DNA of 64,000 nt, taken from the IMG/VR virus record IMGVR_UViG_3300008108_000181, positions 1 through 64,000 of that record; one strand, given 5' to 3'. Shown one piece after another: positions 1 through 64,000 of the stretch. A program made the position numbers and the translations under genes. Below the pieces are notes generated by a model. It ran no database searches and was not told where the DNA came from. It saw nothing but the letters and a program-made list of their open reading frames with translations. This stretch comes from a virus. Numbering within the stretch: position 1 is the stretch's first letter; each line of letters begins with the position of its first letter.

Positions 1-3000
1 CTCGAAATCGTAGCAGTTACATTTTTTGTACCCGATACACCTTCACTATCGGTAAAGTTGACAGGAATAGTAACCGTTCCACTATCCGATATCATCGAAG
101 ATGCATTACTTGAAAATACAACCGTATTACTAACATCACTTCCGGCTAATCCATTTGTATAAGTAGGTGTACCTAACGAAGTAAATCTAGTTGTACCACC
201 TTCTAATGCAGTTACGGTTAAAGTTTGTGGTGTAGCAGAACCACTACCACGAGAATTTGATTGGATTGATTGAGCAGTTGGAGTTACTGCAACTTCAACA
301 TTTGGTACTCCTCTTTTACTTTTTGAGTAGGTTACAACTTTTGTTACATCGGTTGTATCTCCTGCTCCATCTTTGTATCTTACTAATAAAGTTAAAGAAC
401 CACTATCGGCAGTTAAAGTAGTAATACCATAAGTGGCATCAGATGGGTTAGAACCTTGTCCACCATTCGGAGTACAATTCACACCAGTTGCAGAAATTAC
501 ATCAAATCTATTATTTGTTGTCAATCCTTCCTGTCTTACTATATCTTCTCCACCCACCTTTACACTTACCGAACCACTTGTTACTACAAATGAACCACTG
601 CTTACAAATCCAGTTGAAAGAGCCGGTAAAGTAGCGTTTTCATTTGTTAAGTTTATCGATAAACCATCTAATATTTTTACGGGAGTTATTTTTACTTGGT
701 CATGGTAATCAATACCAAAACTATCCGATGATGTAAATACATAAGTTGTACTTCCAGTTAAAAAGTTATAGGTTGATCCTGATAAAAAGTAAGTTGCTAC
801 ACCAGTTGTTGGGTCATCAAATAACAAATTCAATGCAGGTCCAACACCAACTTGGCTACCTGAATTTATAGTAATAGGTGACCCTACCGAACTTAAATTT
901 TTTCTTCTTACATCAAAAACAATTACTTGACCAGTTGGATTTAATGATAAATCAGTTGCCTTATAAATGAATTGATTCGCAGTTGATGAAGCAAAAAGAC
1001 CAGGTGCATTATCACCATCTTCTAATCTATAAATCGTTTCGTAATCTTCTAAACCATCTGCAGATGCAGTATATGTAATGAAACCAACTCTAACTAAACT
1101 TGTAGTTGATGTATCTAATGAACCACTAAATTCATCAAGTTGAACTACAAATCCAGCAGATGATGATGTATGTAATCGACCAGGATATTCAGTTCCACCC
1201 AAAGATAAATACTGGGCTTCACTTATATAACTTCCGGTTATATCAAACACCGAACGACCATAGGTTACATCTCCTGCAATGTTTTGGCGAGTAGTTGTAA
1301 ATCCAATTTGTTGAAATGGTGGATTTGCTATAGAACCAGTAAAAAATCTAAATGCGTTTCTATCTGATTGAAGATTTAAAATTTTTGTTGATGTTGGAAA
1401 ATCATTACCACCATCAAAAGTTGCAGATGCTACAACATCTACTGGTATATAATTGTTATTTATATCGTAAAACTCAAATCGGAAATCAAAAGTTTCGGAT
1501 TCAAGTTTTCTTGGTATATCTTGAATTAAAACAAACTCATCTGGTGAAAATGAAGTTTCTTGTGCGTTCTTTAATGATATATTTGAAATATACCAATCCG
1601 AACCACTTATTTCAAATACCAACTTTGCGTTTGAAGATGAGATTGGATTTGCAATTATATTTTGAGTAAGTGTTTGACGAGTTTTGTAAATACCCGAACC
1701 ACTTACTGTTAAAAAACTTTGTTGATAATCGGAACCAGATAAATACGCCTTAATATATTCAGAACCATCTAACGAACCACTTAAAATAGTTTTAAATGTT
1801 AATGTATATTCAACATCCTTTGTAATGTTAAAAGATTCTGATGTTATAAGATTTTGAACTCCACCTGCAGAAAAATTATAATCAGTTTTAACTGAAGATT
1901 GTAAAACATCAACATTTATACTGACAGGATGTTGGTTGGATGATGATACCCAGTATCTTGATAAATTGGTTTCAGTAAAATTACCATAAGAAATTTCAGT
2001 ATCGTTTGGTACAGTTATATCTCTTAGTAATTCAGTTGATTCTAATTTTGACTCTTGAACGAATTGAAAATCAGTAACTTCATTTCTTGATTTCCTGAAT
2101 ACTTTTACCCTTGCAACATCACCAACGAAAGTTTTAAGATTTGATATGTTTATTTTAGCAAAAGAACCAGTTAAGGCCGAACTATCTATACTTTGGTTTT
2201 CAAGAAATTCAAATGAAGTTGTATAAGGTGTTGATGAGAAATTAGTTACAACATTTCCAACTAAGTATGGAACATCGACCAAAACTTCCTTAGAATTTAA
2301 AACTTCACGAACCGTTGGCGAATATGAGAGTGATGGTAAGTTTATAATATTTTCATCAACCGAACTTGTCCAACTACTACCATCAGTAATTTTAAGTTTG
2401 TAAATAGTCCCCGCAGTCCAAGTTGAAAGATTTGAACCTGCTGTTGGTTGTAACGCAATACCTTCCAACGAACCACTTTGTGTTACACTTGGTATTGTCT
2501 TTGAAAATATAGGTTTTACGAGTTCGGTAATAGAAACCAATGGTCTTCTATAAAAACGAACAGTGTCTTCATTAGAGAGGTTTCTGTTGATTTTAAAGGT
2601 TCTTTCCCACTTGACGTTATAAACACCCTTCCATTCATTTGGAATCGGTAGGATGGTTCCATTTTCGTTTATATACTCTTTTAATTCACCAAGTACGGTA
2701 ATCTTTCCAATTCCTATCGGAGTATCAGGATAAACATGGACAGAGATGAGAGATGATACACCCTCATAATAATCAGGAATACCTTTACCGGGTTCGAAAT
2801 ATACTGGATTTCCCTCAACATCCAAGATTTCGATTTTAACCTCGGTTGTCTCTTTTAAAAATTCAGAACCCTCAATTAAGAATCCATTTTTACCCCCGCT
2901 AAAAGTTTCCTTGAATTCGGTGATTCTAAAAAAATCCGAATTAGGATTTCTATCAACTAGGAAAGTTGAAAAATTAGAAAGATTTTGAAAAGGTGAAAAT

Positions 3001-3017
3001 GATTTTATTATTGCCAT
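1..3017 (-). CDS. Very large virion structural protein, C-terminus outside window
   Basis: An open frame runs from an ATG at 3017 to the window edge without a stop, giving at least 1005 residues. It starts MAIIKSFSPFQNL and has a good Shine-Dalgarno sequence (AGGAG) seven bases upstream. The composition is that of a tail or fibre protein: rich in Ser, Thr, Gly and Asn, with many short SGS and GS turns, no enzyme motifs, and beta-strand-like alternation. The part nearest the window edge reads like repeated immunoglobulin-like or adhesin-like domains (VTALEGGTTRFTSLG, VTIPVNFTDSEG). The general style matches the other large structural proteins at 9987-24945. The exact role (fibre, whisker or baseplate periphery) cannot be told from sequence alone. 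Confidence is high for coding and virion origin, low for position in the particle. Confidence 0.8.
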   Translation of the reverse strand, partial: MAIIKSFSPFQNLSNFSTFLVDRNPNSDFFRITEFKETFSGGKNGFLIEGSEFLKETTEVKIEILDVEGNPVYFEPGKGIPDYYEGVSSLISVHVYPDTPIGIGKITVLGELKEYINENGTILPIPNEWKGVYNVKWERTFKINRNLSNEDTVRFYRRPLVSITELVKPIFSKTIPSVTQSGSLEGIALQPTAGSNLSTWTAGTIYKLKITDGSSWTSSVDENIINLPSLSYSPTVREVLNSKEVLVDVPYLVGNVVTNFSSTPYTTSFEFLENQSIDSSALTGSFAKINISNLKTFVGDVARVKVFRKSRNEVTDFQFVQESKLESTELLRDITVPNDTEISYGNFTETNLSRYWVSSSNQHPVSINVDVLQSSVKTDYNFSAGGVQNLITSESFNITKDVEYTLTFKTILSGSLDGSEYIKAYLSGSDYQQSFLTVSGSGIYKTRQTLTQNIIANPISSSNAKLVFEISGSDWYISNISLKNAQETSFSPDEFVLIQDIPRKLESETFDFRFEFYDINNNYIPVDVVASATFDGGNDFPTSTKILNLQSDRNAFRFFTGSIANPPFQQIGFTTTRQNIAGDVTYGRSVFDITGSYISEAQYLSLGGTEYPGRLHTSSSAGFVVQLDEFSGSLDTSTTSLVRVGFITYTASADGLEDYETIYRLEDGDNAPGLFASSTANQFIYKATDLSLNPTGQVIVFDVRRKNLSSVGSPITINSGSQVGVGPALNLLFDDPTTGVATYFLSGSTYNFLTGSTTYVFTSSDSFGIDYHDQVKITPVKILDGLSINLTNENATLPALSTGFVSSGSFVVTSGSVSVKVGGEDIVRQEGLTTNNRFDVISATGVNCTPNGGQGSNPSDATYGITTLTADSGSLTLLVRYKDGAGDTTDVTKVVTYSKSKRGVPNVEVAVTPTAQSIQSNSRGSGSATPQTLTVTALEGGTTRFTSLGTPTYTNGLAGSDVSNTVVFSSNASSMISDSGTVTIPVNFTDSEGVSGTKNVTATIS

Positions 3018-3035
3018 AAAAAACTCCTATATGAT

Positions 3036-3044
3036 AATAAATAT
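3036..3044 (-). promoter_or_regulatory. Late-type promoter element (variant)
   Basis: On the minus strand CATATTTATTATC lies about 20 bases before the ATG at 3017. It matches the ATATTTATA core found before other virion genes except for one base. It is the weakest member of the set. Confidence 0.4.
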
Positions 3045-3111
3045 GAAATTTTTTAATACTTATAATTTTGATATATAGAAATATATAGAAATCTATAATC
3101 CAAAATATAAT

Positions 3112-3279
3112 ATGGAAAAGCAAAAATATACTACAATTCAAATAAAAAAAGAAACCCATGAACTCTTACAAGATTATTGCAAGGAACATGGGTTTAAATT
3201 AAGTGGTTTAGTTGAATCTATGATTAAACAAAGAGTCTCACAACCAAAGCCTCAAAATGTGTTAAAGGTTAGAACTTAA
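3112..3279 (+). CDS. Small ribbon-helix-helix-like DNA-binding protein, opposite strand
   Basis: This 55-residue frame (start MEKQKYTTIQIKKETHELL, end VLKVRT) is the only convincing plus-strand gene here. The pattern fits a MetJ/Arc/CopG-type fold: a short N-terminal strand (YTTIQI), helix A (KETHELLQDYCKEHG), then a turn and helix B (LSGLVESMIKQRV). Similar small proteins occur in T4-like marine phages. It is convergent with the Mre11-Rad50 fusion and overlaps its 3' end by 11 bases. Its upstream region holds TAATTTTG at 3063-3070, a possible -7 box, but with no -33 partner. Its strand and fold suggest a regulator; no target is visible. Confidence is moderate because of the short length. Confidence 0.6.
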   Translation: MEKQKYTTIQIKKETHELLQDYCKEHGFKLSGLVESMIKQRVSQPKPQNVLKVRT

Positions 3280-6200
3280 CCTGAGAGAATCCATTTATCT
3301 TTTTAATCTCTACTAAATTATCTACTACATCTCGCATTGAATCGATGTGAGAAATAATCATCACAAAATCAAATTGTGTCTTTAAGTAGGTAAATAACAT
3401 AAATAAGGATTGTAGATTCTCACTATCCAAAGTACCGAACCCTTCATCGATTACCAAGAAATTTGGACGAGGTAGGTTACAAACATTAATTAGGGCAACT
3501 CGGATTGCAAGTCCACTAATAAATCTCTCCATACCACTACACATCTCCAAAGACCATTTTTGGTCACCATAAACAAGATATGCATTGATATTCTTACCAT
3601 CCATCTCTAACTGCATTCCGAACTCTACAATCTGACCTAAGATGTTATTTACTTCACCTTCAATCATTGGTAGGGCCTTTTCAATCAATTCATAAGAAAC
3701 ACCATCTTTACCAAGTGCATTCAAATAATAGTCAAATAACTTGGATTGGTCTTCCAGTTCTCTAACCTCTTTGATTCGAGTCTCTATTGTTTCTTTTTGA
3801 TTTTGAAGAGCAGAAATCTTACCATTTAGTTTTAGAATCTGAGAATTTAGTTTAGTCAAATTATCTTTAACAACTTTTAACTTATCCCTAACATCGGTGA
3901 TTTCTTCTCTAATTTCTCTATTTTTCTTGATTTGTTCCTCATTCTTGTAATACTCATCAATCAGTTGTTGTTGTTGATTAATTTGAGATTCCAATTTAAC
4001 TTCTTCGGTTTCCTTGGTGGAAAGTTGATTATGTAACTGAGAAAGTTCTCTATCAATCTTATCTTCTTTTTCTTTCGCTTCTTTAAGATTTTCCCAATCT
4101 TGAACCAATCCTTTAGTTTGATTGATAATATCAACCAATCCATTTAATTGAGTAGTAAAATCTTCTACTTGAATTTTTCCTTCCACAATAGAAAAATTTA
4201 CTCGCTTCATTTCTTCAAAAATGGTTTGTGAGTTTTCTATACACACCTCACATTTTTCATTGTATTTATGAGAATCCAAGTGTTCTTTTTGAGAATTTAA
4301 TGATTCTAATTTGATGTTTATTTTTTCAATTGCCGATTCGATTTTGGAAATATTTTGTTTTGTCTCGGTAATTTTATTGATTGCATCTTTTAATTCATCT
4401 TCATCATATCCATCAATGATTTCTTCTAAAGTTACTTGTAATTCTTCACGATGGGTAATTCTTTCCTGAATTGCACCTTTTGATGATTTTACTTCATCTA
4501 TTTTATCTTGAAGAATTTTTAATCTACTTTCTAATTCATCAATCGAGACACCACTATCAGAATTTAATTTTACAATTTTCTCGTTTAACTTAATGATTTG
4601 TTTGTTTAAATTATCTTCTTCATCTTTTAATGAAGTTTGGTATATTTCTAATAATTTAAACTCATTTTTATCAGTTTTAAGAGTTGTATCAATCTCTGCT
4701 AATTTTGTAGTAAAATCATCTGATTTAAATTTTCTGATAAGTGTTGCATTATCTCTATTCTCATCTGATGCCAAATTATACAATTTATCAAATATATCCA
4801 CACCAATAAATTGAGATAAAATCTCCTTTCTTTCTGATTGTGATTTATCAATGAAGAGAGCATTGTTTCCTTGCAGAGAAAGAGTAGTTAGAACAAAATC
4901 CTCAAACTTACCCAAATACTTTTCAATATTTTCGTTGGTTTCTCTTCGTTGTTCTCCATTTAAGGATTCGGCAATCCCATTATCTTCTCTCCAAAAATTC
5001 ACATCTACTTTAACTGCAGTTTGTTTTCGGACATACTTTGCAGTTCGTTCAATAAAATAATCAACACCATCAATTTCAAAGTTAAACTTACAATAAAAAT
5101 TATCTTTTTGATTATTTAGAATGTTTTTAGCAGAAGAAGTTCGTGAAGTTTTATCGTAGATACAAAACGAAAGAGCATCAAAAAGTGATGATTTACCACT
5201 TGCATTTGGTGCAAAGATACCCATGATACCTTGAGCTCTATCAAACCTTACTAAGTTTCCTTCACCATACGAGAACATATTTGAGAACTCTAATGTCTTA
5301 GGAGTCCACAAAATGTTTTCAGGTAGGTTATCTGAATTAATTTTAGTATTCAACTCTTTGTTGATTTCTGCAATCTTGTCCAACTCGGAATCCTCCAAAA
5401 GATATTGTCTTTCCAAGTAATCTCTGATTAGAGAGTTTTGGAAAGTTTCATCTTTAACATTCCCAACAATATTTTTATTTAGTTTGGTATTTGTTTTTAG
5501 TTGCCCAATAGTATCGGTTCTTGTTACGGTCACCTCATCTACCTTAAACATCTTTTTAAGTTCGGCAATACAAACTTTCATTTGAGATGGTTCGGTATTT
5601 GTAAATCGTAATCTTAAACGAGGTTGTCTTGGTAACTTGGTACCAAGTTCATCATATACCCATTGTGGAATCTTTCCATCAACAACATCAACTGTCAAGA
5701 ACCCATAATCGTTATGGAGATGATGTTCGGTAAAAGTTCGAGTTGGGACATCCCATAGGAGGTAACCGTGATTTTCCAACATCTCACCGTGGTTTTGTTG
5801 AACCATCGAACCTGCGTATGCAACCCACTCGTATCCTTCACCAAAAGTTTGTCTCTTGTGAATATCACCAAGAAGGGCTATATCAAATCCATCAAACATA
5901 TCCACTTGGAATGAATTTGAAGAAACGGTATAACCAATATCAGTTTGTGCTTTATTCACTGGACCGTGAAATAAACATATTTTGTTTTCTCCCTGAATAG
6001 TATCTCCCTTTGGCCAATTCGATTTATTATCAAGAATAGAATAAACCACAAAGGTTAAATTATGGATATTATACACTCCAGTATCACGAAGATAATGAAT
6101 ACGAGGGTTATTAAGGTTTTCCACAATTGGAGTAAGGACATCCAATCTATGTGAGTTATTTAAGTTACAATCGTGGTTACCCGTGATTAGAATTGTTTCT

Positions 6201-6427
6201 CTCAAATTAGAACACTCGGTTAGGAACCAAGAAATTTCTTGAATAAGTTCGGGAGACATTTCGGTTTTTGCATGGGCAATATCTCCTGCAATGTAAATTA
6301 CCGAATCTTCGATATTATCCTTTTCAACTTGTTCTAAGAATTGTTTGAATATCAATCGATATTCTTTATGTCTTTGCAAATTACGAATGTGTAAATCTGC
6401 TAAGTGATAGATTTTATTTATAACCAT
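3269..6427 (-). CDS. Fused Mre11/SbcD nuclease and Rad50/SbcC ATPase (gp47-gp46 type)
   Basis: One 1052-residue chain holds both halves of the recombination and repair nuclease that T4 makes as gp47 and gp46. Residues 1-330 are a calcineurin-like phosphoesterase: ADLH (10-13), GD (48-49), GNHD (83-86), FHGPV near 153 and GDIHKRQ (187-193). Residues 380 to the end are a Rad50-like ATPase: Walker A APNASGKSS (406-414), long coiled coils with a zinc hook CEVC (726-729), an ABC signature near CSGMERF (963-969), Walker B LVIDEGFG (991-998) and a switch His in IISHID. All catalytic residues appear intact. It is expected to process DNA ends in recombination-dependent replication. It is last in a run with primase and overlaps the preceding gene at ATG/TAA. 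In T4 and most relatives the two subunits are separate, so the fusion is notable. Confidence 0.93.
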   Translation of the reverse strand: MVINKIYHLADLHIRNLQRHKEYRLIFKQFLEQVEKDNIEDSVIYIAGDIAHAKTEMSPELIQEISWFLTECSNLRETILITGNHDCNLNNSHRLDVLTPIVENLNNPRIHYLRDTGVYNIHNLTFVVYSILDNKSNWPKGDTIQGENKICLFHGPVNKAQTDIGYTVSSNSFQVDMFDGFDIALLGDIHKRQTFGEGYEWVAYAGSMVQQNHGEMLENHGYLLWDVPTRTFTEHHLHNDYGFLTVDVVDGKIPQWVYDELGTKLPRQPRLRLRFTNTEPSQMKVCIAELKKMFKVDEVTVTRTDTIGQLKTNTKLNKNIVGNVKDETFQNSLIRDYLERQYLLEDSELDKIAEINKELNTKINSDNLPENILWTPKTLEFSNMFSYGEGNLVRFDRAQGIMGIFAPNASGKSSLFDALSFCIYDKTSRTSSAKNILNNQKDNFYCKFNFEIDGVDYFIERTAKYVRKQTAVKVDVNFWREDNGIAESLNGEQRRETNENIEKYLGKFEDFVLTTLSLQGNNALFIDKSQSERKEILSQFIGVDIFDKLYNLASDENRDNATLIRKFKSDDFTTKLAEIDTTLKTDKNEFKLLEIYQTSLKDEEDNLNKQIIKLNEKIVKLNSDSGVSIDELESRLKILQDKIDEVKSSKGAIQERITHREELQVTLEEIIDGYDEDELKDAINKITETKQNISKIESAIEKINIKLESLNSQKEHLDSHKYNEKCEVCIENSQTIFEEMKRVNFSIVEGKIQVEDFTTQLNGLVDIINQTKGLVQDWENLKEAKEKEDKIDRELSQLHNQLSTKETEEVKLESQINQQQQLIDEYYKNEEQIKKNREIREEITDVRDKLKVVKDNLTKLNSQILKLNGKISALQNQKETIETRIKEVRELEDQSKLFDYYLNALGKDGVSYELIEKALPMIEGEVNNILGQIVEFGMQLEMDGKNINAYLVYGDQKWSLEMCSGMERFISGLAIRVALINVCNLPRPNFLVIDEGFGTLDSENLQSLFMLFTYLKTQFDFVMIISHIDSMRDVVDNLVEIKKINGFSQVKF

Positions 6428-7515
6428 TATTTGTAATTGTTTCTATCGAAAATGAATTTTTGATTTTTTAATAATTTGAAATTAGAATTTATTTTATCTT
6501 TGTTTTGTATATAGTAATTATGTAAATCATCTATTGACATTTTATTAATAATATCTAAATTATTTTTATATTGTTGTAATATAGAATCACGAGTTAATTG
6601 TGGAGATAAATCAAATAAATCATCTGCAAGCCAAAATCCCAATTGTTTTAAGTATTGATTAATATAGGAACTACCCAAAATCAAAGGTATATTTTTTGAT
6701 ATAAAAGGATTCCACGATTTTTCACTTAAATGTATTTGGCCATCTAATAGTATAGCAGTTTCTAATATACAACTAACATATGATGTCATTGTAATTGGTA
6801 ATGGAGGCATTTCAACATTTATATCACCTTGATATGCCATTGTTTGTGTTGAATCCAATATGATAGGAATAGTTTTATTTCTGAATTCAAGTAGTTCTTC
6901 ATCTATGTCTGAATCGTTGTATGAACGAACGAACGAACTATAACCCAACCAAGAATCATTATTTAATCCTATATCATAAACATATTTAAAAATTTTTATT
7001 CTTTCTATTTTATCTACGCCAACTATCATACTTATTTTTTTCTGACGAAAATTTTTAATAAATTGATTTGTGACAAAATCAAACTCATTCCAATAATATT
7101 GAAGAGGTGCTCTATATCTAAAATAATTAAAATTATTTTTATCAGTATTAATATTAAACCTATTTGAAAAATAAGTAAGATTTTTTGTATCGGTAAAATC
7201 AGACCTATTATCATCATCTACTAAAAAAAATTTACATTGATATTTTTCTGCTATAGAATCTATTTTTTTCGTAAGTTTTTCAAATGAATCTAAATTAAAA
7301 TATGAGATATCTATTATTATTGAATCACCTGATTTAATATCTATCTTTGATAAGTGTGTATCAAAAAGTTCAATAAAATTATATCTCCAAGCATTTTGTT
7401 CTAAATCATCTGAATTTTCAATATCAATAAAATTAACTGGTTCTTTAAAATTTAATAAAGAATGCCATGCTGTATAAGACCCTCTTCTAATATGTATTGG
7501 AATTACATGAATCAT
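6427..7515 (-). CDS. Glycosyltransferase-like protein of the S/TEK family
   Basis: A 362-residue protein. The C-terminal third carries HLSEKSWNPF (262-271), then IPLILGSSY and a QLGFW segment. This resembles the S/T-E-K acceptor-loop motif and following PVVLG strand of GT10 (alpha-1,3-fucosyltransferase-like) and related phage glycosyltransferases. Three further proteins in this window share the same signature (49679-50830, 54689-55969, 63342-64000), so it belongs to an internal family. The N-terminus has alternating strands and helices compatible with a GT-B fold, but no nucleotide-sugar motif I can name. Its start overlaps the primase stop by four bases (ATGA), so it is co-transcribed with primase and the nuclease fusion, an odd setting for a sugar-transfer enzyme. 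The family link is what I see; the reaction is inference. Confidence 0.55.
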   Translation of the reverse strand: MIHVIPIHIRRGSYTAWHSLLNFKEPVNFIDIENSDDLEQNAWRYNFIELFDTHLSKIDIKSGDSIIIDISYFNLDSFEKLTKKIDSIAEKYQCKFFLVDDDNRSDFTDTKNLTYFSNRFNINTDKNNFNYFRYRAPLQYYWNEFDFVTNQFIKNFRQKKISMIVGVDKIERIKIFKYVYDIGLNNDSWLGYSSFVRSYNDSDIDEELLEFRNKTIPIILDSTQTMAYQGDINVEMPPLPITMTSYVSCILETAILLDGQIHLSEKSWNPFISKNIPLILGSSYINQYLKQLGFWLADDLFDLSPQLTRDSILQQYKNNLDIINKMSIDDLHNYYIQNKDKINSNFKLLKNQKFIFDRNNYK

Positions 7516-8453
7516 AAATTGAATAACTTTTGTTTTATCACATCATCAAAGTTAGTTTCTTTGGATTCTTTCAAAATTTGATTCACTTTCGAAAATCCCA
7601 TTTCACTTGCATCTTTATCTGATGGAATTATATTTCTAACTTTTATACCTTGGTTTCCCAATTGAACTACATAATGTAGAGCTTGTTGTTGAGCATCATT
7701 ATCGAGAAGAATGTTGATATGTTTTACACCCTTATCATATATATTTTCCATTAATTTTTTTGGAATAAATTTACCAAGAATCGGAATCACATTTCGTTTT
7801 ACCGAAATTGCATCAAAAACTCCTTCCACGATAGTAATAGGTTCGTTCCAATTTATTTGGTTTTCAAACATTATTACATTTTTGGATACTGGTGGATTTT
7901 TGTATTTGAACTTCTCCTCTTCGAAAACTGATCTTGCGATGAAGTAATTGAGTCGATTATCAACATCATAGGAAGGAATGATAATCCTACCAGAATAAAT
8001 ACCACTATCAACATACCCAATGTTATAACGGATAATATCTTCAGTAGTAATTCCACGAGAATCTGCATAGTGTTTTGCTTTTTTATAGGTTGGATTTAAC
8101 CCCTTTGGTGTATATAGCAATGATTTGAATTCATTTGGTAATCGTAATTCTATTTTTTCCTCATCGGAATCCTTAGAATACACTACATAATCATCACCAT
8201 AGATTTCATATAGTTTTTGTAATTTCTTCGAATCTACATGGAGTTTTCTTAATAAGGAAGTTATTCTCTTACCTTTGGAATCACATACCCAACAATGCCA
8301 TTGTTGAGTTTCTAAATTGATTTGTAGTTTCTTTTTGTGGTGATGACAAAATGGACAATGATGTGCTTGTTCATCTCCTTTCATAGAAGTTCCTGCACCT
8401 AATACTTCATCGAGTATATTAATTACGAGTGATTTATCTCTGATTGAGAGCAT
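7512..8453 (-). CDS. DNA primase, DnaG/T4 gp61 type
   Basis: A 313-residue primase. The N-terminal zinc ribbon uses CPFC (33-36) and CWVC (54-57). A primase core follows, then a TOPRIM domain with the acidic site IVEGVFDA (Glu210) and LLDNDAQQ (Asp251 and Asp253). It lays down RNA primers for lagging-strand synthesis and would work with the phage helicase, which is not in this window. It is short compared with bacterial DnaG (about 580-650 residues) because it lacks a helicase-binding C-terminal domain, as usual for phage primases. It is the first gene after a strong host-type promoter (8474-8506) and leads the operon that ends with the nuclease fusion. Confidence 0.92.
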   Translation of the reverse strand: MLSIRDKSLVINILDEVLGAGTSMKGDEQAHHCPFCHHHKKKLQINLETQQWHCWVCDSKGKRITSLLRKLHVDSKKLQKLYEIYGDDYVVYSKDSDEEKIELRLPNEFKSLLYTPKGLNPTYKKAKHYADSRGITTEDIIRYNIGYVDSGIYSGRIIIPSYDVDNRLNYFIARSVFEEEKFKYKNPPVSKNVIMFENQINWNEPITIVEGVFDAISVKRNVIPILGKFIPKKLMENIYDKGVKHINILLDNDAQQQALHYVVQLGNQGIKVRNIIPSDKDASEMGFSKVNQILKESKETNFDDVIKQKLFNL

Positions 8454-8473
8454 GCATACACAATTTGTTTACA

Positions 8474-8506
8474 CAAATATACGAAAAAGTTTCCACTATA
8501 CCAAAT
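8474..8506 (-). promoter_or_regulatory. Host-type (early/middle) promoter for primase operon
   Basis: On the minus strand TTTGG, 19 bases, then TATATTTG (TTG-N20-TATATTTG). This fits the Bacteroidetes -33/-7 consensus TTG...TAnnTTTG. The -7 box ends 20 bases before the ATG at 8453, and the -33 box lies inside the 3' end of the upstream gene. Confidence 0.75.
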
Positions 8507-8933
8507 CTTTTCGAAAAAACTTTCCAAGAAGATTATCATTTAATGCTTTTTTATCACCAAGTACATCGTGTGCAAATTGTTCTTGCAATTCGTAATATGT
8601 AAGTGATTTGGTGTTGGGACAAAACCGAAGTATCCTTAATTCTAATTGGTCATTTTCTTTATCTTTAAACCAATCCTGAACTGTTTTGTTTGAAGAACGA
8701 TATGTTTTCCAATCTGATTCTTTGGTAATCATTTCGTATGTCTTTAACCGTTTATCAGTTAATGAAGCAATTTCTTTTTTACCAAACTTTCTTTTTCTAG
8801 TTGATAAAACATTTTTCTTTCCAATATAATACTCACCAGTTTTTCCATTTGTAATTTTATAAATAAAACCAATAGTACCATCTGGCATATCATTTAGTTC
8901 GGTTATAAAACTTCCTTTATATGTCCAACTCAT
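8496..8933 (-). CDS. GIY-YIG-like endonuclease-related phage protein
   Basis: About 145 residues from the chosen ATG (MSWTYKG). The N-terminal third reads GFIYKITNGKTGEYYIGKKN, close to the GIY-YIG nuclease core with its two tyrosines. A basic stretch (KRKFGKK) and a helix-rich tail with WKTYRSS and YYELQEQFA follow. Such proteins are common in T4-like phages and may be homing-type or repair-type nucleases. The catalytic Arg and Glu of true GIY-YIG enzymes could be R/K in the KRKFGKK region and a Glu in YELQEQ, but I cannot place them surely. A longer in-frame start at 8954 exists; the inner ATG matches the usual start of the family and cuts the overlap with the upstream gene to 17 bases. Confidence 0.65.
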   Translation of the reverse strand: MSWTYKGSFITELNDMPDGTIGFIYKITNGKTGEYYIGKKNVLSTRKRKFGKKEIASLTDKRLKTYEMITKESDWKTYRSSNKTVQDWFKDKENDQLELRILRFCPNTKSLTYYELQEQFAHDVLGDKKALNDNLLGKFFRKDLV

Positions 8934-9489
8934 AGTTAAAGATGCTAAAATCATTTTTGTATTTTTCCCTTACCCAATCTTTTATCCACTCTTCATTATA
9001 GTATTGTTTATATAATTTATGTGTGTTTAAATTTGGATGTTTTTCCCAATATATATTTCTATTTAAATGTGGAATTTCGGTTAATTGTAATCCAATTTGA
9101 TTTGATATATATTTTAAATCTTTGTTAAAATTTTCATATCTACCAACAAATGAAACTTTTTTATTTTCTCTTTGACCGTGGTGTAAATAATATTCTTGTG
9201 AAAAAAATAAAAAATCCAATGGTTCTATTGATTGTATAAAACTTGAAAATAGTTGAATATTTCCCTCTCGTTTTTTGTGTTCATACCAAGATGCAAGACG
9301 AGTAAAAGGATTTCGGACAAATGAAAAAATAAAATACCCATCAACATGCATCAATTGATTAAGTGTACCATGAACCATGATTTGCTCAGTCTCAGGTACA
9401 CTTAATAAAATTTTTGATATAGAATTACCACCTGTCTTGGGTATGTGAATAAAAGCCCACTTTTGGGTTCGATTGATAATTAACCCCAC
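8917..9489 (-). CDS. Sulfotransferase family 2-like protein
   Basis: A 190-residue protein with the two PAPS-binding signatures of carbohydrate sulfotransferases: the 5'-phosphosulfate loop FIHIPKTGGNS (13-23) and the 3'-phosphate motif FVRNPFTRLASWY (57-69). It should move sulfate from PAPS to a hydroxyl, probably on a glycan. The start is GTG; an in-frame stop lies just upstream, so no ATG alternative exists. Two more sulfotransferase-like genes occur at 51884-52621 and 53299-54042, but they are a different subtype. It probably shares the late transcript starting near 9972 with two small genes. The acceptor is unknown. Confidence 0.78.
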   Translation of the reverse strand: MGLIINRTQKWAFIHIPKTGGNSISKILLSVPETEQIMVHGTLNQLMHVDGYFIFSFVRNPFTRLASWYEHKKREGNIQLFSSFIQSIEPLDFLFFSQEYYLHHGQRENKKVSFVGRYENFNKDLKYISNQIGLQLTEIPHLNRNIYWEKHPNLNTHKLYKQYYNEEWIKDWVREKYKNDFSIFNYELDI

Positions 9490-9505
9490 TTATAACAAAT
9501 TAAAT

Positions 9506-9718
9506 TTATTTTCTATCAGTTATGTCTGAATATTTTTTTGTAGGTGTAAATCCACCTGCAAGATTTCCCAACTTACCACCTCTAGCTTTTTCTAGTTGTT
9601 CTTCACTAACTTGTAGTTCAGAACTATCAAAATCTTTTGCAGTAATTGGTGTTCTATCCTTCTTTAATGGAAGTTTAGCAAACTCAGTTTTTTTATATAA
9701 TTCTTCTATTGATGCCAT
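9506..9718 (-). CDS. Hypothetical small protein (70 aa)
   Basis: Starts MASIEELYKKTEFAKLP. Charged and helix-prone, with a Gly-rich patch (RGGKLGNLAGG) followed by a basic tail. No family recognised. It starts two bases after the stop of the preceding gene and precedes the sulfotransferase, so it is part of one short late operon. The Gly-rich middle and exposed charges would suit a small virion or scaffold component, but that is a guess. Confidence 0.6.
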   Translation of the reverse strand: MASIEELYKKTEFAKLPLKKDRTPITAKDFDSSELQVSEEQLEKARGGKLGNLAGGFTPTKKYSDITDRK

Positions 9719-9720
9719 AA

Positions 9721-9936
9721 TTATTCTTCTATTAGTTTATAAAGTCTTATAGTTTCTAAATCCAATGTTGGATGTTCTTCTTTGTATTTTCTAATACCTT
9801 CTACAATATGGCTTTCAGGATTATCATCCCATTGGAATATATTTAATTCCAAAACCTCTGTCATTGCATCTAAATCTTCTTGTGATACTGATGGAATTAA
9901 TTCTTCTCCTAAATAATTTAAAATTTGATAGTTCAT
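9721..9936 (-). CDS. Hypothetical small acidic protein (71 aa)
   Basis: Starts MNYQILNYLGEELIPS and is acidic throughout, with no transmembrane segment or named motif. It has a good ribosome site (AAGGAAA) and is the first gene after a late-type promoter element, which supports it as real. No function can be assigned. Confidence 0.65.
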   Translation of the reverse strand: MNYQILNYLGEELIPSVSQEDLDAMTEVLELNIFQWDDNPESHIVEGIRKYKEEHPTLDLETIRLYKLIEE

Positions 9937-9971
9937 TTTATTTCCTTTTTTAAAATATAAATGTTATAACT

Positions 9972-9985
9972 TTTATATAAATATC
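9972..9985 (-). promoter_or_regulatory. Late-type promoter element
   Basis: Minus strand GATATTTATATAA, about 37 bases before the ATG at 9936, with no -33 TTG. It directly follows the stop of the upstream virion gene. Confidence 0.6.
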
Positions 9986-9986
9986 A

Positions 9987-11093
9987 TTAAGTGTCAAAAC
10001 GAATCAAAAAGTTTAAATCGTAATCAGGTAAATTCTTAATTGGGTTTGGTAGTTTTGCAATGGCAACCATATCACCATCATCATCATATAACCCAATTGT
10101 TGTGATATATGGTGCAAGATATGAGCCGGTTGGATCTATTGATGATGAATTATAATAATCATCCCATGTACCAACTTTGGTAGAATCGATAGAACCAGAG
10201 TAAAATCTTCTTTGGTTTATATCTTCTATTTCTTTTATTTTTACTGTCTTTGCAGGAGATACATTTAGGATTGGTGTTGTTTCAAAATAATAAGAACCAC
10301 TTAGAACAACATCAACTGCAGATGGATTTTGAGAGTAATTAAACTCTCCTGCTTTTACCGAAATAAGAACTTCGGTTTCATAAATAGTTTGAGTAGAACG
10401 ATATTCTAATTGATATGAATCTAAATCTTCAGTTGAGCCTGAATTAAACACAATTATACCTTCCGAATAAAATACATTACCATATGATAATGTTACTATA
10501 CCAATATCTTCAAAATCGAGTTGATATGTAAATTTTATAACACCGGTTTCAAAATCTATTGATATTACATAATAAGTTTCGGCATCACCATCATCAAGTA
10601 ATACTATTGCACCATTATTTAAATCAAAAGAAATAACATCTATATCGTATTCGTTACCACCTTGTTCAATTGTTAAAATAGCAAGTTCTGCATCAAATCT
10701 TGTAAAATTATAGGTGGGTATTGGATCAATTATATTACCAAACCCATCATCAACTAATTCAGAACCTTGATTTGTGGTTAACTTAACCGATTTCTTTTTA
10801 ATTTGTTCTCCAAATTTATTTCTATCGATATCAATTATATAAATCGTATCAGAAATATTTCTTTCACTAAGTATATCAGCTAAATTTTTATACGAACCAA
10901 ATGTGTTAAAAATATTACCATCAAGATTATTGTAATATTTGGATTTAACTGATTGATATAAAGATTGACTTACTTCCGATAAAGATGAAGTACTTGCAAG
11001 AGATGTAGGGTATACACTATCATCTACATTCCAAAGTTTGTATACTTGGAATTTTCGTTTAGTAATATTTGATTTTGGTATTGATTTTAACAT
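9987..11093 (-). CDS. Virion structural protein, paralogue of next gene
   Basis: A 368-residue protein rich in Asp, Ser and Tyr with alternating beta pattern. Its C-terminal part (ITTIGLYDDDGDMVAIAKLPNP) closely matches the C-terminus of the neighbour at 11204-12409 (ITTVGLYNDANEMIAVAKTSQP), and both share an earlier IYIIDI/IYVINI block. This C-terminal motif is typical of structural proteins in T4-like marine phages. It sits alone between a terminator plus late promoter on one side and another late promoter on the other, so it is a separate transcription unit, as expected for an abundant virion component. Particle position unknown. Confidence 0.75.
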   Translation of the reverse strand: MLKSIPKSNITKRKFQVYKLWNVDDSVYPTSLASTSSLSEVSQSLYQSVKSKYYNNLDGNIFNTFGSYKNLADILSERNISDTIYIIDIDRNKFGEQIKKKSVKLTTNQGSELVDDGFGNIIDPIPTYNFTRFDAELAILTIEQGGNEYDIDVISFDLNNGAIVLLDDGDAETYYVISIDFETGVIKFTYQLDFEDIGIVTLSYGNVFYSEGIIVFNSGSTEDLDSYQLEYRSTQTIYETEVLISVKAGEFNYSQNPSAVDVVLSGSYYFETTPILNVSPAKTVKIKEIEDINQRRFYSGSIDSTKVGTWDDYYNSSSIDPTGSYLAPYITTIGLYDDDGDMVAIAKLPNPIKNLPDYDLNFLIRFDT

Positions 11094-11108
11094 AATATAT
11101 TCCTACTT

Positions 11109-11121
11109 TATATAAATATAC
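11109..11121 (-). promoter_or_regulatory. Late-type promoter element
   Basis: Minus strand GTATATTTATATAA, directly after a rho-independent terminator and about 16 bases before the ATG at 11093. A TAGGAA ribosome site follows. No -33 TTG. Confidence 0.65.
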
Positions 11122-11125
11122 TAAA

Positions 11126-11154
11126 AGAAAAAACCCCATATTACTATGGGGTTG
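11126..11154 (-). terminator. Rho-independent terminator
   Basis: A nine-pair stem AACCCCATA/TATGGGGTT closes a GTAA (GNRA) loop when read on the minus strand, followed by TTTTTTCTTTT. It ends the transcript of the gene at 11204-12409. Confidence 0.85.
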
Positions 11155-11203
11155 AAACTCGTTAGAGTCAATCCTACGAGACTATCATAGGAGGGGTACT
11201 TTA

Positions 11204-12409
11204 TTAGAAATCAAGTTTTACTTTGATTAGAACTTCTTTATCAAATGATTTTGGAATTGGTTGTGATGTTTTTGCCACCGCAATCATTTCGTTTGCATCA
11301 TTGTATAAACCAACAGTTGTGATGAAAGTTTTTGGGTCTCTTTCAAAAGTTGATTCAGTAAATGAACCATCCGAACCAGTTGCAAATGTTGGGTTATTTG
11401 AGAAGTTAAATTCTCTATTAGTTGCTCTTACAAAGTAATGAGCAGTAGAAACATTTTCAGTTCTTCTAGCATCAAACTCAGCACCAAATTTAATTGCATT
11501 AAATAATTTAACATGATTTTTTTGTTCTGCCGAAGTTGATAGTGTTGGAGTTAAATCAGAACCTACTACTGATGCAATAGCAACTGGATTAAGAATCATT
11601 AAACCTTGGTCAGGATAGAATAATCCAAATCCTCGATTTGATGCATCCGTTGTTGAAACGATAGTTGCTTCTGAATCAGATCCTAAATTCAATGAACCAG
11701 ATGCAACAAAGAATACTCTACCTGCTTTACCAACCGTATCGGAGAATTTTTTACCTGAATCATCAATAAATGTAAATAAACCATTAGAACCGCTTAATGT
11801 CAATTCCCAGTTTCCAGCATCCATTTTTTCTTTGTATCGAGCTCGAGATATGTTGATTACATAAATATCAGATGAATCAACCCCACCGAGGGTAGTTCCA
11901 TCGGTGAATGTGAAAAATTCATCATCTTGTTCTAACAAAATAGAACGATATTGTGCATAAGTTGCTTTGGTAGCTAAAGTAGATAAAGATGATGAATCTA
12001 AACTTATTGAACCACTACCAAATTTATGACCGTACGCTACTGCAAATTGAACTTCTGCAGATGATGTTAGATTGAAATCGGTATTGTATACATTTAGATA
12101 ATAATTCGATGAACTTGCTGCGTTTTGAGTGGATGAAGTGAAAAATGTTTTAATATCACCACTATCTCCACTCCACATACCAGTTGTAACGATTTCAATT
12201 TTACCAGTTACTTGATCAAATTCTCCAAATCTTTTATAGATACCCGTGTTGATGTTTCCACCCTGAGCACCTAATTTATCACCACCGGTTAAGTATTGGT
12301 TGATAATTGTTGATAATTGCTCAGATGTTAAACTACCTTGTTGTGCGTTTAAATACGCAGCTAATTCTTGGGTTAAGTTAACACCGGCTTGTCCTGTAAT
12401 TTGTGCCAT
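11204..12409 (-). CDS. Virion structural protein, paralogue of 9987-11093
   Basis: A 401-residue protein. The N-terminus is helix-rich and low in charge (ELAAYLNAQQGSLTSEQ). A Ser/Gly-rich beta region follows, and the C-terminus shares the TTVGLYNDANEMIAVAK block with the neighbouring structural gene. A strong terminator sits about 50 bases after the stop, so it is the last gene of its transcript. An isolated strong terminator right after the gene is often seen for highly expressed virion proteins. No enzyme motif. The precise role (sheath-like, baseplate or fibre) is not visible. Confidence 0.75.
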   Translation of the reverse strand: MAQITGQAGVNLTQELAAYLNAQQGSLTSEQLSTIINQYLTGGDKLGAQGGNINTGIYKRFGEFDQVTGKIEIVTTGMWSGDSGDIKTFFTSSTQNAASSSNYYLNVYNTDFNLTSSAEVQFAVAYGHKFGSGSISLDSSSLSTLATKATYAQYRSILLEQDDEFFTFTDGTTLGGVDSSDIYVINISRARYKEKMDAGNWELTLSGSNGLFTFIDDSGKKFSDTVGKAGRVFFVASGSLNLGSDSEATIVSTTDASNRGFGLFYPDQGLMILNPVAIASVVGSDLTPTLSTSAEQKNHVKLFNAIKFGAEFDARRTENVSTAHYFVRATNREFNFSNNPTFATGSDGSFTESTFERDPKTFITTVGLYNDANEMIAVAKTSQPIPKSFDKEVLIKVKLDF

Positions 12410-12431
12410 ATCTTTTTAATTCCTCGTTTTA

Positions 12432-13061
12432 TTATCTTGGTTGTACATAGGATACTGTCACTGGAATTGATTGAGAACCACCAGTTTCGTTACCATATAC
12501 GGTTAAAGTTGTCTTAATTGTTGTAGTGATATTAGGATTTGGAATGAAAGTAAACGCCAATCCTCTTTCCACTGCTGCAGTTGTAGTGATTTCATCACCC
12601 AAGAATACTGGAATAGTTCCACTACCTGCTGCTAATCCAGAACCAACAATAGAACCTGCGTTTTTGTTAGCAAGAACCAAAGTGTATCCGGCTTGTGTAT
12701 TACCACTTGGAGATGTAGTTGGGGTAAGCGAAACCTGACCAGAGTTCTGATTAACAGAAATAGATGGTACACCGAATTCAACTTTAGGTATTTTAGTAGT
12801 ACCTTTAGGTAAGGTTACTAATTTATATCTCAACACTTGAGTTTCATCAGGAGATGCTTCCGTGATAGGAATAGCTCTGATTGCTGAATCATAATAAGCT
12901 GACCCAAGTGGATGATCTGGCGCATATAGAGTGTAATCGATTTCGTCATCACCCAATGCGAATTTTGTAATGTTTAAACCTTCTCCAGTTGCTAATTTCT
13001 CTCTACCCTTTTTTGTTAGGATAGCATCAACGGTAATTTCGGTATTATCTAAATAAGCCAT
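12432..13061 (-). CDS. Virion structural protein of the DAILTKKGRE type
   Basis: A 209-residue protein starting MAYLDNTEITVDAILTKKG, followed by ITKFALGDDEIDYTL. This N-terminal signature (a statement about an axis that is to be extended, then a GDDE-D-Y motif) recurs in tail-associated proteins of many T4-like marine phages. The C-terminal half is Thr/Gly-rich with an Ig-like beta pattern ending in PVTVSYVQPR. It has its own late promoter element (13087-13099) and an AAGGAAA ribosome site. Tail or baseplate location is inferred. Confidence 0.75.
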   Translation of the reverse strand: MAYLDNTEITVDAILTKKGREKLATGEGLNITKFALGDDEIDYTLYAPDHPLGSAYYDSAIRAIPITEASPDETQVLRYKLVTLPKGTTKIPKVEFGVPSISVNQNSGQVSLTPTTSPSGNTQAGYTLVLANKNAGSIVGSGLAAGSGTIPVFLGDEITTTAAVERGLAFTFIPNPNITTTIKTTLTVYGNETGGSQSIPVTVSYVQPR

Positions 13062-13086
13062 AGTTTTATTTCCTTTTTACTTTCAA

Positions 13087-13099
13087 TATATAAATATAA
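13087..13099 (-). promoter_or_regulatory. Late-type promoter element
   Basis: Minus strand TTATATTTATATAT about 26 bases before the ATG at 13061, no -33 TTG; AAGGAAA ribosome site between. Confidence 0.6.
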
Positions 13100-13127
13100 G
13101 TATTTTTTAATTTTGTAATAATAATTC

Positions 13128-14078
13128 TTATTCAACAATCAATATTGGTTCTCCACTACCTCTACCAGTATCATTTACTCTTAATGTATTAGGGTTAGTT
13201 GTAAATGTCACTATTGGTGAACCACCATCAAGTGTTGTTGCTTGAGTTTGCTTTGAACCTCTAAAATAACTATTCTCTAGACCAGTTGTCAAATCGCCAA
13301 CATTTCGGTAGTGATATGGAAAATAACCATTTAATGGAGTTGCAGATACGATATTACCACCACTTGGTGTTGGAGTTTCTAATCCATCTGAACCAGTAAA
13401 TGGTAAGATTGTTACTTTATTTCTAAATAAAGTTCTTGTTACAAATTCTCTACCAAGTGATTCATCATTTGGATTTATGTTTTGTGGTATATCAACTTGG
13501 TAACTTTCTTTTACATTAAATATCTTTACTCTTTCTTTTATTGTATTTCCAAAGACATCTATATAAGTTCTTATTGAATGAGAACCACTACCAAATACAC
13601 CAAATCCTGCAACTGATATGGAATCTTTATCCATACCAACCTGAGTAAATGCATCTGATTCGTATTCACCAGTTAATGAGGAACCTAATTGGGCATCTAT
13701 GTTAAACACAATACCACCCATATCGGAACCTGAATTTACTGTCATAAATCCATATTGTGCAGAATCATCGGTAGTTCGATATGTACCTTCATAATCAGTT
13801 CGTTCACCACTTAATTGTGATACATCAGTATCAGTAATTGTACCTTCATATTGAGGATTTGTTACATCAAATGCAACATCTTGAACTACTGATAAAGTAA
13901 CTTCTTGTCCTTCACTTGTACCAATTATATTTACATTTTCTTGTGCATCAATAATTGTTTCATAATCACCCTTTTCAGAAGTTGGTTTTCTCCATTTTAC
14001 TTTACTTCTTTCTAAAATATGTGGTTCTATCAATAAACCCGAAGAAACTTTTGCTCTTGCCGGTACCAACGATTCCAA
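13128..14078 (-). CDS. Tail protein segment, probably the frame-shifted end of the upstream gene
   Basis: The frame is 316 residues from a TTG at 14078, but it stays open upstream to 14168 with good coding character (ELNFNEYIQLVRFIDKSLF just before the TTG). No ATG, GTG or other TTG start exists in that stretch. The open part overlaps the end of the 14140-17658 gene, so the two frames read as one protein joined by a +1 shift near 14143. The product is Ser/Thr/Gly-rich and beta-like, with VPARAKVSSGLLIEPHIL near its start, and looks like the C-terminal domain of a large tail protein. Either a real frameshift, a sequence error or a split gene would explain it. Confidence 0.65.
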   Translation of the reverse strand: MESLVPARAKVSSGLLIEPHILERSKVKWRKPTSEKGDYETIIDAQENVNIIGTSEGQEVTLSVVQDVAFDVTNPQYEGTITDTDVSQLSGERTDYEGTYRTTDDSAQYGFMTVNSGSDMGGIVFNIDAQLGSSLTGEYESDAFTQVGMDKDSISVAGFGVFGSGSHSIRTYIDVFGNTIKERVKIFNVKESYQVDIPQNINPNDESLGREFVTRTLFRNKVTILPFTGSDGLETPTPSGGNIVSATPLNGYFPYHYRNVGDLTTGLENSYFRGSKQTQATTLDGGSPIVTFTTNPNTLRVNDTGRGSGEPILIVE

Positions 14079-14139
14079 GGTATCGAATAACGATTTATCA
14101 ATAAAACGAACTAGTTGAATATATTCGTTAAAGTTTAAC

Positions 14140-17100
14140 TCAAATCTTTGGAAAATTACCCAAAGATTTTAGAATATCCATATTAATCTCTTTTATTGGA
14201 GAGAAAAATAAACCTAATCTATCGGTATCTATTGGTGCAGTATCAAATGATTTTTTAGTGGCACGAGATTTATAATCAAGATTTACACCAAATATTGAAT
14301 CTGAATTTATTTCATTTCCTTCGAAATCATATTGAGTTTCAAATCTAAATTTATTACCAAAGTTAAATCCAGTTTGTGGTACTGTTGCAGTTACATCTCT
14401 ATCATATGGAGTGTAATTATATGGATATGCTGTTATTGATGTAAATCCACTTGCGACTGAAGATGTTTGATATGATTGAATATACGCAACATTCTTAATA
14501 TCAACATCTACACCACGATTTTTCGGATATTCAAAATCATTTCTAAATATCAAATCAATGGTAGATGCCGAAATATGATTACCATCTATACCATCAGCAA
14601 TTAAGGTGTGGTTATCAATTCGAGATTCAGATAATGCAGTTGTCCATAATCTAAATTCATCAATTGAACCAGTAAAGTATGGTTGTATACCACCAATATT
14701 TAGTTCCGAACCACTCTTCCACGAAGTTGAGCCGGTTGATAATAATAAACTAGATGAACCCTCATTTCTGATTCTGCCATTAAATCCTTCTTTTATATAA
14801 ACATCAAATAATTCATTACCATCACTTATAGTTTTATTTAATGTAATGTGATAATAATCATCATAAAATACGGGTACATAGTTAGTATAACTACTTGTTT
14901 CAACACCACTACCACTTATACTAAATTTAAGTCTTCCTAAATAATTTGAACCACTTTCAATTTCAAGTTTCCAACCATCAGTTTGAGCAATTACTTGATT
15001 TTGTTTTTCAGTTGTGTTAATTCTAAATTCTACTGAATTTGGATAATCACCATTAAACTCTTTCCAATCTACCGAAATTTGTGTTGTATCATTTAAATTC
15101 AATGCTGCTGTTCTATCTTCGAATGTGAATTTAGTAGTAGCATTTAATTGTGGATCTTGTGGTCCACCGAATTCCATGACAGTCAATAATGATGCAGGAA
15201 CACCATAACAAGCCATTGCAGCATGTAATGCTCTTTTAGTACCCTTATGTTTGTTTAGATATGGTAAGTTGTTTAGTAATCTTCTCCAAATTTCTTGTTG
15301 TCTATCTTTACCACTCATCGTGGAAATCTGAGTTCCATCTGAATGTTTGCCGAATGCATATTCCCATAGGAATTGTGATTTAACTCCCATATCAGCATCC
15401 CATCCAAGAGATTCTAACATATGGTAAATCAATTCATCCTTAATACCTATTTCGTATTTGTGTTCTAATTTTTTTGATTGTTGTAAACCTTTAGCGTAAG
15501 ACCAAAGGATATCAAAATGTTGACCAACCATATTGAAGAACAAGATAAACTCTTGTCCAGCATCATCATCTTGAATATGTTGTGGTAAATTATTTACAAG
15601 ATTAGATGTGTTGTTGTAATCATAATCTTCTGCAGATGTAATAATAGTATCGTACCAATCCAAAGCAACCGTAGCAGTTGATGAGGATAATTGAGTTCCA
15701 CCTGCACCTGGATATGTTAATCCATCGGTAGAAGAAGAAAAATATAAAAATTTTTCAAATGAATCAAAATCATTTTTTACTTTTGATATTTTATTAACAT
15801 ACGAATTAGCCTCATTTACAACAGTTAAAGAAGCAGTCCAATCGGTACCAATAGTTAAATTTTCATATTTTTCATTATAAAATTCTATGAGTTTTATTTT
15901 GTAAATAAAATTTTCTACTCTTTCCTTTGCGGAAGAATACTTTACAAAATTAGACCATCCCCAAGTATTATCACCATCAATCAAAAGTGAACCAGATTCT
16001 ACTTTAGGTGTAGATACAAATTGTATATTTAAATCAGTTAACGAAAATTCAGATGAAGATACAAACTGACCAATCAAGTCGGTAGATGTACTCGAACCAC
16101 TTGATATTAATTCATCAAGAATTTGATAACCAATATCATCACCCAAATCAACACTAAAGTTTGGAGTTAGTGGAGTACAATTATTTGCTATATCACCAAT
16201 AATAGAAATTTGTTCTATCATTGGTATTGATTGAACCTTGGAAATCCAAACTGTTTGATTTTCTTGTACTGAAGTTGGTAATGGTTCGTATAATTTTAAT
16301 ACTAATGATTTAGGTTGATTTAATTTTCTTCTAAATGCATTTCCTTCCGCATCAAATCCTTCATCATAAACAGAAAAAGTTTCAGTATCAACACCCCAAG
16401 TTGCAATTAATTTATTATCACCACCGCCAAAGTGTACATAATGTGTTAATAAATTTGAAATCTCATCTTTAAAGATGTTGGTATTAAAATTTCTATTAAA
16501 CGCTTCTCTAATATCAGAAACAACATTTCCTCTTTGTAATTTTAAATCACCTTTATCAAAAAGTATTTCAATTTCTTCAACAATACCTTCACTTAATTCA
16601 TCACCTTCAATATTTGTTGGTACTAATAAAAGTTTAAATTGTATTTTATCAGTATCTTCGTTAAAAGTTGATTTGGCCTTTTGTAATACGGTTTGAACAT
16701 TAAAAGTAGTTTTACCATTCGGTGAAAATCTACCCAATACAAATTCGGTATCTTTTTTACTTACATAGATATCAATATAATTCGTATTAATTGATTGCCA
16801 ACTAATATCAAAATCAACATTAAATCCAGCAAAATCCTTACCCTTAATCATTTCAGGGTAAGATATATTTGTAATATCAGGACCAGGTAAGAATGATTTA
16901 CTAATTACATTTATTGATATGGTTTGTAACGGTCCAATTCCACCTCGTATCGAAACTGGTTGTAAATATAAAGTATGTTGACCTATATATTGTAATTCTG
17001 TCTTTGTTAATTTTAACTCACCTGATTTTGGTAATTGTCTTTGTATTTTACCTAAAGACATTTGGACATAATCGGTAGGTGTCCCAAATTGAATAGCAGA

Positions 17101-17658
17101 ATCTAAAGTATCATAAGTCAGTTCATATGGAATACTTAATGGGTTCGAATCATTTATATTCCATTCGAAAGAAGGTTGAGTTACGACTAATTTAGGAGCA
17201 GTAATATTGGGAACATTATTTTTAGTAGTTGTTACTCCAATTAATATACTGCCTCCACCCAAATCGATTTGTAAATCTTGATCAACAAATGGTGTTTGAT
17301 TTGCAAATCGTGGATCAGTTAAATTAGCAGAGCCCTTTAATACTTTGATTTCACTTCTAAATTGTGTACCGATACTTTGTCTTTCGAATTTAATCCATTT
17401 GGAATCAGTTCTAAAGTTTACCGATTCTGAAATCAAACCCGTTTCAAATTCAGTAATATATCGAATAGAATTACCAACAAACACATCTGCATCAATACGA
17501 ATATCAGTCCCTATCACTGGTTGTGATAAATTTTCTTGTTGAGATGAAAAAGTAAATTGTATAGTTACATCAGGAGCATCGGTTGGATTAATAACGCGTA
17601 CCACTCCCTCATTTTCTTTAAAGATAGTTGTTTTATATGAAGTGGTAATTATAGTCAT
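14140..17658 (-). CDS. Large tail/baseplate protein with tail-protein-I-like and LamG-like domains
   Basis: A 1172-residue protein. The N-terminal half is beta-rich and Ser/Thr-rich. Around residues 780-830 it reads NNLPYLNKHKGTKRALHAAM and then GVPASLLTVMEFGG, the pattern of the phage tail protein I/baseplate wedge family (KxKGTxxA... YG...L.V.EFGG). Residues of about 845-1045 resemble a LamG/concanavalin-like jelly roll, ending with FTGSIDEFRLWTTALSE, which usually binds carbohydrate. It probably sits at the baseplate rim and contacts fibres or surface glycans. The reading frame stops at TGA (14140) while the next frame continues, see the entry for 13128-14078. It starts 12 bases after the stop of the previous gene. 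Confidence 0.8.
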   Translation of the reverse strand: MTIITTSYKTTIFKENEGVVRVINPTDAPDVTIQFTFSSQQENLSQPVIGTDIRIDADVFVGNSIRYITEFETGLISESVNFRTDSKWIKFERQSIGTQFRSEIKVLKGSANLTDPRFANQTPFVDQDLQIDLGGGSILIGVTTTKNNVPNITAPKLVVTQPSFEWNINDSNPLSIPYELTYDTLDSAIQFGTPTDYVQMSLGKIQRQLPKSGELKLTKTELQYIGQHTLYLQPVSIRGGIGPLQTISINVISKSFLPGPDITNISYPEMIKGKDFAGFNVDFDISWQSINTNYIDIYVSKKDTEFVLGRFSPNGKTTFNVQTVLQKAKSTFNEDTDKIQFKLLLVPTNIEGDELSEGIVEEIEILFDKGDLKLQRGNVVSDIREAFNRNFNTNIFKDEISNLLTHYVHFGGGDNKLIATWGVDTETFSVYDEGFDAEGNAFRRKLNQPKSLVLKLYEPLPTSVQENQTVWISKVQSIPMIEQISIIGDIANNCTPLTPNFSVDLGDDIGYQILDELISSGSSTSTDLIGQFVSSSEFSLTDLNIQFVSTPKVESGSLLIDGDNTWGWSNFVKYSSAKERVENFIYKIKLIEFYNEKYENLTIGTDWTASLTVVNEANSYVNKISKVKNDFDSFEKFLYFSSSTDGLTYPGAGGTQLSSSTATVALDWYDTIITSAEDYDYNNTSNLVNNLPQHIQDDDAGQEFILFFNMVGQHFDILWSYAKGLQQSKKLEHKYEIGIKDELIYHMLESLGWDADMGVKSQFLWEYAFGKHSDGTQISTMSGKDRQQEIWRRLLNNLPYLNKHKGTKRALHAAMACYGVPASLLTVMEFGGPQDPQLNATTKFTFEDRTAALNLNDTTQISVDWKEFNGDYPNSVEFRINTTEKQNQVIAQTDGWKLEIESGSNYLGRLKFSISGSGVETSSYTNYVPVFYDDYYHITLNKTISDGNELFDVYIKEGFNGRIRNEGSSSLLLSTGSTSWKSGSELNIGGIQPYFTGSIDEFRLWTTALSESRIDNHTLIADGIDGNHISASTIDLIFRNDFEYPKNRGVDVDIKNVAYIQSYQTSSVASGFTSITAYPYNYTPYDRDVTATVPQTGFNFGNKFRFETQYDFEGNEINSDSIFGVNLDYKSRATKKSFDTAPIDTDRLGLFFSPIKEINMDILKSLGNFPKI

Positions 17659-17670
17659 TTATTATCGTAT

Positions 17671-18228
17671 TTATCGTTGTGCATTATTATCTTGTGAAGT
17701 ACCAGCTACAGCAAAAGCAGGTGTTCTAAACTGACCAGGAGTTATTTCAGTATCTCCTGCTCCCCCGGCCGATGTTTGTCCTGCTCCACCTCCTGCAGTT
17801 GCACCAATCACATTAGTCACTACTTCTGATGAAAGAATATATGTTTCTTGTGAATTGTTTGTACCATTAACTACCGTAATAATTTTGGGAGTTAGTAATT
17901 CAGTCTCTTCGAATTTCATAACATGAGGTGTAATAAAATTAGTATTAACCCCACCAAGTAAAATACTTGCACCATTTGGTGATGATGTTATAGTAAAAGA
18001 AATTGTTCTACTTGTAGGTACACTTGTAACCGCACCTGACGTATTAGTAACGGTGGTAGTGGTGGTTTCACCCGGTTGTCCTGACCCACCTCCACCTTCT
18101 TCACTATTCGAAAGACTTGCGGCATCTTGTTGAGTAGCTGTAAGTGGATTACTTGGATTGAATTGTCCTATTCCACCCCCTGCTCTAACATCTCCTACAC
18201 CAATATTTGAAACATCTACTACTGCCAT
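17671..18228 (-). CDS. Gly-rich virion protein with PEGA-like domain
   Basis: A 185-residue protein with three parts: a Gly-rich N-terminus (GGGIGQFNPSNP), a PEGA-like beta domain (ITSSPNGASILLGG... TPHVMKF) and a Gly/Ala-rich linker. It ends in EITPGQFRTPAFAVAG. That ending closely matches the end of the neighbouring 498-residue protein (EVNPGQYRGPGFGIDG), so both carry a common C-terminal tag. It has its own late promoter element. Surface display or assembly is a reasonable inference; no enzyme motif. Confidence 0.7.
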   Translation of the reverse strand: MAVVDVSNIGVGDVRAGGGIGQFNPSNPLTATQQDAASLSNSEEGGGGSGQPGETTTTTVTNTSGAVTSVPTSRTISFTITSSPNGASILLGGVNTNFITPHVMKFEETELLTPKIITVVNGTNNSQETYILSSEVVTNVIGATAGGGAGQTSAGGAGDTEITPGQFRTPAFAVAGTSQDNNAQR

Positions 18229-18243
18229 TATCTTAATTTTATT

Positions 18244-18256
18244 TTATATAAATATT
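18244..18256 (-). promoter_or_regulatory. Late-type promoter element
   Basis: Minus strand AAATATTTATATAA about 16 bases before the ATG at 18228, no -33 TTG. Confidence 0.55.
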
Positions 18257-18264
18257 TTAATATT

Positions 18265-19761
18265 TTATTGTTGTGCCCCACGAGGTGCTGTACCCCCATC
18301 AATTCCAAATCCAGGACCTCTATACTGACCAGGATTTACTTCGATGAACCCTTCACCTGTTGCTGTGGTTTGGAATCCACTACCACCGCCACCGGTTGAA
18401 GTTGGTCCAAATGAACTACCATCTCCTCCTTGTTCTTCACGCGGTGGAGGTGGTGGTGGACTACCAGCTGGTTTTTGTGTTTCTCTAATATCACTTCCAT
18501 CTGATGTTTTAAGAGAACCTTCGTAGTATGATAAGGTAAATTTATCATATTCATTAAATTTTTGTAATTGGCCACCTGACGCATTTACATATCTAGCAGA
18601 TGAACCATCTTTCCAACCATACCAAGTTTTTGTTACAAGTTCGGTAGTGGGAGTTGGGTTAGCAGTTATTGTAGTGTTGGTTTCAAATACACAACTACCA
18701 TCATCTTCTTTTGCCAGAGGATTGTAGTTTTTAGCATTAGGATTGGTACAACCCCTTACAACAAATTGAGAATTATCAAATGCATCAGTATCATATTTGG
18801 TACCTGATGTAACTGTTTTTAGAAGTTGTTTTACTTCGTCTAAAGTTATTTGTTCATCTAATGTTAAAATATTCTCTTCTTGATATGTACGCTTCGGTAG
18901 ATATTTATCAATTACTTTTATCAAAATTGAATTTAAAGTTTCAACAATTTTTTCAACTGAAAGTTCTAAATCTCTTGGTGTGGAAAGTGGTTTCCCATAA
19001 TTGTTAGATGAAATGTTCCAGTCTCTATTTTCTACAAAGTATTGAGCACCTTCTACTAATTTTTCTTTAATTTGATTTACAAACAATTCCCAATTTTGTA
19101 CTTTGAATTCCGATTGAATTAATTTAACATAATTTTCACCAGATGTAACTGTACCATTTAATGTTAAAAATGTTTTTAATACATCATCAACTTTAATTGA
19201 TTCTACCATAGATTTTACAAAATAAATGGTATCATCTCTAAAATTTTTACCATTTAATAAAATATCTAATCTTTTTTGTAAATCATCATAAACTATTTCG
19301 TTTTCATCTTCCATTGGGAGAATACGAATTTCAGTACGAGATGGTGATATTTCATGAATCCATAATTTATCTTTATCAACCGTTTCAGAACCAACTCTTC
19401 GGTTTAATAAAGAAACTTGACTTTTAAAAATACCATTAGAATATCCGGCTTCAGTAATAAGTTTTTCTATATCAATAATATACTCATCTGCACCATTCAT
19501 TTTCATGTTTGATGGATTTTGAGTAATTAAAAAGTATTTTCTAATATTTTCTACATCTAAAGGAATGTATCTAACTAATTGTCCTGAATCACCTTGTGGT
19601 AATTGATTATCGTTTGAATCATAAACAATAAATTCAATCATATCAGATATACCAAGACCAAAGTATGATTTACCAATTTCTCTTTCAAAAATGGTTCTAT
19701 CTTTAGCGTTTACTCTAAACCCTTTTTTATCGATTATCTCTTTGAATCCTCTTATTGCCAT
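18265..19761 (-). CDS. Virion structural protein with CTNPNAKNYNP repeat and C-terminal tag
   Basis: A 498-residue protein. Residues 1-160 resemble baseplate-associated proteins of T4-like marine phages (NPSNMKMNGADEY, then SPSRTEIRILP). The middle is helical. Near residue 345 comes CTNPNAKNYNPLAKEDDGSC, one unit of the short Cys-bounded, probably calcium-binding repeat common in Bacteroidetes surface proteins. The tail is Pro/Gly-rich (PPPPPP) and ends with EVNPGQYRGPGFGIDGG, shared with the downstream neighbour. It overlaps the preceding gene by 10 bases. Function beyond virion structure is not visible. Confidence 0.75.
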   Translation of the reverse strand: MAIRGFKEIIDKKGFRVNAKDRTIFEREIGKSYFGLGISDMIEFIVYDSNDNQLPQGDSGQLVRYIPLDVENIRKYFLITQNPSNMKMNGADEYIIDIEKLITEAGYSNGIFKSQVSLLNRRVGSETVDKDKLWIHEISPSRTEIRILPMEDENEIVYDDLQKRLDILLNGKNFRDDTIYFVKSMVESIKVDDVLKTFLTLNGTVTSGENYVKLIQSEFKVQNWELFVNQIKEKLVEGAQYFVENRDWNISSNNYGKPLSTPRDLELSVEKIVETLNSILIKVIDKYLPKRTYQEENILTLDEQITLDEVKQLLKTVTSGTKYDTDAFDNSQFVVRGCTNPNAKNYNPLAKEDDGSCVFETNTTITANPTPTTELVTKTWYGWKDGSSARYVNASGGQLQKFNEYDKFTLSYYEGSLKTSDGSDIRETQKPAGSPPPPPPREEQGGDGSSFGPTSTGGGGSGFQTTATGEGFIEVNPGQYRGPGFGIDGGTAPRGAQQ

Positions 19762-20795
19762 GATACTTGTTTGTTCTTATTTGCAAACACTTTATATACT
19801 AAAATTGAAAACTTCTCACCGAATTTGTGTAAGAATTTTCCCTTATAATTTTGTTTTGGTAAAACACCCATTTCGTATGCCATGTATTCTGACCAATCTT
19901 TAACAAAATAATTGTAAACGAATTTAGAAAAAGATTTAGATGTTTTTAATCTATTGACAATTGGTTGTGCCCAAATCCAATATCCATACATAACTTCAGG
20001 ATTTTTCTGAAGTACAATATCACCGAATTTAGAATCCATGTCGTAAATGAATTGTGGCATAAATCCTTGATTATACATTTCAGTACAAATGATAGTACCT
20101 CTTCCTTCACTATTTCGTTCATTGAGTGCATTAGCAGCATCTGCAAAGTTATTTTGTGCAGCAACTAAATTATCTTGAATTGTTGCAATAGTGTTATTTG
20201 CTCTATCGATTGTACTTTTTGATTCCTCTTGGAGTGCTATAAATGCTTCCTTTTCTGCAAGTAATCCTTGTAACGATGCTTCTCTCGATACTCGTTCTAT
20301 AGCTTCTTTTACACCTTTAGAAAGTGCAGATTGTAAATCTAATGTTACTGATTGTAGTACTTGGTTTGTAGCATCTCTTTCGTTTTCTGCAGATGATTTT
20401 AATAATTTTTGTAAATCTATATCAATTTGTAATTGTTCTATATCAGTTCTAAGTGATTCGTTTTCTACAAGTAATTGATCTACTTGTTCTTGTAAATCTT
20501 GTATATCAAGAAGAGCTCGATTATACAATCTTCGTAAATCATCATAAATTGTTTTTAGTACAACTGCAGGTGCTTCTACTCGTGGAGGACCTATTAATTC
20601 ATCTACAACGGTATCAACTGCTTTTACAAGTTGTTCATTATTGTAAACGGGTCTTTCAACATATCCAAATGTAGAACCATCAGTATCTACTGAAGTATCT
20701 GATAAAATAATACCTTCAGGAGTCACCTCTTGTTTTAATGCAGCCGAACCACTTTTTATAAGTTCTGATAATATAAATTCGTTACTTAATGCCAT
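19752..20795 (-). CDS. Virion structural protein with central coiled coil
   Basis: A 347-residue protein. Residues of about 85-225 form a long coiled coil with regular heptads (LLVENESLRTDIEQLQIDID), flanked by a short N-terminal region and a C-terminal globular part rich in Trp, Tyr and Phe (YGYWIWAQPIVN). This shape fits a trimeric fibre or a connector protein. It lies in a tight baseplate operon, overlapping the upstream stop by one base and the downstream start by ten. No catalytic motif. Confidence 0.72.
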   Translation of the reverse strand: MALSNEFILSELIKSGSAALKQEVTPEGIILSDTSVDTDGSTFGYVERPVYNNEQLVKAVDTVVDELIGPPRVEAPAVVLKTIYDDLRRLYNRALLDIQDLQEQVDQLLVENESLRTDIEQLQIDIDLQKLLKSSAENERDATNQVLQSVTLDLQSALSKGVKEAIERVSREASLQGLLAEKEAFIALQEESKSTIDRANNTIATIQDNLVAAQNNFADAANALNERNSEGRGTIICTEMYNQGFMPQFIYDMDSKFGDIVLQKNPEVMYGYWIWAQPIVNRLKTSKSFSKFVYNYFVKDWSEYMAYEMGVLPKQNYKGKFLHKFGEKFSILVYKVFANKNKQVSWQ

Positions 20796-21856
20796 TATTT
20801 TTCTACTAAGAATGTTAAATCTCTATCTGAGAAGTATTCTATTACACCATCTCTATCTATTTTTATTTCAATATAGTATTCTCTATTAGTTTGCCAATTT
20901 TGTAAATTTAACTTAAAAAAGTTACCATTGGAATCACAACTAACTTTTGAATAATCACCAAATGGTATAATTACATCATCAGTAACGATATCCTTTATTT
21001 GATAATAGGTTGTTGATGGTAAGTATTTTAAATCAGTATATGTATAAAAATTAGTATAAGTTTTTAATGGATATTTTTCTCTACCAAATACTCTAATTTC
21101 AGGTTTACTACCAATTTTATATTTACTTTTTAATCGTTTAAATGTCACATGGATATCATCAGATGTAAGTTCTGTAAGTGAACCAGTTGTGAAAATAGAA
21201 TCGTCCCATCCAACTCTTAATTTTGGTTGGTATATTGTATTTGTTTCTTTGGAAAAGAATTTTAATTGACCATAATCATTTGCATCATTTTCTAATGAAG
21301 AATCGTATTTTATAATAAATCCATTATTTGGAAGTGAACCACTTAACCATAATTCGATTGTATTTTTTACATCGATTGATAAATCTGCAGTCTGATATTC
21401 AAATGATTGTGTTGCCTGAGATGCAGTATACCAAGTTCCTCCTCTACCATTATAAGAACCAGTTGAATCCAATGATAACGAATCTGCCATTAACCAATTC
21501 GTATTAGTAGATTTGTGATTCCATGTTATACCATCACCCGAAATCTCATCAAAACGAGTTCCAATTCCCATTTCCCAAGATTGAGAAACCGGGTAGGCAT
21601 ATATTGTATATGATAATGGTATTTCAGATGCTTCGGCTTCATGTAAAATAAGGTCAACCGAACTCATTGTTACGTGTCCACTCACTATTGATGATGAAAG
21701 ATTATTCAAATCAAACTGAATGAATGTACGAGCAACATCTTTTAGATTTCCATAATAAGTTTTAGAAACTTCTAATATTTCATCTAATCCAGTATTCTGG
21801 GTTGGTTGTTGTAAATATATTGATGCATCTTTTGATGCTGTTAAAAAATAATACAT
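20795..21856 (-). CDS. Virion structural protein with DNRLRE-like beta domain
   Basis: A 353-residue protein. The N-terminal 200 residues follow the pattern of DNRLRE/carbohydrate-binding beta-sandwich modules: YYFLTASKDASIYLQQP, then RTFIQFDL, the SSVDLILHEAEA strand, YTIYAYPVSQSWEMG and a later FIIKYDSS. Such modules coat cell-surface proteins and some phage tails. The C-terminal half is another beta-rich domain ending FSDRDLTFLVEK. Overlaps the gp6-like gene by one base, so it is part of the same transcript. Likely a peripheral baseplate or fibre-attachment protein. Confidence 0.65.
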   Translation of the reverse strand: MYYFLTASKDASIYLQQPTQNTGLDEILEVSKTYYGNLKDVARTFIQFDLNNLSSSIVSGHVTMSSVDLILHEAEASEIPLSYTIYAYPVSQSWEMGIGTRFDEISGDGITWNHKSTNTNWLMADSLSLDSTGSYNGRGGTWYTASQATQSFEYQTADLSIDVKNTIELWLSGSLPNNGFIIKYDSSLENDANDYGQLKFFSKETNTIYQPKLRVGWDDSIFTTGSLTELTSDDIHVTFKRLKSKYKIGSKPEIRVFGREKYPLKTYTNFYTYTDLKYLPSTTYYQIKDIVTDDVIIPFGDYSKVSCDSNGNFFKLNLQNWQTNREYYIEIKIDRDGVIEYFSDRDLTFLVEK

Positions 21857-23871
21857 TATATAGCCCTCCCCTTAATGTCTTTATTTGGAAATTTAACTTC
21901 AAATACCGATGGATCTAATGATGGATATACCATCTTACCCTTTGTTGCAGCTCGAATATTATATGAATTTTTAGAATAACTACCCAAACATTTATTTACA
22001 ATTTCACACTTAGGTACTGATTGAACTCCCTCTACACCTGCGATTAATAATTCAACTTCTGAAATATTAATTGGCATATTGAATGTCCAATTATCTATAT
22101 TAAAGTATTGTTGAAGTTCGGTGATACAACGAGTTAAAACTTCTCTCTTGTTATATCCACCATAAACTCTAATTTCAAAATCAACACCAATATTAATTAC
22201 AAACCCATCCAATAGATTTACACCATCAGTTAATAATCTATATTCATTCATGTATGTTTTTAGATTTTCTTTTACTGCTCTATTGAGAGGTGTTAAATTT
22301 TTATTTAGGTTATAGCCTAAAACATATAAATTAATTGCAAATGGATTATTTTTTTCTTGTATATTATTTTTCTTACCAATTAAAAATTTTTGAACTTCTT
22401 GTTTAATTTGGTCTTCAGTTAATTCTCGATTTTTTAAATCAGTAATTAAACCAGTAAATTCATCCAACACATCAGGATTTGCCAAAATAGAAGAAGGTGA
22501 ATTATTATCTAATTCTCCATCGGGTGCACAATATGCTTTAGCAATTCCACCGTATTTTGGAGGAAGTGATAATGCTCTTACTTGATAATCTTTACGAGTT
22601 ACCGCTCTGTTTTGTGAACCAAAGTTAGCAAGTGAATTTTCTCTGATTTCTTCAATAGTTTCTGCACCTCTACCTCCAGTTGCAGGAATTTCATTATCCA
22701 CTGCAACTGATGCCTTCATTGAATTATATAATCGTAATTCATCTGGAGTAAAAGTTGTAGTATCATCATCGAATTCAATTCTATCAATTTTAGTTAAATC
22801 TCCTTTTGGTACATTGGAACTAATACCACCTCCAACTAAATACGAAACCGTAAGTGTCGTATTAGATGGTGCCTGACCGTATGTATTGGTTTTTAAGAAA
22901 TTTGCCGGGTCAAACGATGAACCTAATTTATTAATTGAAGAATTAAGTCCTAATCCTACATTTTTAAAGTTTGGTATTAGAGTTTCATCACTTGAGTTTA
23001 TTCCACCTCCAAATATAAGTGTGGTTGTATTATTTTCGTTTACTTGTTTTACAAATCTACGAGAAGTTTTAATTAACTTTAATATGTTTGGAACTGAATC
23101 TTTAAATTGAACTAAATCTTTATCGGTTTGTTCGGAATTTGGATAATCTATATACACCATTTCTTGTGCAAGATATGGTACCTCATACCATTTATTTCCA
23201 TTAGAATCTCGAACATCGTAAATATCAATTACATTTGTATCTCCTATTTCTATTTTAGAGAATTGTTGTGCAGAACTAAATGATACATTTTGAGATCTTA
23301 AAGTTGCCGAAATAGCATTAACATATTTTTTAACCAAGTATAAATTAGGTTCACCTGTTATGCTGTCATTTCTATATACACTTATTTCTCGTTCATCCTC
23401 AACATTAAAATCTAATAATTCAGTTGTTCTGAATACAACTGAACTTGGGCCGGATACCAACATACCTTCCTTAATTCTTAAAAAATAAGTTTCATCAGGT
23501 TTAATATCACTTCCAGTTCGTGTTGCCGGTACTAATTGATATACTGATAATTTTGTAATTGCAGGAGATGTTACTTTGGGTTTATATCCTAAATAGTTTG
23601 CAAGAGCGATAACATTATTTTTATCCTCTGCATATAACATCATTGATTCTTTTAATGAATCATCAACATAGTATGATAGAACATCACCTATATACGATGC
23701 CATTTCAATAAATAACATACCAGGGGATGCCTCATTGAAATCGGAATAAGTTTTTGGGAAATATGTTTTTGCGTATTCAATTAAATTACGTCTAAATGAT
23801 GCAAAATCTTTATTAAGATATTTTATATCTCTACCCTGATTACTTCTTCTTGTTGTACTATTTAGTGCCAT
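21856..23871 (-). CDS. Baseplate wedge protein, gp6/Baseplate_J-like
   Basis: A 671-residue protein. The N-terminal block NKDFASFRRNLIEYAKTYFP, then EASPGMLFIEMASYIGDVLSYYVDD and NYLGYKP, is the standard opening of the T4 gp6/P2 gpJ baseplate wedge family. Two gp6-like dimers form the ring of the baseplate in T4. The C-terminal part (FNMPINISEVELLIAGVEGV) also fits the family. It is followed four bases later by the gp25-like wedge gene, the conserved order seen across contractile injection systems. Start ATG immediately precedes a Ser/Thr/Arg-rich tail. Confidence 0.9.
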   Translation of the reverse strand: MALNSTTRRSNQGRDIKYLNKDFASFRRNLIEYAKTYFPKTYSDFNEASPGMLFIEMASYIGDVLSYYVDDSLKESMMLYAEDKNNVIALANYLGYKPKVTSPAITKLSVYQLVPATRTGSDIKPDETYFLRIKEGMLVSGPSSVVFRTTELLDFNVEDEREISVYRNDSITGEPNLYLVKKYVNAISATLRSQNVSFSSAQQFSKIEIGDTNVIDIYDVRDSNGNKWYEVPYLAQEMVYIDYPNSEQTDKDLVQFKDSVPNILKLIKTSRRFVKQVNENNTTTLIFGGGINSSDETLIPNFKNVGLGLNSSINKLGSSFDPANFLKTNTYGQAPSNTTLTVSYLVGGGISSNVPKGDLTKIDRIEFDDDTTTFTPDELRLYNSMKASVAVDNEIPATGGRGAETIEEIRENSLANFGSQNRAVTRKDYQVRALSLPPKYGGIAKAYCAPDGELDNNSPSSILANPDVLDEFTGLITDLKNRELTEDQIKQEVQKFLIGKKNNIQEKNNPFAINLYVLGYNLNKNLTPLNRAVKENLKTYMNEYRLLTDGVNLLDGFVINIGVDFEIRVYGGYNKREVLTRCITELQQYFNIDNWTFNMPINISEVELLIAGVEGVQSVPKCEIVNKCLGSYSKNSYNIRAATKGKMVYPSLDPSVFEVKFPNKDIKGRAI

Positions 23872-23875
23872 TTAA

Positions 23876-24307
23876 TTAACCTCGTATCGTAAATGTTATT
23901 TCTTCTGTATTTATTTGATTACCAACTGTAAATTGAATATTCATATTTGCGATATTTCTATCTTTCATCTCATCTGTCATTTCAATATCGATTTGTTTGA
24001 TAGTAATATATGGTAACCAATAATTTACATTAGTTGTTATTGTTTCTTCTAATCTAGTTTCAAAATCATCTGTCATTTGTTCAAAAAGTAAAGATTGTAA
24101 TCCAGTACCAAAGTTGGGTTGCATAACTCGTTCACCTTTTTTGGTAAGTAAGAGATTTTTTAAATTAGCTTTTGCTTGTTCAAAGACAGAAAATGCTTGA
24201 TTAAAATATCCAGTATTACCTCGTTGGACAGGTAGAGTAATACCGTAAGCAAAATCATTAAATGCTTCAGTATCTTTTACAATCTTTTTATTTAAAACAT
24301 ATGCCAT
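23876..24307 (-). CDS. Baseplate wedge protein, gp25-like
   Basis: A 143-residue protein, the usual length for the gp25/GPW family. Hallmarks are the helix EQAKANLKNLLLTKKGERVMQ, the PNFGTGLQSLLFEQ loop with the conserved R/E core, and IQFTVGN near the end. gp25 nucleates sheath assembly on the baseplate and has lysozyme-like fold relatives but no lytic role. It lies between a gene of unknown function and the gp6-like gene, three to four bases from each. Confidence 0.92.
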   Translation of the reverse strand: MAYVLNKKIVKDTEAFNDFAYGITLPVQRGNTGYFNQAFSVFEQAKANLKNLLLTKKGERVMQPNFGTGLQSLLFEQMTDDFETRLEETITTNVNYWLPYITIKQIDIEMTDEMKDRNIANMNIQFTVGNQINTEEITFTIRG

Positions 24308-24309
24308 TA

Positions 24310-24945
24310 TTACTTATTGAACCTCTTAACTAATTGAGAGTAATCTCGGTTTAATGCTTTATCTAATGCTTCGTTTCCAGTTTTGACACCCAAACCACCT
24401 CGTTGAGCACCGCCACCAAAATCACCATAACCCATTTTCTCTGCCATTTGATTTCTCATAGCACCCAAACCTACTTGTGCAGTTACTGGATTATTAAATG
24501 TAAATGTTTCATCAATATCAGGTTCTGCATCCATATAAGAAGGAACATAAGATGCTACTTCTTGAATGGGTTGTTGGTATGTATCTAAAATTGAAGTACC
24601 ACCACCAAGACCACTTCTTTGAGCAGAACTAAATGGTTGTGTTTGATTTAGTATTTCATTCAATACCGGATTTTTTGTAAACTCTTTTGTTGGTTTATTT
24701 TGAGTTTGTTGTCTTTCTTTTTGTAAGACAGATTCTGCAAGAGCAAAAGGGTCTAATTCTTTTGTTTTAGTTGTAGTTTGAATCGGAGTTTTACTTTTTG
24801 TTTCTTTTAAAAGTTTTACCATTTTGGCATTAACTTCTTCTTCCAAAATTTTTGGAAAAATTTTAGTTAGAAAATGTTCTTGTTTTTTAGCAACTTCCGC
24901 TTCTACAATTACTTGAATTAACTTTGCTAATTTTTTACTATCCAT
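24310..24945 (-). CDS. Hypothetical virion-module protein (211 aa)
   Basis: Helix-rich and charged N-terminus (LAKLIQVIVEAEVAKKQ), Gln/Lys/Thr-rich middle, and a Gly-rich C-terminal region (GLGGGTSI, YGDFGGGAQRGGLG) ending LVKRFNK. No family recognised. It is the first gene of the baseplate transcript that starts at the late promoter 24965-24978, directly ahead of gp25- and gp6-like genes. A scaffold or baseplate-assembly helper would fit its position and low complexity, as an inference. Confidence 0.65.
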   Translation of the reverse strand: MDSKKLAKLIQVIVEAEVAKKQEHFLTKIFPKILEEEVNAKMVKLLKETKSKTPIQTTTKTKELDPFALAESVLQKERQQTQNKPTKEFTKNPVLNEILNQTQPFSSAQRSGLGGGTSILDTYQQPIQEVASYVPSYMDAEPDIDETFTFNNPVTAQVGLGAMRNQMAEKMGYGDFGGGAQRGGLGVKTGNEALDKALNRDYSQLVKRFNK

Positions 24946-24964
24946 TTTTATTCGGTTTTATTCT

Positions 24965-24978
24965 TTATATAAATATAC
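24965..24978 (-). promoter_or_regulatory. Late-type promoter element
   Basis: Minus strand GTATATTTATATAA about 19 bases before the ATG at 24945, just downstream of a rho-independent terminator. No -33 TTG. Confidence 0.65.
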
Positions 24979-25002
24979 CTTTTATGGATTTTGTATTCTA
25001 AA

Positions 25003-25030
25003 TAAAAAAAGGGAGTTTTCACTCCCTTTT
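25003..25030 (-). terminator. Rho-independent terminator
   Basis: A ten-pair stem AAAAGGGAGT/ACTCCCTTTT with a GAAA loop on the minus strand and a run of seven T. It ends the TonB receptor/lipoprotein transcript. Its stem and loop nearly repeat the terminator at 47537-47564. Confidence 0.88.
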
Positions 25031-25033
25031 AAT

Positions 25034-26230
25034 TTAATTACCTTTAGATGGGAACCTAGTCCATCCATTACTCCAAATTGGTTTATCTAATTCAGGTATT
25101 ACCACATCTATCTCCTTATTGCTCTTTGAAAGTGCTAGAGTTTTCAATTGGTCATTAGTTAGGATTGTAGTTGCCTTACTGATAAAGTTTAAGGTAGGAT
25201 TAAATGTTCCTACTGAATTGTTTTCAAATACTGAAACTCCATCTTTTACAAATCCTGCAGTTTCATTACTTTCCAAACTCAAACCACCTTTCATCCAACC
25301 CCACACAATACTGTTCTTCATTGTGAATTGAGTTGCTCTCCTAAATCTCAAACCTAAATTGTGATTTGCTAATGCAGTAGATACATTAGGTCCAACTAAA
25401 ATCATATTGTAAAGTTTCGGATGTGTGTATGGTTGTGCAGGTGAACCCGTTCCATCGTTATCACATTCAACACCATTTCCAGCATCACCACTATCTACGA
25501 ATTGTGGGTCTCTCTTTGCTACACCATTTGTAATTGTTCCAGTATATCCAAAATCAAAATCAAAATCATCATCTGCGGTTGCGAATGCGTATAGATTTCT
25601 TGCAGATACTGTTCCACCAAAGAATTCAAATGCATCATCGTTAGCGTAGATAGTTTGAACATTCTCAACGATTGTTCCACTACCAACTCCACCCAATGTT
25701 AGTGCATTGATTTCTGAGTTTGGAAGTGCAGCAATACCTGCGTATTCAATTCTTACAAAACGAAGAACACCACTATTATCTAAATCGTTTGTTCCTCCAT
25801 AAGGTCTACCAATACCACCTTCAATAGTTGGTTCTGATGTTCTATTGGTTTTTGCTCTACCCAATATCACAATACCACCCCAATCTCCAGGTGCTCTTTC
25901 TCCAACTGCTTTACCTGAAGTAAATACGATTGGTTTTGTTGCAGTTCCTTCTGCTACAATTTGTGCTCCTCTTTCAATTACCAATGCACCTTTCTCACTT
26001 ATATCGGATACGATTGTAGTTCCAGGTTGAATAATTAGTTTTGCTCCATCGGTTACATATACATAACCTTTCAATGTCCAAACTTTATCCGCAGTTAAAG
26101 TTGTTGTTGTGTTTATGTTACCGGAAATTGTTGTAGTTGATGGAATGTTAATTGGTCCATCACCTCCACCCAATTCGGTTTCACAACTTAATAATCCGAA
26201 TGCTAAAATAGCTACTAATAGTTTTTTCAT
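25034..26230 (-). CDS. Secreted lipoprotein with right-handed beta-helix, partner of TonB receptor
   Basis: A 398-residue protein with a lipoprotein signal peptide (MKKLLVAILAFGLLSC, lipobox LLSC, Cys16). It then shows repeated parallel-beta turns such as LTADKVWTLKGYVYVTDG, KLIIQPGTTI, ALVIERGAQIVAEG and VFTSG, which read as a pectate-lyase-like beta-helix, then Asp-rich and Gly-rich loops. Similar lipoproteins are often found next to TonB-dependent receptors in Bacteroidetes and probably sit on the outer membrane. It overlaps the receptor gene by four bases (ATGA), so the two are made together, and a terminator follows directly. This is a bacterial-type envelope gene within a phage tail operon. 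Ligand unknown. Confidence 0.8.
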   Translation of the reverse strand: MKKLLVAILAFGLLSCETELGGGDGPINIPSTTTISGNINTTTTLTADKVWTLKGYVYVTDGAKLIIQPGTTIVSDISEKGALVIERGAQIVAEGTATKPIVFTSGKAVGERAPGDWGGIVILGRAKTNRTSEPTIEGGIGRPYGGTNDLDNSGVLRFVRIEYAGIAALPNSEINALTLGGVGSGTIVENVQTIYANDDAFEFFGGTVSARNLYAFATADDDFDFDFGYTGTITNGVAKRDPQFVDSGDAGNGVECDNDGTGSPAQPYTHPKLYNMILVGPNVSTALANHNLGLRFRRATQFTMKNSIVWGWMKGGLSLESNETAGFVKDGVSVFENNSVGTFNPTLNFISKATTILTNDQLKTLALSKSNKEIDVVIPELDKPIWSNGWTRFPSKGN

Positions 26231-28704
26231 AGTGTTAAATTTAGTGTTAATGAAACTGTTTGTTCGTTGTTTGTTTTAATTAAATCTCTGTTTTGTAACT
26301 TTTGGTAAAAGATTGATGATTGAGCAAATACATCACCTATTGCCAATTTTAATTCTCCCTTTGGAAGTTTGTATAAGAATGTAATATCTAATACATCTCT
26401 ACTATTTTCAAAGATGTCAGGATACCCCTGAAATCCTACTGCTGATATTCTATCTCCAACCCTATTATAGGTTATATTAAGGGTTTCATTCTTTTTGTGT
26501 ATATTCACCCCACCGTTTAACACATAGGTTGACTGTCCTTGTAATTGTCTTTTAACACCATTCACTTCAACTTCGGAATTCATTACCGATGTATTTGCGT
26601 ATATATCAAACCAACCATTTATCTTTTTTCTTGCTTCCAATTCAACACCATATAGGATAGCTGAATTTGGATTGGTGTAGGTTAGAAGGAGGTTAGATGG
26701 AACCGAACCATCTGCTACAATTTGTTCTATTGGATTGATAAAGTTTTTACCAAATAGGGAAATGGAAATGTTCTCACCTGTATTCGGATACCATTCGTAT
26801 TTAAGGTCAGCATTGTATATATCAGTTTTCTCTAAATTAGAGTTACCCAATAGTTGTGCGTTTCTAACAAAATCATAATACGCAAAATTTGCTACTTCTC
26901 TGAACTCTGGTCTTACTAATGTTTTACTTAATGAAAATCTATACTTTGTTTTTTCTTCGTTATATGAAAGGTTTAGGGATGGTAGTATATCCAAATACTC
27001 TCTATCTACATTTACTTTCTGTCCACTAAAATCTGCGGTTTGGACATCAAATAAATTGTACTCACCTCTTAATCCAGTGTTTAGTTTCCACTTACCAAAT
27101 TCGGTATCATACATTGTGTATAACGAACCCAAATCAAAATCTGCCGTGTATCTATCAGTATTGTTTGTTATCTCATCTAACATATCATTTGATACATAAC
27201 GAAATACTCTAGCATTAAATCCTCGCATCTTTTTTAGGTAACCACCACCTACTTTAATCTTACCAAACTCTTTGTTGATATTACCATTCAAAGAGTTCTC
27301 ATCCATCACACTCCAAAAACGATATGTATCTCTCCACGCAGTTTGATATGGTTCATCTACCCCCAATGATTTTGTAATTGGATTAACTCTATAATCGGGT
27401 TGTTCTCTGAAGGTGTATGTGTATCCTAAATTGAAATCCCAAGTCTTAACCTTACCATCTAATTGAGAACTGATTACAACATTGTTAATATGATTTGATG
27501 CCGTAGATAAAACATTCTGCACGTTATCAAAGTTATCACCAGTACGAGTTAGGTATGTATCATCGGTTTGGTAGTTCACTAATGTTTTCCAACTATATCT
27601 ATTCTCACCCAAATAAGTCAAATTGAATAAACCATTTGTTGAAAATCTTTTTGTGAATAGAACATCTTTGTAATCATAAGCCAATTCGGTTGATGATTGG
27701 TAATCCTTTCTATCAATGTTATTTATTGTAAATGAGTTCCTTACGGTAGAACTGAATAAGGAGTTCCATTTTCCGTTTACATATCCGAATGATACACCAC
27801 CATTTAAGTTCTGAATAGATTGGATTGTTTCAGTTGATGGATTACCAAATAGTTTAGTGTAAGCTCTCTTATCACCATTACCACTAATTCGGTATTTGTA
27901 TGTGGATGGGAATGTGGAGGGGAAATCGGTAGCTTGAACTAACTTAAAATCTCTAAAAGTTGAAACCGAACCCCAACCACTTCCCGATGATATATTAAAA
28001 AAGTTATCAGATACTTCTTTAGTTGTTATCTGAACCAATCCACCTGCCCAATCACCTGGTAGATTTGCCGATGCTGATTTAGCAACTATTATGTTATCAA
28101 TTAGTGATGTGGGGATTATATCAAATGAGAATGCTCTCCTATCGGGTTCGGTTGATGGTAGTGGGGTTTTGTTTAGTAGTGCCGAATTATATCTATCTGC
28201 TAATCCTCTTACTAATACAAACTTATCGTTTTGTATTGTTACACCACTTACTCTTTTAAGAGCATCTCCAACATTTCTATCGGGTGTCTTTTTGATAAAT
28301 TCTATGGATAATCCATCTGATACAACATTACTATTTCGTATTGATTTAACAATAGTTATATCATTTACTTTTTGGGATACACCTTGAACAATAACTTCTG
28401 ATAAATCAGTAGCATCATCTGGGAATATAATATCGAATTCAGTATCGGTATCGAATACCACTTCGTTTGTGTATTCTTTGTATCCAACAAATGAAGATTT
28501 TATTTGATACTTTCCGTTTTCTAATTGAATTAAATACTTACCATCGGTATCGGAAAGTGTTGTAAAAATACCACCCTTATCATTTATAAAAGAAATATGA
28601 GAAAAGTAAAGTGTTTCGGATTTTGATTTTGTAGTTCCCTTTATTGTTACTTGCGAAAACAATAAATTGGGTAGTAATAAAAGTATTAGTAAAAACCTTT
28701 TCAT
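26227..28704 (-). CDS. TonB-dependent outer-membrane receptor (phage-borne)
   Basis: An 825-residue receptor: signal peptide ending FSQ (about 1-17), a carboxypeptidase-regulatory-like beta domain (20-100, SDTDGKYLIQLENG, VGYKEYT), a plug domain (105-235, EVIVQGV, VLVRGLADRYNSALLN, IDNIIVAKS), and a C-terminal 22-strand-type barrel rich in alternating Tyr and aromatic residues that ends LTLNLTL. All are normal for an intact Bacteroidetes receptor that imports a ligand with TonB energy. The clean length and overlap with a lipoprotein gene argue against decay. Its upstream 97 bases hold neither the late motif nor the spaced early promoter, so its control differs from that of the flanking phage genes. 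Likely captured from a host. Role in infection unknown. Confidence 0.88.
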   Translation of the reverse strand: MKRFLLILLLLPNLLFSQVTIKGTTKSKSETLYFSHISFINDKGGIFTTLSDTDGKYLIQLENGKYQIKSSFVGYKEYTNEVVFDTDTEFDIIFPDDATDLSEVIVQGVSQKVNDITIVKSIRNSNVVSDGLSIEFIKKTPDRNVGDALKRVSGVTIQNDKFVLVRGLADRYNSALLNKTPLPSTEPDRRAFSFDIIPTSLIDNIIVAKSASANLPGDWAGGLVQITTKEVSDNFFNISSGSGWGSVSTFRDFKLVQATDFPSTFPSTYKYRISGNGDKRAYTKLFGNPSTETIQSIQNLNGGVSFGYVNGKWNSLFSSTVRNSFTINNIDRKDYQSSTELAYDYKDVLFTKRFSTNGLFNLTYLGENRYSWKTLVNYQTDDTYLTRTGDNFDNVQNVLSTASNHINNVVISSQLDGKVKTWDFNLGYTYTFREQPDYRVNPITKSLGVDEPYQTAWRDTYRFWSVMDENSLNGNINKEFGKIKVGGGYLKKMRGFNARVFRYVSNDMLDEITNNTDRYTADFDLGSLYTMYDTEFGKWKLNTGLRGEYNLFDVQTADFSGQKVNVDREYLDILPSLNLSYNEEKTKYRFSLSKTLVRPEFREVANFAYYDFVRNAQLLGNSNLEKTDIYNADLKYEWYPNTGENISISLFGKNFINPIEQIVADGSVPSNLLLTYTNPNSAILYGVELEARKKINGWFDIYANTSVMNSEVEVNGVKRQLQGQSTYVLNGGVNIHKKNETLNITYNRVGDRISAVGFQGYPDIFENSRDVLDITFLYKLPKGELKLAIGDVFAQSSIFYQKLQNRDLIKTNNEQTVSLTLNLTL

Positions 28705-28801
28705 AGTTATAAAGTTAGTTCTCCAATAACTATTATGGGGTTTTTTTAAAATTTTAACTTTTTGATTAACAAATTATTATCAAATTGTTTATAATAATGT
28801 A

Positions 28802-29788
28802 TTATTTGTATCTAAAAAGTGCAGCTTCTTCTCTTCTTCTTCTAATTAATCCTGTATAAACTTTACCATCTTCTGCTCCTTTACTTGGACCATTTTCAAT
28901 ACCTACTGCAGCTTCCTCAAACTTACCAGCTTTTATATTATCGATTATATCTGGATAATAGTAGAAACTTCCACAATTATACGCAAAAGATACTAATCCT
29001 GCTTTTTGTGTTTTAGTTAACGCATCAAAAGTTTCTTTTGGCATCTGATAAATCCTTCCTTGCGGATTTTTAGCATTACCTACTACTTTATAATAAAATG
29101 TATTTCTAACTTGATATTGTAAAACTAACATAGCATCTTCTTTGGTAGTTGTATCACCATATTGTACTGTTCTAGTTGTCCAAGGATTTGCTTTTACTAA
29201 TAGCATCGATGTACCATAGCCTAATCGTGGATTTCCTTGGTCATTTCTAGCAGTATCACGAAATGATTCTTTCCTAGCAATATATTGAGCTGCAATAACA
29301 TCCCATGTTGCACCAAAATCTATTTTGGTTAAACTTGGTTCAGTACCTGCTGGGAAATTAGATGTACCAGTGTTTGTTGGAGTATTGGATTCTTGTTTAA
29401 CTTCAGTTGATTTTACTTTAACCAAATCAGTTGCTGTAGAATTAAAACCGTTTCCACCGAGTCCTGCACTTGTACTACCATCGGTTTCCAATCGAGTTTC
29501 GTTCCATTCTTTATTCACAATCGGGTCAGTTTCTAATTCAACTTGAACCGAAACAATAGTATTATCATATTGTGGCTCAGGTGGTGTTTGCATTGGAACT
29601 TCAGGGCCGCCAGCCCCACTTGGTGGTATAGTATAACCTGTCCAAGTTTTAAATCCCGGCAATGGTAGTGGTGACGGCATTATAGTACCAATGGTGATAT
29701 AAATACCACCTACTGTTTGTAAATGTAATTGCATTTGAGTAATTAACTGGTTTAAAAACACTTCACTATTATCAGTTGGTCTTGCCAT
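28802..29788 (-). CDS. Tail-associated lysozyme, GH24 family
   Basis: A 328-residue protein. Residues 170-328 are a T4/lambdoid lysozyme-like GH24 domain: catalytic Glu174 in RKESFRD, the following GNPRLGYGTS loop, the QKAGLVSFAYNCGSF helix, and the C-terminal GLIRRRREEAALF signature. The N-terminal 150 residues are Pro/Gly/Thr-rich (MPSPLPLPGF, TGYTIPP) and resemble a linker that attaches the enzyme to the hub. It should cut peptidoglycan during injection. It lies beside a CHAP-like and an M15-like gene and upstream of the spike gene, so it belongs to the hub group rather than the lysis cassette. Confidence 0.85.
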   Translation of the reverse strand: MARPTDNSEVFLNQLITQMQLHLQTVGGIYITIGTIMPSPLPLPGFKTWTGYTIPPSGAGGPEVPMQTPPEPQYDNTIVSVQVELETDPIVNKEWNETRLETDGSTSAGLGGNGFNSTATDLVKVKSTEVKQESNTPTNTGTSNFPAGTEPSLTKIDFGATWDVIAAQYIARKESFRDTARNDQGNPRLGYGTSMLLVKANPWTTRTVQYGDTTTKEDAMLVLQYQVRNTFYYKVVGNAKNPQGRIYQMPKETFDALTKTQKAGLVSFAYNCGSFYYYPDIIDNIKAGKFEEAAVGIENGPSKGAEDGKVYTGLIRRRREEAALFRYK

Positions 29789-29794
29789 ATCTTA

Positions 29795-30730
29795 TTATCC
29801 TCCCTTTTGTGATTCAACTGCAGCTATACCATTTTCATTTAATCTCCAAAGAGCAACTGTATTAAAATCAACACCGCTTGTTTGAACCTTACCTTGAGTG
29901 AAATCACTAACCCAAGCAAATCCGGTCCAAACTTGTATGTGACCGTATCTTTTTGATTTATATCCCTGTGCAATCACATCTCCAACTTGCCATTTTGTAG
30001 AGTCTTTAATCCACTCTTCATCTACCTTGACCTTATTGTGATAATATGTGGTACCCCCAACATCAATTGCAAAAGAAGAGGCACCAGTTGAGTTAGTATC
30101 AGTACCGGGACTTTTAAACGAAAACCAATCTGCATGCCCTCGTATTGTACCAAGTTCATTTTTACCAGTCAGTGCAGCAACTACTGCTTGAGTACCTTGT
30201 GGACATAATCCATGTATATCTTGAATATAACCTCTTCTTAAATTTTCATATTTTACTCGTGGATTCTTACCAAGTTTTGGTGCAAGACTCCCTGCAATTT
30301 GTAATAATTTATCTAAAGTACGATATCCACTTTTTACCTCTTTAGAATCAACTATTTCTTTTAATCCTTGTTCTTCAACTGCATCATCAATTATTTGTGT
30401 TTTAACATTATTTAATTGAGTTGCTGCTGATTTTTCCAAATCAGTAACAGCTTTGGCATCAATTATTTTTTGTTGTATTTTTTCAGAATTTGGATTTATA
30501 ATTTCTTGAACCTCTGGATCATTTTTATCTAATGAAACTCTACTCCAATCTAATTTTTGATAAACATCATAATTAATAGGGTCTGGGTCAAGTGGGGTTT
30601 CCAATGTCACATCCGATGGAGTCCATACACCCGAATTTGTTGTAAAGTTAGATATTTGTGAAATGTGCACAAAAACTCCAAGTGGTGTTATTGATGGAAT
30701 TGGTGGTGGAAATAATCGCATTGTTGCCAT
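29795..30730 (-). CDS. Tail-associated CHAP/NlpC-like amidase or endopeptidase
   Basis: A 311-residue protein. The C-terminal 140 residues fit a papain-like CHAP/NlpC wall hydrolase: nucleophile Cys176 in IHGLCPQGTQ, GDVIAQG at 250-256, general base His264 in YGHIQVWTG, and Asp276 in WVSDF. The N-terminus opens with a Pro-rich phrase (FPPPIPSITPLG) like that of the lysozyme gene next door, which suggests a common docking mode, and is followed by a charged helical linker. It should cleave the peptide part of peptidoglycan. The family call is moderately strong; the exact bond is unknown. Confidence 0.72.
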   Translation of the reverse strand: MATMRLFPPPIPSITPLGVFVHISQISNFTTNSGVWTPSDVTLETPLDPDPINYDVYQKLDWSRVSLDKNDPEVQEIINPNSEKIQQKIIDAKAVTDLEKSAATQLNNVKTQIIDDAVEEQGLKEIVDSKEVKSGYRTLDKLLQIAGSLAPKLGKNPRVKYENLRRGYIQDIHGLCPQGTQAVVAALTGKNELGTIRGHADWFSFKSPGTDTNSTGASSFAIDVGGTTYYHNKVKVDEEWIKDSTKWQVGDVIAQGYKSKRYGHIQVWTGFAWVSDFTQGKVQTSGVDFNTVALWRLNENGIAAVESQKGG

Positions 30731-30742
30731 AATTCTATATCT

Positions 30743-31846
30743 TTATTCGTAAATTGAAACGTGCATAGGGTCATTTCTTTTTAACCATGTCATTCCTACT
30801 GATTGAAAAATGCTGGCTACTTGTAAAAAACCCTTATCAAAATCGTTAAAACTTCTTACTTTAGTGTTTCCTTTGTATATACCATCATCTTTAAATGATA
30901 CTCCATATGGATATCGTACACTATTCATGTCAATAGCAGTTCCCCATGCATGGTTTGATAATCGAGTACCACCAGTAACATTTCTAACTGCTAGACCACC
31001 TGCACAATTTTCTATATATTTTTGTAATTTTTTTTCTCTGATTACTTTTAGAGCAGGTTCAACTATTGCAGCTAAATCTTTATGAATTGTTATTTTTTTA
31101 TCACCACTCGATATCGGAAACAATATTTGTGTACAATTTGTTTTAATATAATCAGGGTTTTGTTTATACCAACGGCGAGTACCTTCAGTACTTGAAACTT
31201 CAAAGTTAGGAGCAGGACCAGGACCAATTGCTGGCCAATAACCATTACCACACTTTTCTAATAATTTGAAATCACCACCAGTACCAGTTGTAGTAGTTGG
31301 TCCAGTTTGAGTAGAACCTCCAGTATCCGAAGATTGTTGTCCTGAATTAGATTGTTGTATTTCTCGTTGATTTGAAAAAACTTGTTCTCTATCCACATTT
31401 TTATTATGAGATAATGCTGCAGATGTACTACTAAATTGACTTTCGTATATTCTTTGAGTTTTTGGATACTCTATTGTTATATCTTTCTGAATTGTTTCAG
31501 CCTCTTCTACTTCTTCAGCAGTGAATAATTCTATAATTTGTTGAAGAAGTGAACCTCCCCCTGAAATCGGAGTCCAATATGCTTGAAAAGCTTTACCCAT
31601 GTTGGTAATGATAGCATGTTCACCGGATGATTGTTGAAATGCAGTATTCAAAACTCCACCCAATACTTGTTCCATTGCTGCAGTATTTCCTTCTTGAAGA
31701 GTTATTCCATTTACAGTATCAAACCCTCTTTTAATTAATGCATCATATTCTTGTACTAATTTTTTAGCAAATTGTTCTTTAAATGCTATATTTGGTTGGT
31801 TTCGCATAAAAACCAACATATTTTGTTTAAAGATTTCGTATGACAT
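30743..31846 (-). CDS. Tail-associated M15-type (VanY-like) peptidase
   Basis: A 367-residue protein. The C-terminal third has the zinc site of M15 DD-peptidases: SNHAWGTAIDMN (His299, Asp306) and DPMHVSIYE (His362), with NFDKGF between. The N-terminal 240 residues are helical then Ser/Thr/Gln-rich (SGQQSSDTGG), a linker-like segment, similar to the other two hydrolases in position. It should cut peptidoglycan cross-links. With GH24 and CHAP-like neighbours it makes three distinct wall enzymes in tandem. Confidence 0.83.
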   Translation of the reverse strand: MSYEIFKQNMLVFMRNQPNIAFKEQFAKKLVQEYDALIKRGFDTVNGITLQEGNTAAMEQVLGGVLNTAFQQSSGEHAIITNMGKAFQAYWTPISGGGSLLQQIIELFTAEEVEEAETIQKDITIEYPKTQRIYESQFSSTSAALSHNKNVDREQVFSNQREIQQSNSGQQSSDTGGSTQTGPTTTTGTGGDFKLLEKCGNGYWPAIGPGPAPNFEVSSTEGTRRWYKQNPDYIKTNCTQILFPISSGDKKITIHKDLAAIVEPALKVIREKKLQKYIENCAGGLAVRNVTGGTRLSNHAWGTAIDMNSVRYPYGVSFKDDGIYKGNTKVRSFNDFDKGFLQVASIFQSVGMTWLKRNDPMHVSIYE

Positions 31847-31847
31847 T

Positions 31848-33083
31848 TTATTCAGTATAATTTAAAGTAGATAACATTTCTGATAACCTTGCTTTTAAAG
31901 AATTTAATTGTGCCCTATTTTCAGGACCTGTTGCAGTTGGACCAGATGGAGTTCGATATACTTGTGAGTTAATCAAATCAATCATAGTAGATAAAATTTC
32001 TTTTAGAATATTACCCCTAACTAATGGTTGGGACGAACTATTAGTGTTTAACAATATTTTACCACTACCTGTATTTAGTGTAATGTTAGAATTACTTCGG
32101 GATGTGGTTATATTTACATTACCACCAAAATCTAAATCTGCACCAAGACCGTTATCAATTGAAAATTTACCATCAGATATAAATCCATAATCGCCTTTTG
32201 AATGAAACACCATTTGACCTGTCTTTGCAGAAATTATAATTTTACCACTATTGATTAGTAAATGGTCATCACCCTTGAGCGGATTTGGGTATGAGGAAAA
32301 TTTACTTGGAGTGATAGATGTTGTTGCAGTAAATGGTATTTGGTAATCCCCACTTGATAAAACAATAACACTACCATCACTATTCACATTTTCTTCAGTT
32401 ATATCACCTTCTTTTAATGATGATATAGTTTGTGAATCTTGTCTATTACGAATTATTATAGTTGGTGAATATACATTATTTGCATTGTTATATGCACTAA
32501 ATCTGATTGATTGACCAAATCTGGTTTGTATCAATTTATCACCTTCGTATAATTTTAATCTATTTATTGGATTTGACCTAAAATACTTTCCAAAATCACT
32601 TGTTTCAGAAGTTTCATTCGCAGTATTTCCAAGTGGAGTTCCTGTCTGTGCCGATTCTTTTATAGATGCATCAACTGCAATTTTTTCTTTTTTATCGTAA
32701 ATTACATCAGCTCTTTTTTTAATAGCATTTCCAGTATTCAATGAAAATCCTGGTATTCTTCTATAATATTCAATCGAACCGACCATTACCAATTCAACTG
32801 ATTCTCCAATTACTGGTAATTCAGTATCCGATGGATTTAGACATGGATACATATTTAATTGTTCGTTTGGAGTTGTACTATCTGAATATTTTCGTACTAT
32901 AGCATAACCTACAAAAGTTGTATTTTTTTCTGTAAATGCCGTTTGAAAATCTTTTTTGTTTTTTATTCTTGGGTGGGTCTCATCCAAAATTACATCAACA
33001 ACAACACCAGTACTTGTGGATGCAATTGCAGTTTGTTTATTAGTACCACTCGATATATTTGATTGTTGTATTCTAGTACTCAT
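31848..33083 (-). CDS. Baseplate hub/tail spike, gp5-like
   Basis: A 411-residue protein. Residues 30-120 fit the OB-fold domain of gp5/VgrG-like hubs (VVVDVILDETHPRI, FVGYAIVRKY, YPCLNP, PVIGESVELVMVG). Residues 270-350 repeat short strands (HLLINSGKIIISAKTG, NVNITTSRSNSNITLNTGSGKILLNT) as in the triangular beta-helix of membrane-piercing spikes. Unlike T4 gp5 it has no fused lysozyme; the lytic domains are separate genes just downstream. It should form the needle at the tail tip. The stop of the next gene overlaps its start by one base. Confidence 0.82.
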   Translation of the reverse strand: MSTRIQQSNISSGTNKQTAIASTSTGVVVDVILDETHPRIKNKKDFQTAFTEKNTTFVGYAIVRKYSDSTTPNEQLNMYPCLNPSDTELPVIGESVELVMVGSIEYYRRIPGFSLNTGNAIKKRADVIYDKKEKIAVDASIKESAQTGTPLGNTANETSETSDFGKYFRSNPINRLKLYEGDKLIQTRFGQSIRFSAYNNANNVYSPTIIIRNRQDSQTISSLKEGDITEENVNSDGSVIVLSSGDYQIPFTATTSITPSKFSSYPNPLKGDDHLLINSGKIIISAKTGQMVFHSKGDYGFISDGKFSIDNGLGADLDFGGNVNITTSRSNSNITLNTGSGKILLNTNSSSQPLVRGNILKEILSTMIDLINSQVYRTPSGPTATGPENRAQLNSLKARLSEMLSTLNYTE

Positions 33084-33496
33084 TACTTTTTATTAATTTT
33101 TTGTTTCAATTCTTCTACTTCGTAAGTTAATTCATCAACTTTTTGGTCTTGGACATCTACTACTTCTTTAGCAGTTAATTCGATTTCTTTTAGTAATTGT
33201 TCCTTTTCCTCATCACTTAGGAATCCAGCATCACCTTCTGATTTATGTTGAGAAGACATGATTCTTTGTGCAATTGCAGCAAGTTTAATTAATGCATCAT
33301 CATTCTTAACTGATGTATCTACTAAATCTTTTATGATTGGACCAATCACCGCCATATCTCCTGCATGTCTGATTACTTTTTTCATCTCTGCAATCAATTC
33401 GGAGATTCGTTGTTTTTTATTTACTTGGTTATCGTAAATATCCTTAAATAGACCAGAAAGGTTCTTACCAGGAAATAATTCAAAATCTGTACTCAT
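33083..33496 (-). CDS. Hypothetical baseplate-module protein with coiled coil
   Basis: A 137-residue helical, charged protein (VNKKQRISELIAEMKKVIRHAGDM, then a C-terminal coiled coil KVDELTYEVEELKQKI). It is the first gene of the hub transcript, right after a terminator and late promoter. No family recognised; a hub assembly factor is possible. Confidence 0.65.
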   Translation of the reverse strand: MSTDFELFPGKNLSGLFKDIYDNQVNKKQRISELIAEMKKVIRHAGDMAVIGPIIKDLVDTSVKNDDALIKLAAIAQRIMSSQHKSEGDAGFLSDEEKEQLLKEIELTAKEVVDVQDQKVDELTYEVEELKQKINKK

Positions 33497-33515
33497 GATT
33501 TTACCATATTATGTT

Positions 33516-33529
33516 GTATATAAATATAG
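33516..33529 (-). promoter_or_regulatory. Late-type promoter element
   Basis: Minus strand CTATATTTATATAC about 20 bases before the ATG at 33496, directly after a terminator hairpin. No -33 TTG. Confidence 0.62.
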
Positions 33530-33535
33530 TAAACG

Positions 33536-33562
33536 AAAAAACCTCACCGAAGTGAGGTTTTT
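33536..33562 (-). terminator. Rho-independent terminator
   Basis: An eleven-pair stem with AACCTCAC/GTGAGGTT core, a TTCG tetraloop on the minus strand and a T-run. It ends the single-gene transcript of 33570-33989. Confidence 0.88.
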
Positions 33563-33569
33563 ATCTAAT

Positions 33570-33989
33570 TTACTTTTTTATATTGACCCTTTTTTTGTTG
33601 GGATTTAATGGTTTGTTTTGCCATTCTTTTTCATCAATACCATCCATTTTACCATCTCCATCTTCATCGACTTCGATACCAATTCTTGGTTCTTGTTTTA
33701 CAATTTCAGGTTCAACAATTTCAACTTCTTTTACGATTGGTTTGATTGGTGTAGAGGGCTCGGGTGAATCATCACCCATCGTATTAGAAAGTGAAACTCC
33801 ATCTTCTTCATCCATTTTTTGAACCAACATCTTATCCTTATCTGTATCACTAAACCAATAATCTATAATCTTACCATACGAACCAATGAAGGCACCCAAC
33901 ATTAATAATAGTAGTTCTTTCCATTCTTGACCTACTATTGTTTCAGTATGATTTAATAAATCCTTAAATCCAGAACTTTGATTTTCCAT
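33570..33989 (-). CDS. Membrane-anchored protein with EF-hand-like loop
   Basis: A 139-residue protein. One hydrophobic segment near residues 20-40 (WKELLLLMLGAFIGSYGKI) is followed by an acidic, Pro-rich stretch (PEPSTPIKPIVKEVEIVE), then DEDGDGKMDGIDEKE, which fits a calcium-binding EF-hand/dockerin-like loop, and a basic tail. It sits alone between two terminator/promoter pairs, so it is expressed as a single late gene. The 472-residue membrane protein at 45893-47311 carries similar loops. Possible role in lysis or envelope change; not known. Confidence 0.65.
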   Translation of the reverse strand: MENQSSGFKDLLNHTETIVGQEWKELLLLMLGAFIGSYGKIIDYWFSDTDKDKMLVQKMDEEDGVSLSNTMGDDSPEPSTPIKPIVKEVEIVEPEIVKQEPRIGIEVDEDGDGKMDGIDEKEWQNKPLNPNKKRVNIKK

Positions 33990-34011
33990 TTATGTAATCT
34001 CCTATTTTTTA

Positions 34012-34024
34012 CATATAAATATAA
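34012..34024 (-). promoter_or_regulatory. Late-type promoter element
   Basis: Minus strand TTATATTTATATG about 22 bases before the ATG at 33989, just after a terminator; an AGGAG ribosome site lies between. No -33 TTG at the expected distance. Confidence 0.62.
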
Positions 34025-34025
34025 A

Positions 34026-34054
34026 ATAAAAAACCCAAGTATTAACTTGGGTTT
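34026..34054 (-). terminator. Rho-independent terminator
   Basis: A ten-pair stem AAACCCAAGT/ACTTGGGTTT with a four-base loop, followed on the minus strand by TTTTTTATTTT. It ends the operon that contains the sigma factor and carbamoyltransferase genes. Confidence 0.87.
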
Positions 34055-34087
34055 AATTTTTTGTTAGTTTTTATACTCTGAGTATAA

Positions 34088-35803
34088 TTATATTATCTTT
34101 TTTCGAACTATATAATTGTGTAATACTAAAGTATCCATTTCACAATTCAAAAATGTTTTAACTGCAGTTTCTGGGTCTAACACCATAGTTTGATCTTTTA
34201 AGTTAAATGAAGTGTTGAGGACAATTGGATAACCATTATCTATTTCCAATTGATTTAACAATCTATACATTCGTGATTGTTGTCTATTATTCAATGTTTG
34301 AATTCTTGCAGAACCATCAATGTGAGTAATTGCTGGTAAATTCTTTCTATGTTCTTCTTTCACTTTCACTACTTGATTCATATATGGAACCAAATGTTTA
34401 TAATCAAAGTACTTTAATCGTTCTTCTTCTTTTATAATTGGTGCAAATGGTCTAAACCCTTCTCTTTTTTTAATTACACGATTTACTCGTGCTTTCATTT
34501 GTGGGTCTCTTGGATTAGCCAAAATAGAACGATTCCCAAGGGCTCGAGAACCAAATTCCATTCTCCCCTCGAACCAACCAATGACATTTCCATCAGTAAT
34601 TTCTCTACTGATGATTGGAATAATTTCTGAATGATTTTTATATTCATACCAAACTTCATTTTCGTGTTTATCTAATACTTCTTTTATTTTTTCATTTGTA
34701 TACGAAGGCCCCAAATAAGGATTTGTATTTACTACTCTATTTTTGTTATTTAATTGATTATACCAATAATAAAGAGCAGAACCAATAGCAGAACCAGCAT
34801 CAGATGGTGCAGGTGGAATCCACAATCCCTTGAATGGTGTCATATCGGTAATCTTCCCATTTGCAGTTCCATTGTATGCACACCCACCACTCAGACAAAC
34901 ATTATTAGCAGGTCTTAATGCAATTGCACGATTTAATAATCTAAAAAAATAATGTTCGTACTCGTGTTGTAATGTTGCAGCTAAATCTTTATGGTCTTGT
35001 GTAATTTCCTCATCGGGTAATCTATTAGGGAATCCAAACAACTCTCCCAATTTCTCGTTAAACATAGATTTATCATCCCAATCATAGGTAAAATAATCCA
35101 TATTGATTTTATATCCACCATCATCGGTAGATGAAATCAAATGAGAAAATTTAGATAAATATTTTTTGTAATCACCATACGGTGCAAGACCCATTACTTT
35201 GTATTCACCTTCATTTGGTTTGAATCCAAGAAATGCGGTAAATACTGAGTATAACATTCCTAAAGAATGTGGGAACTCTACACTTTGAAGTTTAATTATT
35301 CTATTCTCTTCACCATAAGCAATTACGGTAGTTTCCCACTCACCTACCCCATCTACCGAAACAATCATTGCTCTCTCGTAGGGTGATGTATAGAATGAAT
35401 ATGCTAAATGTGAGAGGTGGTGTTCGGTGTGAAACAATTCTGAATTAGGAAATAATTTCTTAATCTTTTTTTCTACCTTTTTGTATTCTTGTTTATTATT
35501 GTAGATAATTTTTTGTCTATTAATTTCATTAACGAACCCACCACGTTTTGTAGATTTTTCAATTCTATCAATTTTCAATTCGGGTAGTTCATAAAAAGTA
35601 ACTACATTAATATCGTTAGGAGTAATTCCTTCGTTTTCTAATAACCAAGTTATAGTATTAATTGGAAATGAAGAATCATGCTTTATACCAGTAAATCTTT
35701 CCTCTTCAACTGCACCTACAACCTCACCATTTTTAATGAGAGCAGCAGCAGAATCATGATAACCAGAACTTATTCCTAAAATATAAAAATTATTCACTTT
35801 CAT
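34088..35803 (-). CDS. Carbamoyltransferase, NodU/CmcH family
   Basis: About 571 residues. It opens YILGISSGYHDSAAALIKNGE and VGAVEEERFTG, the Kae1-like N-terminal domain of the family. Next come the His cluster HTEHHLSHLAYSFY and SVDGVGEWETT, then LSGGCAYNGTANGK, and the C-terminal YrdC-like motif GWFEGRMEFGSRALGNRSIL. These enzymes move a carbamoyl group from carbamoyl phosphate to hydroxyls on sugars or antibiotics using ATP. The ATG at 35803 is preferred to the in-frame TTG one codon earlier. It overlaps the sigma factor gene by 14 bases and ends at a terminator. Family members occur in several marine phages, possibly for base, glycan or virion modification; substrate unknown. Confidence 0.9.
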   Translation of the reverse strand: MKVNNFYILGISSGYHDSAAALIKNGEVVGAVEEERFTGIKHDSSFPINTITWLLENEGITPNDINVVTFYELPELKIDRIEKSTKRGGFVNEINRQKIIYNNKQEYKKVEKKIKKLFPNSELFHTEHHLSHLAYSFYTSPYERAMIVSVDGVGEWETTVIAYGEENRIIKLQSVEFPHSLGMLYSVFTAFLGFKPNEGEYKVMGLAPYGDYKKYLSKFSHLISSTDDGGYKINMDYFTYDWDDKSMFNEKLGELFGFPNRLPDEEITQDHKDLAATLQHEYEHYFFRLLNRAIALRPANNVCLSGGCAYNGTANGKITDMTPFKGLWIPPAPSDAGSAIGSALYYWYNQLNNKNRVVNTNPYLGPSYTNEKIKEVLDKHENEVWYEYKNHSEIIPIISREITDGNVIGWFEGRMEFGSRALGNRSILANPRDPQMKARVNRVIKKREGFRPFAPIIKEEERLKYFDYKHLVPYMNQVVKVKEEHRKNLPAITHIDGSARIQTLNNRQQSRMYRLLNQLEIDNGYPIVLNTSFNLKDQTMVLDPETAVKTFLNCEMDTLVLHNYIVRKKII

Positions 35804-36554
35804 CAAATATATCGTCTTCGAATTCTATATTAGATACATCAATCCAAAATGGTTTTTCTTTTACTGAAAATTCTCCATTTTCTAAATACTCATTTAACAT
35901 TTTTTTCTGATGTTGTTTCATTACATTTACCACTTTGGTAATATAATGTGTTTTACAATCAGTCATTTCTCTAATAAGTAGATAAAGATGTTTTTTATTA
36001 AAATTTTCTATATACTGACTTCTACGAAACAATTCTAATACTGCATCTGCTATTTGAATATCTCTTTTCTTATTAAAGACAGTAGCAAGATGTTTATCCC
36101 AATACTCTAACATTATCTCATTAAACTCTCTAAACTCACCTGCCTCTTCAGTTTCATAAAAATCATTTTCGGGATTCCAACTCTCAGGCATTTCTGATAC
36201 AAGAGCGTTTTGTTTCCATCTTTTAAAATTACCATTGTTTTTTAAGATAAGATGATTCTTTGCAATAATACTAAAATAAGAAAATGCCCTACCTTTGTTT
36301 TCTTTATACATATGTATTTTTTCAATCATAGTAGATACAACCTCTGCCTGAATATCTTTTTTAGGTGAATCAAAGTATGAAAACTTAAATGTATTAAGAA
36401 CATTTTCTGCTAACTTTTCAAACGGATATTTAATTCTTTCTTCATAGATTCTTGACCGTTTGATTGGGTCTTTTGTTTTATTGTATTCTACTATTGCATC
36501 TTGTGCAGGAGTACCAAAATAAATTTTATCTTTTGGTTTTCTTTGTTTCATCAT
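35790..36554 (-). CDS. Late transcription sigma factor, T4 gp55-like
   Basis: A 254-residue protein. The central helix with NKGRAFSYFSIIAKNHLI (about residues 87-104) matches the sigma region-2 segment of T4 gp55 and its relatives, with preceding DIQAEVVSTMIEKIHMY. The C-terminal part is acidic (FEDDIFDESE), as in gp55, which uses its end to contact the sliding clamp/coactivator. It should redirect host RNA polymerase to late promoters, and the recurring ATATTTATATAA element before virion genes is the natural target. It is transcribed from a host-type promoter at 37791-37823 ahead of its operon, consistent with an early or middle regulator. Overlaps the next gene by 14 bases. Confidence 0.8.
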   Translation of the reverse strand: MMKQRKPKDKIYFGTPAQDAIVEYNKTKDPIKRSRIYEERIKYPFEKLAENVLNTFKFSYFDSPKKDIQAEVVSTMIEKIHMYKENKGRAFSYFSIIAKNHLILKNNGNFKRWKQNALVSEMPESWNPENDFYETEEAGEFREFNEIMLEYWDKHLATVFNKKRDIQIADAVLELFRRSQYIENFNKKHLYLLIREMTDCKTHYITKVVNVMKQHQKKMLNEYLENGEFSVKEKPFWIDVSNIEFEDDIFDESE

Positions 36555-36555
36555 A

Positions 36556-36819
36556 TTATAATTCTTGATTTAGATCTTCGATAATGTTTTTTAGTTGCTC
36601 GAACGTGGCACCAACCTCATCATCTTTTTCAAAAACTTCTCGGTTATCAATATCTCTCATTTGTTGTAATGTAGTTTCAATTTTAATACGAGTTCCTTCC
36701 ACAACATCGGTTAGAGTATCTTCAAGTTCTTCGTTTTGTTTGATAAGGTTTCTTAAACCAATTCCCAAAACAATATTAAGTATAGCTAATAAAACAAGGA
36801 GTGTATAAACTAATTCCAT
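36556..36819 (-). CDS. Small membrane protein with coiled coil, conserved in T4-like phages
   Basis: An 87-residue protein. One N-terminal transmembrane helix (YTLLVLLAILNIVLGIGL) is followed by a coiled coil and FEKDDEVGATFEQLKNIIEDL. The same layout, with a closing DDEVG-x-x-F-E motif, is common in T4-like marine phages. Function unknown. It lies in the sigma factor operon, one base before the gp55-like start. Confidence 0.72.
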   Translation of the reverse strand: MELVYTLLVLLAILNIVLGIGLRNLIKQNEELEDTLTDVVEGTRIKIETTLQQMRDIDNREVFEKDDEVGATFEQLKNIIEDLNQEL

Positions 36820-36822
36820 AAA

Positions 36823-37200
36823 TTAAATTGTTTTGATAGAAGATTTGATATTTTGAAGTAATTGTAACTCATTCTGAAATACTTTCTTTTCAAATTCTTC
36901 TCTATCTTTTTCAATATAATTCCTCACAACATTAATAACATAATCGTTAAATGGCAGTGGGGATTGCGCAACATAGGTAAATTTGTGATTAGTGATTGTC
37001 ACCGAAGTATCTCCAACTTTTACATAGTATCCCAATCGTTTGTTAGAGATATAATACTTACCACTAATTGGAGCAGTGATACATTCAGTATCTTCATCAT
37101 CAAAAAGTAATCCAATAATATCAATTACTAATTGTTCGTGTTCTTGTGGTTTAAATGATGGGATAATTTTTTCTTTAAATTTGGTAAATAAGGATTTCAT
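36823..37200 (-). CDS. Hypothetical protein (125 aa)
   Basis: A small alpha/beta protein starting MKSLFTKFKEKIIPSF, with YISNKRLGYYVKVGDTSVTITNHKFTY-like strands and a charged C-terminal helix. No family recognised. It is six bases downstream of the GH73 gene and three upstream of the membrane protein, so it shares their transcript. Confidence 0.6.
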   Translation of the reverse strand: MKSLFTKFKEKIIPSFKPQEHEQLVIDIIGLLFDDEDTECITAPISGKYYISNKRLGYYVKVGDTSVTITNHKFTYVAQSPLPFNDYVINVVRNYIEKDREEFEKKVFQNELQLLQNIKSSIKTI

Positions 37201-37206
37201 AACTTT

Positions 37207-37767
37207 TTAGAATTTAGATTTAAGATTTTGATTTTGAATAATTTCTTGTAGTTTTAAAATGTAATTAGGGTCTTCTGCATACGAAGATGAGAGATATGAA
37301 AAATAATCACTCTCACTTTTTAATTTATGAAGATATGTTGATGAATACAATGCATAATCATATACCGATTCTGTCCAAGTATCATAATACGCATGACCGT
37401 GTTGTGTTCCACCTGCAGTATTAATTCGTGTCACTGCTTGTTTCATTCCAAAAAGGTTGTTGTTCTCATTAAACATTTTGGATGTAAAATGTGCAGTTTC
37501 CAATTTGGCCTGAGCTAATACGATGTGTGGGAATTTGAAATTTAACTCTTTGATTTTAGAAATCAATTTTTCTTCGGAGAACTCATTTTGTTTTGCAAAA
37601 ATTAATTCAACCTCCCTTTCAGTTAAATCACCATTTTTGTAATTATTGATTTGTGAAATGGCACCGATTGAAACGAGTACCGAAACTACAAATGTAAATT
37701 TAAATAAATGGTTTGAGAATTTAATTTTTCTAAAATCTCTTGTTTTTTTGTCATAAATGTAAATCAT
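37207..37767 (-). CDS. Membrane-anchored glucosaminidase endolysin (GH73/FlgJ-like)
   Basis: A 186-residue protein. An N-terminal transmembrane or signal-anchor helix (LFKFTFVVSVLVSIGAISQI, about 21-40) precedes a glucosaminidase domain: LAQAKLETAHFTS with the catalytic Glu, then NNNLFGMKQA and YDTWTESVYDYALY. It should cleave beta-1,4-glucosaminyl bonds in peptidoglycan. A signal-anchor release endolysin fits, since no holin is obvious here. It is first in the operon led by the host-type promoter 37791-37823, so it is made with the sigma factor, which is early for a lysis enzyme. Confidence 0.8.
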   Translation of the reverse strand: MIYIYDKKTRDFRKIKFSNHLFKFTFVVSVLVSIGAISQINNYKNGDLTEREVELIFAKQNEFSEEKLISKIKELNFKFPHIVLAQAKLETAHFTSKMFNENNNLFGMKQAVTRINTAGGTQHGHAYYDTWTESVYDYALYSSTYLHKLKSESDYFSYLSSSYAEDPNYILKLQEIIQNQNLKSKF

Positions 37768-37790
37768 AATAGTTTAAATTTGTTACTCTA

Positions 37791-37823
37791 CAAAGATACG
37801 AAAAAAAACCCAAACTACCAAAT
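37791..37823 (-). promoter_or_regulatory. Host-type promoter for sigma factor operon
   Basis: Minus strand TTTGG-N19-TATCTTTG, i.e. TTG-N20-TATCTTTG, 24 bases before the ATG at 37767. Same spacing as five other sites in the window. Confidence 0.72.
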
Positions 37824-37838
37824 TCTAAGGTAATTTTT

Positions 37839-38096
37839 TTATGCCTCACCAATATCATTTCCCATAAACATTGTCATGGTATTCATTTTTTTGGAGGCCA
37901 AGTTCAACTCTTGGACTTGTTTATTTAGTATTGTAAGATTATTTTGAATCTTATCATTTACTTTATCTGAATCAATTACATTGGTTTCTACCAATTCATC
38001 AAAAATGGCACTTAAAGTAATTTCTAGTGTTAGAATTCTTTCAAACAAAATAGTAATCTCATCTTTCGATTGAGTTGGTTTACTTTTAGAAGTCAT
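37839..38096 (-). CDS. Hypothetical small helical protein (85 aa)
   Basis: Charged, Thr/Leu-rich, helix-forming sequence (FERILTLEITLSAIFDELVE, LNKQVQELNLASKKMN) with no named motif. It overlaps the preceding gene by 11 bases. Found last in the nucleotidyltransferase/deformylase operon. No function can be assigned. Confidence 0.55.
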   Translation of the reverse strand: MTSKSKPTQSKDEITILFERILTLEITLSAIFDELVETNVIDSDKVNDKIQNNLTILNKQVQELNLASKKMNTMTMFMGNDIGEA

Positions 38097-38346
38097 AAGA
38101 TGATGAATAGTTTAGTGCAGATTTTAAAAAATCTTGAAAATGGATATCGAGATCTGAATCATAAACATTTTCTCCAAATGAGTTTTTTATGGTTGATTCG
38201 GCAAATCCAATTGCTGCAGCCAATCTCGTACAAATGATTTTGTATTCGTGAATATTGAAGTCATCGGGTATGGTTAGTTCAATTTGTGATGCTTCTCTGC
38301 AATCTTTTAACAAATCATCGGTATATTTAAATATAAGTTTTGCCAT
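38086..38346 (-). CDS. Hypothetical small protein (86 aa)
   Basis: Acidic alpha/beta protein starting MAKLIFKYTDDLLKDC, ending FLKSALNYSSSYDF. No family recognised. It lies 11 bases downstream of the peptide deformylase gene. Confidence 0.55.
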   Translation of the reverse strand: MAKLIFKYTDDLLKDCREASQIELTIPDDFNIHEYKIICTRLAAAIGFAESTIKNSFGENVYDSDLDIHFQDFLKSALNYSSSYDF

Positions 38347-38357
38347 AATAAATACAA

Positions 38358-38969
38358 TTATAGTACTTCTACTCCTTGAATTAGTTGAGCCTTTTTGTAC
38401 TTCATGAACTCGGTTTCACCGTTTGGTAATTTAACCATTACCATTTCATTTCTACCATATTTCTTTGGTGCATAAAAAGTTGGATTGTATCGTCTGATTG
38501 GGTCGGTAATCAACACACCATTCAAGTGGTCAATTTCGTGTTGTGCGCAAACACTTTCCAACAATCCCATATCATTAAAAAATTCATTACCATCTTTCCA
38601 ATTACCAACTACATTATCCGGCCCGAATACAACTCTTCCCAAATTATCACATTCAATTGTGATTGATTTATGTCTAACTGTCTTTATGGGTTTTCTCATA
38701 GTTTTTGGTATGGATAAACATTGTTCTACATACGCAACTGTGTCTTGTGATGCTTCTACTATTCGTGGGTTAATCAATACAAGCGGTTCGATTACATTAA
38801 CCACACATGCCCTAACATCTAATCCGATTTGGGTTGCCGATAAGCCAATACCACCATAAGTTTTTAAACCATCAAGAAGTTTGACTGATATATCATCAAT
38901 TTGTTCTTGTGTGAATGAACTTGGTTCAATTCTTTTTTGTAATTTTGAAGGGTTTTTAATAAGTGTCAT
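38358..38969 (-). CDS. def: Peptide deformylase
   Basis: About 203 residues from the chosen ATG (MTLIKNPSKL). All three family motifs are present: GGIGLSATQIG (motif I, GxGLxAxQ), VEQCLSIP (motif II with Cys metal ligand) and QHEIDHLNG (motif III, HExxH with both His and Glu). It removes formyl from nascent peptides. The usual motif II Gly is Gln here, a change seen in other phage deformylases. A longer frame to 39026 exists, but the inner ATG sits just after the stop of the previous gene and fits the usual length. Marine phages often carry this gene, perhaps to favour certain proteins during takeover. Confidence 0.9.
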   Translation of the reverse strand: MTLIKNPSKLQKRIEPSSFTQEQIDDISVKLLDGLKTYGGIGLSATQIGLDVRACVVNVIEPLVLINPRIVEASQDTVAYVEQCLSIPKTMRKPIKTVRHKSITIECDNLGRVVFGPDNVVGNWKDGNEFFNDMGLLESVCAQHEIDHLNGVLITDPIRRYNPTFYAPKKYGRNEMVMVKLPNGETEFMKYKKAQLIQGVEVL

Positions 38970-38970
38970 A

Positions 38971-39279
38971 TTATTTTGTTTTATGTGGGTGATATGGGTC
39001 AATAAAGGTTGATTTGTAATACTCATCAGTATATTCTACTTCAGGTGGAAAAATTGAAGATTTTGTTTTATCAACAAGAGTTCTTTCTGAAAGTGGTGAA
39101 CCCAACGGCCTTTGATAAATAGTCTCACCCTTATCAGGGGATTCGTAAATAAATTTACCTTCTACTAATTTCATATATTCTTGTATTTTTTCTTGATGTT
39201 CGTAATACAATTTCCTAACTTGTTTACCCAATTCCATATCATTTGAATACTGATTAACTAATTCGATTATTTCTTTCAT
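38971..39279 (-). CDS. Hypothetical protein (about 102 aa)
   Basis: From the ATG at 39279 (MKEIIELVNQ), which overlaps the upstream stop by four bases (ATGA). Helical N-terminus with LVKKLYYEH-like charge pattern, then TIYQRPLGSPLSERTL and a Pro/His tail (DPYHPHKTK). A longer frame to 39312 is possible. No family recognised. Confidence 0.6.
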   Translation of the reverse strand: MKEIIELVNQYSNDMELGKQVRKLYYEHQEKIQEYMKLVEGKFIYESPDKGETIYQRPLGSPLSERTLVDKTKSSIFPPEVEYTDEYYKSTFIDPYHPHKTK

Positions 39280-39752
39280 TCTGCTAAATTTAAATATTTT
39301 TCTAATAGCCAAGATGATGATTGAACTTTATCACCAAGACCCCATACCGAATCGATTCCTAATGAATCACATACTGCATTTTCAGGAGTTGTGGTTTCAG
39401 TTCTATCTCCACCATTACCAAATGCTACAGCACCTTTTAGTAATTCTCCATTTTCTTTTATATACTTTCGTTTGGATGCGTTAATAAAATCAATCGCTGT
39501 ATTATCCAAATGGTCCTTTGGATTCATAACATAAACCCAATCCACGTTTTTAAGATTACTCATTATGAATGCTCGTTCTTGTTCGTTCATGAATGACCTT
39601 CCTTTTTTTCGTGTCAACCATGCATCGTTATTTAAACCAATCCAAACTTCATCTGCTAGTTCTTTTGCGTTGTTGATACATTCAATGTGGCCTTTATGAA
39701 CAGGGTCAAATCCACCACTAATTAAAATTACTTTATATTTTTTTTGTTCCAT
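39276..39752 (-). CDS. Cytidylyltransferase-like nucleotidyltransferase (RfaE/TagD type)
   Basis: A 158-residue enzyme of the nucleotidyltransferase superfamily: GGFDPVHKGHI with the HxGH signature (His19, His22), then IGLNNDAWLTRKKG and NPKDHLD. It joins a nucleotide to a sugar phosphate or similar, as in HldE C-terminal domains or glycerol-3-phosphate cytidylyltransferase. It may feed the surface-modification genes elsewhere in the genome. A host-type promoter lies immediately upstream, so close that the mRNA may begin at or next to the ATG. Confidence 0.8.
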   Translation of the reverse strand: MEQKKYKVILISGGFDPVHKGHIECINNAKELADEVWIGLNNDAWLTRKKGRSFMNEQERAFIMSNLKNVDWVYVMNPKDHLDNTAIDFINASKRKYIKENGELLKGAVAFGNGGDRTETTTPENAVCDSLGIDSVWGLGDKVQSSSWLLEKYLNLAE

Positions 39753-39757
39753 AAGTG

Positions 39758-39788
39758 TAAAGATACGAAATTATTTTTAATTAAACAA
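39758..39788 (-). promoter_or_regulatory. Host-type promoter, near-leaderless
   Basis: Minus strand TTG-N20-TATCTTTA. The -7 box ends six bases before the ATG at 39752, so the transcript probably has almost no leader. Confidence 0.6.
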
Positions 39789-39791
39789 GTT

Positions 39792-40529
39792 TTATGTAAA
39801 ATTACTAATGTGTAATTTATAATTTGGTTGAGCTTCGTTGTGAATTTGTATATATCGTTTGGCATATTTTGAACTTCTATCTTGAGTTATTAATTTGATA
39901 GAATTATCATTTAGTGCAGCTGCAAAATTTCGATGCCATTCACGAATTAAAAATGTTTTAAGTTTTAAAGTTTTCCAATTAAAATTATTTTCTATTATTT
40001 TATTTCCAATAGGAATGTGTGATGCTGGGTCATTATTATCTTTAAATAAATTTACAAATCGTTTTACTGTTTTAAAATCACCACCCATGTAATAATCATT
40101 AATCCAAAATTCATCAATTTTAGCAGGACCACCTGTCTGAACATAAAGAGTATCAGGATTCCACTCTTGAGTTAGTATTGTATGCCAATCACTTACCATA
40201 TCACAACGATGTAAAAATACTTTATCATATTTTTCTTCATCAGTTACGGAGTTAATACCTGTAATCCAATGATGGTACATCTTTTTTGAGTTATGAATAT
40301 GTTTCTCACCAAAATAAATGTAATCATTTAATAATAATTTAATATTTGGTACTAATTTATAAACTAAATCAATTTCTTTTTGAGATAACTGAAAGTTTCT
40401 TCCATGAGTTTTTAAAATTTTCCAAGTTGAAAAAATAACATCAACTTTATCTAAATCAAATAATTGTTGTGGAATTACGGGAAATGTTCTAAATTCCCCA
40501 AAAAAAATAAAAAGATTTTTTTTTTCCAT
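39792..40529 (-). CDS. Glycosyltransferase-like phage protein
   Basis: A 245-residue protein. It opens NLFIFFGEFRTFPV, continues IFSTWKILKTHGRN, and has KVFLHRCDMVSDW, similar to the R-x-D centre of capsule or phage-borne glycosyltransferases that begin with a FFGxxR phrase and look for a S/TW pair. I recognise the style rather than a named family, so the enzyme call is tentative. It lies last in the thymidylate synthase operon, five bases downstream of a very small gene. Confidence 0.5.
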   Translation of the reverse strand: MEKKNLFIFFGEFRTFPVIPQQLFDLDKVDVIFSTWKILKTHGRNFQLSQKEIDLVYKLVPNIKLLLNDYIYFGEKHIHNSKKMYHHWITGINSVTDEEKYDKVFLHRCDMVSDWHTILTQEWNPDTLYVQTGGPAKIDEFWINDYYMGGDFKTVKRFVNLFKDNNDPASHIPIGNKIIENNFNWKTLKLKTFLIREWHRNFAAALNDNSIKLITQDRSSKYAKRYIQIHNEAQPNYKLHISNFT

Positions 40530-40534
40530 AAATG

Positions 40535-40663
40535 TTATTCCTTATCTAAAATTTGTTGAATATGTTGGATTCTCATCTTATCCTCAACTGATTGAATTTT
40601 TTGAAGTTTTAATTTCATTAATTCTAATCTTAATTGTTCTTTATTGTTTTCGTGTAAGTTCAT
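40535..40663 (-). CDS. Very small helical protein (42 aa)
   Basis: An intact frame MNLHENNKEQLRLELMKLKL to LDKE, a single amphipathic helix with Lys/Glu pairs. It sits two bases after the stop of 40666-40899 and five before the next start, filling a gap that would otherwise be an isolated hole in a packed operon. Probably real. Function unknown. Confidence 0.55.
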   Translation of the reverse strand: MNLHENNKEQLRLELMKLKLQKIQSVEDKMRIQHIQQILDKE

Positions 40664-40665
40664 AT

Positions 40666-40899
40666 TTAATTTTCTTTAAAGTATGCATCGATACTATCAT
40701 TAATATCTTTATTTAGGATTTCTAATTCGAATACCAAACTTTTTAAAAACTCCTCTGACCACAATCCCCAACTTTTATTTTTATTTTCCGAATAGTAGTA
40801 GAACCCATGTACCTTTGTAAACTCACCAACAATAATTCCAGTTGATTTTAAACTTATTTCATAAGTTTGATTTTTAATTTTTTCTGTTATCTTAAGCAT
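40666..40899 (-). CDS. Hypothetical small protein (77 aa)
   Basis: Starts MLKITEKIKNQTYEISLKS, mixed alpha/beta, with a Trp pair (SWGLWSEEF) and an acidic helical end. Overlaps the next gene by eight bases. No family recognised. Confidence 0.55.
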   Translation of the reverse strand: MLKITEKIKNQTYEISLKSTGIIVGEFTKVHGFYYYSENKNKSWGLWSEEFLKSLVFELEILNKDINDSIDAYFKEN

Positions 40900-41134
40900 T
40901 TTTTTTAATGTTTATGGTTATTCCGGCATTTCCAGTTGAAATCTCGTATGAATTATAACGATTATCATTTATCCAACCACACCTTTCAAATTTAAATATA
41001 ATCACATCCCTACCTTGAAATACTCCATGAATAGCATTAGTGGCATAATCTATATGGGGATGTATTATATGACCCATCTTCCAACTATCTACAAATTCTG
41101 ATTCTAATTCTTCAGGTAGGATGTGAATCAACAT
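40892..41134 (-). CDS. Hypothetical small protein (80 aa)
   Basis: Starts MLIHILPEELESEFV, beta-rich with DVIIFKFERCGWINDNRY. It starts three bases after the thymidylate synthase stop. No family recognised. Confidence 0.55.
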   Translation of the reverse strand: MLIHILPEELESEFVDSWKMGHIIHPHIDYATNAIHGVFQGRDVIIFKFERCGWINDNRYNSYEISTGNAGITINIKKNA

Positions 41135-41137
41135 TTT

Positions 41138-42253
41138 TTAATTACTTAAAGGTGCTTTGATTTTATCATGTGATTGATAACCTATTAACTCAAAACAATC
41201 AGGTCTATAACTCATAATCTTTTGATCGAAAGTTTTTTCACCCAATCTTTCTTTTACCAATTGGTGTTGATACCAATTTCTTTCAGTTATTTGCACCTTT
41301 GGTAATTTAAACGGTTCTCTACTGATTTGTTCTTTCGCTTGTTCAATGTGGTTTGAATATAGATGCACATCTCCCAAATTACCAATCAATTCATCTGGTA
41401 CCATATTTACTTCCTTTGCAATAATCTCCAATAACAAACCATAGGAAGCTATGTTAAATGGTAATCCTAAAAATGTATCTACTGACCTCTGGTTCCACAT
41501 TAAAGAGATTGCTCGTTTAGGAACATTAGCATCATCACATACTTTATGCATTTCTACATCAGTATCTATTGTTTCATAACCACCTTCTTTAAGAGAATCG
41601 TATAATCTTGTACTTCCTTTAGAACCTAACTCTGTTCTTTCTTTAGCACTCAATTCTCTTGTATAAACTTGGAATCCATAATGACAAGGAGGTAAAACCA
41701 TTTCATCCAATTGACCCACATTCCAAGCAGATACCATTAATCTTCTACTATCGGGATTTGTTTTGAGTTCGTTGATTAGATTTGTGATTTGGTCTATTCC
41801 AATGAAGTATTCGTTACTAATTGAGTCGTGTTTTCTTTCACCCCAACTTCTCCATTGCTTACCATAGATTGGTCCTAAATCACCCCACTTCTTTGCAAAC
41901 TCATTATCGGTTTTAATATTATGGATGAATTGTTCTTTAGTGAATTGGTAACCAGAGTCAAGTGAAGTCTTGGAAGCGTAGTTCTTATAAGCATCACCAT
42001 CCCAAATGTGACAATCGTAATCCAATAAAAACTTAATGTTTGTACTACCTCTCAAAAACCATAGGAGTTCTGCCACCATAACATTCCACGCCATTTTCTT
42101 TGTGGTTAATAATGGGAATCCTTGTGACATTCGGTGACGGATTTGTCTACCAAATACTGAAATAGTTCCAGTACCTGTCCTATCCTTTTTCTCCACACCG
42201 TTATCAAGAATATCTTGTAGTAAGTCTTGGTATTTTGTATCTAATCTATTCAT
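41138..42253 (-). CDS. thyA: Thymidylate synthase ThyA
   Basis: A 371-residue ThyA, longer than the usual 264. Signature sites are intact: KKDRTGTGT (22-30), the RSTNIKFLL-type helix, WGDLGPIYGKQWR (123-135), SRRLMVSAWN (169-178) and the catalytic Cys190 in LPPCHYGFQ, then NQRSVDTFLGLPFNIASY and GDVHLYSNH. It makes dTMP from dUMP with methylene-tetrahydrofolate. An insertion of about 45 residues follows FQVYTREL and precedes the NQRSVD motif; it is charged and helix-rich and probably a surface elaboration. It works with the phage dCMP deaminase and deoxyribonucleotidase in thymidine supply. Confidence 0.95.
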   Translation of the reverse strand: MNRLDTKYQDLLQDILDNGVEKKDRTGTGTISVFGRQIRHRMSQGFPLLTTKKMAWNVMVAELLWFLRGSTNIKFLLDYDCHIWDGDAYKNYASKTSLDSGYQFTKEQFIHNIKTDNEFAKKWGDLGPIYGKQWRSWGERKHDSISNEYFIGIDQITNLINELKTNPDSRRLMVSAWNVGQLDEMVLPPCHYGFQVYTRELSAKERTELGSKGSTRLYDSLKEGGYETIDTDVEMHKVCDDANVPKRAISLMWNQRSVDTFLGLPFNIASYGLLLEIIAKEVNMVPDELIGNLGDVHLYSNHIEQAKEQISREPFKLPKVQITERNWYQHQLVKERLGEKTFDQKIMSYRPDCFELIGYQSHDKIKAPLSN

Positions 42254-42259
42254 ATAATA

Positions 42260-42619
42260 TTAATTTGTAAATCCATGAGAAGTTGGTTTTCCATTTTCAT
42301 CAACCAATACAAATACAATTTTATCTATTCGGATAATACTTTGTTTAGTATCTTTGTTTCGTACTTCACAAGCAATGGTTATTGAAGTTTTACCAAAATT
42401 AACTAATTCACATCCGATTTCGATTATATCACCAAGTTTAGCAGATGCAACAAAGTTCACCTCACTCATTGCTTTGGTGACAATACTTCTACTACCTAAT
42501 TGACAAATGCAAAAGATTGCAGCTTCTTCATCAATCCATTTTAGGAGTTGACCACCAAAGAGTGTACCTCTTGCATTTAAATCTTCGTACTTAACTAATT
42601 TTCGTGTTCTAAAATTCAT
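42260..42619 (-). CDS. Hotdog-fold acyl-CoA thioesterase-like protein
   Basis: A 119-residue hotdog protein of the YciA/ACOT type: NARGTLFGGQLLKWIDEEAAIFC (Gly-Gly turn and acidic residues at the active site), MSEVNFVASAKLGDIIEIGC, and TKQSIIRIDKIVFVLVDENGK. It likely hydrolyses acyl-CoA. Thioesterases are rarely seen in phages, where lipid or CoA turnover might be targeted. It is preceded by a host-type promoter whose -7 box ends four bases before the ATG, suggesting a leaderless transcript, and leads the operon with thymidylate synthase. Confidence 0.82.
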   Translation of the reverse strand: MNFRTRKLVKYEDLNARGTLFGGQLLKWIDEEAAIFCICQLGSRSIVTKAMSEVNFVASAKLGDIIEIGCELVNFGKTSITIACEVRNKDTKQSIIRIDKIVFVLVDENGKPTSHGFTN

Positions 42620-42623
42620 TTTA

Positions 42624-42656
42624 CAAATATACTAAAAAAATTTTAATTATCCAAAT
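42624..42656 (-). promoter_or_regulatory. Host-type promoter, probably leaderless
   Basis: Minus strand TTTGG-N19-TATATTTG (TTG-N20-TATATTTG). Only four bases separate the -7 box from the ATG at 42619, so transcription probably begins at the start codon. Confidence 0.7.
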
Positions 42657-42853
42657 GTTGATGTTCTAACATCTGCCATAAAATTTCTTAATTTTTGTAA
42701 TTTGTAAATTAATTGTTCTTGCTCAAGTGAACCTTTTCTAATTTCAAAAATCAAATCATCTATTGAGACAACCCCAATACTTAATCCATCTTCTTTTGAA
42801 TGTAAAAAATTTTCTGATACTTTGTGTTTTCTTGCTACGTCTTGTAAATTCAT
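42647..42853 (-). CDS. Hypothetical small protein (68 aa)
   Basis: Starts MNLQDVARKHKVSENFL, helix-rich, with a short helix-turn-helix-like run at the start (ARKHKVSENFLHSKEDG) but too short to name. Its 3' end holds the -33 box of the thioesterase promoter. No family recognised. Confidence 0.55.
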   Translation of the reverse strand: MNLQDVARKHKVSENFLHSKEDGLSIGVVSIDDLIFEIRKGSLEQEQLIYKLQKLRNFMADVRTSTFG

Positions 42854-42858
42854 AATTT

Positions 42859-44244
42859 CTATTTTTTAATTGTTTCTAATCTAATAATTTCTTCTTTAAT
42901 TTTTTGGTTATATGGATTCCAAGTAATATTATCCAACAACCATTTTCTATAATAAGGAGGTATAGATGCAACTGGTTTGTTTTTATATTTACCAAATGTC
43001 ATATATACTTTTTGGATTTCTCCTTCTTCATTTCGTTGTTCGGCAAGATTTATCCCACCTTCCAAGTGTAATCCTATTTCGTGAATTGGTACACCAGTAA
43101 TCTTCTTCTTATTCTCCCCATATAACTCCCATGTACCATCTTCATCCTCTTTATAATACAAATCCTCTACCTTACCAAATCGTTCAACAGAACCCACGAA
43201 ATCAACTACTAAGCAATCCTTCTTCTTTTCATGGATACGAGTTCCTCTACCAACAAACTGATACCACCATGAAATGGATGCGGTAGGTCTTGCGGTAATC
43301 AAACAATCCAATTCAGGATAATCAAATCCAACAGTTAGAACATTGACTTGAACTATAACTCTAATCTTTTGATTTCTAAATTCTTCAATGATTCGATTTC
43401 TATCTTGAGTAGGAGTTTCACCAGTAACAACTGCTGCCATTGGAATTCTTCCTGCAAGTTTGGTTGCTTGTTCAATTGTTGGTACAGCGACAAGAATAGA
43501 TTTTCTATCTTCGATTTCTCGTACCTTCTTTACTATTTTATCTTCTATGTTTTGATTTTCATATGCTCGAGCAATAGAATCATTTGTAAATTCTGCACCT
43601 GATGAATTGAATACCAATGCACCAGTATCAAAATCATAAGATTGATACACAAGTGGTGTCCAAAATCCTAACTTAACGGTATCTTGAATTTGAGCAACAT
43701 GAATGATGTGTTTAAAGAACGCACCTTTACTTGAACGATTGGTCAACATCACTAACTTAGAGTAAGGACCAGTATCACCCATATTCGATTGTAATTTGAG
43801 TGGAGTTGCAGTTAACCCAAGAATATGAGTTGCTTTCATCCCATCCACAAATCTTCTTAACTGACCTGATTTTTCTCTTGGGTATCTATCACACTCATCT
43901 ATAATAATCTTACTAACACCCATTTCTCTGAACTTGTGAGCAATGTTAATAATAGAACCGATGGTTGCGTAAGTAATATCACCTAACTCTTTCTGTCCCA
44001 TAGAAGCAGAATAGATTGATGCAGACCCACCAAAGAAAATAAACTTATTATAATTTTGTTCTAATAATTCTTTTGATGGTTGGAGAACCAAAACCTTTTC
44101 ACCAATACCTTTTGCGATATGGGCAATAACAATTGATTTACCGAATGCAGTAGGTGCAACGATAATGGATGGTGCCATTTTTGGTAGTTTAAAAAATTCA
44201 ACACCGATTGTTACTGGTTCAATTTGGTTCGCTCGTAACTTCAC
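42859..44244 (-). CDS. UvsW-like SF2 helicase with DUF3820-like C-terminal domain
   Basis: A 461-residue helicase of superfamily 2. Walker A is VAPTAFGKS (29-37), motif II is IIDECDR (115-120, DECD), motif III is GLTATP, and motif VI is QFVGRGTRIHE. The order fits UvsW/RadD-type DNA helicases that unwind branched DNA and help the switch to recombination-dependent replication. Residues of about 410-440 read MTFGKYKNKPVASIPPYYRKW, the compact FGKYKGK..IP..Y..WL pattern of DUF3820, which is usually found alone or on exonucleases. The start is GTG, in a four-base GTGA overlap with the preceding stop. Confidence 0.87.
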   Translation of the reverse strand: MKLRANQIEPVTIGVEFFKLPKMAPSIIVAPTAFGKSIVIAHIAKGIGEKVLVLQPSKELLEQNYNKFIFFGGSASIYSASMGQKELGDITYATIGSIINIAHKFREMGVSKIIIDECDRYPREKSGQLRRFVDGMKATHILGLTATPLKLQSNMGDTGPYSKLVMLTNRSSKGAFFKHIIHVAQIQDTVKLGFWTPLVYQSYDFDTGALVFNSSGAEFTNDSIARAYENQNIEDKIVKKVREIEDRKSILVAVPTIEQATKLAGRIPMAAVVTGETPTQDRNRIIEEFRNQKIRVIVQVNVLTVGFDYPELDCLITARPTASISWWYQFVGRGTRIHEKKKDCLVVDFVGSVERFGKVEDLYYKEDEDGTWELYGENKKKITGVPIHEIGLHLEGGINLAEQRNEEGEIQKVYMTFGKYKNKPVASIPPYYRKWLLDNITWNPYNQKIKEEIIRLETIKK

Positions 44245-44456
44245 ACTTTATATTTACTTTTAAATCTTGCCAAAAACGATTCCCCAATTCCAATTTCTAA
44301 TATTTGGTGTTCGTTTGGAATTATTGGTTTTCGTTTTGTATTATCAATAATATCATCAATTCTTATATTAGTAAATATATCAATATATATTTTTGGGTTT
44401 TTTTCTGGTCCTTTGTGAACTACAACTACTTTTAATAATTCATTTAAATTACCCAT
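44241..44456 (-). CDS. Hypothetical small protein (71 aa)
   Basis: Starts MGNLNELLKVVVVHKGPEKN, beta-rich with a basic end (RFKSKYKV). Four-base overlap with the helicase start. No family recognised. Confidence 0.55.
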   Translation of the reverse strand: MGNLNELLKVVVVHKGPEKNPKIYIDIFTNIRIDDIIDNTKRKPIIPNEHQILEIGIGESFLARFKSKYKV

Positions 44457-44457
44457 T

Positions 44458-44601
44458 TTAGAGAGATAAACTTAAATTATGTAAAATTAATGCCAATAAC
44501 ATAATAACAACCGCTGCAAAAGCGTATGTTACTACTTTTTCATTTGTAGATTGTCTATCTTTACTTCTACCTTGTCTATATTTTCTATCATTTTTTTTCA
44601 T
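44458..44601 (-). CDS. Small membrane protein (47 aa)
   Basis: Frame MKKNDRKYRQGRSKDRQ followed by one transmembrane helix (YAFAAVVIMLLALIL) and LHNLSLSL. The basic N-terminus suggests it faces the cytoplasm. It fills the space between the UvdE and 71-residue genes, one base from the next start. Function unknown. Confidence 0.6.
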   Translation of the reverse strand: MKKNDRKYRQGRSKDRQSTNEKVVTYAFAAVVIMLLALILHNLSLSL

Positions 44602-44607
44602 ATCACA

Positions 44608-45507
44608 TTAATTTAAAAATGGTAAAATTGCTAATTCTTTTGCTTTTGATTCAACCATAATGTCCAAATCCAACTCGTATGTATTGGGGAGGGCATTAAT
44701 ATAATCCGAATGTGCTTGTGGTTTGATTTTGATGTTGTTTTCATGTAATGATTTTGATTCGGAATAATGAACTTCGGGTGTAATACCTTTTGGCCAAGTT
44801 GATACTGCAAGTTTGAGTGCCTGTTCTTCACTCAATCCACCAGTACAAAACTTGTGGTGATGGTAATCAAACACAATTGGAATACCTGTCTTCTCATGGA
44901 TATACATCAAATCTTTTACCGAATACATAGATTCCTTGTCATCGTTCTCAACTGTCAATCGTGTCTGAACTGATGGTGATAATCGTTGGAAGTTTAAGAT
45001 AAATCTATCCATTGCAGATTTCTTATCACCATACACACCATTACAATGAATGTTGATATTGTTATATGGAGATTTTTCTAATCCCATCAAATCAAATATC
45101 TTACCATGAAGTTCCAAATCAATAATTGTATTTTGAACTACCGATTCTTTAGGAGATGTCAGAACATTAAATGGGCCAGGATGTGAATTGATTCTCATAC
45201 CAACTGATTGTGCGTAATGACCTGCACCCGATAATAAAGTTCGGATACGAAGGAATTGTGGTAAATCCTCAAACTTGTATTCACTTGCCCAAGGAAAGAA
45301 CTCGGATGATAATCGGAATAGTTTGATATTATTCTCATGATTCCATCTGAGAATGTGAATCAAATCACGAGAATTTTCTAACCCCAATTCACCGGCGTAA
45401 TCTAAACCTCGTTCTAAAAAGGTTTTTCTAACCATAGAACGATTAGTAGTAATCTTGGGTTTGCGACTACCAAGTGTCATGTTAATACAAGCATATCCTA
45501 AATTCAT
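44608..45507 (-). CDS. uvsE: UV damage endonuclease UvdE/UvsE
   Basis: About 299 residues from MNLGYACINMTLG, the standard family opening; the longer frame to 45543 would run back into the promoter. Further signatures are RLSSEFFPWAS, RINSHPGPFNVL, the metal-binding ENDDKES and VFDYHHHKF, and EVHYSES near the end. UvdE cuts DNA 5' of pyrimidine dimers and other lesions using three metal ions in a TIM barrel. T4 uses DenV instead, so this is an alternative light-repair route suited to sunlit water. A host-type -7 box lies about 25 bases upstream. Confidence 0.93.
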   Translation of the reverse strand: MNLGYACINMTLGSRKPKITTNRSMVRKTFLERGLDYAGELGLENSRDLIHILRWNHENNIKLFRLSSEFFPWASEYKFEDLPQFLRIRTLLSGAGHYAQSVGMRINSHPGPFNVLTSPKESVVQNTIIDLELHGKIFDLMGLEKSPYNNINIHCNGVYGDKKSAMDRFILNFQRLSPSVQTRLTVENDDKESMYSVKDLMYIHEKTGIPIVFDYHHHKFCTGGLSEEQALKLAVSTWPKGITPEVHYSESKSLHENNIKIKPQAHSDYINALPNTYELDLDIMVESKAKELAILPFLN

Positions 45508-45532
45508 AAGTGTAGTTTTAAATGTTATTCTA

Positions 45533-45566
45533 CAAATATACAAAAAATAAATGAATTATCCTACTA
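45533..45566 (-). promoter_or_regulatory. Host-type promoter with weak -33 box
   Basis: Minus strand TATATTTG with TAGG instead of TTGG at the usual distance. It precedes the uvsE ATG at 45507 and lies mostly in the gap after the IscA-like stop. Confidence 0.5.
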
Positions 45567-45890
45567 CTATATCGAAAAACTTTCACCGCACCCACAAGTT
45601 CGTGATGCGTTTGGATTTACAAAGTGGAATCCTTTTCCATTCAAACCCGAAGTATAACTCAATTCAGTTCCAACCAAATATAGTAATGATTTTTTATCTA
45701 TCAGAACTTTTACACCATTATCTTCACAAATAGTATCACTATCAGTTTTAGTTCCATCAAATTGTAAATCATACATCAACCCACTACAACCACCCCCCTT
45801 TACTGAAACCCGAATGAATTGTTCGGTTTGGTTTTCAGTATCTATTAATCGTTGTATCTCATTAGATGCATCGTTAGAAACTGTAATCAT
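45567..45890 (-). CDS. IscA/ErpA-like A-type Fe-S carrier
   Basis: A 107-residue A-type protein with the three conserved Cys: Cys35 in GGGCSGLMY and Cys99/Cys101 in TCGCGESF. The fold pattern FVNPNASRTCGCG is typical. It should carry or deliver Fe-S clusters. A-type carriers are sometimes found in marine cyanophage genomes. It starts two bases after the 472-residue membrane protein stop, and so belongs to that late transcript. Confidence 0.9.
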   Translation of the reverse strand: MITVSNDASNEIQRLIDTENQTEQFIRVSVKGGGCSGLMYDLQFDGTKTDSDTICEDNGVKVLIDKKSLLYLVGTELSYTSGLNGKGFHFVNPNASRTCGCGESFSI

Positions 45891-45892
45891 AA

Positions 45893-47311
45893 TTAATAAG
45901 TTTTACTTGTAAAATCAGTTGGATAAATTTCTTTTTTATATTGTTCTACTGCATTTTGATTACCCCCTTGGTAATTAATCCAAAACTCAATAGCTTTTCT
46001 ATCGTTAATCCATCTATCTCTTTTACTCCAATCAAATCGTGGGTTAGTATAATATGGACCATCTTTATATGGTGTCTTCCAACCACCACCTTCATACCAT
46101 TCCATATATTCTTCGTCAGATATTACTCCATCACCATCTTTATCTGCAGATAATTCATCATCCGAAACAACACCATCACCATTTAAATCTAATCCTTTTT
46201 TGGATTTTTTTTCAAGATAGTTGTCAAATGCTTCTTTTAATACTTCGTTTGGGTCTGAATCTTCTTTTATTGTTTCAAAAAATACTTCTCCATCAATTGA
46301 CGATAGTATGTATGGTTTATCTTCTAATCCATCCATTAAAGTGACATCCCAATCATCATACAAACCATCTTTCTCATCTGCTTCTATGATTTCTTTAATA
46401 AGTTCTCTTTGTTTTTCTTTATCATTGGCTATACCAGCATCATCTATAATAACATCCATTCCTTTTTCTGATAAATCATCACCATATAATTCTCTTTTCT
46501 GAATCACTTTCTTTTTATCTTCTTCACCTTTATCAACTTTCATAGCGTTATTGAAAGCAACTACTAATGCAATTGCAAGTGGGTCAAATACAAATATGAT
46601 GATTAAAATAAACCAGTTAATAATAACATCCATAGGTTTTCCTAATAAACCACTCAAGTATTCCAAAGGTCCTAATTCAGAACCCACTTCAACATTAGTA
46701 TCAATTTCTAATATTTGTAATTGGATTGATTGTAGTGAATCTGCTGCAACTTGTCTTTTAGATTGAACTTCTTTTCGGTTTTGTTCTTCAATTACTATAC
46801 GAGATTGTGCTGCTCTTAATTCGGTTGTAGATACTGAACTTTGTGTTTTACCATTTTTATCAGTATACTGAATTTGTTGTGTCTTTGCAGATGATAGTGT
46901 AGAAATGTTTTCAGAAATTCTTTCTAACTCTTTATCATATCGAATAACATCATCTTCCCAAAACTTTTCTTTTTGTTGTAAGAATGTTTTTTCTTTTGAT
47001 GTTACTGAATATAGTTTGAATGTATCTTGGAATGCAGCAGTTAGGAATCCATAAATACCAAGAGAGGTAATAAGAACCAATACTAAAGTTGCACCTAACA
47101 AATAGATTCGGAATCCTTTGTTAATCTTCTCCCAATAGTTGTAAAGGTAACCTGCAACAATTAGTTTAGCAAGTTCCAATGAGGATGCCATTAAAATTAC
47201 CGAGAGGGATGCACCGGCAAACAATTTCGCTAAACCAGTTACCGAAAAGAATGCTGCGTTAAATGCTATGAATAGTGCGGATAACCCTAATAATAGAGTT
47301 CTTAATTTCAT
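45893..47311 (-). CDS. Polytopic membrane protein with coiled coil and EF-hand-like loops
   Basis: A 472-residue protein. The N-terminal 100 residues hold about three transmembrane helices (LLLGLSALFIAFNAAFF, SVILMASSLELAKLIVAGY, IYLLGATLVLVLITSLGIYGFL). A soluble coiled-coil region (120-210), another transmembrane helix near 235 (INWFILIIIFVFDPLAIALVVAF) and an acidic C-terminus with EF-hand-like loops (DLNGDGVVSDDEL, DKDGDGVISDEEY, about 380-410) follow. The layout is common in T4-like marine phages without a known role. A calcium-responsive envelope function is possible. Starts six bases after a 59-residue gene. Confidence 0.7.
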   Translation of the reverse strand: MKLRTLLLGLSALFIAFNAAFFSVTGLAKLFAGASLSVILMASSLELAKLIVAGYLYNYWEKINKGFRIYLLGATLVLVLITSLGIYGFLTAAFQDTFKLYSVTSKEKTFLQQKEKFWEDDVIRYDKELERISENISTLSSAKTQQIQYTDKNGKTQSSVSTTELRAAQSRIVIEEQNRKEVQSKRQVAADSLQSIQLQILEIDTNVEVGSELGPLEYLSGLLGKPMDVIINWFILIIIFVFDPLAIALVVAFNNAMKVDKGEEDKKKVIQKRELYGDDLSEKGMDVIIDDAGIANDKEKQRELIKEIIEADEKDGLYDDWDVTLMDGLEDKPYILSSIDGEVFFETIKEDSDPNEVLKEAFDNYLEKKSKKGLDLNGDGVVSDDELSADKDGDGVISDEEYMEWYEGGGWKTPYKDGPYYTNPRFDWSKRDRWINDRKAIEFWINYQGGNQNAVEQYKKEIYPTDFTSKTY

Positions 47312-47317
47312 GTTGTA

Positions 47318-47497
47318 TTATCCTAAATGAACGATTTCTTGTAACTTCTCTAACCCATAGAGAATTTCTTTAAGATAAATTTCTGCTTGTTTTTGGTCTG
47401 CTGCTCTGTCACCAGAAACCATTTCTTTAACAATTTTGGTTCTTGATATCAAAGATTCGATAGTATCATCTGCTCTTTGTTTGTAAATATCTTTCAT
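47318..47497 (-). CDS. Small helical protein (59 aa)
   Basis: Frame MKDIYKQRADDTIESLI to LQEIVHLG, helical with charge pairs. It is first after a late-type promoter and six bases before the membrane protein, so it is probably translated. No family recognised. Confidence 0.65.
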   Translation of the reverse strand: MKDIYKQRADDTIESLISRTKIVKEMVSGDRAADQKQAEIYLKEILYGLEKLQEIVHLG

Positions 47498-47517
47498 AGT
47501 TATGTTTTTAGTACTAC

Positions 47518-47530
47518 TTTATAAATATTG
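47518..47530 (-). promoter_or_regulatory. Late-type promoter element
   Basis: Minus strand CAATATTTATAAAG about 20 bases before the ATG at 47497, just after the hsp20 terminator. No -33 TTG. Confidence 0.6.
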
Positions 47531-47536
47531 TGAGGT

Positions 47537-47564
47537 AAAAAAAGGGGAGTTTTCACTCCCCTTT
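47537..47564 (-). terminator. Rho-independent terminator
   Basis: A ten-pair stem AAAGGGGAGT/ACTCCCCTTT with a GAAA loop and a run of T on the minus strand. Ends the hsp20 transcript. Almost a copy of the terminator at 25003-25030. Confidence 0.88.
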
Positions 47565-47584
47565 CAAAAATCAAGTTAAAAAAA

Positions 47585-47950
47585 TTAATAAGAGATTTTA
47601 AGAGTTCTACTCTTTCTTTCGTTCTTCTTATCAATTAATAAAACCAATAATCCATTTTCGAATTTAGCTTCTGATTTAGTACCATCGTAATCAGTACCGA
47701 CCGTAAGTTTCAAATCAATATCCTTTACAAACCGAGAAGTACCTTCTTCTTTTTTTGCAATGATATGAACGAATTCTTCGGTTACATCAACTTGGATATT
47801 TTTTGGTGAATGACCGAGTGTGTTGATGATTACTTGTTGTTTTCCACTTTCCAATACTTCAACTTCAAATTGAGAAGTTTTGTAATTGTAAGTTGGTTCT
47901 TTTGCCAATTCTTTAAATAGTTTGTCAAATGTGTCAAGTGTGTAGAACAT
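47585..47950 (-). CDS. Small heat-shock protein, Hsp20 family
   Basis: A 121-residue alpha-crystallin domain protein: VIINTLGHSPKNIQVDVTEEF, the strand FVHIIAKKEE, FVKDIDLKL and KFENGLLVLLIDKK. It has a short N-terminus and no C-terminal I-x-I extension of note. Small heat-shock proteins hold unfolding proteins and are common in T4-like marine phages. It is transcribed alone: a twin palindrome lies upstream and a strong terminator downstream. A good ribosome site (AAGGAAA) precedes the ATG. Confidence 0.92.
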   Translation of the reverse strand: MFYTLDTFDKLFKELAKEPTYNYKTSQFEVEVLESGKQQVIINTLGHSPKNIQVDVTEEFVHIIAKKEEGTSRFVKDIDLKLTVGTDYDGTKSEAKFENGLLVLLIDKKNERKSRTLKISY

Positions 47951-48020
47951 AGTTTTTTTCCTTTTTTTTAGTTAAACATTTATATCTTATTTTACAATTT
48001 ATATACCATAGGAGTTTTTA

Positions 48021-48055
48021 TGACACAATGTCAGTTTGTATGTGACAACTTGTCA
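48021..48055 (-). promoter_or_regulatory. Twin palindrome, possible operator of hsp20
   Basis: TGACACAATGTCA (48021-48033) and TGACAACTTGTCA (48043-48055). The second is a perfect six-base inverted repeat around one base, the first a five-base repeat around three. Their starts are 22 bases apart, about two helical turns, so a protein would bind both on one DNA face. They sit between the HD gene stop and the hsp20 start, about 70 bases ahead of the ATG. They do not match CIRCE. Confidence 0.45.
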
Positions 48056-48715
48056 TTAGAATACTTTAGAATCTTCCCACTGTTTGTTTTCTTGTCTACA
48101 ACTCATGTGGTCTGCCCAATGTAGAACATAAGGTAAATCTGTCTTCAATCTCATTTCTGGTCTGAACGAAATAAAGTATCCTTTTGTTGCTTCGTTATAC
48201 AATCCATCGGCCAACATAATACCAATCATTTCTTTTTCGTTGTACTGAATACCATATTGATTTAACAACCATAAGGCACGATGGGTGACATCCATATAAT
48301 GATTCTCACCATTAATCTTAAACATCATACCTTGATTCTTACGATGCCAATCAGAAGTTTCTTCAATATAGTGTGGTTGACCGGGAACCCCTAACTTACC
48401 TAAATCGTGATGGAATGCAGCAAAGAATAATTCTTCATCAGTAAAATCAACCTTAACTCCACCTTCCTCATACACCTTTTTAAGTTTGTATGAGTTTCTG
48501 GCAACATTCATAACATGGTCGATATATCCACCTACATACGCAGAGTGATAATGTTCTTTACCACTTGCAGGTGCAATTGCTAGTTCGGTCCCTAATTCTG
48601 ATTCCGAATACATATGAAGTAACTTTTCTAATCGTTCTCCACTAAATACTTTTTTCAGAGCCTCTATGAATCTATCATAGTTCCCTTGTAGTTGTTCTGC
48701 TGTATAATTTTTCAT
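48056..48715 (-). CDS. HD-domain phosphohydrolase
   Basis: A 219-residue metal hydrolase with HYHSAYVGGYIDHVMNVA, the core pair HHDLGK (102-107, His103-Asp104), GIMLADGLYN and a distal LHWADHMSC. It could act on nucleotides (dNTPase or 5'-nucleotidase-like) or cyclic nucleotides. The surrounding genes, a deoxyribonucleotidase and thymidylate synthase further on, favour a nucleotide role. Transcribed from the promoter at 49627-49659 with two other genes. Confidence 0.8.
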   Translation of the reverse strand: MKNYTAEQLQGNYDRFIEALKKVFSGERLEKLLHMYSESELGTELAIAPASGKEHYHSAYVGGYIDHVMNVARNSYKLKKVYEEGGVKVDFTDEELFFAAFHHDLGKLGVPGQPHYIEETSDWHRKNQGMMFKINGENHYMDVTHRALWLLNQYGIQYNEKEMIGIMLADGLYNEATKGYFISFRPEMRLKTDLPYVLHWADHMSCRQENKQWEDSKVF

Positions 48716-48751
48716 TTTGCTAAGTTACAAAATTATTTTCATTTATCAAAA

Positions 48752-49096
48752 TTAATCCTCATAAATCTCCCTACCTGTCAGGGCTCGATATAGTATTTCA
48801 ATTTCTTCTTCTGATTTACAAAAACCAAGACCATTCAAATCTTCTAACTCTACATAATAGTGACCTTTTGGTAATCCAAGTTCTTTATTCTCATCATTAC
48901 AACTTGATATCATAACCAAACAATCTTCATCGGGATTATCTTTGGGTAAGGGTAGAACATAATAATAATAGACATAAGTACCACCTTCTTCATCCTCATC
49001 TTCTTCAATCTCCTCTATTTTCAACCAACCTTGTCTTTCAAAGGTTTCTTCAGTTATAGGAGTTTCTGGAAATTCAATAATATCTTCGTTTATCAT
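48752..49096 (-). CDS. Hypothetical acidic protein (114 aa)
   Basis: Very acidic (EEIEEDEDEEGG) with a Tyr run (TYVYYYYVLPL) and a Cys-containing C-terminal half. No family recognised. Lies 36 bases ahead of the HD gene, in the same transcript. Confidence 0.55.
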   Translation of the reverse strand: MINEDIIEFPETPITEETFERQGWLKIEEIEEDEDEEGGTYVYYYYVLPLPKDNPDEDCLVMISSCNDENKELGLPKGHYYVELEDLNGLGFCKSEEEIEILYRALTGREIYED

Positions 49097-49108
49097 TTGG
49101 ATAATTTA

Positions 49109-49594
49109 TTATAGTAATCGTTCCAAAATACTATCCCAAGTTGGAAATTCATTTACAGTGTTGGTTTCCCAATTAGTACCGAACTGAAGAAGAGTACCTC
49201 GAAACTCCCCAGCACCATTCTTGGTTCTATCATCGATTAGGTAATCACCCATCAACAAATCCTTTCGGTGAGTAATAAACATTTTCTTGTGGAATAGGTT
49301 ACCAAAGTAATCCTCAATCCAAAATCTCTTATCCATTCCTGCCATTGGGTTTCCCCAAGGTGCGGTAGTTGCGATAAACAATTCGTACTTACCACACTCT
49401 GCCAGTTTCTTCACCGCCTCGATAGCACCTTCCATAGGTGGAGCGTTTCGGAATAACCCTTGAATGTGGTCGGGATGTGTTTTGTATCGTTCTCTTAGAT
49501 GTGGATGAAGGGTGAAGAAGTTTTCTATTGCCTTTCCAAAATCAACAAGGACACCGTCCATGTCAATGTAGATGATTTGTTTTCTCTCGTTCAT
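49109..49594 (-). CDS. HAD-family 5'(3')-deoxyribonucleotidase
   Basis: A 161-residue HAD phosphatase: nucleophile motif YIDMDGVLVDFG (Asp11 and Asp13), FIATTAPWGNP, ITHRKDLLMGD, and LIDDRTKNG. The sequence matches small 5'(3')-deoxyribonucleotidases that dephosphorylate dNMPs. It sits first in an operon after a host-type promoter. With ThyA and dCMP deaminase it helps set the dNTP balance during replication. Confidence 0.87.
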   Translation of the reverse strand: MNERKQIIYIDMDGVLVDFGKAIENFFTLHPHLRERYKTHPDHIQGLFRNAPPMEGAIEAVKKLAECGKYELFIATTAPWGNPMAGMDKRFWIEDYFGNLFHKKMFITHRKDLLMGDYLIDDRTKNGAGEFRGTLLQFGTNWETNTVNEFPTWDSILERLL

Positions 49595-49626
49595 ATTGTT
49601 TTTTATTATCTCTTAATCTTACATAA

Positions 49627-49659
49627 CAAATATACAAAAAAAGTTTCGTATTTCCAAAT
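49627..49659 (-). promoter_or_regulatory. Host-type promoter
   Basis: Minus strand TTTGG-N19-TATATTTG, TTG-N20-TATATTTG. The 20-nt spacer is the same as for five other promoters. The ATG at 49594 is 33 bases downstream. Confidence 0.75.
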
Positions 49660-49678
49660 CCTAGTCAATGTTTTTTAA

Positions 49679-50830
49679 TTAAATCAATGCTTTTTTGTTA
49701 AAATCACATTGAAGTAATTTAAATAAATCTCTAATCTCATTGTTTTTAAAAAAGTTTAAATAATTGTGAACTATTACATCTTGCATTTCATTCTTTAATT
49801 CTTTCAATTCATCCAAATTTAATTCGGATATAGTTTCCATCACCTTTACTATTTTATTAAATCGTTTTTTTAAATCAGTTTCAGTATCATAACTCTCATC
49901 CCACCAATTACTAAATGTTTTATAACCCAATTCATGTAATTTATTTAAAGTAAAAGGATTTCCAAATACAATAAAAGGTTGGCATAGGTAAATGGGTTTG
50001 TATGTTTTTTCGGATATAAAAAGTGAATCATTATCATATAGAGTTTCAGTAACGATATTTAAAAAAGATTTTAAATGAGCATCTACATTTAATCTTGCAC
50101 CTCCACCTATTTTTTGATTATCCCAACGAGGGACATCATAATAATAGTTTTTATCAACACCTCGTAATGTTGTAATAGATTTATTTTTAAACTTTGAATT
50201 AGTAGTTAATTCATTAAACATTAATAATCTATTTTCTCTAGCTATACCGTTGAAACATAAAAAATGAAATTCAAAATTGGTATTCAAAAATTTAGTATAT
50301 TCAGTTTGATGTGAATTTACTTTTATTGAATCCAATTTAGATATTGATAGAAAGTTTATATGGTTACCAAAATAGTTGTAATTGATTATAGTAAAATTAT
50401 TATTTGAAAATTGAATTAGGTTTGAGGTAATTACAATAACATCATCCTTTGAAAAATTATATTTTTGACATAAGTCATTTATCCAATTCACACACGAAGT
50501 ATTGAAATATCCTTCAAGTAAATAAGCAAAAACAATTTTACATTTTTTGAGTTTAATTGATGCTATTAAATTTTCATCTAAATCAATAGTTTTATGATTG
50601 TCAAATAACTTATTATCAAATAGTATTATGGGATATATAAAATTTAAATTATTTTTAATAAAAAAATGAATACTACTTTCTTTAAAATTACCTAAAGTAT
50701 TATCTAATAAATTTGAAATACTTGTTTTGCCACTGATAATCCAATCAGGTTCGATATCATAGTTGTGTAAGTTTAAATAAGATGTATTATCATAACCAAC
50801 ATTTATTAATAAGTTTTTTAAATCACTCAT
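49679..50830 (-). CDS. Glycosyltransferase-like protein of the S/TEK family
   Basis: A 383-residue protein. It has FLCFNGIARENRLLMFNEL (190-208), the C-x-N-x-x-x-R-x-x-R type phrase of phage glycosyltransferases, and FISEKTYKPIYLCQPFIVFG (271-290) with a following LHELGYKTF. This mirrors the 362-residue protein at 6427-7515. It is the last gene of the surface-chemistry operon and shows no downstream terminator. Reaction unknown. Confidence 0.6.
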   Translation of the reverse strand: MSDLKNLLINVGYDNTSYLNLHNYDIEPDWIISGKTSISNLLDNTLGNFKESSIHFFIKNNLNFIYPIILFDNKLFDNHKTIDLDENLIASIKLKKCKIVFAYLLEGYFNTSCVNWINDLCQKYNFSKDDVIVITSNLIQFSNNNFTIINYNYFGNHINFLSISKLDSIKVNSHQTEYTKFLNTNFEFHFLCFNGIARENRLLMFNELTTNSKFKNKSITTLRGVDKNYYYDVPRWDNQKIGGGARLNVDAHLKSFLNIVTETLYDNDSLFISEKTYKPIYLCQPFIVFGNPFTLNKLHELGYKTFSNWWDESYDTETDLKKRFNKIVKVMETISELNLDELKELKNEMQDVIVHNYLNFFKNNEIRDLFKLLQCDFNKKALI

Positions 50831-51447
50831 ATCAAATCAGGTTCAAAGTACTTTTTATAAAAAATTTCAGATAATGATTTATGTGATTTAAATGAAAGAT
50901 GATAATCTACTATTTGTCCTTCAGTTGCATCTTTTATAGTTTCAAGACCTTTTAAATCAGTCTGAACATTCCATAAAATTACTTTTTCACATCCCTTTTG
51001 TATGAGGAGTTTTTTAATCCATTCAAATCTTTTTATCTGTCTATTCTTATATAAAATGTTATCTGCAAAGTAATACTGGAAATTTATGATGGTTTCAAAT
51101 TCATCATTCGTTAATCCATTTTCGGTTTTACTTTTTGAAAAATCGTGAACTATGGACTCAAAATGATTATTAATTGGTACATCAAATCGGTGGGCGTGTG
51201 TCATTCCAATAAACACATAATCATCTTTACTTATCTCTTTCCACGTATCAATTATAGTATCTATGATTGTATCGTTTGAACTTCCATTCTTTCCAAGATT
51301 TTTTAGTTCAACATTTAATTTATCACTTAACCATACTGGCCAAACCCCATCTCCTGATTTGTAATAACTTTCATAATACTCATCATTTGGATGACACCCA
51401 TGTCCTGCAGTATTACTATCACCAAATGTCCATAGTGTAGATTTCAT
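50827..51447 (-). CDS. SGNH/GDSL-like hydrolase
   Basis: A 206-residue SGNH-type protein: TLWTFGDSNTAGHG (block I with the Ser nucleophile), NLGKNGSSND (block II Gly, block III Asn) and an IGMTHAHRFD region. Block V would supply the catalytic Asp and His late in the chain (the YHLSFKSHKS region), though that match is weaker. It could be a deacetylase or esterase acting on glycans. It overlaps the next gene by four bases. Confidence 0.75.
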   Translation of the reverse strand: MKSTLWTFGDSNTAGHGCHPNDEYYESYYKSGDGVWPVWLSDKLNVELKNLGKNGSSNDTIIDTIIDTWKEISKDDYVFIGMTHAHRFDVPINNHFESIVHDFSKSKTENGLTNDEFETIINFQYYFADNILYKNRQIKRFEWIKKLLIQKGCEKVILWNVQTDLKGLETIKDATEGQIVDYHLSFKSHKSLSEIFYKKYFEPDLI

Positions 51448-51884
51448 AATTTAGAAGTATAACCAATACTTTCAACTAACTCAAACACAACATTATTCCA
51501 ATCTTCTATTTCAACATGGATTGAATTATATTTTTCTAACATAACACCACTAACTTTTCTGTAAAACCAAGTTGGTGAATACTTTGGTCTTGGTATTTGT
51601 TTGGTGACATATAAGTTATAACCAAAACAAGTATCTGAAGTAAGTTCTTTAAACCAGACATATCCAATTGGTGTATTGTTTAATTTTAATAAAAATAAAT
51701 AATGTTTTGATTCTAATCTTAATTTGCAATCATCTATATCAAACATCCCATCCCACTTATATTCTGAATTAAATGAATCTATAAGTGATTGAATATCGGA
51801 AATATAATTTTCTATATCCACTACAAGATGAGTGGTTAGTTCTTCTTTTATAAAATTATCTTTATGTAAAATATATTTTCTCAT
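51444..51884 (-). CDS. GNAT-like acetyltransferase
   Basis: A 146-residue protein with the GNAT order: N-terminal helix pair, the central strand TPIGYVWFKEL, the LYVTKQIPRPKYSPT turn that replaces the usual R/Q-x-x-G-x-G/A, and a closing FELVESIGYTSKL. The acetyl-CoA loop is not typical, so substrate and even activity are uncertain. It overlaps both neighbours by one to four bases. Confidence 0.6.
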   Translation of the reverse strand: MRKYILHKDNFIKEELTTHLVVDIENYISDIQSLIDSFNSEYKWDGMFDIDDCKLRLESKHYLFLLKLNNTPIGYVWFKELTSDTCFGYNLYVTKQIPRPKYSPTWFYRKVSGVMLEKYNSIHVEIEDWNNVVFELVESIGYTSKL

Positions 51885-52621
51885 CAGAATAATGTTTTTA
51901 CATTTTTTACTTTATCATAAGGTAAATAAATAGAATCATATTTTTCTTTAAATTCATCATTAAGTTTTAGTTTTGTATCAAAGTGTTGGCTAGTATTTAT
52001 ATTCATTAATTTAAAATCCATATTTAATTTATTTGATACCCACTCTTCTAATTTATACAACTCATTAAAATCAAACCATATTATATTAGGGTCATGGTTG
52101 TGCCACTTTGAATACGGAAATAATAAAATTTTTAACCAGTTTATACCATGTTGATTAACATTTAATTTATATTTTTTTATAAAAACTTGAACAATTACTT
52201 CTACACTTTCTGCTGATTGTAAGTCATATTTTTTATACCATAATAATTCATCAATAGTAAGATTTGATAATTTATTAAATGTATCTAAATGATTATATCT
52301 ATGAAACATTTTTAATATATGTTTCCATAAGGATATAAATCTTTCATACTTATTTCTCTTAACAGATATAACATCATAATGATATCCAAATTTTTCTTTT
52401 AAAATACGTATTTGCTCATGACCATGTACAAAGTCTATATCAAACTCTTGAAAATTTATTTGATTTATATTATCATATTGAGTGTGAATTAATTGATTTT
52501 CTATATTAAACTCGGTATGATAGTGTTTAATTTCTAAATTTTGTTTTACACATGATGCCATAAATGCAGTAGATGCACATCTTGGTAATGATAAATAAAT
52601 AAATTTATTTTCTACTAACAT
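51884..52621 (-). CDS. Sulfotransferase-like protein (tandem copy A)
   Basis: A 245-residue protein. The N-terminus MLVENKFIYLSLPRCASTAF carries a phosphosulfate loop (SLPRCAST), and ISVKRNKYERFISLWKH is the 3'-phosphate motif. It is closely similar to 53299-54042 (MLVENKF..SLPRCAS), so the two arose by duplication. Each is followed or preceded by a 2OG-Fe oxygenase gene. It should transfer sulfate from PAPS to an unknown acceptor. Confidence 0.75.
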   Translation of the reverse strand: MLVENKFIYLSLPRCASTAFMASCVKQNLEIKHYHTEFNIENQLIHTQYDNINQINFQEFDIDFVHGHEQIRILKEKFGYHYDVISVKRNKYERFISLWKHILKMFHRYNHLDTFNKLSNLTIDELLWYKKYDLQSAESVEVIVQVFIKKYKLNVNQHGINWLKILLFPYSKWHNHDPNIIWFDFNELYKLEEWVSNKLNMDFKLMNINTSQHFDTKLKLNDEFKEKYDSIYLPYDKVKNVKTLF

Positions 52622-53269
52622 TTAAATTATTGATTTTAAGTCTGTTTGTATTATACTAACATTACCAGAAACTGAAATTCTCTCAACTCCTTGTGTGTAA
52701 AATGGTGATACATAATGAATCAAATATGATGGAAATATAATTACCTCTCCCTTTTTAGGAGTGTGTTGAATCAAAGCTGATGGGGATAACAAATTATTTA
52801 CCAATTGAGTGTAAGGGGTTACATCGAGTTGTGTATTATTTCCATAAAAAAAAGATATTGTACCTGGTCGATATGATGCTTCACTAAATGGTTGTTCATT
52901 TATTATTTCTTGTGGGAAATCTAAATAAATTACAAATGATATTTCTCCATTATGATGTCTGTGTGGTGGATTATGTTCACCTGATTTTTGTCTATTAATC
53001 CATAAACTATTTAATGTTGTTTTATAGTTCGAATGGATAATACCTCTTTCAATTCGAATCCATTCGATATATTCTTTAATTTTTATTAATATATCTGATT
53101 CAAATTTCTTTTTTAATAATTCAGAATACGTTTTTTCGTTTTCAATATGACCAGCTAGGCTTGATTTAGCATCATCTCTTTGTTGTACACCGTCTAATAA
53201 CAAATCTGCCCTTAATTTTTCAGAGATAGTACTAATTAATACAGGTGGTCCAAATTTTAATTCTTTCAT
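52622..53269 (-). CDS. 2OG-Fe(II) oxygenase-like protein (cassette A)
   Basis: A 215-residue jelly-roll enzyme. LWINRQKSGEHNPPHRHHN and then SFVIYLDFP give the first His and Asp of the facial triad. VIIFPSYLIHYVSPF and ERISVSGNVSI give the second His and the basic residue that holds 2-oxoglutarate. Phage members of this family hydroxylate proteins or nucleic acid. It forms a pair with the sulfotransferase just downstream. Confidence 0.75.
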   Translation of the reverse strand: MKELKFGPPVLISTISEKLRADLLLDGVQQRDDAKSSLAGHIENEKTYSELLKKKFESDILIKIKEYIEWIRIERGIIHSNYKTTLNSLWINRQKSGEHNPPHRHHNGEISFVIYLDFPQEIINEQPFSEASYRPGTISFFYGNNTQLDVTPYTQLVNNLLSPSALIQHTPKKGEVIIFPSYLIHYVSPFYTQGVERISVSGNVSIIQTDLKSII

Positions 53270-53298
53270 ATCAACTTATATGTTTTTTTTTTAGAAAA

Positions 53299-54042
53299 TT
53301 ATATTAGTGTTTTATTATTTTTTTGAATATCATAATAATCATAAATGTCATTATATCTTTTTATAAACTCATCATTTAATTTTAATTCACATTCAAAATG
53401 CTGACTTCCATTTGATTTTTCCATTTTAAATGGTTTATTGGTTTTATTAGATACCCAATCCTCCAATTCTGTAAAATTTCCAAAATCAAAGTATTTTATT
53501 TTTGGATTATTATTATGCCAATACGATGTTGGTCTAAATGCAATTTGTAACATATTGATAAAATAATCATCAACGTATTTTTCAATACCATTTCTTTTAC
53601 AAAACTCAATAAATACTAATTTTTCAGATTCATGTGAAATTAAATCGAAAGTTTTAAAAAATAATATATCATCTAAATTTAATTTTTTAAGTATATTTAC
53701 CAGTTCAATTGGATACCGATACCGTAATCGTTCCATTTCTACCATATCAATTGTGTGCTTCCATACCGAAATAAATCTTTCATATCTATTTCGTTTAATT
53801 GATATTATATCATATTTGTTTCCAAATTTATCAATTAACTCACTTGATTTTTCGTGAACATGAAATATATGGTCAGCTAATTCTTCATTATTCATAGATA
53901 AATCTATAAAATGTGCCGATTCATCATACCGTTTTTGATTAAAATGATTTATTTCAAATCCATGTCGAATACATGATATATAAAAAGAAAAAGATGCACA
54001 TCTTGGTAAAGACACAAATAAAAATTTATTTTCTACTAACAT
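53299..54042 (-). CDS. Sulfotransferase-like protein (tandem copy B)
   Basis: A 247-residue protein with the same layout as its neighbour: FLFVSLPRCASFSFYIS (phosphosulfate loop) and IISIKRNRYERFISVWKH (3'-phosphate motif). Identity is visible through the N-terminal half and again at the C-terminus (PFKMEKSNGSQHF). The two copies diverge in the central acceptor region, so they may sulfate different acceptors. One base after the preceding gene's stop. Confidence 0.75.
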   Translation of the reverse strand: MLVENKFLFVSLPRCASFSFYISCIRHGFEINHFNQKRYDESAHFIDLSMNNEELADHIFHVHEKSSELIDKFGNKYDIISIKRNRYERFISVWKHTIDMVEMERLRYRYPIELVNILKKLNLDDILFFKTFDLISHESEKLVFIEFCKRNGIEKYVDDYFINMLQIAFRPTSYWHNNNPKIKYFDFGNFTELEDWVSNKTNKPFKMEKSNGSQHFECELKLNDEFIKRYNDIYDYYDIQKNNKTLI

Positions 54043-54687
54043 TTATATCAATGATTTTTGTTTTTTTATATATTCAAATCCAGTATTTCCAGCAAATACT
54101 ATTCTATCTATGTTAGATTTTGGTGCATTATTAGCAGCATGGGGAAGTGATGCCTCCATTATTATTAAATCATCTTCTTCTGGTCTAATCCAATAATCTT
54201 CTCCAGTTTTTCCTTTTATATATAAAACACTATCATCTCCTTCTACAATATCAGGCATTTGTATATAATATACCCATGTGTAATGTGGAAAAAAACCTTT
54301 TTGTTTTTTTTTAATTTCAATATGAGTATGGTATCTAGTATCATCTTTTGTTATGTGATACACATCATTATCTCCTTTTACAAATTCGCGTTGTACTGGT
54401 TTTTTTGAACGAGTTACATTTATCCACGCATCTGCATTAAATTTATTGTATATATTATAATTTTTAATGTATAGTGATTTACACATCTTCCAACTTTTAT
54501 TCATAATTTCATCAAATATAGCATCCATACCATCATAGTATGGATATGCATCGACCTCTTTAAATGGACTAAAAAAATCTTCCATTTCCATTTTATAAAA
54601 CCATTTTAATAAATGTTGTTTATTATCTAACATATTTAATTTTGTTTTCCAAATATAGGTAGAATTATCAAAATATATCTTTTCCAT
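54043..54687 (-). CDS. 2OG-Fe(II) oxygenase-like protein (cassette B)
   Basis: A 214-residue protein with the jelly-roll features AWINVTRSKKPVQ, YHTHIEIKKK (His-x-His), TWVYYIQMPDIVEGDD, then EEDDLIIMEASLPHAANN and IDRIVFAGNTGF. These give the His...His...Arg pattern of 2OG-Fe(II) oxygenases. It is the oxygenase of the upstream pair, followed directly by sulfotransferase copy B. Distant similarity to 52622-53269 supports duplication of the pair. Confidence 0.7.
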   Translation of the reverse strand: MEKIYFDNSTYIWKTKLNMLDNKQHLLKWFYKMEMEDFFSPFKEVDAYPYYDGMDAIFDEIMNKSWKMCKSLYIKNYNIYNKFNADAWINVTRSKKPVQREFVKGDNDVYHITKDDTRYHTHIEIKKKQKGFFPHYTWVYYIQMPDIVEGDDSVLYIKGKTGEDYWIRPEEDDLIIMEASLPHAANNAPKSNIDRIVFAGNTGFEYIKKQKSLI

Positions 54688-54688
54688 A

Positions 54689-55969
54689 TTATATAATATT
54701 TTTGTATATAGTATTTCTTTCTATAATAAAGTTATTATGAATTATACTTTTTAAAAATGAATTTTCATTGTTAATAAAACTCATTAATTTACTATGTGTG
54801 GTATTACTCCAATCAATACATAGCTGTCTATTAGTTTCATAATTTTTCATAAATTCTTCTACGAATAAAACAAATTTTTCAGGATTACCGTTTACCCTTT
54901 TTATTTCATTATAAAATGGATGTGAATGTGTATCTAATATTTCAGATACTACATCTAATGGATATTGATGAGTAGATATAAAAGGAATGTTAGCCAGTAA
55001 GAATCCATATGTTTTTTCAGATAAATAGTTTGATGTAAAATCACCTTCTTTCCAATCCCAAGTTTCGGATAGTATATGCATTTTAGACATAGGAAGAATT
55101 CTCATCAAATAATCCAAATAATGCTCTATGTTTTCAATCCAAGATATATCATCAAAATCATCTCCTTTATTAATATTGTAGTTGATATTTTTTTCTAATT
55201 GTTTAGAATACATAGTAAATTCTTTATTAATACAATTATCTACTCTCGAAAGATATATTCTTTCATCATTTAGTTTTGCTAATCCATTTATGATACTAGT
55301 TCTATTTCTCTTATGATACCTCATAGAAAAACATAAATCATACGGTTGATTTAATTTACTAAATATGTTTTTAAATTCATAATACCAACGAATTGATAGG
55401 AGTTCATTCCATTGATGTATTGTATTTGTCAAACAAAAAAAATGATTTGGATATTTGGTTTTCACGAACTCGTTAAAGATTACATTATCTGTTATGATAA
55501 AATGATTTTTTAATCTATCTATCTGAACCTCCAAATCCATCACATTTGGATAGTTAATCCCATCATATTTAATGATAGATTTTTCAGTTCGTAATAAAAA
55601 AATAAACCAATTACTTTTATTTTCCAAAGTATCGGCTATCCATTTCATTATTGGAATATCATTAATACCAAATTCTGCTCCCCATTTTCCACGATGAGAA
55701 GTATCACCTTCTTTACGATTTACACAATCAATAATTTTTAACTTATCATCTTGGTTTATTTGTTCTAAACAAGTTAAAAAATCTAATATATGATATCCAT
55801 CGGTATTATCATTTATAAAAGGATTGAATACTAATTCCAAATCTTGCTTTTCATATCTGCAAAAAATAGAACCAATATTATTAGTTAGTTCATATCTCCT
55901 ATTAGTTGTTTTATGAAACAACTTATAAAAAAGAGAAATGGAATAAAAATGATGAATGTAAAATTTCAT
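54689..55969 (-). CDS. Glycosyltransferase-like protein of the S/TEK family (426 aa)
   Basis: A 426-residue protein with FSMRYHKRNRTSIINGLAKL and, further on, FTSNYLSEKTYGFLLANIPFISTHQYPLDVVSEIL, which is the S-E-K-T phrase of the same family in a longer chain. A central region has paired strands and a DWSNTT end. It starts the part of the operon with the oxygenase/sulfotransferase pairs. Reaction unknown. Confidence 0.58.
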   Translation of the reverse strand: MKFYIHHFYSISLFYKLFHKTTNRRYELTNNIGSIFCRYEKQDLELVFNPFINDNTDGYHILDFLTCLEQINQDDKLKIIDCVNRKEGDTSHRGKWGAEFGINDIPIMKWIADTLENKSNWFIFLLRTEKSIIKYDGINYPNVMDLEVQIDRLKNHFIITDNVIFNEFVKTKYPNHFFCLTNTIHQWNELLSIRWYYEFKNIFSKLNQPYDLCFSMRYHKRNRTSIINGLAKLNDERIYLSRVDNCINKEFTMYSKQLEKNINYNINKGDDFDDISWIENIEHYLDYLMRILPMSKMHILSETWDWKEGDFTSNYLSEKTYGFLLANIPFISTHQYPLDVVSEILDTHSHPFYNEIKRVNGNPEKFVLFVEEFMKNYETNRQLCIDWSNTTHSKLMSFINNENSFLKSIIHNNFIIERNTIYKNII

Positions 55970-55993
55970 TAAAAATAATAACCAATTTTAATA

Positions 55994-56377
55994 CTAAATT
56001 ATTTTATTTTTTCTGATATCCCAGTATGTTTGCCAATATTTAGTTCCATAATCATGACACAATTCATCATCTGGTTCAATTTCCTTTAATGAATAAAATT
56101 CAATAAATTTATCATCTTTTACTTTCCAATTGATATTAGGAGAATCTGAATGATTATAAATAGCACCATACCCTAATGGAAAGATTCGTTTGGTGGTGTG
56201 TTCATCAATTTGAAACAAATAATCTAGTAATGGATTGATATTAGAATTATAAATTGGTAAAAAATAACAAGTTTCAACTATCTCACCTATATTAATTTTT
56301 TCCAAAGTAAATACACCAAAACCCTTTACTTCGTCTATATACCTTATTTCTAATTTAATTTTATTAAAAATTTTCAT
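55994..56377 (-). CDS. SET-domain protein
   Basis: A 127-residue minimal SET domain: GFGVFTLEKINIGEIVE (S-adenosylmethionine-side motif, GxGxxxxxxIxxGxxV), PLGYGAIYNHSDSPNINW (the NHSxxPN motif) and EIEPDDELCHDYG (E-L-x-x-D-Y-G). These match stand-alone SET proteins that methylate lysine. No pre- or post-SET Cys cluster. A SET protein in a phage cluster that also holds sulfotransferases and oxygenases suggests protein-level modification, perhaps of virion or host proteins. Confidence 0.82.
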   Translation of the reverse strand: MKIFNKIKLEIRYIDEVKGFGVFTLEKINIGEIVETCYFLPIYNSNINPLLDYLFQIDEHTTKRIFPLGYGAIYNHSDSPNINWKVKDDKFIEFYSLKEIEPDDELCHDYGTKYWQTYWDIRKNKII

Positions 56378-56405
56378 TTATTAAAAAAATAAGCACAACC
56401 CTTAT

Positions 56406-56687
56406 CTATATTAAACTATTTTTTTGTTTTCGTGTATTTCCAAAGACATCGGAATCTTCAACATCTAACCATTTATGAAGAGGACACGCATCGTATCTTG
56501 GTGAGAATATTTTTTTACTAATAGGACACCCACACTCATCACATTTCAGATACCCACCAATCCCAGTAACCTTCTTATCACATCCGTTGCATATCTCTAA
56601 TCGTCCTTCTGCTAATTTTAATTGAGATTCGGTGGGATTGTTAGCTATAATCCAAGACTCTGCTATCTCCTTTACTTTATCAAACAT
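56406..56687 (-). CDS. Small zinc-ribbon protein
   Basis: A 93-residue protein with Cys pairs (ICNGCDKK, CDECGCP, then YDACPLHKW), enough for one or two zinc ribbons. Similar short proteins occur in T4-like phages. Likely binds nucleic acid or protein, role unknown. It is 18 bases downstream of a 49-residue gene. Confidence 0.7.
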   Translation of the reverse strand: MFDKVKEIAESWIIANNPTESQLKLAEGRLEICNGCDKKVTGIGGYLKCDECGCPISKKIFSPRYDACPLHKWLDVEDSDVFGNTRKQKNSLI

Positions 56688-56705
56688 ATAACTAATTATT
56701 AATTA

Positions 56706-56855
56706 TTATAAATGGTTTTCCTTTACGGCATTTACAAATAAATTAATTTTATCTGAAATAGCCGATTTTACAGCAGAGTTTGTATTTATTCTCTGTCTTT
56801 TAAATAATTCAGTATAATCTGAATATGTTATATTTTTGTTAATTTCGGTTGCCAT
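56706..56855 (-). CDS. Very small protein (49 aa)
   Basis: Frame MATEINKNITYSDYTELFK to ENHL. Helical, with charge and Asn. It begins one base after the large fibre gene stop, so it is likely translated with it. No family recognised. Confidence 0.5.
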   Translation of the reverse strand: MATEINKNITYSDYTELFKRQRINTNSAVKSAISDKINLFVNAVKENHL

Positions 56856-56856
56856 A

Positions 56857-58794
56857 TTAATTTAGTTTTTTAAATTCTACATCTATTTTATTGTAATCAA
56901 CTACATATAATCCATTTTCATTTAAAGATAATGAATCTTCATAATTAGTTCCAATCAACTCTTGAGCAATAACTCCTTGATATAATCCTTCTTCGTTTTT
57001 GTAATTAAATTGATAAACATTTAACCCAAAATCAGATACACCAATTAAAGTCAAATTTTCTTTATATTGAATATCTGATTTTTGGTCATTACAATAAGCA
57101 GTATTTGATATATACCCACTATGCGGTAAGTAGGTAAATACCGCGGCATTTTTTCCATATACGACTCTTGAACATCCTCCGTAGTAATTCGACCCCCAAT
57201 AACCCGGACATGCAGTATTGTATGCATTATCAATGCAAGTATACCAAGCAACACAAAATGCTCCTCCGGCACCTCCGTGTGTATTTACAGCAGTCCAATA
57301 TCTACAATCATAACCAAAGTTATGTGTAACTAACCCATATCTACTTTGATTTTCAGTTTCTTCCAAAGTAAGGAATAAATCCAATTCTTCAAAATCCAAA
57401 GTGTATCCAGTAAATTTATCAAATCTAAAATTTACATTGGTTATAGTAGTAATAATTAATTGATTAGTAGTGGTATCGAAGGTAAGAATTTCATCACCGA
57501 CTTTTAACTCTGAATATGTTTGAAATTTAACATAATCACCATCTTTTACCATTATTTCGGCATGGACAACATCACTAAATGTAGAATTAGTATCAGTTTC
57601 AAATGTAACTAATACTCCATAAAAATCAGTAGTTGATTTGTTTTCTAAAAATGATGATGATACTTGATAATCTGTAATTATTGAATCATATGAAGAGGAC
57701 CACGCTACCAAACTAGGTGTATCACTTTCATCAGGTAATTCTGCAAATAAAATAGATTTTACTTCATCACCTATTTGTAAATTGGGTGCCAATTCAATAC
57801 TACCATCTGGTAATAGGACTTTAGTATTTTGGGTAGCACTTAACTTTATTGCAACTTGATTAGCTGTTGTATAAAATTTTTGAAGATATCTCATTCTATC
57901 CCAAGGTTGAACTTGATTGGTATCATCAAAATCTGCTGAAGATAGAAGTGGTAAAATTGTTGTTTTTTCTATAACTTGTAAGTTAATAATATCCAAATTC
58001 GAACCATATAATAAATCTATGCTTCTATATGTATTTAATCTACCATCAAATAAATCGGTATCATTGAAAATATATTCTTGGATATATTCATCAACTTCCA
58101 AATTAGATTTTAAACTATTTAATTCTTCAAGTGTACTAATCTTATATAATTTTGGATAGATTTTATTATCAGAAGGAGTTACTCTTTTTTTAATACAATA
58201 GTTAGGATGGTTTCCATTATCTCTTAATGTAGTACCAATACTATCTATACCAAATTCATTATCATCAATATAACATTTTGGAATAGAATTATTATCTGCA
58301 TCATACATTAACTTTAAAAATCCCCAATTATCTCTAGCGTAATTATCATCAATTAATGCAGTAGTATCAAATGATAATCGTATGATTAGTTTATCTTCTG
58401 TATCTTCTACAAAAGGAATGGTAGTAGAAGTGGCATCTGTGCTTATTGTTACTAATTCTATATTACTTCCAGATAAAAATGATTTTAAATACTGATTAAA
58501 AGTAAAATTAAAAGGTATGTTTGGTAATGAGTTAGCAGTACGATTTGAATTTATACTACGAAGTTCATTAAGTTCATAATTAAGTGTGTTAGCTGTTTCC
58601 GCGGACCTATTGGTTTCATTTGAAATTAATACAACTTCTGTAAAATTATTTGAAATTACAAAATTTTCAAATGATGCTGAATCAAAATTAAGAGACCATT
58701 GGGTATCTAATTGAATATTTGTATTTGTTTCTAATGCTTTGAAGGTACCATCGGTATCTTTCATAAAATCAGTACCTATAATAACTGCTCTCAT
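56857..58794 (-). CDS. Fibre-like protein with Hint-like and S74 chaperone domains
   Basis: A 645-residue mosaic. The start reads MRAVIIGTDFMKDTDG and LETNTN near 21-26, the E-x-N-x-N type phrase that ends ATP-grasp folds, and residues 130-280 resemble an ATP-grasp body (ELNSLKSNLEVDEYIQEYIF). Residues 319-492 read as a Hint/intein-like module: SATQNTKVLLPDG with IGDEVKS, then VVHAEIMVKDGD with LKVGDEIL, ending GLVTHNF. The expected Cys/Ser nucleophile is Ser319 and the residue after His-Asn is Phe. A Cys-rich stretch (496-570) follows. The end (572-645) is an S74 intramolecular chaperone (KSDIQYKENLTLIG, GVIAQELIG). It is headed by a late promoter element and leads the surface-chemistry operon. 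Domains other than S74 are tentative. Confidence 0.75.
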   Translation of the reverse strand: MRAVIIGTDFMKDTDGTFKALETNTNIQLDTQWSLNFDSASFENFVISNNFTEVVLISNETNRSAETANTLNYELNELRSINSNRTANSLPNIPFNFTFNQYLKSFLSGSNIELVTISTDATSTTIPFVEDTEDKLIIRLSFDTTALIDDNYARDNWGFLKLMYDADNNSIPKCYIDDNEFGIDSIGTTLRDNGNHPNYCIKKRVTPSDNKIYPKLYKISTLEELNSLKSNLEVDEYIQEYIFNDTDLFDGRLNTYRSIDLLYGSNLDIINLQVIEKTTILPLLSSADFDDTNQVQPWDRMRYLQKFYTTANQVAIKLSATQNTKVLLPDGSIELAPNLQIGDEVKSILFAELPDESDTPSLVAWSSSYDSIITDYQVSSSFLENKSTTDFYGVLVTFETDTNSTFSDVVHAEIMVKDGDYVKFQTYSELKVGDEILTFDTTTNQLIITTITNVNFRFDKFTGYTLDFEELDLFLTLEETENQSRYGLVTHNFGYDCRYWTAVNTHGGAGGAFCVAWYTCIDNAYNTACPGYWGSNYYGGCSRVVYGKNAAVFTYLPHSGYISNTAYCNDQKSDIQYKENLTLIGVSDFGLNVYQFNYKNEEGLYQGVIAQELIGTNYEDSLSLNENGLYVVDYNKIDVEFKKLN

Positions 58795-58820
58795 AATTGA
58801 TTTTTTTGTTTAAATTCATT

Positions 58821-58835
58821 TTATATAAATATACC
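58821..58835 (-). promoter_or_regulatory. Late-type promoter element
   Basis: Minus strand GGTATATTTATATAA about 27 bases before the ATG at 58794, no -33 TTG. It is the only promoter-like site seen before the whole 58794-49679 operon. Confidence 0.62.
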
Positions 58836-58854
58836 AAACCCCTAAAATAGGTAT

Positions 58855-59595
58855 TTATTTACCATTCTTAAACGATCCTGATATATTTGGTAACATAGAA
58901 TAGAACTCGTCATACGCTTCCAATAGGGAATCCACAACTGGGTGTCTATGGTTAGTAAGTAGAGTATGAGAATCCATATCTTTGATTTTTTTAGACGCAG
59001 ATACCAAGAACTTAAACCCACTTTCTCCTTTTGATTTTAAATCTACTTGTTGTGTATCACCACATACTACCATCTTACTTCTAATACCCAAACGAGATGT
59101 AATCATTTCCATTTGTTCGTTAGTACAATTCTGTGCTTCATCAACAATAATAAATGAATCCAAGAAAGTTCTTCCTCTCATGAATGCAAGTGGTACAATT
59201 TCAACTGTCCCATTTTCTAAAATCTCATCAATTTTTTGTTTGTTGTAAAGTTGGTAGAAGTTTGCATAGACTGGTTGCATCCAAGGTTCCATCTTTTCTC
59301 TAAGGTCTCCTGGTAAGAATCCAATTTCTTCCTTACTAACGGTTGGTCTTGTGATGATGATTTGTTTTACTTCTTTCTTAAACAACATATCCAATGCAAC
59401 CTGACATGCTAGAAGTGTTTTACCACTACCTGCTTTACCACTCAGGATGGTAATTGCATTACTTAAAATCTTTTCTTTGGCTTGTTTTTGTTCTTCATTT
59501 AACTGAAGTTGGAATTTAATAGAACCTTTTGGTCTTTTTTGTTCTGCGATTTGTTCGGTTAATTCTTTATGTTTTGGTGATATATTTGGAGCCAT
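58855..59595 (-). CDS. phoH: PhoH-family ATPase
   Basis: A 246-residue PhoH-like P-loop protein: Walker A SGKAGSGKT (52-60), IITRPTVSKEEIGFLPG, FMRGRTF, Walker B FIIVDEAQN (near 144-152) and CGDTQQVDL. Found widely in marine phages and in phosphate-starved bacteria; function is unsettled, though RNA helicase/nuclease activity has been reported for relatives. Fifteen bases after the stop of the preceding gene, so part of an operon. Confidence 0.93.
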   Translation of the reverse strand: MAPNISPKHKELTEQIAEQKRPKGSIKFQLQLNEEQKQAKEKILSNAITILSGKAGSGKTLLACQVALDMLFKKEVKQIIITRPTVSKEEIGFLPGDLREKMEPWMQPVYANFYQLYNKQKIDEILENGTVEIVPLAFMRGRTFLDSFIIVDEAQNCTNEQMEMITSRLGIRSKMVVCGDTQQVDLKSKGESGFKFLVSASKKIKDMDSHTLLTNHRHPVVDSLLEAYDEFYSMLPNISGSFKNGK

Positions 59596-59609
59596 AAATT
59601 TTGATTTAA

Positions 59610-59972
59610 TTAAATAACATTTTTTTGTTTTTTGGAATCATCTAATTTTTTTCTTGATGATTTGTTTTTAAAATCTGATTTGTACGTTTGTATTAATGCA
59701 CATTTTTCGTATATTTCTTTTTTCACAAACCAATCATTACAATAATCCAAGACGATTAAGTAATCTTTTTGTTCAATCATTACTACTGAAGGAGCATTGA
59801 CATGAACTACAAAACCCACATTTTCTTTCCCATCTAAAATTGCATTGTGTATATTTTGTGCAACTTGCCAGAGAACATCATCTCCATTCTTATTCAAAAA
59901 GTTTTGAACGAATGGGTTGGTTGGAACTAAATATTTTTCCCACCCCACGGTTGTAAAAGCTCTTGTTCTCAT
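59610..59972 (-). CDS. Hypothetical protein (120 aa)
   Basis: Starts MRTRAFTTVGWEKYLV, alpha/beta, with GFVVHVNAPSVVMIEQKDYLIVLDYC in the middle and a basic Ser/Lys tail. No family recognised. Upstream neighbour nine bases away. Confidence 0.6.
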   Translation of the reverse strand: MRTRAFTTVGWEKYLVPTNPFVQNFLNKNGDDVLWQVAQNIHNAILDGKENVGFVVHVNAPSVVMIEQKDYLIVLDYCNDWFVKKEIYEKCALIQTYKSDFKNKSSRKKLDDSKKQKNVI

Positions 59973-59980
59973 ATCTTATT

Positions 59981-61297
59981 CTATTTTAGTATAAGGTCTA
60001 CATTTCTATCTGATTTTGGTACAACTTGTAATCTTTTTATTTGATTACCAACTTCTATTGGATATGATAAATCATTCGGTTTTACATTTGGACCAAATTG
60101 TGCAAAGATTATTTTTAATGCTTCTTTAACTTGAAGTTCGGTATATTTTGTAACACCCATTTGTCCTTTTGCAGCTAATAATAAGTTTCTCCATTCTTTC
60201 TCATCATCTTCTCGTTCTTTATTGAAAACAACATTTTTACTTTGAAGTGGAGAACGAGTAGTTGATCTTTTCAAGATATATTCTACCCAAGAACCACTTG
60301 CCTTTCTAACTGCTTTATCTAAAATTTCCAATCCCTTTGGAGTTAACGATGCTGCAGTTGCAACTGCTGCTCCACCCACTGCGGTTCCAACCGCCGTACC
60401 CACTGCAGCAACTACTGGAGCTAGAGCACCAAAGGTTGCTAGGGTTGCTGCAACAGCAATTACTGCTCCTAATACTTGAAATCCAACTGGTCCAAATTGT
60501 TTATATTCTTGCTTACCCGGTGGTACTCTTTCACTTAAAATAGCATCTACTAATTTTGGTACAACATCTTCTTCGGGTATAGGTTGTAAGAATCCACTAA
60601 CTTCTAATACTGATGGCAATTCTAAACTATACTCTTCTCGGATTATTTGTGCACCAATTGCTTCGGGGTCTGGTTCTTTATTCTTAATCATTGAATCGTA
60701 TAAAGTTTTTAACCCGATTCCTAAATCTTCATCAGGTACATATTCCCATGAACCCAATTCATCAATTGGTTTTAATTCAATATCACCTACATCTTTACTT
60801 ACCAACCAATCTACATATGTAAGAATATCTTCTTGGGTATCTAATGTTGTTCGTATTTCGGTTTCAGAATATGCCTCAGTAACTTTAAATTTATTTTTTT
60901 TGTGATATTCAGTAAGGAAAAATAAATCCAAATTTATATTTGGTACAGTTCGTATAGAAAACCAAGGATTTCGCTCATTGTATGCTTTGATTAAATCATC
61001 GTACATACCTTGTGATGTGTATGCAGTAGGTGACCCTAAATTTATTATAAATCTAAAATTGGTTTCTGGTATCGGTACAACATTAGCCTTGATAGGATCT
61101 AAAAGTGGGTATGTTACTTCGTTTTCTTCATACACACCTCGTAATATAATATTATCCAATCTCGTAGAAACAAAGTTGGATTTTGGAATACCAGTTTCAT
61201 TAGCAGGGTAATTATTTCCCGGCTCAATTATATTGGTCAAGTTTCCATCCGAATCTCTTTTTGGTAATCCTATATTATCTAATGGTATATACTTCAT
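59981..61297 (-). CDS. Hypothetical protein with Gly/Ala-rich hydrophobic segment
   Basis: About 438 residues from the ATG at 61297 (MKYIPLDNIGLP). The soluble N-terminal two-thirds is acidic and beta-rich. Residues of about 275-320 form a long Gly/Ala/Val-rich hydrophobic region (VLGAVIAVAATLATFGAL, VVAAVGTAVGTAVGG), then a charged helical tail. Such a hairpin-like segment is found in membrane-inserting tail proteins, so a role in DNA entry is possible, but no family is named. A TTG start at 61312 exists, but the ATG fits better. A TATTTATA motif sits only three bases upstream. Confidence 0.62.
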   Translation of the reverse strand: MKYIPLDNIGLPKRDSDGNLTNIIEPGNNYPANETGIPKSNFVSTRLDNIILRGVYEENEVTYPLLDPIKANVVPIPETNFRFIINLGSPTAYTSQGMYDDLIKAYNERNPWFSIRTVPNINLDLFFLTEYHKKNKFKVTEAYSETEIRTTLDTQEDILTYVDWLVSKDVGDIELKPIDELGSWEYVPDEDLGIGLKTLYDSMIKNKEPDPEAIGAQIIREEYSLELPSVLEVSGFLQPIPEEDVVPKLVDAILSERVPPGKQEYKQFGPVGFQVLGAVIAVAATLATFGALAPVVAAVGTAVGTAVGGAAVATAASLTPKGLEILDKAVRKASGSWVEYILKRSTTRSPLQSKNVVFNKEREDDEKEWRNLLLAAKGQMGVTKYTELQVKEALKIIFAQFGPNVKPNDLSYPIEVGNQIKRLQVVPKSDRNVDLILK

Positions 61298-61300
61298 ACC

Positions 61301-61310
61301 TATAAATATC
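61301..61310 (-). promoter_or_regulatory. Late-type promoter element, unusually close to start
   Basis: Minus strand GATATTTATA directly before the ATG at 61297. If functional the mRNA would be leaderless or the true start lies further in. Confidence 0.35.
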
Positions 61311-61311
61311 A

Positions 61312-61331
61312 AATAAGTAGAATTACTTATT
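61312..61331 (-). other. AT-rich hairpin, possible weak terminator
   Basis: An eight-pair stem AATAAGTA/TACTTATT with four-base loop lies between the dCMP deaminase stop and a late motif. The T-tract is poor, so terminator function is uncertain. Confidence 0.35.
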
Positions 61332-61338
61332 CAATAAC

Positions 61339-61791
61339 TTAAATGAGGTGGTCATCGTAAAAACAAACCTTCACTCCTGTCTCCATAAACATATCCCAAC
61401 TTCTTTCTTGGGATTCTTTCCACAACTCTCCCTTTGTCACATCTACTTTTTCACAAAAAATTCGTTTCACACCTGAATTGATAATACCCCTAGCACAATC
61501 TGCACAAGGTAGACCACAACTCAAATACATCGTAGTTCCTTTGGTAGATACACCAATACGAGCTGCATTATAGATTGCATTTCTTTCGGCATGTTCAAAC
61601 CAATAATACTTCTCAGGTCTATCTTGTCTATAATCAAGTCCATCATCCAAACCTCGTGGAAATGAATTATAACCAGTAGATACTATCTCACCATCTTTAC
61701 CAACAATAACTGCACCTATTTGAGTGTATTTATCTTTTGATTTTAGTTTGACAGTATTTGCCAACTGTCTATAATAACTTACCCAATTCAT
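61339..61791 (-). CDS. dCMP deaminase
   Basis: A 150-residue zinc deaminase: FEHAERNAIYNAA (His67, Glu69) and CGLPCADCARGI (Cys96, Cys99), the standard HAE and PCxxC sites. It turns dCMP into dUMP, the substrate of the phage thymidylate synthase. The start overlaps the stop of a 66-residue gene by four bases. Confidence 0.93.
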   Translation of the reverse strand: MNWVSYYRQLANTVKLKSKDKYTQIGAVIVGKDGEIVSTGYNSFPRGLDDGLDYRQDRPEKYYWFEHAERNAIYNAARIGVSTKGTTMYLSCGLPCADCARGIINSGVKRIFCEKVDVTKGELWKESQERSWDMFMETGVKVCFYDDHLI

Positions 61792-61988
61792 CCTACTATA
61801 TTAGCTTCTTCAATCTTTTTACAAAAAATATATGTTCCATTTTGATTACTTTTAAATGCAACATCACACCCTAACCAATCTTTTAATCCTTGTGTATCTT
61901 TGACTCTATCGATTGGATATTCAGCGTGGATTTGATATAGGTTATCATTTATACTTTGAATAGGCCGTTTATATGATGGGTGTCTCAT
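61788..61988 (-). CDS. Hypothetical small protein (66 aa)
   Basis: Starts MRHPSYKRPIQSINDNLY, alpha/beta with CDVAFKSNQNG. No family recognised. Abuts the membrane protein stop and overlaps the deaminase start. Confidence 0.55.
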   Translation of the reverse strand: MRHPSYKRPIQSINDNLYQIHAEYPIDRVKDTQGLKDWLGCDVAFKSNQNGTYIFCKKIEEANIVG

Positions 61989-62174
61989 TTAATCTCGTTC
62001 GTTATATGAATCAATTCCTGTTTTTATCATTATCACAAACATAACAATTCCAAACCACTCTAAGAAATTATAGTAGTTAACTGGAAATATAAATCGATTA
62101 AATGAGTATGCGGTAAAGGTAATTAAAAAAAGTACAAATATACCCATCAACCATTCTTTAAATTCGTTATTCAT
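61989..62174 (-). CDS. Small membrane protein (61 aa)
   Basis: From MNNEFKEWLM, with two hydrophobic stretches (GIFVLFLITFTAYSF, FLEWFGIVMFVIMI). The chosen ATG overlaps the upstream stop in ATGAATAA. Function unknown; a small envelope protein. Confidence 0.62.
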   Translation of the reverse strand: MNNEFKEWLMGIFVLFLITFTAYSFNRFIFPVNYYNFLEWFGIVMFVIMIKTGIDSYNERD

Positions 62175-62343
62175 CTTCATCTTCAAATGTTTCCCAAGTT
62201 TTATATTTGGGTTTTCGTTTATAATCAATTTTATTCTTATGGGTTTTTTCGGTCATCTTCTTCCCAACTTGATGGGATACTTCACCAAAACTCATATCAT
62301 CCCACTCAACCTTATCTTGATAGAGATTTTTCTTCTTTGCCAT
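62167..62343 (-). CDS. Small charged protein (58 aa)
   Basis: Frame MAKKKNLYQDKVEWDD to EDEDE, very basic then acidic. It shares an ATGAATAA junction with the next gene. Function unknown. Confidence 0.6.
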   Translation of the reverse strand: MAKKKNLYQDKVEWDDMSFGEVSHQVGKKMTEKTHKNKIDYKRKPKYKTWETFEDEDE

Positions 62344-62491
62344 TTTCTTTTAACTCAATATTAAGCCCTTCAAATAGTTTTCTATTTCTAACGAATTGGT
62401 CTAAACTCCATATAATATCGTTGGTAGTTAAAGTGGTACTTTCAACTTGACCATCCAAATATTTAATTGTTATTTCGTAAGTCTTATTCAT
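62312..62491 (-). CDS. Small protein (59 aa)
   Basis: Frame MNKTYEITIKYLDGQVE to EKSLSR, alpha/beta. Its end overlaps the next start by 32 bases in another frame, an unusually long overlap for this genome, and its start overlaps the previous stop in ATGAATAA. Confidence 0.55.
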   Translation of the reverse strand: MNKTYEITIKYLDGQVESTTLTTNDIIWSLDQFVRNRKLFEGLNIELKENGKEEKSLSR

Positions 62492-63086
62492 ACTCTTGTG
62501 GATTTTCTTCTCTATCTTTTAAGTATTCAATATATGCAATTTCTAAATTGGTTGCCATTTCATTTAATTCAGCATACCAATTTTCTGTATAAAAATCATC
62601 TTCATTGTGCATATCCCAATCATATACTTCATCAGTATCTTCCATATCATCGTAATCATACTTACCAACGATAAAGGCACCACTTGGGTCATACGATTCA
62701 TCTTCATATGTTCCTTTCAAATAACAATCTCCATCAATCATTTGTAATTCATCTCTCAATCGTAATAAGAAAGGAATAGGTACTGACCATGCTGATGATA
62801 AAATAATATGGCAATCTTCGGGTAGTTCTGAATAATCAAATTCAACATTCATCCATTTCGGCCCGATTATACTTTCCCATAAATCATTTGATGGAAAATC
62901 AACATCTACATCAAAGTTTTCTTTTTCATTTTTGTAACAATAAGAAGTACCTTCAAGGTTGTTGATGATATCAATTGCATCAACTTCGTAAGTTCCTCTT
63001 CTTGATTTAAAAATTTCTTGTAATCGTTTTGCTACACGTGGTTCATTTGATTTAACGGTAACAAAGGTTTGCATTTCGTTTGCCAT
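62484..63086 (-). CDS. Ferredoxin-like (YubB/DUF1281-type) phage protein
   Basis: A 200-residue acidic protein. MQTFVTVKS, then GPKWMNVEFDYSELPEDC and ILSSAWSVPIPFLLRLRDEL give the GxKW...Fxx..W..P.P pattern of a ferredoxin-like domain seen in phage and plasmid genes of unknown role. The C-terminal half is Asp/Tyr-rich. Function unknown. Confidence 0.6.
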   Translation of the reverse strand: MANEMQTFVTVKSNEPRVAKRLQEIFKSRRGTYEVDAIDIINNLEGTSYCYKNEKENFDVDVDFPSNDLWESIIGPKWMNVEFDYSELPEDCHIILSSAWSVPIPFLLRLRDELQMIDGDCYLKGTYEDESYDPSGAFIVGKYDYDDMEDTDEVYDWDMHNEDDFYTENWYAELNEMATNLEIAYIEYLKDREENPQEYE

Positions 63087-63097
63087 TTGTTTTTTGT

Positions 63098-63280
63098 TTA
63101 TAATTTATGTCCTAATTTTTCGTTTATTGATTTCATGTGTTTACATGGTTGGAATCTTCGAAACATTCTTGCCTCGCAAGTACAATCGGTAATCTTCCAA
63201 TCTTTTACTGTTACTTTGTAGTATTTCAATTTACCTGTCTTTTTATCACGAGAACCCATCTCATTATAAAACCATTCCAT
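63098..63280 (-). CDS. Small SWIM-type zinc finger protein
   Basis: A 60-residue protein with DCTCEARMFRRFQPCKHM, the C-x-C-x(n)-C-x-H order of a SWIM zinc finger, plus a basic N-terminal half. SWIM domains bind DNA or proteins. It is the first gene after the host-type promoter at 63307-63339. Confidence 0.75.
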   Translation of the reverse strand: MEWFYNEMGSRDKKTGKLKYYKVTVKDWKITDCTCEARMFRRFQPCKHMKSINEKLGHKL

Positions 63281-63306
63281 ATCTTTAGAGTTTATATCTT
63301 ATGTAA

Positions 63307-63339
63307 CAAAGATAGTAAAAATTTGTTACAATTCCAAAT
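63307..63339 (-). promoter_or_regulatory. Host-type promoter
   Basis: Minus strand TTTGG-N19-TATCTTTG, TTG-N20-TATCTTTG, 26 bases before the ATG at 63280. It heads the block of small genes ending in dCMP deaminase. Confidence 0.75.
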
Positions 63340-63341
63340 CA

Positions 63342-64000
63342 TTAGATATAAATTTTTTCTATTAAATCTTTATTAGCTTCATATACCTTAATTGTATCAC
63401 CAAATATAAATTTTCCCAAATCTCTATGGATATGATTTTCAATAATTGTTTTATTAAAAAGATTTTCCTGATTGTATATGAATCTTTCTTTGTTTTTAAG
63501 GTATAATGAATGTATATCTATTTTTGATAATTTTATTATTTGTTGTGTAATTATCAATACTTTTTTTGATAAATCACTGCCTTCAAATCCACGATATGTA
63601 ATTGGTTCGATTAAATCATATGAATGGTCTATAATGTCATCAAACATATCAAAATCCATTTTTCGTAAATCATTTACGATTCCGTAGTGGCCTAGTATTA
63701 TTGGAAATTGTAAATTATAAAAAGGCTTGATACATTTTTCAGTTTTAAAAGGTAATAAATCATGTCTTGATTCGGTTACAACTTCCACATAAGAATTGCT
63801 ACTTAACAGTGGATGTAATCCAAAAAAATTATTACTAAATAATGTATCATCAAGAGTTATTTGTGGAATATTATATGTGATGGTTTTGTTTGAATCTATA
63901 TTAAAGTATTGATAAATGTTTTGATTTGATTTAAAGGTTACATATCCTATATTCAATAAATTATTACTAATCAAAGAATCAACCATTTTAACTCGATGTA
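63342..64000 (-). CDS. Glycosyltransferase-like protein of the S/TEK family, N-terminus outside window
   Basis: The frame is open to the window edge, so the gene is probably longer than the 214 residues after the ATG at 63986. It has FKTEKCIKPFYNLQFPIILGHYG, then LRKMDFDMFDD and a helical end, the same motif order as the other three family members, which are 362 to 426 residues long. Start and function undetermined. Confidence 0.6.
   Translation of the reverse strand, partial: HRVKMVDSLISNNLLNIGYVTFKSNQNIYQYFNIDSNKTITYNIPQITLDDTLFSNNFFGLHPLLSSNSYVEVVTESRHDLLPFKTEKCIKPFYNLQFPIILGHYGIVNDLRKMDFDMFDDIIDHSYDLIEPITYRGFEGSDLSKKVLIITQQIIKLSKIDIHSLYLKNKERFIYNQENLFNKTIIENHIHRDLGKFIFGDTIKVYEANKDLIEKIYI

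What the first reader, a model, noticed from the sequence alone, without database searches (positions are those of the whole stretch)
3269..6427. Single-chain Mre11-Rad50 nuclease-ATPase
A calcineurin-like nuclease and a Rad50-like ATPase with zinc hook are joined in one 1052-residue frame with all active-site motifs intact. In T4, bacteria and archaea the two proteins are separate and form a 2:2 complex. A covalent fusion fixes stoichiometry and could affect hook-mediated bridging.
Basis: partly seen in the sequence, partly recalled or inferred. Interest (0 to 1): 0.6.

Follow-up and report, generated by a model that had tools for sequence, protein, structure and literature searches.

The report
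Phage single-chain Mre11-Rad50 nuclease
A large aquatic bacterial virus encodes its DNA-end-processing nuclease and the matching ATPase as one long protein; this is real and shared by many related viruses, but such fusions have been known since 2011.

Summary
Window 3269-6427(-) is one uninterrupted 1052-aa frame: an Mre11-type phosphoesterase, capping domain and helix-loop-helix, a ~14-residue linker, then a Rad50 ATPase with coiled coil and CxxC zinc hook. It is not an artefact: of 103 distinct IMG/VR contigs fetched, 101 have both halves in one frame and the other two are cut by contig ends. dN/dS is 0.02-0.23 across both halves. ~280-kb relatives carry only the fused copy.

"All motifs intact" needs one correction: the GHxH motif is GDIH here, invariant in this clade.

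Novelty was overstated. Mre11/Rad50 fusions were described in 2011 (Mimivirus R555, Bacillus phage 0305phi8-36, plasmids, protists; PMC3175470). That paper also suggested that abundant aquatic R555 homologues lie in phages, some beside primases; I find a primase upstream at 106 of 112 loci with room. Isolated phages (Mel-JY01, pT24, PAU, MA9V-1) carry fused frames too.

Most likely it acts as a covalently linked gp46/gp47 (SbcCD), working as a dimer that resects and tethers DNA ends for recombination-dependent replication and repair; relatives carry a RecA-family recombinase. No activity was tested here. Verdict: ordinary function in an uncommon but known, abundant architecture.

The parts
3269..6427 (-). 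fused Mre11-Rad50 gene, 1052 aa
   Evidence: single ORF; Pfam and PHROG matches to both halves; same frame in 101 of 103 IMG/VR contigs
5678..6415 (-). Mre11-type phosphoesterase domain, residues 5-250
   Evidence: Metallophos match; model strands and helices
5858..5869 (-). motif V, GDIH (residues 187-190), Asp in place of the usual first His
   Evidence: invariant in A2; separate phage proteins and E. coli SbcD have His
5519..5665 (-). capping domain, residues 255-303
   Evidence: strand-helix-strand in the model
5348..5449 (-). helix-loop-helix expected to bind the coiled-coil root, residues 327-360
   Evidence: helices 327-342 and 346-360 in the model; role inferred from the T. maritima complex as described in PMC3175470
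5306..5347 (-). linker between the Mre11 and Rad50 parts, residues 361-374
   Evidence: model; no Met in residues 350-383 of the aligned relatives
4799..5305 (-). Rad50 N-lobe, residues 375-543, Walker A at 403-414, Q519
   Evidence: AAA_23 match; motif table
4265..4798 (-). coiled-coil arm 1, residues 544-721
   Evidence: helices in the model; arm length nearly constant in relatives
4241..4252 (-). zinc hook CEVC, residues 726-729
   Evidence: both Cys invariant in 27 relatives
3713..4240 (-). coiled-coil arm 2, residues 730-905
   Evidence: helices in the model
3272..3712 (-). Rad50 C-lobe, residues 906-1052: signature SGMER 964-968, Walker B 990-996, D-loop, H-loop
   Evidence: motif table; the model is low-confidence over most of this part
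6427..7515 (-). 362-aa ORF of unknown family, its stop overlapping the fusion's start (TAATG)
   Evidence: no Pfam match even at E 1
7512..8453 (-). DnaG-type DNA primase, conserved neighbour
   Evidence: phrog_47 E 2.1e-51; upstream of the fusion in 106 of 112 loci with room

Best explanation
The gene encodes the phage's Mre11-Rad50 (SbcCD, gp46/gp47-like) machine as one chain. Two chains most likely pair through the Mre11 part, the ATP-bound Rad50 heads and the zinc hook, giving the usual 2:2 complex from two polypeptides. The helix-loop-helix would sit on the root of its own chain's coiled coil, which the ~14-residue linker allows. ATP-driven opening and closing of the heads would let the nuclease cut or resect DNA ends and hairpins, supplying 3' ends to the phage RecA-family recombinase for recombination-dependent replication and break repair, with the hook tethering ends. 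Shown here: single frame, conservation, motifs, domain order, sole copy in large relatives, primase linkage, recombinase in large relatives. Inferred: dimerisation, nuclease activity, tethering, role in replication.
For: Both domains recognised, motifs and hook conserved, purifying selection in both halves, order and linker that fit the known complex (PMC3175470), fold matches to Mre11-Rad50 complexes 3qg5, 6s6v and 3tho, no second SbcD and no second full SbcC in ~280-kb relatives, a RecA-family gene in them, primase next door, and the analogous separate genes in SPO1, Lactobacillus phage 3-521 and T4.
Against: No biochemical data. The structure is a monomer model of modest confidence with a poor C-lobe. 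Motif V carries Asp instead of His. The window contig itself lacks a recombinase match, being a fragment.
Confidence: 0.82

Rival explanations
1. Assembly or sequencing artefact: two adjacent genes joined by a missed stop or frameshift.
For: None found; reads could not be examined.
Against: The same single frame is present in 101 of 103 IMG/VR contigs from many samples, the other two being cut by contig ends, and in isolate phages; low dN/dS on both sides of the junction.
Confidence: 0.01
2. The gene makes a separate Rad50 as well, from an internal start near the junction, so both fused and free subunits exist.
For: A TTG codon lies at about residue 373 in the window.
Against: No ribosome-binding site precedes it and the codon is not conserved. 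The only Met near the junction is M384, inside the first Rad50 strand, where a start would remove part of the ATPase.
Confidence: 0.05
3. The fusion has left the replication role and serves mainly another task, such as host DNA breakdown or counter-defence, with altered catalysis.
For: D188 in place of the first His of GHxH is fixed in the clade and present in most other fused phage proteins examined, while six separate phage nucleases and E. coli SbcD have His. Mimivirus R555 has the same change (PMC3175470).
Against: It is the only Mre11-Rad50 of its ~280-kb relatives and sits beside primase, as expected for the core replication role. Asp can also bind metal (general knowledge). Host DNA breakdown is already a role of T4 gp46/gp47 (note in the T4 record), so it would not exclude the replication role.
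Confidence: 0.07

Closest known systems
Mimivirus R555 and other Mre11/Rad50 fusions (Yoshida, Claverie and Ogata 2011, PMC3175470)
   Same: Mre11 first, Rad50 second, in one frame; linker of similar length; long coiled coil; the same two motif departures (His for the third Asp of GDxxD, Asp for the first His of GHxH); the paper's aquatic homologues were placed in phages, some near primases.
Fused proteins of isolate phages Microcystis Mel-JY01, Tenacibaculum pT24, Sphingomonas PAU, Chryseobacterium MA9V-1
   Same: Single frame with both halves and a CxxC hook; Mel-JY01 also has the primase upstream.
   Different: 36.9% identity to Mel-JY01. The others are far more divergent (1301-1326 aa), have Gln for H13 and no primase neighbour listed.
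T4 gp46/gp47 and SPO1 gp21.9/gp21.3
   Same: Same two activities by homology; phrog_77 and phrog_100 match; linked to primase in SPO1.
   Different: Separate genes, with GHxH in motif V and a shorter Rad50 (560 and 637 aa).
E. coli SbcCD and archaeal or Thermotoga Mre11-Rad50
   Same: Fold matches for both halves (3qg5, 6s6v, 3tho, 3auy).
   Different: Separate subunits; full-length SbcC alone is 1048 aa.

Membership tests
Mre11/Rad50 (SbcD/SbcC) fusion proteins, PMC3175470 | Mre11-like domain N-terminal to a Rad50-like domain in one frame | tested here: met
Mre11/Rad50 (SbcD/SbcC) fusion proteins, PMC3175470 | extra residues linking the end of Mre11 to the start of Rad50 (9-12 expected for ~28 A) | tested here: met
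   ~14 residues, 361-374, in the model
Mre11 / SbcD nuclease | metal-binding motifs DxH, GDxx(D/H), GNHD, H, GHxH | tested here: met
   all present except that GHxH is GDIH, a conserved Asp substitution
Rad50 / SbcC ATPase | Walker A, Q-loop, signature, Walker B, D-loop, H-loop split around a coiled coil | tested here: met
Rad50 / SbcC ATPase | CxxC zinc hook at the coil apex | tested here: met
   C726 and C729 invariant, between two arms of ~165 residues
Mre11-Rad50 complex | ATP-controlled dimeric nuclease that cuts DNA ends and hairpins | not testable with these tools
   needs purified protein

The most novel reading that the evidence does not exclude
An old, abundant aquatic phage lineage has relied only on a single-chain Mre11-Rad50 since one fusion event. 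With covalent linkage and the fixed His-to-Asp change in motif V, it works by a mechanism distinct from the two-gene enzyme, for example strictly in-cis nuclease-ATPase coupling.
Probability: 0.12. Interest if true: 0.45.

Novelty: new member of a known kind. Interest (0 to 1): 0.25.

Why it matters
It gives full-length, well-conserved phage versions of a fusion so far described mainly from Mimivirus, plasmids, a few cells and short marine reads, and it supports the 2011 suggestion that the abundant aquatic homologues belong to phages and sit beside primases. A single-chain enzyme with built-in stoichiometry could be a convenient object for structural work. It does not change the picture of what Mre11-Rad50 does.

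Tried and rejected
Artefact: rejected by independent contigs and isolates. Internal start for a free Rad50: no suitable Met or ribosome-binding site. Separate gp46 or gp47 in the same phages: none in the ~280-kb relatives apart from a weak 100-position coil match in G001 (E 1.5e-5); the 735-kb LR756501 does show a separate Rad50-like match besides its fusion, though that match contains stops. psbA as a cyanophage marker: absent, so the host stays unknown. Intron in L002: no Rfam match. No later paper on phage fusions was found in the open-access library.

Full report
WHAT IS THERE. Window 3269-6427(-) is one 1052-aa frame starting at ATG 6427; the upstream ORF's stop overlaps that ATG (TAATG). 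Pfam finds Metallophos at 5-191 and AAA_23 at 379-623; PHROG phrog_77, the SbcC-like subunit, matches 287-1051 with E 3.9e-59. Rad50 and SbcC structures are the best PDB sequence matches, with weak Mre11 matches for the N-terminal part. The window is part of an 81,196-base virus record.

NOT CHANCE OR ARTEFACT. A viral-contig scan with the protein alone gave 31 loci; all that reach both halves hold them in one frame, and L030 and L034 are cut by contig ends. The best 80 were kept, a choice that favours full-length copies. Over both scans 103 distinct contigs were fetched, 101 with both halves in one frame. Per-region dN/dS is 0.02-0.23 where it can be computed. Synonymous change in the 41-codon junction stretch is saturated in most pairs, but nonsynonymous change there stays at or below about 0.22.

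ANATOMY. The AlphaFold2 model from 27 rows (mean pLDDT 72.8, pTM 0.40) shows the phosphoesterase, capping domain (255-303), two-helix element (327-342, 346-360), a ~14-residue linker, Rad50 N-lobe from 375, coil, hook, coil and C-lobe. Most of the C-lobe is below pLDDT 50, so that part rests on sequence. Foldseek matches are Mre11-Rad50 complexes and other SMC heads; low whole-chain TM-scores are expected for a multi-domain coiled-coil chain. Active-site residues are invariant or nearly so, except that motif V is GDIH. Six separate phage SbcD proteins and E. coli SbcD have His there. Of the other fused phage proteins, Mel-JY01, LR756501, pT24 and MA9V-1 have Asp and PAU has His. C726 and C729 are invariant, and the arms keep nearly constant length (166-176 and 159-162 residues) down to ~40% identity. 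At 1.5 A per residue (general knowledge) that is about 25 nm.

CONTEXT. A DnaG-type primase lies upstream in 106 of 112 loci with room; the 112 include a few contigs fetched twice. Many relatives have it directly abutting the fusion; the window and some of its close relatives have a ~362-aa ORF of unknown family in between. SPO1 has SbcC then primase, and Lactobacillus phage 3-521 has SbcD, SbcC, a hypothetical gene, then primase, all as separate genes. Relatives of 276-289 kb carry one fused copy, no separate SbcD and a RecA-family protein. The window also has baseplate-wedge, helicase, thymidylate synthase and PhoH genes, so it is probably a large contractile-tailed phage. The host is unknown.

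WHAT IS KNOWN. Yoshida, Claverie and Ogata 2011 (PMC3175470) described the fusion in Mimivirus R555 and twelve other proteins, including Bacillus phage 0305phi8-36, plasmid-borne and bacterial proteins and eukaryotes. They argued that order and linker fit the known complex, and noted that R555-like marine sequences probably belong to phages, some next to primases related to SPO1 gp21.95. The present gene fits that description closely, including R555's two motif departures. Isolate phages hold fused frames too. SbcC and SbcD are near-universal in jumbo phages and treated as core recombination machinery (PMC7824862).

EVOLUTION. In a tree of 20 fused and 7 separate pairs the fused phage forms fall on one side of a branch, support 99/98. 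One fusion event is therefore not excluded for these phages, but sampling is thin, branches are long, and the 2011 paper inferred several origins overall.

MECHANISM. Most likely a covalent gp46/gp47 working as a dimer and feeding the phage recombinase. Shown: frame, motifs, conservation, domain order, neighbourhood. Inferred: dimerisation, nuclease and tethering activity, replication role.

VERDICT. Real and correctly identified; known architecture; modest interest.

Noticed in passing
L002 about 5680-6590 (LR756508, 484-kb phage): The fused gene is interrupted after the GDIH motif by ~0.9 kb holding an ORF with paired-Cys zinc-ribbon-like motifs, probably a homing element; no Rfam intron match.
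   Followed up: partly
L026 6001-8991: This relative lacks ~53 residues, in frame, covering much of the Mre11 capping domain, while both catalytic parts remain; real variant or assembly error not settled.
   Followed up: no
window 6427-7515: A 362-aa ORF of unknown family sits between primase and fusion in the window and some close relatives, while in many others the primase abuts the fusion directly; it looks like a cargo gene inserted in the operon.
   Followed up: partly
window 41138-42253: Thymidylate synthase of 371 aa matched by Pfam in two stretches, which suggests an insertion inside the gene.
   Followed up: no
window 8496-9489: A SegE-type GIY-YIG endonuclease and an overlapping sulfotransferase-family ORF lie just upstream of the primase and are conserved in close relatives.
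   Followed up: no
LR756501 (735-kb phage), record 278537-281305 and 670999-672753: This phage has a fused copy and a second Rad50-like match elsewhere that contains stop codons, so both architectures may coexist or an alternative code or decay may be involved.
   Followed up: no
L036, L038, L039 (genome contigs): MAG contigs labelled as archaeal or bacterial carry the fusion with the phage-type primase upstream; probably phage contigs binned with cells.
   Followed up: partly
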